A stretch of DNA of 34,546 nt from Luteolibacter sp. (GCA_030828305.1 JAURCU010000016.1:1-34546); one strand, 5' to 3'; shown: positions 1-34,546, counted from the stretch's first letter. The notes: a model not told the origin generated them from the letters alone. Made by a program: numbers and translations.

Positions 1-1
1 C

Positions 2-664
2 ATGAGCTCGCTCTTCAATGGCAAGAACCTCGATGGCTGGAGGCTGCACCCCGGAAGTGTTGGCCACTGGACAGTCATCGACTCAGTAATTGATTGCGAC
101 GGCCGCAGCGAAGCGCCAACTGCAGATGACAAACAGCTTTGGACCGAGGAGAGTTACGGTGACTTCGAGTTGCATGTCGATTGGCGCATTACCGAGACAC
201 CCGGCATATATAATTGTCCTACCATTCTGTCCGATGGTTCTTACAAGAAGGACGCCGCAGGAAAGGTGATTACCACGCCTACCCCCAACGCGGACTCCGG
301 CATCCTGCTGCGCGGCCAGCTCAAGAGCCAATGCAACATCTGGTGCTGGCCGGTGGGCTCAGGAGAGGTCTATGGCTATCGACGCGACATGAAGATGCCG
401 CCCGAAGTGCGTGCCGGGGTTACTCCCAAGGAGCGTGCCGATAATCCGGTGGGCGAATGGAACCGCTTCATCATCTACATGGTCGGCGATAAACTGACGG
501 TGAATCTCAATGGCAAGACGATCATCGAGGACGTAGCGCTACCCGGGGTTCCGGCCGCGGGGCCGATTGGCTTGCAACATCACGGCCAACTGCTGGATGA
601 TGGCTCCTACAACAATGCGGCCAGCCTTGTGCAATTCCGCAATCTCTACATCAAGAGGCTTTAA
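2..664 (+). CDS. DUF1080 (3-keto-disaccharide hydrolase-like) protein, possibly 5'-truncated by the window edge
   Basis: This 220-residue protein has the layout of the DUF1080 / 3-keto-disaccharide hydrolase family, a concanavalin-like beta-sandwich. It begins with SLFNGKNLDGW, has ADSGILLRG near residues 97-105, a WN...NG strand pair around residues 151-170, and ends with GPIGLQHHG and QFRNLYIK. Family members are linked to cleavage of 3-keto-glycosides made by partner oxidoreductases. The first visible ATG is at base 2, exactly where the domain starts. Most relatives carry an export signal first, so the true N-terminus may lie outside the window; I cannot tell. The next gene, a Gfo/Idh/MocA oxidoreductase, starts 13 bases downstream on the same strand, so the two are probably co-transcribed and may act in sequence. 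The family call is firm; the substrate is unknown. Confidence 0.85.
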   Translation: MSSLFNGKNLDGWRLHPGSVGHWTVIDSVIDCDGRSEAPTADDKQLWTEESYGDFELHVDWRITETPGIYNCPTILSDGSYKKDAAGKVITTPTPNADSGILLRGQLKSQCNIWCWPVGSGEVYGYRRDMKMPPEVRAGVTPKERADNPVGEWNRFIIYMVGDKLTVNLNGKTIIEDVALPGVPAAGPIGLQHHGQLLDDGSYNNAASLVQFRNLYIKRL

Positions 665-677
665 CCTCACCCACTCC

Positions 678-1955
678 ATGAAGCATTCCTTCCAAAACAC
701 CAATCGGCGCGGCTTTCTCACGAAAGCCGGTCTGACTGCTGCTGCCCTTTCTCTACCGCAAATCGCCACAGCCCAGAAATCAGGTCGCAAAAAGCTACGC
801 ATTGGCATGATTGGCTGTGGTGGCCGTGGCCGTGTTGTCGGTGATACCGCCATCAAGGATGGGCGTTTCGAGATTGTTGCGGTGGCCGACTATTTCAAGG
901 ATGCCGCCGACGGCTTGGGCGAAAGGTTCGGGGTGCCCTCCAATCGCCGCTACAGTGGCATTGAGTGCTTTAAGAAGATGATCGAAGTGGGTGAGCTCGA
1001 TATCGCTGCTGTGCTCTCACCACCATACTTTCATCCCGAGCAGGCCGAGGCAGCTGTTGAAGCGGGTTTGCACGTATGGTTGGCCAAGCCGATTGCTGTT
1101 GATGCGGTGGGCGTAGCTCGCATCGAGGCGGCAGCAAAGAGGGCGGCCGAAAAGCAGCGCTGCTTTCTCGTCGATTTTCAGACCCGGGCCTTCGAGCACT
1201 ATCAGGAAGCCGCCAAACGCGTCGCTGCCGGTGATCTCGGCGCGTTGGGTTGGGGCGAAATCGAGGGTACCTGTCCGGCATTCGATCTGCGGGCCGAGCA
1301 GACGGGTCAGGAGTCGAAACTAAAGAACTGGCTGCAGTGGAAAGACCTCTGTGGTGAGTCGATCATTGAATTCAGCATCCACTCCATCGATCTGGCGAGC
1401 CTGATGATTGGTCGCAATCCGAAGTCAGCCACGGGCTATGGTCGCCGCTTTCTACTCGATCAACTTCCCGATGGCCGCAAGAGCGACGTCCGTGACCATT
1501 GGCTGATTACTTATGACTACGGGGATGGCTTCGAGGTCATGTTCCGTGGCAAGCGTTTCGACGGTCATAACCTGCCCGATCACCATGGGCTCTATTGCAA
1601 GCTGCACGGCTCACTTGGCAGTCTCGAGACGCATTACAATGGGCCGCTGATGCTGCGCTCGAGTGTCCAGGGCAAGTCTTTCTATGGTGACCGCTACATG
1701 GTCAAGGAAATGGGTTTGGAGAAGCCACTCCACCATATCTATGTGCCTGGCATTCAGCGCAACTTCGCGACATTCCACAAGAATATCACCGAAGGTGATT
1801 TTTCTCAGGCAACGGTCGCCCCGAGTGTCGACAGCCATTATCTGGCCCTGCTCGGGCGAGATGCCGGTTACGCGGACGGTAATGTGGTGACCTGGGAGGA
1901 GACGGTGAATTCCAAGAAGGTAATGGAGTTCGATACCTCAGGTCTGCAAGTCTGA
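678..1955 (+). CDS. Tat-exported Gfo/Idh/MocA family oxidoreductase
   Basis: This 425-residue protein begins with a twin-arginine signal: NRRGFLTKAG, then a hydrophobic stretch, then a likely cleavage after ATA. A Rossmann fold follows with the nucleotide-binding loop GMIGCGGRGR near residues 46-55, and the family's AKP motif in HVWLAKPIAVD supplies the usual catalytic or cofactor-binding lysine. The length fits the family. I chose the ATG at 678 because it opens directly into the signal peptide; the open frame extends upstream to a TTG at 567, inside the previous gene. Tat export implies the protein folds with NAD(P) in the cytoplasm before translocation, as in glucose-fructose oxidoreductase. 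Its position just after a DUF1080 gene suggests it oxidises a glycoside to the 3-keto form. The sugar substrate is not readable from the sequence. Confidence 0.88.
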   Translation: MKHSFQNTNRRGFLTKAGLTAAALSLPQIATAQKSGRKKLRIGMIGCGGRGRVVGDTAIKDGRFEIVAVADYFKDAADGLGERFGVPSNRRYSGIECFKKMIEVGELDIAAVLSPPYFHPEQAEAAVEAGLHVWLAKPIAVDAVGVARIEAAAKRAAEKQRCFLVDFQTRAFEHYQEAAKRVAAGDLGALGWGEIEGTCPAFDLRAEQTGQESKLKNWLQWKDLCGESIIEFSIHSIDLASLMIGRNPKSATGYGRRFLLDQLPDGRKSDVRDHWLITYDYGDGFEVMFRGKRFDGHNLPDHHGLYCKLHGSLGSLETHYNGPLMLRSSVQGKSFYGDRYMVKEMGLEKPLHHIYVPGIQRNFATFHKNITEGDFSQATVAPSVDSHYLALLGRDAGYADGNVVTWEETVNSKKVMEFDTSGLQV

Positions 1956-2034
1956 CAACGATGTCCCGGGAGGACGACGCCTGTTCCCGTAGATAGGTCT
2001 CACGGGTCCCATGGTTTCTTCATGGGCTTGGGGC

Positions 2035-2676
2035 TCAGAATTTGGCTGCGCAATCCGACATGGAGCCAAACACCGCATCCGCCTCCTTGAAATCGATGCA
2101 GGATGTCACACGGTTTGGCACGACCCACACCGGCATGCCGGCGGCCTTGGCTGATTTCACGCCGTTCAGGGAGTCCTCAATGACCAGACAGCTTGGCGCT
2201 TCGAGCTGCAAGCGCCTGGCGGCTTCCAGATACAGATCAGGCGCGGGTTTGATACGCGCCGCGTCGCCCCGGCAGACTACCGTTTGGAAGCGCTCGGCAA
2301 GGCCGATACGCTGCAGCCATCCATCCACCCAGCGATGCGATGAACTCGATACCACGGCCGCGGGGATTTGCTTTTCATCGAGCCGGTCGAGCAGGGCCAC
2401 CACCCCGGGCATGGCTTGTGAGCCTTCCAGTTCGCTCACGATTTCCCTTTGGCGGGAGCGATCCAAGTCGTGCCAGTCGAAGCTGTTGCCCGTTAGATCC
2501 TCGAGATGGGTCTTGGGCGACCAGGTATCGAAGTCCGAGCCAATGCAGCGCGTGTAGAGCTCGAGTGGCAGATCGTGATTGTGAGCCCTGAAGGTGCGCA
2601 GCCAGGCCTGGTAGATCGCCCATTCGGTGTCGACGATGATTCCATCGAAATCAAGGAGTGCGGCGCGCATCGGCAT
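2035..2676 (-). CDS. HAD-superfamily phosphatase (beta-phosphoglucomutase-like subgroup)
   Basis: HAD hydrolase of about 213 residues. Motif I is DFDGIIVDTE at the N-terminus, with both aspartates and the E of the beta-PGM/phosphatase-like subgroup. Motif II is the serine run in VVSSSSHRW, the motif III lysine lies in KPAPDLYLEA, and motif IV is IEDSLNGVKSAKAAGM. The helical cap sits between motifs I and II. Such enzymes dephosphorylate, or isomerise, small phosphorylated metabolites. The open frame reaches a TTG at 2703, but ATG codons at 2676 and 2670 lie right in front of the conserved MRAALLDFDG start and are more likely; no clear ribosome-binding site decides between them. It is the last gene of a minus-strand run, about 40 bases after the DUF4013 gene. 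The substrate cannot be assigned. Confidence 0.85.
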   Translation of the reverse strand: MPMRAALLDFDGIIVDTEWAIYQAWLRTFRAHNHDLPLELYTRCIGSDFDTWSPKTHLEDLTGNSFDWHDLDRSRQREIVSELEGSQAMPGVVALLDRLDEKQIPAAVVSSSSHRWVDGWLQRIGLAERFQTVVCRGDAARIKPAPDLYLEAARRLQLEAPSCLVIEDSLNGVKSAKAAGMPVWVVPNRVTSCIDFKEADAVFGSMSDCAAKF

Positions 2677-2715
2677 GCCCAAGGCTTGTACGCGGATCGG
2701 CAACTCCGCAAGCGC

Positions 2716-3486
2716 TCATTGGGTGGTCTGTGGCAGAGCGGGGGGCAGATCGTCGAGTTTGGTGCTGAGGACCACTGCCATCCCGCCGCGCTCAAGGTGC
2801 AGCAGGTAGAGTTGCTTCATCAGGTGCTGCCAAGCGAAGACGACCGGGGGCATCGCGAAATACATGCCAAGGCCGAGTGTGAGAATGGCCAGTATCATCA
2901 GCGCAATACCGAGCGCAAACATGAAGAGGGATGCCACGATCAATTCCATCCAGATCAGAGCGATGAAATTTTTGGCAAAGGTGAAGTCTAAGGCTTCATT
3001 GAAGCTCTGGGTCAGGGTGGCCTTGAGGCCGAGTGGGACGACGACAAGATTCAAGGCGATGATGAGTGCGAGGTAGAAGACAATGCCTATTAGTAGAAGC
3101 GGAACCAGCAGTACAAGGCCAAGATCCGGGATGATCGCGGCAATGCCTGTGATGAAGATGGCTGCAACGATGACCACGATCATGATCACGAAAGCAAAGG
3201 CCAGACCCGTGATCAACTGGACCAAGAAGGGCCATAATCCTCGGCTGAGGTATTTCACGAAATTGTCGAAGTTGAACTCCGGATAAGCGCTGGCATCTCC
3301 CATGCTCTGATCGGCAGGGGGATCATCCGCACGGCGCCTTGCCCACAACTGGGTGATGTTCCAACCGGAGAGCAGAATCTGACCGATCAGCGGGATGAGC
3401 ATGCAAACACCTCCCAATAAGAGGTTCATTCCCCACTTCGGGCTTTTGAAGAAGTCTCTAACGGATTGGTTGTATTGCATGCTCAT
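2716..3486 (-). CDS. DUF4013-like multi-pass membrane protein
   Basis: Integral membrane protein of about 256 residues resembling DUF4013 family proteins. A short N-terminal region (SVRDFFKSPKW) leads into a hydrophobic segment (LLLGGVCMLIPLIGQILLSG). A charged loop (WARRRADDPPA) and four or more further hydrophobic segments follow, rich in Ile, Val and Leu. No catalytic motif is visible, and the family's role is unknown. I chose the ATG at 3486 because its ATGA overlaps the trmL stop codon, a typical sign of translational coupling; in-frame ATGs at 3492 and 3480 are alternatives. It lies between trmL and a HAD phosphatase on the same strand and probably shares their transcript. Confidence 0.75.
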   Translation of the reverse strand: MSMQYNQSVRDFFKSPKWGMNLLLGGVCMLIPLIGQILLSGWNITQLWARRRADDPPADQSMGDASAYPEFNFDNFVKYLSRGLWPFLVQLITGLAFAFVIMIVVIVAAIFITGIAAIIPDLGLVLLVPLLLIGIVFYLALIIALNLVVVPLGLKATLTQSFNEALDFTFAKNFIALIWMELIVASLFMFALGIALMILAILTLGLGMYFAMPPVVFAWQHLMKQLYLLHLERGGMAVVLSTKLDDLPPALPQTTQ

Positions 3487-3947
3487 GGCCATTCGGGTTG
3501 TTGCTGCCTGACCGCCTCGTACACAACAATTCCCACCGCTGTCGAGAGGTTGAGGCTGCGGGTTCCCCCCGGTGCCATCGGGATTCGCAGCGCCTGTTTG
3601 CTCTCGGCGGCAACCAAATCGGCAGGCAGTCCGCTGGTTTCGCGGCCGAAGACCAAGTAGTCACCGGGCTTGAACCTTGCATGCCAGTGCGGAGTGCTTG
3701 CCTTGGTGCTTAGCAACCAGAAGCGAGCCCCCGGGTCTGCCTGCTGGCGCAGGGAGTTGAGATCGGGCCAAGTTCGGAGCCTGACATCCTTCCAATAGTC
3801 CAGACCGGTGCGCTTCACGTGCTTGTCATCGAGCGAGAAGCCGAGAGGTCCCACCAGATGGAGAGTCGAATCGGTCGCCAGCGCCAGCCGGCCGGCGGCC
3901 CCCGCATTGTGGGGAATCTCGGGCTCGACCAGAACGAGGTGAAACAT
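3483..3947 (-). CDS. trmL: tRNA (cytidine/uridine(34)-2'-O)-methyltransferase TrmL
   Basis: This 154-residue SpoU-class (SPOUT) RNA methyltransferase matches TrmL in length and motifs. The N-terminus is LVLVEPEIPHNAGAAGRLA, the middle of the fold has LVGPLGFSLDDKHVKRTGLDYW, and the C-terminal knot carries LVFGRETSGLP followed by IPMAPGGTRSLNLSTAVGI. TrmL 2'-O-methylates the wobble nucleotide 34 of tRNA-Leu isoacceptors using S-adenosylmethionine. The protein has no extra RNA-binding extension, as expected for this minimal family. The start is an ATG with no Shine-Dalgarno sequence; the region before it is CTCTCTCTCATTT. It lies 21 bases after an unknown membrane protein gene and overlaps the start of the DUF4013 gene. 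Confidence 0.93.
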   Translation of the reverse strand: MFHLVLVEPEIPHNAGAAGRLALATDSTLHLVGPLGFSLDDKHVKRTGLDYWKDVRLRTWPDLNSLRQQADPGARFWLLSTKASTPHWHARFKPGDYLVFGRETSGLPADLVAAESKQALRIPMAPGGTRSLNLSTAVGIVVYEAVRQQQPEWP

Positions 3948-3968
3948 AAATGAGAGAGAGTAGCCGAT

Positions 3969-4610
3969 TCAAGCTTCGGGGTCTGGGCGGCGTGCCATTG
4001 TCAGCGACAGGCCGAGAGCACCAACGAACAGAAAATAGCAGGCGAGCAGTTCAAGGTAGCTTTTGCAGATCGGTGGAATTTCACTCGAAAATGCCGGGCC
4101 GAGAGCAGCCCTCCAAAAGGTGGGACTGCCGATAACCACATTGAAGACGTAGTTGATGAGCAGTGCCGCGGCGATTAGCCCGCTGCCTGCATGACGGCCA
4201 AGGTTTGAAAAAAAGTCGAGGGTCGTATGACGGTGACGCACAGCGGTGATCGCAGCGACGAGAAGGATGGCCAGAATCAGCCATTTTGCCGGAAAAGCCC
4301 AGCCGAGGATCTCAGAGACGAAATCCTCGATTTCTCCAATGAAGGCGGCAATAAAGCCCAAGCCCAGCACACGGCTCATGGGCCGATAACGGCCAGCATG
4401 CGTGCTGGAACCAAAAATCACCACGGCACATGCTGCAAGTAGCAGAGCCTGGATCATTTCCACCGTGCCGCGCTCGATCGGGATGTTGGGCCGGTTGGGT
4501 AGCCAGGCGGGCAGCAGGATGGCGGCGCATCCGGCCGAGATCATCAGAACTCGCAGCAGATTGCTGGACCAGGAGGGCTTTCTGCGGTGGGTAGGGTGGA
4601 ATTCGGCCAT
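3969..4610 (-). CDS. Unknown multi-pass membrane protein
   Basis: I do not recognise this family. The 213-residue protein has a basic N-terminus (HPTHRRKPSW), then about five or six hydrophobic segments: near residues 18-38, 52-68, 83-97, 105-121, 138-155 and 183-203. Acidic residues are embedded near the third segment (FIGEIEDFVSEILGW), a pattern that often marks functional residues within the membrane. The C-terminus, ARRPDPEA, is charged. The start is the ATG at 4610; a GTG lies one codon upstream at 4613. It is first in the minus-strand run ahead of trmL, DUF4013 and HAD, and is divergent from the ExbB gene, so the roughly 130 bases between 4611 and 4741 should hold promoters for both directions. 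Confidence 0.65.
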   Translation of the reverse strand: MAEFHPTHRRKPSWSSNLLRVLMISAGCAAILLPAWLPNRPNIPIERGTVEMIQALLLAACAVVIFGSSTHAGRYRPMSRVLGLGFIAAFIGEIEDFVSEILGWAFPAKWLILAILLVAAITAVRHRHTTLDFFSNLGRHAGSGLIAAALLINYVFNVVIGSPTFWRAALGPAFSSEIPPICKSYLELLACYFLFVGALGLSLTMARRPDPEA

Positions 4611-4673
4611 CACCCGCTGCCTAGCCGCGAGAGGTCCAGATGCAAGACAAAACAGTTCAATGCGCTCTATTTC

Positions 4674-4689
4674 AGAAGAACTTTCTTCT
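4674..4689. promoter_or_regulatory. Short inverted repeat in the divergent intergenic region
   Basis: AGAAGAA and TTCTTCT face each other across a 2-base centre, between the divergent unknown membrane protein gene and the ExbB gene. The position would suit an operator, but a 7-bp arm of purine/pyrimidine bias can occur by chance. No convincing -35/-10 pair was identified around it. Confidence 0.2.
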
Positions 4690-4741
4690 TGCCCGTTGGC
4701 CCATCATTTAAAGAGTTGGGATGTCACCTAGAGATTCAACC

Positions 4742-5527
4742 ATGATGTTCAAATCACCTCGCCCCACCCTCTCCGCAGTCTCCATCGTTCTGATTGCCCT
4801 CGCCCTCACCGCTCCCGACCTCTTGGCACAGGAAGCCAAAGGTGGTCAGGAAAGCCTGCTTCAACGTTGGGTTCTGGCCGGCGGCCAGACCATGATCTTC
4901 ATCGGAGCCGCCGTGGTCGCCTACATCGCGTTGACGGTCTACAACTCCCTGGCTCTCTCCAAGACCAAGTTTAATCCGGAAGACCTCAAGATGACCCTGC
5001 TCGATCACATGGCCAACTGCCGTGTGCGTTCCGCCATCGAACTCGCAGCCACTCATCCGTCCTATCTGGGTCGCTTGGTTGCCTACTCCTTTCCCAACAT
5101 CGACGCCACCCAACCTGAGACTCTCGGTCGTGACATGGTCGAAGATGCGATGGCGGATTTCACCATTAACGAAAACCGCAAAACCATGACCTGGATCAAC
5201 TACATTTCGGTCATCGGTCAGACCGCCCCGATGCTCGGCCTGATGGGTACGGTGATCGGCATGGTCAGCGCCTTTGCCACTCTGAAGACGGCCGGCACCC
5301 CGGACCCCGCCGTTCTTGCCGGTGATATCTCGGTGGCTCTACTCACCACCCTCTGGGGTCTGATCACCGCCGTGCCCTGTATTCTGACCTTCTACATCCT
5401 CAAAAACCGCTTCCAGTCCATGGTTGCCGATTGTGTGCACACCACCGAAGAGCTCCTCAACGCAGCGGTGGCGACCGTCAACGCCGATACTCTCTACGCC
5501 AAGATCCCCGAGGGCATCGCCGAGTGA
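4742..5527 (+). CDS. exbB: MotA/TolQ/ExbB proton channel protein (first system)
   Basis: This 261-residue inner-membrane proton-channel subunit has an N-terminal signal-like segment (about residues 10-28) ending in LLAQ. A first transmembrane helix follows (MIFIGAAVVAYIALTVY), then a cytoplasmic domain. The diagnostic ExbB pair of helices comes last: GQTAPMLGLMGTVIGMV near residues 165-181 and ISVALLTTLWGLITAVP near residues 199-215. ExbB forms a pentamer around an ExbD dimer and uses proton flow to drive periplasmic work. The start could be the ATG at 4742 or 4745 next to the signal peptide, or 4721 upstream. It is followed by two ExbD genes and two exported TPR proteins, all on the same strand. 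No TonB gene is in this cluster. Confidence 0.92.
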   Translation: MMFKSPRPTLSAVSIVLIALALTAPDLLAQEAKGGQESLLQRWVLAGGQTMIFIGAAVVAYIALTVYNSLALSKTKFNPEDLKMTLLDHMANCRVRSAIELAATHPSYLGRLVAYSFPNIDATQPETLGRDMVEDAMADFTINENRKTMTWINYISVIGQTAPMLGLMGTVIGMVSAFATLKTAGTPDPAVLAGDISVALLTTLWGLITAVPCILTFYILKNRFQSMVADCVHTTEELLNAAVATVNADTLYAKIPEGIAE

Positions 5528-5562
5528 GGGATTTGCTGGAAAATTTGCCCCGCGGGTGTAGC

Positions 5563-5679
5563 ATGACCAAACGCATCCTAGAGTATCGCGCCATCCAGCC
5601 ACTCAGCCAATTGGCCTGCCAAATTAGCGTTTATCAGGCCCGCTTGATGGCCTCGCTATTCCCAAGTTCGGAGTCCTAA
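5563..5679 (+). CDS. Possible small ORF between ExbB and ExbD genes
   Basis: A 38-codon ATG-initiated frame fills most of the 172-base gap between the ExbB and first ExbD genes and ends 20 bases before the latter. The product would be slightly basic at the start (MTKRILEYR) with a weakly hydrophobic middle and no recognised motif. There is no ribosome-binding site, but that is true of most genes here. It may be a chance frame in a spacer; I list it because the other spacings in this cluster are short and the gap is otherwise unexplained. Confidence 0.15.
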   Translation: MTKRILEYRAIQPLSQLACQISVYQARLMASLFPSSES

Positions 5680-5699
5680 AAATCAACCTCCACAAAAAC

Positions 5700-6149
5700 A
5701 TGCCCTCCTCGAAACTTCGCCGATCCGCCCCTGGCAGCGAGGACGAATGCAAATTGGACATGTCGCCCATGATCGACATGGTCTTCCTTCTGCTGATCTT
5801 CTTCATTGTGAACGCCACTGCGATCATCGTGAAAACCGACCCGGAGGTGAAGCCGCCCATCGCTAAGAACGCACAGCTTCAGGTGAACAAGGAAGGTCGC
5901 ATCGTGGTCAACGTCCGCAATGACGGCACCTACACGGCTGAGGATTTCACCATTCTTCCCGACGAGGAAGCGATCAAGGACTACGTGAAGAAGGCGCGTG
6001 ACAAGGTGGAAGCCCTCTCGATCACTCCCCGACTCCATCTTCGCGGCGACAAAGAAGCCCTTTTCAAGCATGGCCGCGTCGCGGTGCGTGCCGCTGCCGC
6101 TGCCGGCGTCAACCAGGTGCTCTTCGCCACTTTCATCCGCGAACCTTAA
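5700..6149 (+). CDS. exbD: Biopolymer transport protein ExbD/TolR family (first of a pair)
   Basis: This 149-residue ExbD/TolR protein has a short cytoplasmic N-terminus and one transmembrane helix beginning at the conserved proton-carrying aspartate: D26 in SPMIDMVFLLLIFFIV. A periplasmic domain follows, with the family pattern of small beta strands and a helix (GRIVVNVRNDGTY, then RLHLRGDKEALFKHGR). ExbD dimers sit inside the ExbB pentamer, and the aspartate couples proton flow to rotation. The leader before the ATG is CA-rich (CAACCTCCACAAAAAC) with no Shine-Dalgarno sequence. A second, non-identical ExbD gene starts 21 bases later, so the complex could contain a heterodimer. Confidence 0.92.
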   Translation: MPSSKLRRSAPGSEDECKLDMSPMIDMVFLLLIFFIVNATAIIVKTDPEVKPPIAKNAQLQVNKEGRIVVNVRNDGTYTAEDFTILPDEEAIKDYVKKARDKVEALSITPRLHLRGDKEALFKHGRVAVRAAAAAGVNQVLFATFIREP

Positions 6150-6170
6150 TCTCCATACTCTCCATCACCC

Positions 6171-6635
6171 ATGGCACGCCATAAGAGACAACAACTCGAC
6201 CCCGATGAAGAACCCGCATTGGACATCTCATCGCTGATTGACGTCTGTTTCCTTCTACTGATCTACTTCCTGGTGACCTCCACCATCAAACCCCGCGAAA
6301 GTGACCTGGGCCTCAAGTTGCCCGGCCCCGCTTCCGAAACCACTGATCCTCCTGAGATTGAGCCCATGCTCATTCACATCGAAGGTTCGGGCGCCATCTA
6401 CACTGGTCAGGAGAAGACCCCCATGGACATGGACGGCTCGTCGCGAGAAGTTCCCCTCCTGGATGCCGCTCTCAGGCTCTACAAGGATGGGGTTGATGCT
6501 GCTGGTGAAACGCCATTGGTTCAGATCTACGCCACCGATGAGTCGATGCACCAACGGGTCATCGACGTGCTCAACGCCCTTGCCGGCTTGGGTATCAACT
6601 CTGTGACCTTCACGGACCTTACTTCGGCGGACTAA
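6171..6635 (+). CDS. exbD: Biopolymer transport protein ExbD/TolR family (second of a pair)
   Basis: This 154-residue ExbD/TolR protein has a charged N-terminus (MARHKRQQLDPDEEP), then a transmembrane helix with the conserved aspartate at D24 (SSLIDVCFLLLIYFLVTST). The periplasmic domain includes IHIEGSGAIYTGQEKTPMD and a C-terminal VIDVLNALAGLGINSVTF, matching the family's final helix and strand. It differs clearly from the preceding ExbD at the N-terminus and in the periplasmic loop, so it is a diverged paralogue rather than a recent copy. The leader is again CT-rich (CTCCATACTCTCCATCACCC) without a Shine-Dalgarno. About 230 bases separate it from the large TPR gene; within them lies an imperfect hairpin (GGGCGGC at 6676-6682 with GTCGCCC at 6693-6699) that lacks a T-run. 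Confidence 0.92.
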   Translation: MARHKRQQLDPDEEPALDISSLIDVCFLLLIYFLVTSTIKPRESDLGLKLPGPASETTDPPEIEPMLIHIEGSGAIYTGQEKTPMDMDGSSREVPLLDAALRLYKDGVDAAGETPLVQIYATDESMHQRVIDVLNALAGLGINSVTFTDLTSAD

Positions 6636-6868
6636 ATCCCTCCGAATGCATCAATGGCTTGCAGCCACGAATAGCGGGCGGCGCTTTTCATGGTCGCCCT
6701 CCTCAAATCAGAATCACACTTTATCAACCGGATTGCCCATCAAAAGCATCATCCAATCATCCAGAAATGTCACAATCTCGGGGCTTTTCTGCAATTAAGA
6801 TTGAAGTCACTCAAGCCTGAGTCGCCCTCCCAGACACCTCACCAAAACCGATCCACTCCAGAACGCTC

Positions 6869-9800
6869 ATGAAGACCCGTCCACTTCACATCATGCTTGT
6901 CGCGGCCATTTGCCTGGTGCCCCTCTTAGCTGCCCCCCTTGCCAAAGCCCAGAAAGGCGTTCCCGATTCCCCTGGTGGCCTGCAACTTGGCGAGTTGGTG
7001 ACCCACAGCATCACTCTGATGCAATTTGAGCAGTGGGAGAAAGCCCTCGCTTTCAACCAGCAGGCGATCAAGGACGAGGCCGATGGGGCCCTTGAACAAT
7101 GGGGCCCGCTATTTGGCACCATTTACTATCGCAAAGGCATCTGTGAGATGAAGCTCAAGAAGTATGGCGATGCCGCTGCCTCCTTCGAGAAGTGCTACAA
7201 GGACTTTCCCAACGCCAAGAATGCGATGAACGAGAACGAGTTCGAAAAGCGGGCTCTGTTCCAGTGGGCGAAGGCCGAAATGGCCAAGGAGGAGTGGCAG
7301 AAGGCCATCGATCTTTTCCAGAAATTCCTCAATGAACGCGAGCAAAAGCGCGACTCCTTCTCCTCCGGCGACTTCTTTATCAGCCGCGCCATCTGTTACT
7401 ACAAGCTGCGTCAGGTGGTTCCCGGTAATCAGGACTTCGAGAGCGCGCTGCAAAACAAGCTCGCCTACCGCGTTCCCGATGCTGCTTTGCTCAACTGCTT
7501 CAGAGAGATGGTTGAAGCTGCCATGGAAAAGAAAGATGAACAAGCCATCGTCGACTTTATCAAGAAGAACCGGGGCGGCATCATTACCCAGGACGATGAG
7601 ATGTATCCCTTTAGCGGAATCATCCTCAAGTTAGCCAACGATGCGCTCAAGGCGGAGATGAAGCGTGCCGCCATCATGCTCTATCAACTCATGCCCACTA
7701 CCGAGCTCGCCATTGATCTCGCAAAGGACAAGGCCAAAGGCATTGGTAGTCTGCCCAAGGTGCGCTCCAGAGTCAGCGGAGCCACCTATGAAAAAGAAAT
7801 GCTTGAGAAGCGCGTTTCGCGTCTTCAGCAGGAAATGGACAACGCCAATTCCATTGAGATCGTCCAGCTCATGGCTCTGGCATTCATGCACGAGAAGGAG
7901 GGTAATGTCCGAGGTGCGCATGCCGCCTATCGTCAACTCGAGGATTACTTTCCCCACGCCGAAAAGCGCGAGGATAATCTCTACAACATGGCACGCACAG
8001 CCTTTATGGTGGATGGTGGCTCAAATGCCCTGCCCGATGCCCAGAAATTCCTTGCCGAGTATCCGGAGTCCAAGCACGCCCCTGCCATCAAGCGTCTGAT
8101 GTTTGCCAGCCTGTTTGCCGAGCAACGCTACGAGGAGTGTGTCGAGAGCGCGAGTCAGATGATTGACCAGCTCAAACCCGGCACACCAGATCATGACATC
8201 TGCCTGCACGTGCTGGGCGGCTCCCACTTCTATCTTGGCAACTACGATACGGCCAAGCCGCTGCTTGCGCGCCACATCAACGAGTATCCTGAGAGCGACA
8301 GCAAGGTTGCGGCTGCTTATTTCAATGCGGCTAACTACTACCGCATGAATGACATCGAGAATGCGGCCAAGTGGCTGGATTCTTTCATCCAGACCTACAG
8401 CAACCCTGATGAAAATCCCTTCCTGCCTTTCGCTCTTCTTGACCGCGCCACTGTTCATTACATGAACGAGGAGAATGAGAAGGCCATCGAAGTAGCCACG
8501 CGCCTGATCAAGCAGTTTCCAGACCACAGCGTGGAGGATCAGGCCCTTAACCTCCGCGGTAACGGGCATCTCAGCCTCGAGAACAACAAGGAAGCCATGG
8601 CCGACTATGAGGTGGCTCTCAAGCTTGCCGAGCGCTGGGAGCACGAGGTGGTCGCCGCTGAGGCCTTGTTCTCGATTGCAGATCTCATGGTGGCCGAGGG
8701 CGTCGCGCTCAAGGGCGACGAGGGTAAGGCGCGAATCAAGGAGGCCATGCCTTTCATCCAAAAATTCTGGGACACCTACGGCAGTGATTCCCCGCTTCGC
8801 CGCCAGATGGCGGTGATGCAGATCCCCGTCTACGTCGAGCATGATCGCCTTCCGGATGCGCTTGAGCGCCTGCAGGCAATCGTCGCCGAACTCGCCGCTG
8901 CCGATGACGTGTATGCAATGGAAAAGACCATTCCTCATTACACCGAGGCCTACATGATGGCCCATAGCCCCGAGGAGTTGCGCGATCACTACCGTGCCTT
9001 CAAGGGGGTTTCCCTGGACATGAAGGCTTGCCGCGCCCTGCTCGCTGTCGAGGTGATCCGCATCTTTGAGAAGGTTGCCAAGAAGGCTGAGGAAGGTGAG
9101 CCAAAGATGGCTGCCCAAGCCACGGTAAAAAACCTGTTTGCCGATCTGAAGAACCAGTTCGATCTCAAGGATCTTGCCTCGAGCATTTTGATCAACGTGG
9201 GCGACTATCTGCGCATGAACACCTCTGCCCCGCGTGAGGCCTTGCCTTTCTACACCGAGGTGCTGGAGCGAAAGGACGAGAAGTTCCGTCTTGAGGCTCT
9301 GAGTGGTCGTGGTGCCATTTATGCCCTTTCCCCGCTTCCCAGCGATCTCGATAAGGGTCTTTCCGATTTCAAGGAGGTTATTCAGGGAACCGAGGACAAC
9401 GGTCTGAAGGAGGAGGCTATCTTTAGCATTCTTGAAATTCTGATGACCAAGAAGGATTACGCCGCAGCCGATGCCAAGGCCCGCGAGTTCCTTAAAAAGG
9501 AGAATAACTTCAGCAAGACCCGCAAGGCCAAGGCCATGCTCATGCTTGGTCAGAGTCAGGAGGCCCGTAAGATGGAAGACGACGCCATTGCCTCTTATGG
9601 CCTGATCTGGTCCAACCCCACCTACATGGGTATCATCGAAGCCTCCGCGCCTGCCATCACCAACTGGATGAAAATCCTGTGGATGCGCAACAAGCCCGGC
9701 ACAGACACGGTGATGGGTGACCGCCAAGGGGCATACGAAGGTGGTTGGAAATATCTCCAATTCACCGGACGTTTCCGCGACAAGATGCGCTCAGGCGATC

Positions 9801-9892
9801 TTGAGTTGTGGCTGGAAGTTGAAAAGATCGTCAGGCAGTACGAAGCAAATCCCAATGTAAAGCCCAGGAAAGTTGGTGATGACAAGAAATGA
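6869..9892 (+). CDS. Large exported tetratricopeptide-repeat (TPR) protein
   Basis: This 1007-residue protein has a clear signal peptide (MKTRPLHIMLVAAICLVPLL, cleavage near AKA-Q) followed almost entirely by helical TPR-like repeats. Recognisable units include residues about 38-115 (YYRKGICEMKLKKYGDAAAS), 130-157 (KEEWQKAIDLFQKFL), 336-365, 410-512 (SHFYLGNYDTAKPLL; KWLDSFIQTY) and 520-595 (MNEENEKAIEVATRLIKQFP). Such repeats form a superhelix that binds proteins. There is no enzyme motif. It probably sits in the periplasm, where it could receive force from, or scaffold, the ExbB/ExbD/ExbD complex encoded just upstream; that role is inferred from position. The stop overlaps an ATG that opens the next reading frame. 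A similar TPR gene often follows exbBDD in related bacteria, but I recognise no named family. Confidence 0.87.
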   Translation: MKTRPLHIMLVAAICLVPLLAAPLAKAQKGVPDSPGGLQLGELVTHSITLMQFEQWEKALAFNQQAIKDEADGALEQWGPLFGTIYYRKGICEMKLKKYGDAAASFEKCYKDFPNAKNAMNENEFEKRALFQWAKAEMAKEEWQKAIDLFQKFLNEREQKRDSFSSGDFFISRAICYYKLRQVVPGNQDFESALQNKLAYRVPDAALLNCFREMVEAAMEKKDEQAIVDFIKKNRGGIITQDDEMYPFSGIILKLANDALKAEMKRAAIMLYQLMPTTELAIDLAKDKAKGIGSLPKVRSRVSGATYEKEMLEKRVSRLQQEMDNANSIEIVQLMALAFMHEKEGNVRGAHAAYRQLEDYFPHAEKREDNLYNMARTAFMVDGGSNALPDAQKFLAEYPESKHAPAIKRLMFASLFAEQRYEECVESASQMIDQLKPGTPDHDICLHVLGGSHFYLGNYDTAKPLLARHINEYPESDSKVAAAYFNAANYYRMNDIENAAKWLDSFIQTYSNPDENPFLPFALLDRATVHYMNEENEKAIEVATRLIKQFPDHSVEDQALNLRGNGHLSLENNKEAMADYEVALKLAERWEHEVVAAEALFSIADLMVAEGVALKGDEGKARIKEAMPFIQKFWDTYGSDSPLRRQMAVMQIPVYVEHDRLPDALERLQAIVAELAAADDVYAMEKTIPHYTEAYMMAHSPEELRDHYRAFKGVSLDMKACRALLAVEVIRIFEKVAKKAEEGEPKMAAQATVKNLFADLKNQFDLKDLASSILINVGDYLRMNTSAPREALPFYTEVLERKDEKFRLEALSGRGAIYALSPLPSDLDKGLSDFKEVIQGTEDNGLKEEAIFSILEILMTKKDYAAADAKAREFLKKENNFSKTRKAKAMLMLGQSQEARKMEDDAIASYGLIWSNPTYMGIIEASAPAITNWMKILWMRNKPGTDTVMGDRQGAYEGGWKYLQFTGRFRDKMRSGDLELWLEVEKIVRQYEANPNVKPRKVGDDKK

Positions 9893-9954
9893 ACATCCAT
9901 TCTCATCTGCCTGTTTCCAAACCATCCATTCCAACCGATTTCGAATTTGTCCTC

Positions 9955-10950
9955 ATGAAGACCAAAGTCCTGATTCTCCTGATGCTGTTGGTGGCTACCT
10001 TCAGTCACGCCCAACCCAATCCGCCTGAATTCCCCCGGGCGGTGATCGTCATTATCGAGGACCCGGAGAACAACCGCCTCAAGGCCGAGGAGGTTTACCT
10101 GATGGCGGTAACCCAGACCCAAGTGGCATACAAGTTCAACGCTGCCGATGCCGAGCCAGAGGTGAAGAAGCGCACCGAAATCGATTCCATTTTCCTGTAT
10201 GATCCCAAGGATTATCTGGAGGCCCTCGACCTCTTCGAGGCTCGCAAGTATGCCGAGGCCAAGGATGCATTTGCCGCAGTGTACAAGCGCTATGGCAGGG
10301 CTTATCCCGGCATCCCCAACAATCCGGGTGTCATGGCGGGCTTCTACGAGTTGGAATGCCTGCGCAAGCTCATGGATCTGGAGGGTCTGCGCGTGGCGCT
10401 CCAGAGCTACAAGAAAGATGGCCTGACCAACAAGGTTGCCCTGCAGCAGCTCGAACTCTATGTGCTCTGGGATGCGATTCGTGCCAATCTCAATCAGGAG
10501 GCCATCAAGATTGCCGAAAACTACAAGGGCAAGCGCTTGCCCGGCCATCAACGTGCCCAGGTTGCCTATTGTCATGGCCGTGCTCTTGAGGGCCTTAACA
10601 GGCCCCCACATGAAATTCTTCTCGCCTATCAGACGGCTCTGACTGCTGATGCCGGCAACTCCGAGATCATCGCCCGCGATGCCGCGCTGCGCTCGCTTGC
10701 CATTCTCGACAAGGACCAGGAAATGAAGGATGCCATCAGGACCTTCGATGAGTCCGATGGTCAGGAGATGATCCGTGGTTTCACCAAGGCTATGGAAGCT
10801 GCCGGTTTGTGCCAAATGTTCCAGATTCAACTTGGTGCCGGTGAGCCGTTGCCCGCCAAATACCGCTACTTCCTCAAATACACCCCTGATATCGTTCAGA
10901 AGGCTGCAGAGGGTGGCGGCGGCGAAGAGGAAAAGAAGGACGGCGAGTAA
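9955..10950 (+). CDS. Second exported TPR-like protein of the ExbBDD cluster
   Basis: This 331-residue protein begins with a signal peptide (MKTKVLILLMLLVATFSHAQ). A small beta-rich segment follows (RAVIVIIEDPENNRLKAEEV, with VAYKFN), then helical TPR-like repeats (DYLEALDLFEARKYAEAKDA, AFAAVYKRYG, and a later unit around RAQVAYCHGRALEGLN). The C-terminus is acidic and glycine-rich (EGGGGEEEKKDGE). The frame is open from an ATG at 9889 that overlaps the previous stop as ATGA. I prefer 9955 because it opens straight into the signal peptide; the 22 extra residues would bury it. It is last in the plus-strand run with ExbB, the two ExbD proteins and the large TPR protein, and probably works with them outside the inner membrane. 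No named family is recognised. Confidence 0.8.
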   Translation: MKTKVLILLMLLVATFSHAQPNPPEFPRAVIVIIEDPENNRLKAEEVYLMAVTQTQVAYKFNAADAEPEVKKRTEIDSIFLYDPKDYLEALDLFEARKYAEAKDAFAAVYKRYGRAYPGIPNNPGVMAGFYELECLRKLMDLEGLRVALQSYKKDGLTNKVALQQLELYVLWDAIRANLNQEAIKIAENYKGKRLPGHQRAQVAYCHGRALEGLNRPPHEILLAYQTALTADAGNSEIIARDAALRSLAILDKDQEMKDAIRTFDESDGQEMIRGFTKAMEAAGLCQMFQIQLGAGEPLPAKYRYFLKYTPDIVQKAAEGGGGEEEKKDGE

Positions 10951-10963
10951 TCATCCCCCGTCC

Positions 10964-10988
10964 CCGGATCCTTTTTGTCGTGAATGAT
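10964..10988 (-). repeat. 25-base copy of an alpha/beta-hydrolase catalytic segment
   Basis: These 25 bases match bases 15635-15659 at 24 of 25 positions, and the likeness continues a few bases further if one gap is allowed. The other copy encodes the LLIIHGKKDP segment of the exported alpha/beta hydrolase, including its catalytic-acid aspartate. Read on the minus strand, this copy would encode LLIIHDKKDP, but it sits between two convergent genes with no hydrolase around it. It may be a relic of a lost hydrolase gene or of a recombination event. Confidence 0.45.
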
Positions 10989-10996
10989 CAAGAGCT

Positions 10997-11027
10997 GGTT
11001 GCCGGTTTCGCCGTGGCCCCGGCAACC
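10997..11027. terminator. Candidate bidirectional terminator hairpin
   Basis: GGTTGCCGG and CCGGCAACC form a perfect 9-bp GC-rich stem with a 13-base loop, in the 88-base gap between two convergent genes. The position suits a shared terminator, but neither side has a proper T-run, so intrinsic termination would be weak or need a factor. Confidence 0.4.
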
Positions 11028-11038
11028 TGACCGGGAGA

Positions 11039-11707
11039 CTAAGGCCGCTGAAGCCGCTCCGAGAGTGAGTGGAAGACAAGCTGCTTTGTACGGGGCGAGA
11101 TGTAGGCGAAGACATACCGGCGAAAGCGCGGGTCGCAGAGCCATTGCTCCGTGCAGGCAAGCTTCCAGCCCTCGTCTTTTTTCATGCTGACAAGGGCCGG
11201 CACGCTCACCGGATCCTGCCCGCCGGGGCCCTTCAGGAGTCCCGCCTCACCGGGCTTCACGACCAGTGGTTGGCCATCGCCCAACTTGAAGGCCAAGGCC
11301 CGGTTGGTGGCGTTGGCCACGTAGCGGTCTCCACCCCGGATGCGGCCCCCGCCGGTCTTCACCTTTACCACGATGTAGTCTTGCTGTGAGGGGATGAAGA
11401 AGAGGAGTAGATCCTTGAGTTCGTCAGGGGCGATGCGAACTGAGAGCTTCGGCTCCTCGCCGCCCTGCCAGAAATCGAGGAAGCCCCCTTCGCGCAGGCG
11501 CGCCTTGTGGGGGCCTGCGATGTAGGTCAGCGGAACCTCCACTTCGATTTGGTCGCCCTCGGGACCCACGAGATATTCGGGTGAAGGCCGATCCGTGGGA
11601 TCAAAGCGTGCTGCCCGGAATTCCACTTCCGCTCTCTTTTGCTCACCCTGTAGCGTTAGCGGGAGGCTGAGAACCAGGATGCCAAGCATACCCGGGAGAC
11701 GGCTCAT
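11039..11707 (-). CDS. Exported protein of unknown function, coupled to the giant prepilin-like gene
   Basis: I do not recognise a named family. The 222-residue protein starts with a signal peptide (MSRLPGMLGILVLSLPLTLQ, then GEQK). The rest looks beta-rich with little helix: YLVGPEGDQIEVEVPLTYIA, KLSVRIAPDELKDLLLFFIP, RYVANATNRALAFKLGDGQ and LVVKPGEAGLL. Near the end are two cysteines (LACTEQWLCD) that could form a disulfide in the periplasm, then FRRYVFAYISPRTKQLVFHS. The start ATG shares four bases (ATGA) with the stop of the upstream 1177-aa gene, so the two are almost certainly translated together. This suggests a partner or chaperone of the prepilin-like protein; that is inference from position. 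Confidence 0.75.
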   Translation of the reverse strand: MSRLPGMLGILVLSLPLTLQGEQKRAEVEFRAARFDPTDRPSPEYLVGPEGDQIEVEVPLTYIAGPHKARLREGGFLDFWQGGEEPKLSVRIAPDELKDLLLFFIPSQQDYIVVKVKTGGGRIRGGDRYVANATNRALAFKLGDGQPLVVKPGEAGLLKGPGGQDPVSVPALVSMKKDEGWKLACTEQWLCDPRFRRYVFAYISPRTKQLVFHSLSERLQRP

Positions 11708-14700
11708 GCGCTGAGCCCTCCCGCCAGTCTTACTTCTCCCGGAGAAATCCAACGGAAGGTCTTCATCAGCATGCGTCTACCGAAAGTCTTGTTGGTTGGC
11801 GAGGTCAGGTTGTCCCATGCCGTAAAAGCTGCATCTGCGGTGTCCAGATAGTCCGGTGTCCGCTGCACTACCGCCTCGCACCAAGCCTGGGCCGTGACCT
11901 CACTGCCATCGGCAGACCGGGCTTCGCCATACGCCCGGATCACGAAGGTGTCCGAGCGGGCATTCAGGACCGGCGCAATGGTTGTCAGGATGTCCGCCTG
12001 TGAGATATAGGCCGGGGTCCCTTGGAAACGGGAGCCCAGAGCCGCTTCTTGGAACTTGTATTTTGCGCCGCCGATGCCGCCGATGTCAGCGGCAGTGATT
12101 TTCTGTTCCCGGTAGTTGTCGTTGATGCTTACCGCCGGGTCCTCCAGGGCGGCCTGCAGGGCTCCGTAGCGGGCCAATTCGGGATCGGTGGTCAGGCGCC
12201 GGTTCACGAACTCACCCAGCGACCTGAAGGGTCCGCGAATCTTGACCTGCTTGACGATCGCCTCGGCCAGTTCCCGAATCTCCAATTCCGTCAACTCCCG
12301 GTAGCCGAGCCAGCGGTTCTCCTCGGCGCTGGCAGAAGCGTCCGCCGGCCCGCCGAGTGGGGCGCTGAATCGAGACACGACGAAACGGCCCGGCTCTCCC
12401 GCGTCCAGCAGGCCACCGCGACCACCCATGGTTACCTGGCGCTTCAGGTGGGACGAGGCCAGCATGGCGGTCCAGGCCTCTACCGACGTGGAGTTCACAT
12501 TGAAGCCGCCGGTCACTATCAGGTTTGCTGCGACCCGCTCGGCAGCCTCGGCGCGGACCCCTTGGCCAGACCCGACAAGAGCGCGGACAACCGCATCGCT
12601 GTGCGTGCCTGCGAGGTAGGGTCGGTAGGCCGGATTTGGTAGCTGGTCGGTGCCCTCGAAGAATTCACGCGCCACCTGCCCAACGGTCCGCTCTCGGCCG
12701 TAGCTACGGGGAATGATCCCCGATTGTGTAGAGATCGAGGAAAAGAAGTAGTCATCGAAAAGAAGGTGGTTGGCCGCATAGCTACGGTCGATCACCGCCG
12801 CCGGGGACGTCCGGATGCTGTAGTCCGCATTGTTGAACCAAGTCCAGTCGTGGTAGAAATTGCCGGCCAGGTCACCGCCTTGCCACGCGAAGTACTCGCC
12901 CAGATAGAACGGAAAAGACCGCTCCTTGATCTCGTCCGGACGCAGGCCTGGCGAAGCGAAGGAATTGCCGATGGCGTGGTTCTGGAAGTAATAGCCACTC
13001 CAGTTCAGGGCTTCCATCGGGTATTGTGGAAGATTCTGCAGCTGGGCCAGCGAGGTGAGCGGAGCCAGCGGGATGTCCTGCGCAATGATCCGGCTGCGGC
13101 CACCCGGGCGGTTGCTCGGACCAAAGTAGGGCCGGTTCTGAATGACACCTTCCAAGCCGTTGATCTGCTCGAAGGCAACGGTGTAGGGATGAGCGAAGAA
13201 GGTCGTTGCGTTGTCAACCCCCAGCCGTCCGTGTTTCTGGGTGGAGGTTGCTGAAACGTAGGGATGCGCGGGCAGGGTGTGTAGCCACGTCTTGTTGGGG
13301 ACCTGCACCTCATCCAGAGTCTTCAAGCGCACGTCGAGGTGGATGAACGGTTGAGCTGAATTGTCGAGGTCTTGGAGGGTTTGGCTTGGGAAGTTTGTCT
13401 TCGAAATAAAGTCCGCCACCGGGTTGCCCTGATCCAGCTCGCGCCGCCAGCACACCTGGCCACAGAACATCTGGCGCCTGAACCGGTCCGGATGGCCCCG
13501 ATGCGTTGCCTTCGGCTCACAACGAAACCCGAAGGTGGTCTGAAAACGGCCGTAGGAACTCGAGCTGGTGTGCCAACTCGACCCGCTTGTCTCAATCTCG
13601 ATGCGGTCAGTGGGACGGGCGGTGATGGCTCCGAGGTGGCGTTGCTGGCCGAGATGCCCCCGCGGGTTGCTGCGGCCCGGTGGCAACCATGGCTGAACCC
13701 CCTCCACCATGTTGTGGGCGTGGAAACCGCCCGATGAGGAAGTGATGAAGGTCAGGGTCTTGGCCTCTCCGGGCTCGAGGACAATTCCGGGCGTGCCCGC
13801 ATCACCAAATCGCATCACCATATTTCCATGCGGCCATCCCCAATTATATTTACCGTTCCGGCTGCCGCGCCCGGTGACGTTGTGCTTCTGGCCGTTCTTG
13901 TAGATGGTGTGTTCCAGCGGAAGGGTGTGCAGGAAGACGCTCCATTGGTCCACCATGAGTGCAGTGCTGTATGGATTCCACAGGGTCAGCACCGGGTAGC
14001 TGTACATGAAGAGGTCATAATTGAAGTGCCCGTCGTTCGGGCTCGGGCCTTTGTTTGTCACACCGAAGGATAGGATCATCTGCATTCGCGTCATTACCGG
14101 GGCGAGGCGCAGGACGCCGGAATTCCAAGCTGGGTTGGAGACCGGGTCAAAAGCGGAGGTGTAGTTGCGCATCGCATCCATTTGGAAGTAGTTGCCGCTG
14201 CCGATCTGGCGTTTGTGCATGTTCGCCCAGTGATGCAGCGATTTCCACGAGAGCACATCGTATTGTTTGGGCCCGCTCAAGGCGATCTGGCCCCGGGGAC
14301 CCAGGGGACCAAGTGGTTCCCGTTTCTTTCCTTCTGGCCAGCCCCAGCCCTCAAGCCAGTTGATGTCCGTCCGCTCGAGGAAAAGGCTGAGGTCCTTGCG
14401 CAGTGACCCATCGGTCACATTGGCGAGAACGCTTTCGGAGTGAAGGGTGAGGTCATGGAACAGGGCCGGAGATTGCGGCTCGTTTTTCTCCAATAACTCG
14501 ATCAGTTGGCGGCTGATCACCTTGTCGGAGAGTTCGGTGTTCGACGGAAAGTCGGCGAAGTTCGGGATGGCCCGGATCCCATATGCACCAGGTGTGGCCT
14601 GACTTGCCAGCAGGTCTCCCACCACCGCGCGGCCATCGCGGGCCATCTCGTCGCGCATGCCGACGTGGGCCTTGGTGTTTTCATCTGCCACCCACCAGGC

Positions 14701-15237
14701 GTAGGCGCCCTTGTTCGTGCCTACCTTGCCGGCATAGACCACCTGCTGGTCGCTTTCCCCCTTCTTGGCGGGAGACACGACCATCTGCACCGGTTCCTGA
14801 AGTGATCCCGTCCCTGCAAACTCGAGGCGCTCCAATTCTTCCGGGTCGCTGCCAGATACCAGCCAGCGCTCGAAGGGTTCGGCGCGGTTATAGCTGGGTT
14901 TTGTCCCCAGGGCCTCGGAGCGCGCGGTCCACACTCCTGTCAAAAATTGATGCGCCACCCCCTCGAGTTCTGAAGTCTCCGGATCCGTATCGAGGATCGC
15001 CGCTGGCGCGGTCACTTTCCCGTCCGGACCCATCGATCGCTGCAGCTCTCCGATGGCCAGCATCAACGCCATCCTCGCGTTTGCCCTGGCCTCGGCCTCC
15101 GCATTTTGCAGGCTCCGTGTCTTTATTGTTGCTGTCGATAATGTCAGCATCGCCAGCGCAAGCAACACAGTGATCGCCAGGATTGAAATCGTGGCGACGA
15201 GTGCAAAGCCTTGTCTGCTGGGAATGTTCTTTTTCAC
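11704..15237 (-). CDS. Giant prepilin-like protein (Verru_Chthon cassette protein A-like)
   Basis: This 1177-residue protein begins with a basic leader and a type IV prepilin-like segment: SRQGFALVATISILAITVLL, with a likely processing point between G and F. The mature helix lacks the glutamate at position 5 normal for major pilins, as in GspK/PilX-like minor subunits. After the helix comes ARANARMALMLAIGELQRSM, a strong match to my memory of the verrucomicrobial 'cassette protein A' group. The large central region has no motif I know. The C-terminal part (SQADILTTIAPVLNARSDTF, then VIRAYGEARSADG) resembles GspK-type minor pseudopilins. The frame reaches a TTG at 15288; I chose the GTG at 15237 (VKKNIPSRQGF) because it gives a normal short leader and leaves an inverted repeat upstream. 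Cassette partners B, C and D are not in the window. Confidence 0.82.
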   Translation of the reverse strand: MKKNIPSRQGFALVATISILAITVLLALAMLTLSTATIKTRSLQNAEAEARANARMALMLAIGELQRSMGPDGKVTAPAAILDTDPETSELEGVAHQFLTGVWTARSEALGTKPSYNRAEPFERWLVSGSDPEELERLEFAGTGSLQEPVQMVVSPAKKGESDQQVVYAGKVGTNKGAYAWWVADENTKAHVGMRDEMARDGRAVVGDLLASQATPGAYGIRAIPNFADFPSNTELSDKVISRQLIELLEKNEPQSPALFHDLTLHSESVLANVTDGSLRKDLSLFLERTDINWLEGWGWPEGKKREPLGPLGPRGQIALSGPKQYDVLSWKSLHHWANMHKRQIGSGNYFQMDAMRNYTSAFDPVSNPAWNSGVLRLAPVMTRMQMILSFGVTNKGPSPNDGHFNYDLFMYSYPVLTLWNPYSTALMVDQWSVFLHTLPLEHTIYKNGQKHNVTGRGSRNGKYNWGWPHGNMVMRFGDAGTPGIVLEPGEAKTLTFITSSSGGFHAHNMVEGVQPWLPPGRSNPRGHLGQQRHLGAITARPTDRIEIETSGSSWHTSSSSYGRFQTTFGFRCEPKATHRGHPDRFRRQMFCGQVCWRRELDQGNPVADFISKTNFPSQTLQDLDNSAQPFIHLDVRLKTLDEVQVPNKTWLHTLPAHPYVSATSTQKHGRLGVDNATTFFAHPYTVAFEQINGLEGVIQNRPYFGPSNRPGGRSRIIAQDIPLAPLTSLAQLQNLPQYPMEALNWSGYYFQNHAIGNSFASPGLRPDEIKERSFPFYLGEYFAWQGGDLAGNFYHDWTWFNNADYSIRTSPAAVIDRSYAANHLLFDDYFFSSISTQSGIIPRSYGRERTVGQVAREFFEGTDQLPNPAYRPYLAGTHSDAVVRALVGSGQGVRAEAAERVAANLIVTGGFNVNSTSVEAWTAMLASSHLKRQVTMGGRGGLLDAGEPGRFVVSRFSAPLGGPADASASAEENRWLGYRELTELEIRELAEAIVKQVKIRGPFRSLGEFVNRRLTTDPELARYGALQAALEDPAVSINDNYREQKITAADIGGIGGAKYKFQEAALGSRFQGTPAYISQADILTTIAPVLNARSDTFVIRAYGEARSADGSEVTAQAWCEAVVQRTPDYLDTADAAFTAWDNLTSPTNKTFGRRMLMKTFRWISPGEVRLAGGLSA

Positions 15238-15272
15238 CCTAGTGGTGTTAGAAATTTTCTCTTTTAAATTCC

Positions 15273-15294
15273 ATGTAGATTCTAACAACTACAT
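15273..15294. promoter_or_regulatory. Inverted repeat before the giant prepilin-like gene
   Basis: ATGTAG and CTACAT face each other across a 10-base centre, 35 bases upstream of the preferred GTG start. The spot suits an operator or a small leader hairpin. If the alternative TTG start at 15288 were used, translation would begin inside this repeat, which argues weakly for the GTG. Confidence 0.3.
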
Positions 15295-15473
15295 TTGACT
15301 CTGGTGGGCGCAACCATATTTTCATCTTTAGATCGCCATGAGGGAGCCTAATGTTCGCTCCGTATGCCAAGAATTTGCTTTTTCAATCCTATGCAAAATA
15401 CCTTCAGCGCCCCGCTATAGGAAGTAAAAAGGTGATGGGTTGCTGATGCTGGCAATGACATCTGATAGGCACT

Positions 15474-16373
15474 CTAATCTTTGAGTGTCTCCTCCAACCA
15501 CTTGAGCATCTTCTTGCGGTGTTCACCTTGGTTGCGCAACAAGCTGTCACCGTGCAGGCCACCATCGACCCTAAACATTGTCTTGGGTTTTGCAGCGGCA
15601 CGATAGAGTTTGAGTCCTTGTGAGAAGGGGACCACCGGATCCTTTTTGCCGTGAATGATAAGCAGCGGTAGCGGACTGATCTTGGCGACCTCATGCACGG
15701 GTGATAGTTCGTCGCTGACGAGATCTGCTGCCAATCGACCGCCGATGATGAGAGCCATTTCCCGGTAAGAGGCAAAGGAAGCATCGGTGATGACCGCACG
15801 CAGGTTGTTGGTCTTGCCTTGGGCAATTGCCGATACGGATTTGGCACCTCCCAAGCTATGGCCATAGGAGATGATTCTTGGGTCACGCCCCGCAGGTTGG
15901 TTGCCGGCGTATTCGAGAGCGGCACGCGCGTCCTCCACAATACCTTTTCGGGTAGTGCTGCCATGGGACCTGCCGTAACCGCGGTAGTCATAGATCAACA
16001 CGTCGTAACCAGCCTGGGCCAACCACATCACAAAACCCAGATGGTGACCCATCGAGCCGGCATTGCCGTGCGAAAACACCACTGTGCCTGAAGCCGGCTT
16101 GTTCTTGCTGTCAATCCACCAGCCGTGGAGACGGGTGCCGTCCTTGGAGGTCAGTTCCACTTGCCTGTAGCGGTAACCCCAGGTGGCAGGCGTGGCCGGC
16201 TCGTCGTGAGTGGGAAGGTAGAACAGCTTGTTGCCCATAGGGCGGCCGGGCAGAGTCGGAGCTTTGTCGTCCTCCTGACCGTTGATAGGCGGATAAAGCG
16301 TATCGTCGGCCACAGCCATCGCGCAAAACATGCAACCCGCGACAAACAGTGCGGATGTCTTGCGGGTCTTCAT
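15474..16373 (-). CDS. Exported alpha/beta hydrolase
   Basis: This 299-residue serine hydrolase has the alpha/beta fold. The oxyanion-hole motif is FSHGNAG near residues 100-106, the nucleophile elbow is GHSLGG with S173, the acid is D245 in HGKKDPVVP, and the histidine is H274 in GGLHGD. The layout is like BEM46/YfhR-type hydrolases, whose substrates are mostly unknown. The N-terminus is an export signal: cleavage after AVA before DD is plausible, and VAGC could instead act as a lipobox, though the hydrophobic stretch before it is short. I chose the ATG at 16373 (MKTRKTSALF) at the signal peptide; an ATG at 16391 is also in frame. It lies 39 bases after accD on the same strand. A 25-base piece covering the catalytic-acid segment recurs at 10964-10988. 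Confidence 0.85.
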   Translation of the reverse strand: MKTRKTSALFVAGCMFCAMAVADDTLYPPINGQEDDKAPTLPGRPMGNKLFYLPTHDEPATPATWGYRYRQVELTSKDGTRLHGWWIDSKNKPASGTVVFSHGNAGSMGHHLGFVMWLAQAGYDVLIYDYRGYGRSHGSTTRKGIVEDARAALEYAGNQPAGRDPRIISYGHSLGGAKSVSAIAQGKTNNLRAVITDASFASYREMALIIGGRLAADLVSDELSPVHEVAKISPLPLLIIHGKKDPVVPFSQGLKLYRAAAKPKTMFRVDGGLHGDSLLRNQGEHRKKMLKWLEETLKD

Positions 16374-16412
16374 GGGTGGATTGTCCACCATCTCAGATGG
16401 AGGCCGATGGTG

Positions 16413-17243
16413 TCAGTGCGGCATCATGTAGCCGAGCAGCGTCGCCAGCTTGTCGCGCATCTTGGAGCGGGTGACAATGGAGTCGATGAGGCCATGCTCA
16501 AGCATGAACTCGGCGGTCTGAAAACCGGGAGGCAGGTTCTGGTGGGTGGTCTCCTTGACCACGCGCGGACCGGCGAAGCCGATCATGCATTTGGGTTCGG
16601 CCAGATTGATGTCACCTATGGTGGCAAAAGAGGCGGTGACGCCGCCGGTGGTCGGATGGGTCATGACCGAGATGTAAGGCAGCTTAGCCTCGGATAATCT
16701 GGCGAGAGCACCACAGGTCTTGGCCATTTGCATGAGGGAGAGCATGCCTTCCTGCATACGTGCACCCGAGGAGGCGGAAACAATGATCATGCCGCGTTTT
16801 TCGGCAATGGCGGTTTCAATGGCACGGGTGATTTTCTCACCGACTACCGAGCCCATGGAGCCGGCGAAAAACTTGAAGTCCATCACGGCGATCATGGCTT
16901 TCTCACCCCCAATGCTAAGCTTGCCAGTGACGACCGCGTCATTGAGTTCGGTTTTCTTGACCAGGCTCTCGATTTTCTCGGGGTAGCCATCGAAGCCGAG
17001 TGGATTGGCAGATATAAGGTCCGGGTCGGTTTCTTTGAAGGAGCCCTCATCTGCGAGCAGTGCAATGCGCTCGCGTGAGCCCATCAGGAAGTGGTGGCCG
17101 CAGTGGTGACAGACCTGATGATGCTGGGCGAGTTCCAGGTTGTGGATCATGGCATCGCAGCTGGGGCATTTGCTCCACAGGCCTTCGGGCATGTCATCGC
17201 GCTTCTTGAGGCTCTCTAGGCTGGGTTTGCTGAAAATTCCCAT
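16413..17243 (-). CDS. accD: Acetyl-CoA carboxylase carboxyltransferase subunit beta
   Basis: This 276-residue AccD transfers the carboxyl group from carboxybiotin to acetyl-CoA, together with AccA, in the first step of fatty-acid synthesis. The N-terminal zinc ribbon has four cysteines at about positions 26, 29, 45 and 48 (CPSC and CHHC). The carboxyltransferase fold follows, with MDFKFFAGSMGSVVGEKITR, then SASSGARMQEGMLSLMQMAK, THPTTGGVTASFA and GFAGPRVV. The length is normal. The start is the ATG at 17243, with no Shine-Dalgarno sequence in front (CATTGACACC). It is followed 39 bases later by an exported hydrolase. The accA gene is not in the window. Confidence 0.96.
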   Translation of the reverse strand: MGIFSKPSLESLKKRDDMPEGLWSKCPSCDAMIHNLELAQHHQVCHHCGHHFLMGSRERIALLADEGSFKETDPDLISANPLGFDGYPEKIESLVKKTELNDAVVTGKLSIGGEKAMIAVMDFKFFAGSMGSVVGEKITRAIETAIAEKRGMIIVSASSGARMQEGMLSLMQMAKTCGALARLSEAKLPYISVMTHPTTGGVTASFATIGDINLAEPKCMIGFAGPRVVKETTHQNLPPGFQTAEFMLEHGLIDSIVTRSKMRDKLATLLGYMMPH

Positions 17244-17716
17244 GGTGTCAATGTAGTGAATGCAGAGAGGATGCCAAACTGGCGATACCGATGGTCTGCG
17301 TGAGATGCAAGGTAGGGTTGGATCACGGTCGAGACAATCACCTTTTCACGACTCTCAAGGGGCTTCATTGGTTTGCTTGGGACGAAATGACGCAGGCAAA
17401 AGCATGCCAAGGAAGTAGGGCTCGGACCTAAAGCGCCCAGATTTCATTTAATTTGCCTTAAGTAGTTGCTCCCAATCGATTCCAGATCAGTCCTTTGCTC
17501 TCCATCTCCCGTTGCGTATCGATCCGATTCTCTCTGGTCCTTGGCTGCCTGTCGCCGGTGGCTTCACTTGCGTTGGCTTTTGCCCATAGCCCATCAGTGT
17601 GGTGGCCTTGATCCGGTGACAGACGAGGCCGAGCAGTGGCCCGGTCTTGGGGAGGATGTCGAAAATTTGATGGTTTACGTCTCGCCCTGAGTTGCTGGGA
17701 GTGTTTGAATTTTTTC
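17244..17716. other. 473-base stretch without a confident gene
   Basis: This gap separates divergent accD and the CDGSH gene and should hold promoters for both. I see no tRNA, no riboswitch I can name and no terminator. A minus-strand frame of 86 codons (17718 to 17458) starts at an ATG whose CATG is shared with the CDGSH start on the other strand. Its product would be very rich in Arg, Gln and Thr, with many rare-type arginine codons (CGG, AGG, AGA, CGA) unlike the neighbouring genes, so it is probably not coding. No clear -35/-10 pair was identified. Confidence 0.5.
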
Positions 17717-17956
17717 ATGACTGAAAAGCCCATCATCTGCGATACCAAGCCCTTGGCTCTCGAGGTCGAAGCCGGCACCCATTTCTGGTGCGCCTGTGGG
17801 CGTTCATCCACGCCTCCTTTCTGCGATGGCTCCCACAAGGGAACCGGAATCGCGCCGGTGAAACACGAGGTGGAAGAAAAGGGCACCATCTACTGGTGCC
17901 AGTGCAAGCACAGCCAGAATGGCGCGCTTTGCGACGGCAGCCACAAGTCGCTTTGA
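17717..17956 (+). CDS. Small double-CDGSH iron-sulfur protein
   Basis: This 79-residue protein is built almost wholly from two CDGSH (mitoNEET-like) iron-sulfur motifs. The first is CACGRSSTPPFCDGSH, with ligands C25, C27, C36 and H40. The second is CQCKHSQNGALCDGSH, with ligands C61, C63, C72 and H76. Each would bind a 2Fe-2S cluster through three cysteines and one histidine. The second motif has alanine where the family usually has proline. Bacterial tandem-CDGSH proteins are thought to act in redox or iron-sulfur handling, but the exact role is not settled. The open frame extends upstream to 17636; the ATG at 17717 gives the compact domain. It ends 30 bases before asnS on the same strand. 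Confidence 0.88.
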   Translation: MTEKPIICDTKPLALEVEAGTHFWCACGRSSTPPFCDGSHKGTGIAPVKHEVEEKGTIYWCQCKHSQNGALCDGSHKSL

Positions 17957-17986
17957 CAGGCCCGCAAGGTGGCACTACCAAAGGCC

Positions 17987-19348
17987 ATGCGCACGCTGAT
18001 CAAGCACGTTCTGCATCGCGAAGAACCGACAGAAGAAATCCACGTGGCCGGTTGGGTACGCACCCGTCGCGACTCCAAGACTTTTTCTTTTATCGAACTC
18101 AACGACGGTTCATGTCTGGTGAACCTGCAGGTGGTTGCCGATTCCGGGATGCCTGGAAGCGATGATCTGCATCACATGAGCACCGGATCTTCGATCGAGG
18201 TAAAGGGTCGTTTGGTGGAATCCCCGGCCAAGGGACAGAAATGGGAAATGCAGGCCACCGAGATCAAGCTGCTTGGCGCAGCCCCCGATGATTTTCCGCT
18301 GCAGAAGAAGGGCCACACCCCTGAGTTTCTACGCAGTATTTCGCATCTGCGCCCGCGCGCCAACCTCTATGGGGCTGTGTTTCGGGTGCGCAGCCGCATG
18401 GCCTATGCCATCCACCGTTTCTTTCAGGAGCGCGACTTCTTCTACGTGCACACGCCCATCATCACCGCAAGCGATTGCGAGGGAGCCGGCGAGATGTTCC
18501 GGGTGACGACCCTTCCCGACCACGACGCTGCCAATGACGCTGAGGACTTCTTTGGCAAACGCGCATTCCTTACCGTGTCAGGTCAACTGGAAGGCGAGGC
18601 CTTTGCCTGCGCGCTCTCCAACATCTACACTTTCGGCCCCACTTTCCGAGCCGAGAACTCCCATACGTCACGCCACGCCTCCGAGTTCTGGATGGTGGAG
18701 CCCGAGATGGCCTTCTGTGACCTTGAGGGTGACATGGATGTGGCCGAGGCCATGGTGAAATTCCTGGTCACCGAGATGCTTGAGCATCAGGAAGGCGACT
18801 TGGATATCTTTGCCCGCTTCGTTGACAAGGGCCTGAAGGAGAGACTCGAATTCGTGAAGGATCGCCCTTTCGAGCGCATCAGCTACACCGATGCGGTGGA
18901 CTTGCTGATCAAGAGTGGCGTGAAATTCGAATATCCCGTCCAATACGGCCACAACCTCCAGTCCGAGCACGAACGTTGGCTCACCGAGGAGCACTTCAAG
19001 TGTCCGGTGACCGTTTTCAATTACCCCAAGGAGATCAAACCCTTCTACATGCGCCTCAACGAGGACGACAAGACGGTGACGGCCATGGATGTGTTGGTGC
19101 CCGGTATCGGAGAAATCATTGGAGGCAGCCAGCGCGAGGAGCGCCTCGACGTGTTGCTCGAAAACTTCGAGCGCCACGGCATCGATCCCGGGCACTACGA
19201 TTGGTATGCCGACTTGCGCAAGTTCGGCACCGTGCCGCATGCCGGCTTCGGGCTGGGCTTCGAGCGCCTGTTGATGTTTGTCACCGGCATGCACAACATT
19301 CGCGACGTCATTGCCTTTGCGCGCACTCCTGGGCACTGTGAATTCTAG
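17987..19348 (+). CDS. asnS: Asparagine--tRNA ligase
   Basis: This 453-residue class IIb aminoacyl-tRNA synthetase charges tRNA-Asn. The N-terminal OB fold binds the anticodon (HVAGWVRTRRDSKTFSFIEL, residues 19-38). The catalytic domain has motif 2 (TFRAENSHTSRHASEFWMVE, about residues 219-238) and motif 3 (GFGLGFERLLMF, about residues 420-431). The sequence AENSHTSRHASEFWMVEPE is typical of AsnRS rather than AspRS, and there is no GAD insertion domain. I chose the ATG at 17987, preceded by AAAGG; a GTG at 17969 would add six residues. It follows the CDGSH gene by 30 bases and ends before a strong hairpin at 19441. Confidence 0.95.
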   Translation: MRTLIKHVLHREEPTEEIHVAGWVRTRRDSKTFSFIELNDGSCLVNLQVVADSGMPGSDDLHHMSTGSSIEVKGRLVESPAKGQKWEMQATEIKLLGAAPDDFPLQKKGHTPEFLRSISHLRPRANLYGAVFRVRSRMAYAIHRFFQERDFFYVHTPIITASDCEGAGEMFRVTTLPDHDAANDAEDFFGKRAFLTVSGQLEGEAFACALSNIYTFGPTFRAENSHTSRHASEFWMVEPEMAFCDLEGDMDVAEAMVKFLVTEMLEHQEGDLDIFARFVDKGLKERLEFVKDRPFERISYTDAVDLLIKSGVKFEYPVQYGHNLQSEHERWLTEEHFKCPVTVFNYPKEIKPFYMRLNEDDKTVTAMDVLVPGIGEIIGGSQREERLDVLLENFERHGIDPGHYDWYADLRKFGTVPHAGFGLGFERLLMFVTGMHNIRDVIAFARTPGHCEF

Positions 19349-19440
19349 AATGTTAGCGCTGCCACGATCATTCATGAATCGGAAGGCAGCGGTGGCAGAG
19401 ACTGCTCAACTGGCAAAGGCCTCACGCTTGAGCAAAATGA

Positions 19441-19466
19441 AACCCGAACCCCTAGGGGTTCGGGTT
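19441..19466. terminator. Palindromic terminator shared by convergent genes
   Basis: The 26 bases are a perfect palindrome: AACCCGAACCC and GGGTTCGGGTT around a CTAG centre, giving an 11-bp stem. It lies between asnS (plus) and the beta-propeller gene (minus). Read on the minus strand it is followed by TCATTTTGC, so it best fits an intrinsic terminator for the propeller gene; for asnS it lacks a T-run but may still act. Confidence 0.75.
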
Positions 19467-19547
19467 GCCTTGAGTGGACTACAGGACCGAACCAAGAATG
19501 GGGTGAACGCTACCCTTGTGGAGGGTGCACGCCCACGCATGCTGATG

Positions 19548-20561
19548 TCATTTTCTCTGCTTAAGCTTGGTGATGCGGCCGTCAATGTTCCAATCCTGGA
19601 CGTAAAGATCGCCGTTGGGAGCGAAGCCGAGGCCGTGGGGAGCGGTGAAGATCCCGGGAACCTGGTCGGAGTTGGGAACCTTGAAGTTGGCGCGCTTTTT
19701 GGGATCGGGTTGATCGCCAAGGAAGGCCACAGGGATGCCGTTTTTGTCGAGGATCACACAGCGGCCGGCCAGTTCAGCCACACCCAGATGCTCACCGTGC
19801 CAGCTGAAGGAGCAGGGGCGGCGCAGGTGGCTGGCGTGGGTTCCGATGAACTTGCCGTCCAGATCCATGTGGACCAGGCGGCGGTTTTCGCGGTCGGCCA
19901 CCAGTAGGCGGGGCTCTTCAAAGCGGGTGTCGATGGTCAGGCCGTGACAGGTGGCGAACTTGCCATCTTCCTTGCCGCGTCCACCGAAGGTGAGCAGGTG
20001 TTTGCCCTCGGCGTCGAACTTATGGATGAGGTTGGAGCCATAGCCCATGGCGGCGAAGATGGAGCCATCGGGCGCAACGGTCACGGCAGTGATGCCTTTC
20101 CATCCTTTTTCAATTTCTGCGGTCTTATCGTTGGGAATGGTGAGTAGCAGTTTGCCATCGGTGTCGATCTTGGCCACCCGGTTGTGCTCTTTGCTGTTTT
20201 GGGCGCCATAAATCACGGTCTTGCCATCCTCCTCACGCATGTCCATGGCGTGGAAGCCCCGGGTTTCGGGAGAAATGGACTTGAGGTATTTGCCTTCTTC
20301 GTTCCAAACGATGATGGATTCTTCCGAGTTCGTGCAGAAGTAGACGGTGCCATTCTTTTCCACCAGAACAGTGCCGTGGGTGGGGCCGAGGGATTTGCCT
20401 TCGGGGAGCGCACCCCAGCCGGGAACGACTTCGTAGGTCCATTGGCCGTTGCCGGTGAAGACGGCGTGTGTGGGAGATTCTCCGGGTTTGGTATCGTGGT
20501 CTGGGTGGGCCAGGACAGCAGAGGAGCAAAGTGCGGTAAGGGCGAGAAGCTTGCGGGTCAT
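19548..20561 (-). CDS. Exported NHL-type six-bladed beta-propeller protein
   Basis: This 337-residue protein starts with a signal peptide (MTRKLLALTALCSSAVLAHP). A chain of NHL/SMP-30-like blades follows: LVEKNGTVYFCTNSEESIIV, VAKIDTDGKLLLTIPND, AVTVAPDGSIFAAMGYGSN, LIHKFDAEGKHLLTFGGRG, RLLVADRENRRLVHMDLDGK and LGFAPNGDLYVQDWN. The alternation of D/N-G turns with hydrophobic strands is typical of these propellers. No catalytic residue set could be fixed, so a binding or lactonase-like role is open. The ATG at 20561 sits at the signal peptide; the frame is open to 20639. A histidine-rich start of the mature protein (HPDHD) might bind metal. It is divergent from eboF, with 261 bases between them. 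Confidence 0.82.
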   Translation of the reverse strand: MTRKLLALTALCSSAVLAHPDHDTKPGESPTHAVFTGNGQWTYEVVPGWGALPEGKSLGPTHGTVLVEKNGTVYFCTNSEESIIVWNEEGKYLKSISPETRGFHAMDMREEDGKTVIYGAQNSKEHNRVAKIDTDGKLLLTIPNDKTAEIEKGWKGITAVTVAPDGSIFAAMGYGSNLIHKFDAEGKHLLTFGGRGKEDGKFATCHGLTIDTRFEEPRLLVADRENRRLVHMDLDGKFIGTHASHLRRPCSFSWHGEHLGVAELAGRCVILDKNGIPVAFLGDQPDPKKRANFKVPNSDQVPGIFTAPHGLGFAPNGDLYVQDWNIDGRITKLKQRK

Positions 20562-20822
20562 GATGGCCGATATACGGGGCGAAATCGGCCAAGCTGTCAA
20601 GGTTGGGGCTGCCATGCCCTGATGAGAGCAGTTTCCCAAAATTATTCAGCCAAAACACCAGGGCTTGATTTTGGATGTTGCGCTGCACGTGGGCCAGAGG
20701 ATACCCGGCACGGCCTTCTGCCCATGCTTCTGAGAAACACTACAAGCTCTCTGGAGGGTTGATTTCAGAGGGAATCTGCCCAAGCTCGGCACTTATGATT
20801 CCATCGGGAGTCATCCAAGCTC

Positions 20823-22169
20823 ATGCGTGTCGCAGTTCTCAATGTAGTCGGTCTCTCCAAATCCTTGATTGGAGAGCACACATCTCGTCTGTTAGATTTT
20901 TCGCAAAAACACGGCTGCCAGTCCTATCAGCCGGCCTTTCCGGCGGTCACTTGCACGGCTCAATCCTCCATTCTTACCGGTAAGGACGTCGACCAGCACG
21001 GGATCGTCGCCAATGGCTGGTACGACCGCGAATGCGCCGAGGTCCGTTTCTGGAAGCAAAGCAATCACCTGGTGCAGGGCGAGAAGTTGTGGGAGAAGCT
21101 TCGCAAGGAAGTGGCTGACTTTACCTGCGCCAAGCTCTTTTGGTGGTATAATATGCATTCCACCGCGGATTATTCGATCACCCCGCGCCCGCTCTATCCG
21201 GCAGATGGTCGCAAGGTCTTCGATATCCACACCCAGCCCATGGCCATGCGAGACGAGCTCAAGCGCGACTTGGGTGCATTTCCCTTTCCTTCCTTTTGGG
21301 GGCCTGCTGCGGGTATCCCCTGTTCACGCTGGATTGCCAACTCCGCTAAATGGGTTGAGCGCAAACACGCTCCCACCTTGTCTCTCATTTACCTGCCGCA
21401 TCTCGACTACGTGTTGCAGAAGGATGGACCGGACAGCGAACAGGTGCCGCATGCCTTGGGCGAGATTGATGCCGTGGTTGGCGACCTCATCGACTATTAC
21501 GAAGGGCGTGGCGTGAAGGTGGTTATCCTCTCGGAGTATGGTATTTCGCGCGTGAGCAGCCCAATCCATCTCAATCGCCTCTTTCGTCAGAAGGGCTGGC
21601 TTTCGATCAAGGATGAGCTCGGGCGTGAGACGCTCGATGTCGGTGGCTGCCGGGCATTTGCCGTGGCCGATCATCAAGTCGCGCACGTTTACGTCAATGA
21701 CGACTCCATCCGTGACGAAGTCAAAGCCCTGCTAGATCAAACCGATGGCGTGGATGAAGTCCGCAGCATGAATGGTCTTGGCAGGGCAGGGGACTTCGTT
21801 GCCGTCTCCGGCCCCGATGCCTGGTTCACCTACTACTACTGGCTGGAAGATGCATTGGCACCCGACTTTGCCCGCTGCGTGGACATTCACCGCAAGCCCG
21901 GCTACGATCCCTGCGAGCTCTTTCTCGATCCCGGACTGTCCCTGCCCAAATGGCAGATCGCCAAATTCCTACTCAAGAAGAAGCTCGGCATGCGTGCCTT
22001 ACTAGAAGTCATACCGCTCGATGCCAGTCTGGTGAAAGGGTCGCACGGCCGAGACCGGGTTCCCGAAAACGAACAGCCGGTATGGCTTGGCACGGATGAT
22101 GTGGTTGAGACGGCCACGGATGTTCACAATGCCATTCTACGATGCTTTCGCTCCAATCCAGCTTCATGA
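20823..22169 (+). CDS. eboF: EboF-type alkaline-phosphatase-superfamily phosphodiesterase
   Basis: This 448-residue protein has the layout of EboF, the nucleotide pyrophosphatase/phosphodiesterase-like member of the ebo gene set found in cyanobacteria, algae and many bacteria. Conserved pieces are LNVVGLSKSLIGEHTSRLL, FPAVTCTAQSSILTGKDV (with the probable nucleophile T43), HGIVANGWYDRE, FTCAKLFWWYNM, ITPRPLYPADGRKVFDIHT, LIYLPHLDYVLQKDGPDS, VVILSEYGIS and FAVADHQVAHVYV. There is no signal peptide, so it is probably cytoplasmic. The ebo products have been linked to export of metabolite precursors in scytonemin producers, but the reaction of EboF is unknown to me. The start is the ATG at 20823. 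Its stop overlaps the start of the next gene, a sulfatase, as ATGA. The 261 bases upstream hold no clear gene. Confidence 0.85.
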   Translation: MRVAVLNVVGLSKSLIGEHTSRLLDFSQKHGCQSYQPAFPAVTCTAQSSILTGKDVDQHGIVANGWYDRECAEVRFWKQSNHLVQGEKLWEKLRKEVADFTCAKLFWWYNMHSTADYSITPRPLYPADGRKVFDIHTQPMAMRDELKRDLGAFPFPSFWGPAAGIPCSRWIANSAKWVERKHAPTLSLIYLPHLDYVLQKDGPDSEQVPHALGEIDAVVGDLIDYYEGRGVKVVILSEYGISRVSSPIHLNRLFRQKGWLSIKDELGRETLDVGGCRAFAVADHQVAHVYVNDDSIRDEVKALLDQTDGVDEVRSMNGLGRAGDFVAVSGPDAWFTYYYWLEDALAPDFARCVDIHRKPGYDPCELFLDPGLSLPKWQIAKFLLKKKLGMRALLEVIPLDASLVKGSHGRDRVPENEQPVWLGTDDVVETATDVHNAILRCFRSNPAS

Positions 22170-23725
22170 AATTGCTCATTCACATCACCGCATGCCTGGC
22201 CATTGCTGGTGGTCCGGCCATCGGCCAGGAGGTGAATCAAAAGCAAGCCTTGCCCAATATATTGCTGATCCTTGCTGATGATCTCGGATACGGTGACGTC
22301 AGTTGCTACAACAAGAAAGCCAAGGTCAACACGCCACGAATGGACCAGTTGGCCGCCGAGGGCATGCGCTTCACCGATGCCCACAGTCCGGCCACTGTGT
22401 GCACGCCCACACGCTACAGTGTGATGACCGGCCGGATGGCCTTTCGCACGGGAAAGTTTGGCGTTTTCACCGGTGTGGGCGGCCCCTGCATGATTGAGAA
22501 GGAGCGCCTGACTCTTCCCGAGTTGCTAAAGGGTCAGGGCTATCATACAGCCATGTTTGGAAAATGGCACATTGGTCTCAGTTTTTTCGACAAGGATGGC
22601 AAGCGCATCCGGGAAGGTGGTGTCGAGGGGGTCAGGCGCATCGACTACAGTCGCGCCATTCCTGATGCACCCATCCACCACGGCTTCGACGAGTTCTTTG
22701 GCACCGCCTGTTGCCCGACCACCGATTGGCTCTATGCATTCATTGATGGTGACAGAATTCCGGTTCCACCGACCAAATTGGTCGAGCGCGACGCCTATCC
22801 CAACAACGTCTACACACGCGATTTCCGTCAGGGGCTCATCGCGGCGGACTTCGATATTGCGGAAATCGACAACCAGTTTCTTGAGAAGAGCCTCGACTAC
22901 CTTGATCGCCATGCCCAGCGCGATGACGGCAAACCTTTCTTCCTCTTGCACTCGACCCAGGCGGTCCACCTGCCCTCGATTCCTGCGGCCGAATACCGTG
23001 GCAAGTCCCGGGCGGGTCCGCACGGCGACTTTATCCTGCAGATGGACGGCATTGTCGGCAAGCTGATGGCCAAACTCGACGAGCACGATCTAGCCAGTAA
23101 CACCCTTTTGATCCTCACCAGCGATAACGGACCTGAGGTGCCGACCGTGGTCAACATGCGCAATGACTACGAACACGATGGAGCGCGTCCCTGGCGCGGT
23201 ATGAAGCGCGACCAATGGGAAGGCGGGCACCGGGTGCCGCTGCTGATGCGCTGGCCCGAGGGCATCATGGCCGGCAGTGTCTCCAAGCAGACCGTCAGCC
23301 TCACGGACATCATGGCCACCTGTGCTGCTCTCACCGAAGCCAAACTTCCCAACGATGCGGCGCAAGATAGTTACAATATCCTGCCCGTGCTCAAGGGGAT
23401 TGAGCGCAATGAGCCTATTCGTCCTTATACCCTGCAGCAAACCTGGTCGAAGCACTTCTCGATCCGGGTGGGCCAGTGGAAGTATCTCGATCATCAGGGC
23501 TCTGGCGGCAACAACTACCGGCGCAAGAGCCAGTTTCTGGAGGGGCTCGAGAAATACATCATCGAGGACACCGCACCCGATGCCGCCGGCCAGCTCTACA
23601 ACCTGGCAGAGGATCCGGGTGAGACCACCAATCTCTACTTCAAGCACCCGGAGAAGGTGAAGGAGATGAAGGCCTTGCTGGATCAATCCCTTGCCTCGGG
23701 GCGCAGTGCGCCGCTGCGGCAGTGA
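22166..23725 (+). CDS. Exported sulfatase (arylsulfatase family, formylglycine type)
   Basis: This 519-residue type I sulfatase has a signal peptide at residues 1-20 (MKLLIHITACLAIAGGPAIG). The metal-binding aspartates D38 and D39 lie in ILADDLGYGDVS. The formylglycine motif C-T-P-T-R has C79 as the residue to be converted, followed by YSVMTGR. Further sites include GKWHIG, LHSTQAVHLPS and ILTSDNGPE. The CTPTR form fits C-x-P-S/T-x-R-type sulfatases that need an anaerobic or FGE-type maturase encoded elsewhere. Such enzymes remove sulfate esters from sulfated polysaccharides outside the cell. I chose the ATG at 22166 because it overlaps the eboF stop (ATGA) and opens into the signal peptide. 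It converges on ispF with a gap of only 9 bases. The substrate is unknown. Confidence 0.92.
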   Translation: MKLLIHITACLAIAGGPAIGQEVNQKQALPNILLILADDLGYGDVSCYNKKAKVNTPRMDQLAAEGMRFTDAHSPATVCTPTRYSVMTGRMAFRTGKFGVFTGVGGPCMIEKERLTLPELLKGQGYHTAMFGKWHIGLSFFDKDGKRIREGGVEGVRRIDYSRAIPDAPIHHGFDEFFGTACCPTTDWLYAFIDGDRIPVPPTKLVERDAYPNNVYTRDFRQGLIAADFDIAEIDNQFLEKSLDYLDRHAQRDDGKPFFLLHSTQAVHLPSIPAAEYRGKSRAGPHGDFILQMDGIVGKLMAKLDEHDLASNTLLILTSDNGPEVPTVVNMRNDYEHDGARPWRGMKRDQWEGGHRVPLLMRWPEGIMAGSVSKQTVSLTDIMATCAALTEAKLPNDAAQDSYNILPVLKGIERNEPIRPYTLQQTWSKHFSIRVGQWKYLDHQGSGGNNYRRKSQFLEGLEKYIIEDTAPDAAGQLYNLAEDPGETTNLYFKHPEKVKEMKALLDQSLASGRSAPLRQ

Positions 23726-23734
23726 CCGGGCCCG

Positions 23735-24205
23735 TCACACTTCCTCCACCTGGGCAACGGCCATTGCTGCGATGCCCTCCTCGCGGCCGACAAACCCCAT
23801 GGTTTCATTGGTGGTGGCCTTGATGCCCACACGCTTGGGTAGCAGGCCGAGAGTGTTGGCGATGTGGCCTTGCATGGCCTGTCGGTGTGGCAGGATCTTG
23901 GGAGCTTCAGCGATGAGAGTGGAGTCCACGTTGATGATCTGAAACCCGTGCTCACGAGCGAGCTCGCGGCACTTCTCGAGAATCTTGAGCGAGGAGATGC
24001 CCTCACAGGACGGATCGGTCGGTGGGAAATAATGACCGATGTCGGGCAGGCCCATGGCACCAAGCAGGGCATCGGCGATGGCATGGCAGAGCACATCCGC
24101 ATCGGAGTGGCCATCAAGGCCGTGTGTGTGAGGGATGGTGACACCACCCAGGATCAGAGGTCGCCCTTGTGCGAAGCGATGAACGTCGTAGCCGATGCCG
24201 GTCAT
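23735..24205 (-). CDS. ispF: 2-C-methyl-D-erythritol 2,4-cyclodiphosphate synthase
   Basis: This 156-residue IspF forms the cyclic diphosphate in the non-mevalonate isoprenoid pathway, releasing CMP. The metal ligands are D7 and H9 in GIGYDVHRF and H41 in VLCHAIADALLGA. The substrate loops include GLDGHSDADV and the HYFPPTDPSCEG segment, and the C-terminal strand has VGIKATTNETMGFVGREEGI. The length is standard, and there is no IspD fusion. The start is the ATG at 24205; the longer frame to 24379 runs into the upstream gene. It is the last gene of the minus-strand run eboD-coaB-IMPase-ispF, 19 bases after the IMPase gene. Confidence 0.96.
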   Translation of the reverse strand: MTGIGYDVHRFAQGRPLILGGVTIPHTHGLDGHSDADVLCHAIADALLGAMGLPDIGHYFPPTDPSCEGISSLKILEKCRELAREHGFQIINVDSTLIAEAPKILPHRQAMQGHIANTLGLLPKRVGIKATTNETMGFVGREEGIAAMAVAQVEEV

Positions 24206-24224
24206 GATTGAAGTGGTTTGGAGT

Positions 24225-24977
24225 TTAGAGGATTTCTCCAATTGGGATCTTACCATTGCTGGCAACAATTGACCAGACGTCACTTCTGCCCTCGACGGGT
24301 GTGAGTTCAACCTTGCCGCCGGCGGTCTGCACGAGCAGTTGGCCTGCTGCGATATCCCAGATTGAAATGCGCGATTCAACGTAGGCGTCGAGGCGGCCGC
24401 AGGCGATGTAGGCCATGCCCAGTGCCGCAGAACCCATCATCCGCATCTTGCGTGCGCGCAATGATCCCTTGCGAAAACGTTCCAGCCCCGTACCGAGAGC
24501 ATCCTCATCCTTGCCGCAGCCGACAAACAGCACCGCCTCTTCGAGTTTTTCACGAGCACTGGCCTGTATGACTTTGCCGTTGAGGCGTGCAGGGGATCCT
24601 TTTTCCACCGTCCAGGTTTCCTGCATCATTGGATCGTGGATCACGCCGAGGATAATTTCGCCATCGACGCGTAGCGCGAGCGACACACAGAAGTGGGGAA
24701 TGTTGTAGAAGTAGTTCACCGTGCCATCGATGGGATCCACAATCCACTGGCGGGAGGCATCCTCTTTGCCAGCAATGCCCTCCTCGCCATAAAGTGCATC
24801 GTCAGGCCTTGCGCCGAGCAGGATGTTGGTGATCAGTTGCTGGGACTCCCTGTCGAGGGCGAGCTTGATGTCGTGATGGCTGGATTCGTCAACAGCCGAG
24901 TCCTCGCCGAAGTGACTGCGCAGCAGTTCCCCGGCCTTAGTGGCGGCTTCAAGAGCAAGTTCCAGATCTGTCATCAT
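24225..24977 (-). CDS. Inositol monophosphatase-family phosphatase
   Basis: This 250-residue protein has all the metal-dependent IMPase signatures. GEE lies at residues 64-66 (ALYGEEG). WIVDPIDGTVNYF at about residues 78-90 supplies D81 and D84, and WDIAAG near residue 207 supplies D208. The family dephosphorylates inositol phosphate, other polyol or sugar phosphates, histidinol phosphate or PAP; motif content alone does not separate these. The start is one of two adjacent ATGs (24977 or 24974); the frame stays open to 25211 inside coaB. It lies in a minus-strand run after eboD and coaB. Beside a sugar-phosphate-cyclase-like gene, a cyclitol-phosphate substrate is an attractive guess, but it could equally be SuhB-like. 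Confidence 0.9.
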   Translation of the reverse strand: MMTDLELALEAATKAGELLRSHFGEDSAVDESSHHDIKLALDRESQQLITNILLGARPDDALYGEEGIAGKEDASRQWIVDPIDGTVNYFYNIPHFCVSLALRVDGEIILGVIHDPMMQETWTVEKGSPARLNGKVIQASAREKLEEAVLFVGCGKDEDALGTGLERFRKGSLRARKMRMMGSAALGMAYIACGRLDAYVESRISIWDIAAGQLLVQTAGGKVELTPVEGRSDVWSIVASNGKIPIGEIL

Positions 24978-25035
24978 GATGGCAAAGGTTGAATGTTTAC
25001 AGGGTATTCTGGCGGTGGTCTGTGACCGCCCGACA

Positions 25036-25689
25036 TCATCCTGCGGGGGCGGATTTGTGGAGATGGATTTCGAGAATGGTGCGGACAAGTTGGTGCGCCA
25101 GGTCGTGTTTGGAAGCTTTCGGAAGGGCTTCGGAATGGTCGGAATGAACCAGCAGCACTTCATTGCTATCGGACTCGAAGCCGATGCCCTGTTTGGAGAC
25201 GTCATTTGCAATGATCAGGTCGCAGCCCTTGCGGGTGAGTTTTTCGCGAGCGTATTGCTCGAGGTTTTCGGTTTCCGCGGCAAAGCCGATCAGGGTTCCT
25301 GTAAAATTCATGTCACTGCGCGCGCTGCCGAGGATGTCCCGGGTTTTGACCAATGCAAGAGTCAGGGTATCGGGATCCTTCTTGATCTTGTTATCGGCGA
25401 CATTGGCCACGGAGTAGTCGGCGACTGCGGCAGCGAAGATGGCAATGTCCATGCGGTTTAGATGCTGGTCGACGGCTTCGTACATGTCGGCGGCTTTCTC
25501 AACGGGGATGAAGTCGGCGCGCTCGGGGACATCGATGGCGGTGGGCCCGGAAATCAAGAGGACCTCGTGGCCTTCGCGGACAAAAGCGGCGGCCAATTCG
25601 TATCCCATCCTGCCCGAGGAGCGATTGGACAGGAATCGCACCGGGTCGATGGGCTCCCGGGTTGGGCCAGCCGTGATGAGAACCTTCAC
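25036..25689 (-). CDS. coaB: Stand-alone phosphopantothenate--cysteine ligase (CoaB domain)
   Basis: This 217-residue protein matches only the CoaB half of the usual CoaBC fusion. The N-terminus is VLITAGPTREPIDPVRFLSN followed by RSSGRMGYELA, then IFAAAVADYSVA, the KIKK lysine loop, and GFAAETENLEQYAREKL. CoaB joins 4'-phosphopantothenate to cysteine using CTP or ATP in coenzyme A synthesis. The decarboxylase half (CoaC) must lie elsewhere. Start choice: GTG at 25689 gives the normal family start. A TTG at 25728 would overlap the eboD stop by four bases (TTGA) and add 13 residues, so coupling with eboD is possible. The IMPase gene follows after 58 bases. Confidence 0.88.
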   Translation of the reverse strand: MKVLITAGPTREPIDPVRFLSNRSSGRMGYELAAAFVREGHEVLLISGPTAIDVPERADFIPVEKAADMYEAVDQHLNRMDIAIFAAAVADYSVANVADNKIKKDPDTLTLALVKTRDILGSARSDMNFTGTLIGFAAETENLEQYAREKLTRKGCDLIIANDVSKQGIGFESDSNEVLLVHSDHSEALPKASKHDLAHQLVRTILEIHLHKSAPAG

Positions 25690-25724
25690 GGCCGCAGTGT
25701 GGGCACAATGATCAGAATGGGCAA

Positions 25725-26870
25725 TCAAGCATTCGCCAAGCTTTTGAGCTTCTCAATGCAGTTGGCCATGACCTCGAGGTCGATCTCATGAACGTCAACA
25801 CCTTCGCCAATCCCCTTGAGCATGAGGATGGTGAGCTCTCCTCCGAGGTGCTCGCGAAATTCGTGGATACCCTCGAATACCCGGCGGTTGCCGTCCTCGT
25901 CGGCCCAGTCCAGGCCGGGATGGTAGGTGTGGAGTCCGAGCCGGGAGATGACTTCGATTACCCGCATGGCCAGAGATTCGTCGGTTAGACCGATGCGTGC
26001 CGAGTAAAGTGTGTCCAGCGACAGGCCGACAGCCACCGCCTCGGCGTGTGAGAGCCGGTAATCGGTAAGGGCCTCAAGCTTGTGAGCGGCCCAGTGGCCG
26101 TAATCGAGGGGGCGACTGGAACCGCTCTCGAACGGATCTCCGTTGGTGGCGATGTGTTCGGCATGCAGCATGCCTGAGCGTTCAACACAGGTTTCAACCG
26201 CTGTGGGGACCAGGGCTTTGAGGTCCTTGATATTCGCCTCGATCCATTCGTAGAAACTGCCGTCTTTTACCAACGCCACCTTGATTGCCTCGATCAGTCC
26301 GGCGCGGCGGGTTTCTTCGGGTTGGGTGTGAAGGAATCTGAAGTCGTTGATGACGGCAAAGGGCACGGCGAAGGAACCGATCCAGTTCTTCTTGCCGAAG
26401 GAATTGATCGCGCATTTGACACCAACCCCACTGTCGTCTTGCGAGAGAGTGGTGGTGGGAAAGCGCACCAAGCGAACCCCGCGATGAGCGGTGGCGGCCC
26501 CGTAGCCGATGGCGTCCAGAAAGGCGCCACCACCGATGGCAATCAGGTAGGAGTGGCGGTCGAGATGGGCGAGGTCGATGGCCTGCCAGGTTTCACGCAC
26601 CCAGAGGTCGTCGTTTTTCACGGTTTCACCGCCGGGCAGCATGCGGACGCCAACCAATTCCACGTCGATATCGTTAAAGTAGGAGGCCACATCTTGGCTC
26701 AGTTCGGGCCATGCTTCAGACACGGGGGACTCCATGATTACCAATGCGCGCCGCCCGCCACCTTCGGCCAGAATATCGGCGAGTTCGGGGTTCTCTCTGT
26801 TGAATGCATCGCGGGTGTAGACGATGCGGTGGGTAAAGGAGACAGGGATCTGGTAGTCTTTGCGCGGCAT
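25725..26870 (-). CDS. eboD: EboD-type 3-dehydroquinate-synthase-like sugar phosphate cyclase
   Basis: This 381-residue member of the dehydroquinate synthase superfamily is closest in my memory to EboD. It has LPGGETVKND, the NAD-binding run YLIAIGGGAFLDAIGYGA, FPTTTLSQDDSGVGVK, SFGKKNWIGSFAVPFAVIND, GDPFESGSSRPLDYGHW and VFEGIHEFREHLGGELTILM. The metal ligands of the superfamily appear intact: E194 (GLIEAIKVA), H259 (LDYGHW) and H275 (LSHAEAVA). The superfamily cyclises C7 sugar phosphates to cyclitols or dehydroquinate; the EboD substrate is unknown to me. The sequence CAINSFGKKNWIGSF differs from true AroB. The start is the ATG at 26870. It is first in the run eboD-coaB-IMPase-ispF and divergent from tcdA. 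Confidence 0.85.
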   Translation of the reverse strand: MPRKDYQIPVSFTHRIVYTRDAFNRENPELADILAEGGGRRALVIMESPVSEAWPELSQDVASYFNDIDVELVGVRMLPGGETVKNDDLWVRETWQAIDLAHLDRHSYLIAIGGGAFLDAIGYGAATAHRGVRLVRFPTTTLSQDDSGVGVKCAINSFGKKNWIGSFAVPFAVINDFRFLHTQPEETRRAGLIEAIKVALVKDGSFYEWIEANIKDLKALVPTAVETCVERSGMLHAEHIATNGDPFESGSSRPLDYGHWAAHKLEALTDYRLSHAEAVAVGLSLDTLYSARIGLTDESLAMRVIEVISRLGLHTYHPGLDWADEDGNRRVFEGIHEFREHLGGELTILMLKGIGEGVDVHEIDLEVMANCIEKLKSLANA

Positions 26871-26902
26871 GAGACAATGTGGCAGCGGTAAGGGATGGGC
26901 AG

Positions 26903-26916
26903 AGTATTGTAATACT
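26903..26916. promoter_or_regulatory. Inverted repeat between eboD and tcdA
   Basis: AGTATT and AATACT face each other across GT in the 83-base divergent region, 33 bases before eboD and 38 before tcdA. The AT-rich dyad in a short divergent promoter region is a candidate operator. No regulator gene is nearby. Confidence 0.3.
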
Positions 26917-26953
26917 ACGATAGCTCGTCCATGTTTCTAGGTAGTTTTTTGAA

Positions 26954-27766
26954 ATGACTGAATCACATGATCCCCGCTTCGGTGGCATTGCCCGTCTCTA
27001 CGGAGAATCGGCCCTGAACCATTTTCACGACGCCCACGTCGCAGTTGTGGGTATTGGTGGCGTAGGCTCCTGGGCGGTTGAGGCGCTTGCCCGCTCAGGC
27101 ATCGGCAAACTCACACTGGTTGACCTTGATGAAATCTGTGAAACCAACATCAACCGCCAACTGCATGCGATGGACGGCCAGATTGGCCGCCAGAAGACCG
27201 AGGTCATGGCTGAGCGCATACGCGCCATCCATCCGCAATGCGAAGTGACCGTTGTGGCAGGCTTCTTCAAGGAGGCCACCGCCGAGGGGATTATGGTGGG
27301 TGGTTTTGACGCGCTCATCGATGCCATCGACACCCGCGCGCACAAGGCGCTTCTGTTGGCCGAATGCGTGAAGCGCGGCATCCACGTGGTGACCTGCGGG
27401 GCGGCCGGAGGGCGCCGCGATCCGACCCTCATCCGAGTGGAGGATCTGGCTTTTGCCGGCAAGGATGCGATGCTGCAACAACTGCGCCGCACCCTGCGCC
27501 GTGATCATGGCTTTGCCAAGACACCCGAGGCAAGCAAGCCACAAGCGATGGGCATTGAAGCCGTGTTTTCCGTGGAACTGCCCTGGTATGCCCAATGCGA
27601 TGGCGAGGTGAGCCGCATGAAGCCCGGAGAGGAAAACAGGCCCAGAGGTGGGTCGGTTCTTGGCTGTGACTGGGGCATGGGTTCGGCAACCCATGTGACG
27701 GCTTGCTTCGGTCAGATCGCGGTGGGAAGAGTGCTGGAATTCTTGAGTTCGCAGAGCAAGACCTAG
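26954..27766 (+). CDS. tcdA: tRNA threonylcarbamoyladenosine dehydratase
   Basis: This 270-residue E1-like (ThiF/HesA) enzyme converts t6A37 in tRNA to its cyclic form, ct6A, using ATP. The nucleotide-binding loop is AVVGIGGVGSWAVEALARSG at residues 30-49, followed by LTLVDLDEICETNINRQLHA and the DAIDTRAHKALL segment. The C-terminal part has TCGAAGGRRDPTLIRVEDL, typical of TcdA/CsdL rather than ThiF. No rhodanese or ubiquitin-like partner is adjacent. The start is the ATG at 26954, preceded by a T-rich stretch without a Shine-Dalgarno sequence. Downstream, 204 bases separate it from the convergent rpmJ gene; they contain a perfect 10-bp palindrome (GCGCTAGCGC at 27812-27821) and the rpmJ terminator. 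Confidence 0.94.
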   Translation: MTESHDPRFGGIARLYGESALNHFHDAHVAVVGIGGVGSWAVEALARSGIGKLTLVDLDEICETNINRQLHAMDGQIGRQKTEVMAERIRAIHPQCEVTVVAGFFKEATAEGIMVGGFDALIDAIDTRAHKALLLAECVKRGIHVVTCGAAGGRRDPTLIRVEDLAFAGKDAMLQQLRRTLRRDHGFAKTPEASKPQAMGIEAVFSVELPWYAQCDGEVSRMKPGEENRPRGGSVLGCDWGMGSATHVTACFGQIAVGRVLEFLSSQSKT

Positions 27767-27914
27767 ACGCACTTGTGAGCATGCGGGCAGGGCGTGGTCG
27801 ACTTGGACCAAGCGCTAGCGCGTTGATTTCCCATCGGCTGGATCCAATCGCTCAGCATGGCCAGATGTCAGCTCCAAAAGCATCCCTGAGGAATTCGTCA
27901 CGAATGCGCTTACG

Positions 27915-27943
27915 AAAAAAGCGATCCCTCGCGGGATCGCTTT
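27915..27943 (-). terminator. Rho-independent terminator of rpmJ
   Basis: AAAGCGATCCC and GGGATCGCTTT form an 11-bp stem with a TCGC loop. On the minus strand the stem is followed directly by a run of six T. It lies about 28 bases after the rpmJ stop. On the plus strand it could also help end tcdA transcripts, but only three T follow. Confidence 0.88.
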
Positions 27944-27970
27944 GGAAAAGCGTTAGAGGGTCTAGCGCGA

Positions 27971-28132
27971 TTACAAACCCTTCTTGGACAGACGGGTGCC
28001 CGGAGTAGCGCCTTGGCGGGCCTTGAACTTCGGGTTGGACTTGCAGATCACATAGACAGTGCCTTTGCGCTTCACGATTTGGCAATCAGCGTGGCGGCGC
28101 TTGGCTGAGGAGAGAGAGGAGAGAACTTTCAT
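27971..28132 (-). CDS. rpmJ: Large-subunit ribosomal protein bL36, cysteine-poor form
   Basis: This 53-residue bL36 has the family core [20 protein letters not shown] near residues 21-40. The zinc form uses C-x2-C, a third C and a H. Here the first cysteine position reads as part of KRRHAD, the second is C17, the third C30, and the final histidine is replaced by phenylalanine (NPKFKARQ). Only two of four ligands remain, so zinc binding is unlikely, as in YkgO-type paralogues. A 12-residue tail ([12 protein letters not shown]) follows the usual end. The gene is alone, flanked by a strong terminator and divergent from pgsA, rather than in a large ribosomal operon. The ATG at 28132 is the start that matches the family; the frame is open further upstream. 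Confidence 0.92.
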
Positions 28133-28320
28133 GGCAGGAGAGGGTTCGTGGTGGGCGGGCAAACTACCGCCCTCGCCCACGGTGTAAAGGCATTTCTGGG
28201 ACCGCAAAGCGGATTTGACGCTCTTTTTGGGCCAAAGCGCTGATGATCTGCTGAAATTTTGGCCTAGGTGACTGATTTCCAGATTGTTGGGTGAACGGGT
28301 TTTTAGTTTTCTGAGGCCTG

Positions 28321-28890
28321 ATGACACTGGCCTCCAAGATCACCATCGCCCGGATTTGCCTGGTTCCGGCCTTCGTGGCTTTGGCCTTTCGTTACGGGGC
28401 TACGATGGATGCCGGCAGCCCCGATGAGGCGCTGCGTTGGCTCGCGGTGAGTATTTTCGTCATCGCGGCCCTCAGTGACGCGCTCGATGGGTGGATCGCG
28501 CGGCGCTTTGACCAATTCAGCAAGCTCGGGGCCTTTCTCGATCCACTCGCCGACAAGCTACTCATGGGTTGGGGAGTTCTTGTCGGCACACTCGTGGACT
28601 GGGGCGAGCCCGGCTGGCACCTGCCGATGTGGTTTGCCATTGTCGTCTGGAGTCGCGATGCCCTCATGATCATTGGTCTCATCATTCTCAAGCGCACCAA
28701 GCGGCGCATTGAGTTCAAGCCCCACTTTTCTGGCAAGTTTTCCACGGCCAGCCAGTTCATCACTTTGGCATGGGTGACCCTCGGAGTTCTCAAGATGGAC
28801 CCTGTCTGGCCCTGTGCAGTTGCTACATTCTTCATTACCTGGTCAGCAATCGCGTACTTCCAGCAGGCCAGGGCCCTGATGAAATCCTGA
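28321..28890 (+). CDS. pgsA: CDP-diacylglycerol--glycerol-3-phosphate 3-phosphatidyltransferase
   Basis: This 189-residue CDP-alcohol phosphatidyltransferase makes phosphatidylglycerol phosphate, the precursor of phosphatidylglycerol and cardiolipin. The family motif D-x2-D-G-x2-A-R-x8-G-x3-D-x3-D is complete: D53, D56, G57, A60, R61, G70, D74 and D78. Several hydrophobic segments match the usual six-helix fold. PgsA is preferred over other CDP-alcohol transferases from the length and the start [15 protein letters not shown], but a related headgroup cannot be ruled out. The ATG at 28321 follows CTGAGGCCTG, one of the few recognisable Shine-Dalgarno sequences in the window. A DUF4174 gene follows after 51 bases. 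Confidence 0.87.
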
Positions 28891-28941
28891 ACGCAGAGCC
28901 TTCGCTTGCATGAGCGCCGGGCTGGAGTAAGCAAGAGAATC

Positions 28942-29364
28942 ATGCGTGTTCTCACCCTGCTCTTCTTTGCTCAGATGTTCACATCCGCCCAAGATTCCAA
29001 GATACTCAAGGCCCACCAGTGGAAGCATCGCCTGGTGATCGCCCATGTGGTGGATGCGGATGCCAGGGCTGTGGCCGAGAGCTGGAAGCAGGCGCAGGAT
29101 GGAGCCACAATGCGTCATTTGAAGTTGGTGGACGTCTCGGCAGAGCCCATCCAGGTCGACGGAAGTGTGCGCCCTGACAAAGCCGAGATGGAAGTCGTTC
29201 GTGGCTCTGTGGGCATTGAGAGCCCGGACCAATCGGTCTTTGTGCTGGTTGGCAAGGATGGAGGCATCAAGGCGCGCCAACAGGGCAAGCTTGATCTCAA
29301 TGCATTCTTCGCCCTGATCGATGCCATGCCCATGCGTCAGCGTGAGATGCGGGCGCGGCAATAA
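28942..29364 (+). CDS. Exported DUF4174-like protein
   Basis: This 140-residue protein has a short signal peptide (MRVLTLLFFAQMFTSAQ). Its body matches the DUF4174 pattern as I remember it: a start with HQWKHRLVIAHVV, a middle strand LKLVDVSAE, then SVFVLVGKDGGIKARQQGKL, and an end with FFALIDAMPMRQREMR. DUF4174 proteins look like small thioredoxin-fold relatives without the active cysteines; there is no cysteine here. The function is unknown. I chose the ATG at 28942 at the signal peptide; the frame is open from 28906. It follows pgsA by 51 bases and converges on ilvN with only 7 bases between stops. Confidence 0.8.
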   Translation: MRVLTLLFFAQMFTSAQDSKILKAHQWKHRLVIAHVVDADARAVAESWKQAQDGATMRHLKLVDVSAEPIQVDGSVRPDKAEMEVVRGSVGIESPDQSVFVLVGKDGGIKARQQGKLDLNAFFALIDAMPMRQREMRARQ

Positions 29365-29371
29365 ACCTTGA

Positions 29372-29917
29372 TCAGGTCGGTTGCTCGCCGCGGGCCATCA
29401 CCACCTTGCCGGTGCGAACCGTCTCAATGATATTGAATTGCGAGAACATGGTGACGGCGGCATCGATCTTGGGGCTATCGCCTTGAATCATGATCACCAT
29501 CGAAGTCGGGGTCAGGTCCACGGTTTTACCATCAAAGTGATCGACGATCTGCAGGGCCTGCGAGCGTTCATCGGGCGAACACTTGATTTTGATCAGGATC
29601 ATCTCCTTGCTGACGGAATCGGCGGAGGTGTGCTCGAAGCAGTGGATGACATCCACCAACTTGTTGACCTGCATGATGATCTGGTCGAGTCCCTCGGGGT
29701 CTCCCGAGATGCCGATGGTCATGCGCGAGAAATGGGTATTGCGGCCCTCGGAGACGACCAGGGAGTCGATGTTGAATCCGCGTCGAGAGAACACCTGGCA
29801 GATGCGCATGAGCACACCAGGCTGGTTGTTGACCTGAATGGACAGGGTATGAGCGGGCCCCTTGGCGATCTTGATGGTGGCAGGATCGCTGTCGTATGTG
29901 GTAATGGTCTTGGACAT
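29372..29917 (-). CDS. ilvN: Acetolactate synthase small (regulatory) subunit
   Basis: This 181-residue regulatory subunit of acetohydroxyacid synthase has an N-terminal ACT domain (HTLSIQVNNQPGVLMRICQV, then FSRRGFNIDSLVVS) at about residues 22-95. A C-terminal half (KEMILIKIKCSPDERSQALQ; VDLTPTSMVIMIQGDSPKID) follows. It binds branched-chain amino acids, usually valine, and restrains the catalytic subunit. The ATG at 29917 gives the usual short lead before the ACT domain; the frame is open to a TTG at 29965. It lies 57 bases after ilvB on the same strand, the standard order. Confidence 0.95.
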   Translation of the reverse strand: MSKTITTYDSDPATIKIAKGPAHTLSIQVNNQPGVLMRICQVFSRRGFNIDSLVVSEGRNTHFSRMTIGISGDPEGLDQIIMQVNKLVDVIHCFEHTSADSVSKEMILIKIKCSPDERSQALQIVDHFDGKTVDLTPTSMVIMIQGDSPKIDAAVTMFSQFNIIETVRTGKVVMARGEQPT

Positions 29918-29974
29918 GGGAAAGGGAGGTGATGGTGGAGTTGAAGGCTCGGATGCTTTTTTCAAGCAGCCGGA

Positions 29975-31702
29975 TCAAGTGGAACCGGTAGGTTTGGCCA
30001 TCTTCGTCTTGGGAGGCTCAACGATCATGTCTTCGAGGGCCGCTCCGGCCGGAATCATCGGGAACACATTTTCGGTCTTCACGCATTCGGCATGGATGAG
30101 GAAAGGGCCGTCATTGTAATCGAGGGCTTTTTGCAGCATGCGTTTTACGTCGGCTCCACGGCGTATATGCACCGAGGGAATGCCATAAGCATCGGCCAGC
30201 TTGCAGAAGTCAGGATTGCCTTCGAGGTCCACACCGGACTCTCGGTTGTCGAAGAACAGCTCCTGCCACTGGCGTACCATGCCCAGGTAGTGGTTGTTGA
30301 GCACCACGATCTTGATCGGTAGTTTATGGATGGCTGCGGTGGCCAACTCGAAGAAGGTCATCTGGAAGCCGCCGTCACCAGCGATCGAGATCACGGTCTT
30401 GTCGGGGCAGGCGAGTTGGGCGCCGATTGCGGCAGGGAAGCCGAAGCCCATGGTGCCGGCTCCGCCAGAGGACAGCCAGTGATAGGATTCGTCGTTCTTA
30501 TAGAACTGGGCCGCCCACATCTGGTGCTGGCCAACGTCGGTGCTGACGATGGCTTTGCCTTCGGTGAGTTGATAGAGTTCATCGATAACTTGCTGCATGC
30601 GCAATCCGCCCTGCTTGCGGTAGCTAAGCGGGAACTTTTTCTTGTAGCCACTGAGCTTGTTGAGCCACTCCCCGGTTTCGAGTTTGCCGACGTGTGGCAG
30701 CAGCGTCTTGAGGGCGGACTTGGCGTCGCCGACGATCTGAACGTCGGGGCGGATCATCTTACCCATTTCGGAGGGGTCGATGTCGATGTGGATGATGTCG
30801 GCTTCCTGACAGAATTTGGAAGGCTGACCAATGATGCGGTCATCGAAACGTGAACCGACGTTGATCAGCAGGTCGCATTCGACCATCGCCTTGTTGGCAT
30901 AAGCGGTGCCGTGCATGCCAAGCATGCCCAGCGAGAGCTCGTGGGTTTCGGGGAATACGCCCTTGCCCAACAGTGTGGTGGTCACCGGCGCGTTGAGGGT
31001 TTGAGCAAGCTTCATCAGCTCCTTGTCGGCGCGCGAAATCATGCAGCCTTGGCCGGCGAGAATCACCGGGCGTTTGGCACGGCTGATGAGCTGGGCGGCG
31101 CGCTTGGCGGCCTCTTCGTCAATTTCCTTTGCGGAGTCCGGGTTGTAGCCCGGAAGATCAAAAGGGGCATCCATGTCGCCGGTGAAGGGGCCCGAGGACA
31201 CATCCTTGGGGATATCGATAAGCACTGGCCCGGGGCGGCCGGTGGTGGCGATGTGATAGGCCTCTCTGGCAATGCGTGGCAGAGAGTTGGGATCCTTGAC
31301 CAAATAGTTGTGTTTCACCACCGGAATGGTGATGCCGAAGATGTCGGCTTCCTGAAAAGCGTCTTTGCCCAGCATCCAGCTCACGGTCTGGCCAGAGATG
31401 ACAATCATGGGGACCGAGTCCATTTGTGCGGTCATGAGGCCAGTCACGGTATTGCCGGCACCGGGGCCGGAGGTCACGAGCACCGCCGCAGGCTTACCAG
31501 TGGCACGGGCGTAGCCGTCGGCCATGTGCACTGCACCCTGCTCGTGACGCACAAGGATGAACTTGATCTTGCTCTCAACGGTCTCGAGGGCGTCGAAAAT
31601 GGGGATGGCGGCTCCACCGGAGTAACCGAAGATGTATTCGATGCCGAGATCATCGAGGGTTTTGATAAGCGCTTGTGCGCCGTCGAGGGAGGGGGCGATC
31701 AT
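29975..31702 (-). CDS. ilvB: Acetolactate synthase large (catalytic) subunit
   Basis: This 575-residue thiamine-diphosphate enzyme condenses pyruvate with pyruvate or 2-ketobutyrate in valine, leucine and isoleucine synthesis. E54 in [19 protein letters not shown] is the cofactor-activating glutamate. [20 protein letters not shown] is the typical AHAS signature, and the diphosphate/Mg site is [17 protein letters not shown] followed by [13 protein letters not shown]. The length is normal. The ATG at 31702 has no Shine-Dalgarno sequence in front (CCCCTGATTTC). I see no leader peptide rich in branched-chain codons upstream, so classic attenuation is not evident. ilvN follows. Confidence 0.97.
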
Positions 31703-31975
31703 GAAATCAGGGGTTAAGGGCGGAGAAATTGCTTTATTCCGAATTTATTGACAATCAAAATCGGCATTTTCTGTCTAACTTGCAATATATTTTGGTTTCG
31801 GGTGAGTGAAAACTCGTATTTTTTACTCAAAACAAGATTTTTAGACCCTTTTATATTACAAATTTAGGATATCGCCTGGGCCTATGACGCTGACCGCTCT
31901 CAAAGACAGTCAATCGAAGCTAAATCAGCATTTCGTGCATTGCCTTGTCGCTGGGAGGCGGCAAGCTTAAGTCAA
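31703..31975. other. AT-rich divergent intergenic region
   Basis: This gap between divergent ilvB and the TonB-like gene is markedly AT-rich from about 31725 to 31865, unlike the GC-rich surroundings. It includes TTGACA at 31748 and TATATT elements near 31786 and 31850. Promoters for both directions are expected here, but no pair with good spacing could be fixed by eye. A GGAGG at 31955-31959 lies too far (over 15 bases) before the chosen GTG start to be a normal ribosome-binding site. Confidence 0.4.
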
Positions 31976-33199
31976 GTGCAACACCCGCAATTCATCGAGC
32001 TGCCCAGGTATCCGGACCGCCACTTGTGGCTGCTTGCCTGGGCGCTGGCTTGCCTGATCAGCTTGATGCTGATGTTGGTGTCAGGTTTGCTCATGCTCAA
32101 AGTCGATTGGAGCATCCCCATCGAGAGAAGGCCCGAGCCGGAAGTTTCCTCTTTGGTTACTCTTTATCTGGATGCGAGCAATTCGATGGTGGAACCAGCC
32201 GCTGCCGCCAAGCCCGAGGAGAAACCTTTTGCGCGCACCTCTCCCGACCAACCCGACTCCACTGAAAAGACCAACGAACGCATTGGAGCGCGCAGCACCC
32301 GTGCCACCAGCGAAAATCTGGCGGACCCGACAGCACCTGCGCTGCCCTCCCAGTCCGGTGTGCAAGCCAAGCCCGGTGAAATCGAAACCACCGAGAGTCG
32401 TTATCAGGATGGCGAACTCATCCCTGCCACTCCGGGTGCCAAGTCAGCTGCGGCGCCTGTCTCGCCAGCATCGCCCTTGCAGCCGACCACCCGATCGAGC
32501 CCGCCCCGAGAAGCGGCGCAAAACCCGCCTGAAAAGACACTGGCTGAAACCCGAAAGTCTCCCGATAGTCCAGCGCTTCAAAGCAGCCGCAGCAATCCGA
32601 CCATCAGCGAGGAAAGTAGCCCGCCGCCACGACGTGAAACCCTGCTTGATGGCCCCAATCCCGTGGAGGTTGATGTGCCCAAGGAGGTCGGTGAGTCGGA
32701 GCGCCCCAAGGAGACCCCGCGTCGCCTCTCCGACACATCCGAGGTGGATGACAGCGTGCCTCCTTCCCAGCTTGCTGTTCAGACCCCAGCCAGCAATCTG
32801 GCTGCGCCATCCAATCACAAGGCTTTTCAGGGCAATCAGCGCAAGACGGCCATGGTTGGCTCGATCTCGCGCACCGGGCGCAGTGCCCTGAATGTGGATG
32901 ACACGCAGTTGGGTCGTTATCAGGCTGCCATCAGCAAAGCGGTGGAGTTGGAGTGGCAGCGCAACTGCGTGCGCTACCGCGATTTTATCACGCCAGGCTA
33001 CATTACGGTGCGTTTCTTTGTCGAGCCGAGTGGTCGTGTCCGTTCCCAAAGCCTGGTTGGGGAGAATGAAACTGGCGAGGTGCAAAAGGGATTCACCCTG
33101 AGTGCCATTCGCGATGCCGATATCCCCGAAATGCCCGAGGAACTCGCCGAGAGCTACGAGGGGGACACCCTGGAGCTCTTGTTTCGATTCTACTTCTGA
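31976..33199 (+). CDS. TonB/TolA-like energy transducer protein
   Basis: This protein of about 407 residues has the architecture of TonB/TolA. There is a short cytoplasmic start, one transmembrane helix (WLLAWALACLISLMLMLVSG) near residues 17-40, then a long linker (about residues 60-290) very rich in Pro, Ser, Glu and Ala. A compact C-terminal domain of about 100 residues follows, with YITVRFFVEPSGRVRSQSLV and DIPEMPEELAESYEGDTLEL, and the end FRFYF. That domain has the beta-alpha-beta feel of TonB C-termini. It would span the periplasm and pass force to an outer-membrane partner. An ExbB and an ExbD gene follow, giving a complete TonB-ExbB-ExbD set. The start is uncertain: GTG at 31976 or TTG at 31940. 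I recognise no specific outer-membrane partner here. Confidence 0.75.
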   Translation: MQHPQFIELPRYPDRHLWLLAWALACLISLMLMLVSGLLMLKVDWSIPIERRPEPEVSSLVTLYLDASNSMVEPAAAAKPEEKPFARTSPDQPDSTEKTNERIGARSTRATSENLADPTAPALPSQSGVQAKPGEIETTESRYQDGELIPATPGAKSAAAPVSPASPLQPTTRSSPPREAAQNPPEKTLAETRKSPDSPALQSSRSNPTISEESSPPPRRETLLDGPNPVEVDVPKEVGESERPKETPRRLSDTSEVDDSVPPSQLAVQTPASNLAAPSNHKAFQGNQRKTAMVGSISRTGRSALNVDDTQLGRYQAAISKAVELEWQRNCVRYRDFITPGYITVRFFVEPSGRVRSQSLVGENETGEVQKGFTLSAIRDADIPEMPEELAESYEGDTLELLFRFYF

Positions 33200-33248
33200 G
33201 ATTTTATTTGTTCATACGACCTGCCAATCTTCCCTCTGTTTTACCACC

Positions 33249-33899
33249 ATGCACCCGTTTATCGCCCTTGCCGATCCCGTTCAGACTTCCTGGGAATTCC
33301 TGACCAAAGGAGGCATCTTCATGCTTCCCCTCGGGCTTGCGGCCCTTGGCGGGTTGACCGCCATCCTGTTCAAGTTCCTTTCGCTCTCACGGGGTCGCGT
33401 CATGCCGGATACGCTAGCCCTGAAAATCAACCGCGGCGCTGAGCTCGACGACATCGAGCGCGAGGCTCACGAGGGTGGCAGTACCTTGGCACGCCTGGTG
33501 AGGGTGGCCATGCGTCACCGTGACAAGCCGCCAGGCGACATCATCCTTGCCGTTGAGGCCTCGGCTCGCGAGGAGGCTTCAAGGCTGCATGCCGGCATCG
33601 GTGTGCTCGACGTTGTCATCACTGTGGCGCCACTGCTCGGGCTTCTTGGCACCGCTTCGGGCCTGATTGCCATTTTTGATGGTCTGGGAGATTCCGCCGA
33701 TTACATGGCGATTGCGCTCGGCATTGCAAAGGCGCTCAACACCACCATCTTCGGCCTCGCGATTGCGGTGCCCTGCGTGGTGGCCCATGGTTACTTTACC
33801 CGACGCATCGAGGTCTTTACCGCCCGGCTCGAAGCGCTTCTGGCCGAGTTGGCCAGCGCCTGCCAAGCCAAGCAAGATGTCGTGACGACCGATCGCTGA
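33249..33899 (+). CDS. exbB: MotA/TolQ/ExbB proton channel protein (second system)
   Basis: This 216-residue ExbB/TolQ-type subunit has a first helix (GIFMLPLGLAALGGLTAILF) near residues 22-41. A cytoplasmic domain with a run of charged residues follows, then the diagnostic pair of helices: VVITVAPLLGLLGTASGLIA and ALGIAKALNTTIFGLAIAVP. It is shorter than the first ExbB of this window and has no signal-like extension; overall it is the more conventional of the two. The ATG at 33249 is preceded by TTTTACCACC, without a Shine-Dalgarno sequence. It lies 49 bases after the TonB-like gene, and its stop is 2 bases before the ExbD start. Confidence 0.92.
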   Translation: MHPFIALADPVQTSWEFLTKGGIFMLPLGLAALGGLTAILFKFLSLSRGRVMPDTLALKINRGAELDDIEREAHEGGSTLARLVRVAMRHRDKPPGDIILAVEASAREEASRLHAGIGVLDVVITVAPLLGLLGTASGLIAIFDGLGDSADYMAIALGIAKALNTTIFGLAIAVPCVVAHGYFTRRIEVFTARLEALLAELASACQAKQDVVTTDR

Positions 33900-33901
33900 T
33901 C

Positions 33902-34321
33902 ATGCAGTTTTACCGCATCCAACGCAAACGTGCCGAGGTGCCGATCGTTCCAATGATCGACATCCTCTTCGTGTTGCTGGTCTTCATCATCGTCTCGACC
34001 ACTTTCAAGAAGAAGCGTCACACGCTGCGCATTGACTTTCCTACGGTGAAGGAAGTGCCCAGTGAGCAGATGAGCGATACCCGCTCGGTGATCGCGGTGG
34101 ATGCCTTGGGTAACATCATCCTCGATGGGGTGCCGGTGCCCGAGGGGCTACTGGAGGCCTATCTCACCGCTTTCCAGAACCAGAATCCCGGCCGCAAATT
34201 GGAGCTGGAGGCCGACCGCCGCCTGCCACTGGAGCGCTTGTTGCAGGTTTGGGACGCACTGACCAAGGCGGGCATCGCCATCAATGAGGTCCCGGCACGC
34301 ATCAAGGTGGCGCAGGACTGA
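33902..34321 (+). CDS. exbD: Biopolymer transport protein ExbD/TolR family (second system)
   Basis: This 139-residue ExbD protein has a basic N-terminus (MQFYRIQRKRAEV). A transmembrane helix follows with the conserved proton-carrying aspartate D20 in VPMIDILFVLLVFIIVSTTF, then a periplasmic domain (SVIAVDALGNIILDGVPVPE; RLLQVWDALTKAGIAINEVP). It starts 2 bases after the ExbB stop, so the two are surely co-expressed. With the upstream TonB-like protein it forms a three-gene transducer operon with a single ExbD, in contrast to the paired ExbDs near 5700-6635. No clear terminator follows; the next 225 bases are non-coding. Confidence 0.92.
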   Translation: MQFYRIQRKRAEVPIVPMIDILFVLLVFIIVSTTFKKKRHTLRIDFPTVKEVPSEQMSDTRSVIAVDALGNIILDGVPVPEGLLEAYLTAFQNQNPGRKLELEADRRLPLERLLQVWDALTKAGIAINEVPARIKVAQD

Positions 34322-34502
34322 GCTGTATTGCTGCCGTCTATGTCCCAGGCAGGATCCGAGCCATGATTTTCAGCGGATTTTCTCCCATCTAAAAAAGGAC
34401 ATGAACGTTTGTGGATTACTCCAAGAATATACTTGTAATGGTTATTCAACCTCATACGCTATTTGCTTAAATTAACCAAATATCTAGGACTTTACAGGCT
34501 CC

Positions 34503-34536
34503 AAGCCGATTCCCCCCCCTAAGCCGATTCCCCCCC
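34503..34536 (+). repeat. Tandem C-rich direct repeat at the window edge
   Basis: AAGCCGATT followed by a run of eight C and one T is repeated at once as AAGCCGATT followed by seven C. The two units differ only at their ends. They lie in the AT-rich non-coding tail after the last ExbD gene (34322-34546), close to the end of the window, so the array may continue beyond it. I cannot assign a function. Confidence 0.6.
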
Positions 34537-34546
34537 GATGACCCAT

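Follow-up and report, generated by a model that had tools for sequence, protein, structure and literature searches.

Predicted Orthologue of the Akkermansia muciniphila Mucin Utilization Locus MUL1, with an ExbB-ExbD-ExbD Motor, in a Luteolibacter-like Bacterium

Introduction

MUL genes of Akkermansia muciniphila are needed for mucin uptake and have been linked to outer-membrane mucin transport (PMC12928651; PMC12418764). The name Mul1B refers to mucin utilization locus 1 (MUL1) of this bacterium (NCBIfam NF052542). It has been reported that MUL1 synteny is absent from aquatic Akkermansiaceae, and the locus was hence regarded as an adaptation specific to the gut and to mucin; fucoidan was found to accumulate inside the cells of aquatic Akkermansiaceae (PMC13174399, 2026). 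In PVC bacteria, TPR genes have been described in clusters with a tolQ-like gene, two tolR-like genes and a gene for a vWA transducer, the function of these clusters being given as unknown (PMC12204202, 2025).

In this study, we analysed a five-gene locus of Luteolibacter sp. that an initial annotation had described as an ExbB-ExbD-ExbD cluster with two exported TPR proteins and no TonB. The window, i.e., the whole stretch of DNA analysed (34,546 nucleotides), is contig C75 of a draft verrucomicrobial genome of 2.39 Mb. Judged from its predicted genes and proteins, the locus is orthologous to A. muciniphila MUL1 and represents it in an environmental, Luteolibacter-like bacterium; we regard this assignment as solid.

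Results and Discussion

The Five-Gene Locus and Its Motor Subunits

Open reading frames and Pfam matches confirmed that an ExbB, two different ExbDs and two exported proteins are encoded in one strand-consistent run (Table 1). The ExbB frame can be opened from 4721, and the alignment of its relatives begins at about 4742. The mul1B gene probably starts at 9955 rather than at 9889, because the NF052542 profile match begins there (MKTKVLILLMLLVATFSHAQ). By eye, signal-peptide-like N-termini were observed in the ExbB, in the TPR protein and, if the start is at 9955, in the last protein. A promoter scan of the sequence found none, and terminator-like sites occurred at near chance frequency. On the opposite strand of the window, a very long pilin-like protein (11704-15288) matches the Verru_Chthon cassette protein A model weakly (E 0.0016, far under the cut-off); its 237-aa partner (11039-11752) belongs to no family.

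Table 1. Predicted genes of the MUL1-type locus, with positions in the window.
Predicted product	Position	Strand	Evidence
ExbB/TolQ-family proton-channel subunit, MUL1 type	4742..5527	+	PF01618 E 2.1e-24; signal-peptide-like N-terminus
ExbD1, ExbD/TolR-family subunit	5700..6149	+	PF02472 E 3.6e-16; conserved TM Asp MSPMIDMVFLLLIFF
ExbD2, second, different ExbD/TolR-family subunit	6171..6635	+	PF02472 E 4.6e-17; TM Asp ISSLIDVCFLLLIYF
Exported TPR superhelix, 1007 aa	6869..9892	+	TPR_2 E 1.7e-15 (Pfam)
Mul1B-family exported protein, 331 aa	9955..10950 (ORF open from 9889)	+	NF052542 E 7.8e-58

The transmembrane Asp motif was present in 82 of 84 homologues of ExbD1 and in all 83 of ExbD2, and a GT motif in 81/81 ExbB homologues; two threonine columns of the ExbB pore were invariant (alignment A9). 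The MotA/TolQ/ExbB 5:2 motor superfamily is recognized by two such features, the Asp of the ExbD helix and the threonines of the ExbB pore; both are conserved here, so the motor chemistry follows from the family. The motor lies far below the cut-offs of the NCBIfam equivalogs, with scores of 59 bits (cut-off 221) for tolQ and 52 (206) for exbB, and with 39 and 35 (127) for tolR. Against a profile of the cluster ExbBs (A9), the window ExbB scored 360 bits vs 146 for the next ExbB listed from the same genome. ExbB proteins are also matched by NF007722, which is titled acyl-CoA thioesterase, probably a naming error in the NCBIfam library.

The TPR Protein and Mul1B

Both exported proteins had been taken for TPR proteins. 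This holds for the longer one; the second is a member of NF052542, "Mul1B family putative transporter subunit" (196 bits, cut-off 75), which had no Pfam match, TPR included, and is TPR-like only at the level of its AlphaFold2 fold. The Mul1B model (pLDDT 90.8) consists of a small N-terminal beta domain and TPR-like helix pairs, and against PDB structures it gave no match with E < 0.001, only generic TPR proteins being found. The model of the TPR protein (pLDDT 90.7, pTM 0.61) is made of helix pairs nearly throughout. Its structural matches were mostly long eukaryotic TPR proteins. In the structural comparisons VIA-align Z values went up to 12.5, within the range that the tool's own note deems unspecific for helical repeats. 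Alignments A1 and A5 revealed end-to-end homology with the 1101-aa TPR protein encoded beside mul1B in Akkermansia. About 25% of the residues are identical across some 1000 aa, and many columns of A1 are invariant between the window and Akkermansia proteins. The Akkermansia protein is probably Mul1A.

Distribution of the Locus

The NF052542 cut-off was passed by 28 of 288 Verrucomicrobiota genomes, all 28 in the window's family (f1). In the Akkermansia chromosome G113 (2.66 Mb) the genes for ExbB, ExbD, ExbD, the 1101-aa TPR protein and Mul1B are preceded by one for endonuclease III, a homologue of which was also identified at L058. At the Akkermansia loci compared with the window (L044, L139-L143) the order of the motor genes upstream of the TPR gene equals that of the window. 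Among named aquatic bacteria, the same five-gene order was observed in Luteolibacter, Haloferula and Roseibacillus; as in Akkermansia, an endonuclease III gene often precedes it.

The proposal of the initial annotation had been made to depend on a gene order conserved beyond this strain, and such conservation was found. A scan of the TPR alignment against 84,980 species genomes gave 66 named loci. By their record titles these include Luteolibacter marinus, Haloferula rosea, Roseibacillus persicicus and Prosthecobacter, along with many Akkermansia or Akkermansiaceae MAGs. ExbB-ExbD-ExbD lies 5' of the TPR gene in 57 of the 66, with endonuclease III upstream in 32 of these 57, and Mul1B follows the TPR gene in the 57 wherever the contig reaches far enough. 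Six of the other nine loci are cut by the contig start, and three have no motor despite room on the contig. Since this order is kept in dozens of genomes, the locus is not a chance arrangement. Extra TPR/Mul1B copies or fragments adjoin the main locus at L110:7440-9119 and in genomes G294 and G344, which suggests tandem duplication.

If MUL1 in the 2026 study (PMC13174399) means this locus, our result conflicts with it at the level of distant homology; the low identity (about 20-25%) may be why aquatic MUL1 went unnoticed there. Akkermansiaceae of the gut and of water alike carry the unit almost universally, and it is no gut specialty.

A Related Cluster Outside the Family

Weakly Mul1B-like proteins outside the family likewise adjoin ExbB-ExbD-ExbD. 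A profile built from six of them (A4) matched in 209 of 288 Verrucomicrobiota genomes at E 1e-3, where weak matches may be generic TPR. We examined 49 loci, nine seen first and 40 picked from the stronger matches (G268 among them is in-family). Genes for a Mul1B-like protein, ExbB, ExbD and ExbD stand in line at 47 of the 49, and a long TPR gene precedes nearly all. Directly 3' of the out-of-family clusters a protein with a single transmembrane helix is usually encoded. This helix often contains a histidine (e.g., GPVGSVIFHVIIVGMLL), and a charged/proline linker joins it to an end that forms an alpha/alpha toroid; the end contains a squalene-hopene-cyclase C domain in 21 of 27. Proteins at this transducer position have other C-terminal ends at L067:4474-5661, L181:10643-12115 and L183:4675-6210 (by eye one PA14-like, two vWA-like), as if the end domain were exchangeable. 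In the TPR-motor clusters L072, L186, L196, L213, L214 and L250, three ExbD genes rather than two stand in a row.

Comparison of in-family and out-of-family profiles by hhalign gave a probability of 98.4 (E 5e-15) for Mul1B and of 100 for the TPR protein, both inflated by shared TPR character. The ExbB tree is the cleaner test of common origin. In it, 33 cluster ExbBs formed a single clade (98/92) apart from 24 other ExbBs. These 24 were paralogues from the window's genome and five others; fragments and duplicates were left out, including both ExbBs beside tonB on contig C137. The cluster clade lay apart from the Tol-like ExbBs tested, and the MUL1 ExbB of the window from the ExbB at 33 kb; the motor is thus distinct from the genome's other ExbB types in the tree. 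On these data the MUL1 motor descends from a cluster type found across the phylum Verrucomicrobiota. That PVC cluster had been noticed earlier without a function, and the link to Mul1B supplies one to test.

One Motor Type per Genome

We typed 97 Akkermansiaceae genomes with the cluster-ExbB profile, tallying by hand from tables. The MUL1 type was assigned to 76, of which 74 scored at least 284 bits and two divergent ones (G290, G299) were placed by gene order. Another 15 carried the other type, with 237-277 bits and with a TPR or toroid gene in the position that it has in the out-of-family clusters. No genome had both, and six, several of them fragmentary, had neither. This mutual exclusion is significant (Fisher p 3.5e-13) when the relatedness of the genomes is ignored. 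Both states occur within three genera, with MUL1-type and other-type genomes numbering 3 and 8 in the window's own genus (g1), 5 and 5 in g3, and 7 and 2 in g5. The absence of any genome with both among the 97 suggests that the two motors are interchangeable, as would be expected were each able to replace the other.

The MUL1-type TPR gene persists, whole or partial, in 12 of the 15 other-type genomes; in G314 and G336 it adjoins the other-type cluster. In G243, G320, G334 and G215, which have the other motor type, the gene is short or broken into parts and may thus be decaying. A 99%-complete genome of the window's family, G030 (Akkermansia-like genus g2), gave no match for either motor type or for Mul1B, which reflects either loss or an assembly gap.

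One type or the other is present in 91 of the 97 genomes, and this near-universal presence would also fit a housekeeping role. The locus could then encode a Tol-like motor with a CpoB-like TPR protein for envelope maintenance, which would tether or constrict the outer membrane, the glycan-uptake phenotypes of Akkermansia being secondary. The best sub-matches of the TPR protein were indeed models of YbgF/CpoB and BamD; however, TPR models match each other generically. Moreover, the locus contains no Pal, TolB or TolA, its ExbB stands apart from the paralogues in the tree, that at 33 kb among them, and the MUL phenotype reported is mucin transport (PMC12928651). We consider this role unlikely.

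TonB and the Question of a Transducer

The absence of TonB held within the run, as no TonB or TolA gene was found at 4742-10950, but not beyond it. At the contig end (31940-34321) the window encodes another ExbB-ExbD pair together with a proline-rich protein, which has one TM helix and the topology of TolA/TonB and had no Pfam match. The genome's one TonB_C protein is encoded on contig C137 beside two ExbBs, with two TonB-dependent receptor plugs on the same contig and three in the genome in total. With this TonB and three plugs, the MUL1 motor might be an ordinary extra ExbBD energiser for TonB and its receptors, the TPR proteins being accessory. Yet TonB has its own adjoining ExbBs, two of the plugs share their contig, and the MUL1 ExbB groups with the ExbBs of TPR clusters and not with the paralogues tested (the C137 ExbBs beside tonB stand outside the tree). 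An energiser of this kind seems to us quite improbable.

Next to the motor, no transducer of TonB topology was found in the window run or in those MUL1-type loci of Akkermansiaceae that were read completely. Away from the motor genes, contig C181 of the window's genome (L237:9718-11190) encodes a lone 491-aa single-TM protein with an alpha/alpha-toroid end. Such lone toroid proteins occur in most Akkermansiaceae (also L240, L245 and relatives), with a tandem pair in G113 near 1.345 Mb. They were not detected in the genomes G005, G051, G193, G286 and G137 of the genus Akkermansia, which carry the MUL1 motor. The lone toroid protein is ruled out as an obligatory transducer, several MUL1-motor genomes being without it.

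The TPR superhelix may substitute for TonB, as had been suggested. However, a TonB-topology protein is encoded downstream of such clusters in other families and elsewhere in the genome in most Akkermansiaceae. A transducer acting in trans is hence conceivable; it is possible in some genomes and seems not to be required everywhere. More tentatively, and with some doubt, we suggest that a class of proton-driven motor, as a rule present once in a genome, may be common to Verrucomicrobiota and be dedicated to macromolecule uptake by a periplasmic TPR/Mul1B complex, and that in the MUL1 form the ExbD1/ExbD2 pair may move the TPR scaffold directly, without a transducer of the TonB/TolA type. If this is true, the Akkermansia-genus genomes with the motor and no detected toroid transducer would be the cleanest examples of direct coupling.

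Proposed Mechanism and Function

It is reasonably probable, in our judgement, that this orthologue of MUL1 is a proton-driven ExbB-ExbD1-ExbD2 motor that works a periplasmic TPR/Mul1B complex for the uptake of large glycans. ExbB would form a pentameric proton channel, and the axle in its pore would probably be a mixed pair of one ExbD1 and one ExbD2. Proton flow would move the periplasmic domains of the ExbDs, and these would act on the complex of the TPR superhelix of about 1000 aa with Mul1B. The complex could then pull large, partly digested glycans through the outer membrane, to be digested in a "selfish" manner in the periplasm. The substrate would be mucin in the gut and, in Luteolibacter, probably a fucose-rich or sulfated polymer.

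The conserved linkage and the one-motor pattern argue that the motor serves the TPR/Mul1B complex. Among the roles offered in the initial annotation we favour polymer uptake, given the orthology with Akkermansia MUL1 and the tie of that locus to outer-membrane mucin transport; envelope growth and surface movement are less favoured. The intracellular fucoidan of aquatic Akkermansiaceae supports a reading as glycan uptake. The five-gene locus contains no gene for an outer-membrane channel, which counts against this explanation. Unlike the solid identity of the locus, its function and coupling are what we infer, and so are the mixed ExbD pair, the direct action on TPR/Mul1B and the glycan substrate in this organism. 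With a proton motor placed beside the mucin-uptake proteins of Akkermansia, selfish polysaccharide uptake by Verrucomicrobia becomes testable.

Comparison with Known Systems

The locus shares its motor family and conserved pore residues with ExbBD-TonB and TolQRA. It differs from them in that the unit has no TonB or TolA and its ExbB and ExbDs fall far under the equivalog cut-offs.

As in the flagellar periplasmic scaffold of Campylobacter (PDB 9hmf), a periplasmic helical-repeat scaffold would stand beside a proton-driven motor. Chain K of 9hmf was among the Foldseek matches of the TPR and Mul1B models, with TM-scores of 0.19-0.37, as one of many TPR matches, and the likeness is by analogy only.

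The AglRQS-Glt gliding motor of Myxococcus, with one ExbB/TolQ-like subunit, two ExbD/TolR-like subunits and exported TPR partners (PMC3169522), resembles the locus in composition. It is a precedent for the pairing of one TolQ-like subunit with two TolR-like ones. It also raises the question of surface movement or secretion, in which an AglRQS/Glt-like or type IX-like machine would have the motor drag a periplasmic scaffold along the cell. However, the outer-membrane and adhesin parts of Glt are missing from the MUL1 locus, whose conserved five-gene unit has no gene for an adhesin, an outer-membrane barrel or a GltG-like protein, and A. muciniphila, which carries the locus, has been described as non-motile (PMC12418764). 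This seems the least probable of the alternatives.

The PVC cluster (PMC12204202), which occurs in Verrucomicrobia among others, likewise combines a TPR gene with genes for one TolQ-like and two different TolR-like proteins. The MUL1 type differs in its permuted order, in the mul1B gene that comes after the TPR gene and in having no adjacent transducer. The transducer of the published clusters is of the vWA kind, while that of our out-of-family clusters mostly ends in an alpha/alpha toroid.

The closest system is Akkermansia MUL1. Window and Akkermansia loci have a Mul1B over the cut-off, the same order of five genes and orthologous ExbBs in one clade, and endonuclease III lies upstream in Akkermansia and many aquatic relatives. 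The window differs in having no endonuclease III upstream, in an identity of about 20-25% for Mul1B and the TPR protein, and in the habitat of the organism, hence probably in substrate. MUL1 is an already known kind of locus, and what is new is its context: its family-wide occurrence in gut and water, its descent from a phylum-wide motor cluster, the mutual exclusion of the two in the genomes sampled, and a functional lead for that cluster.
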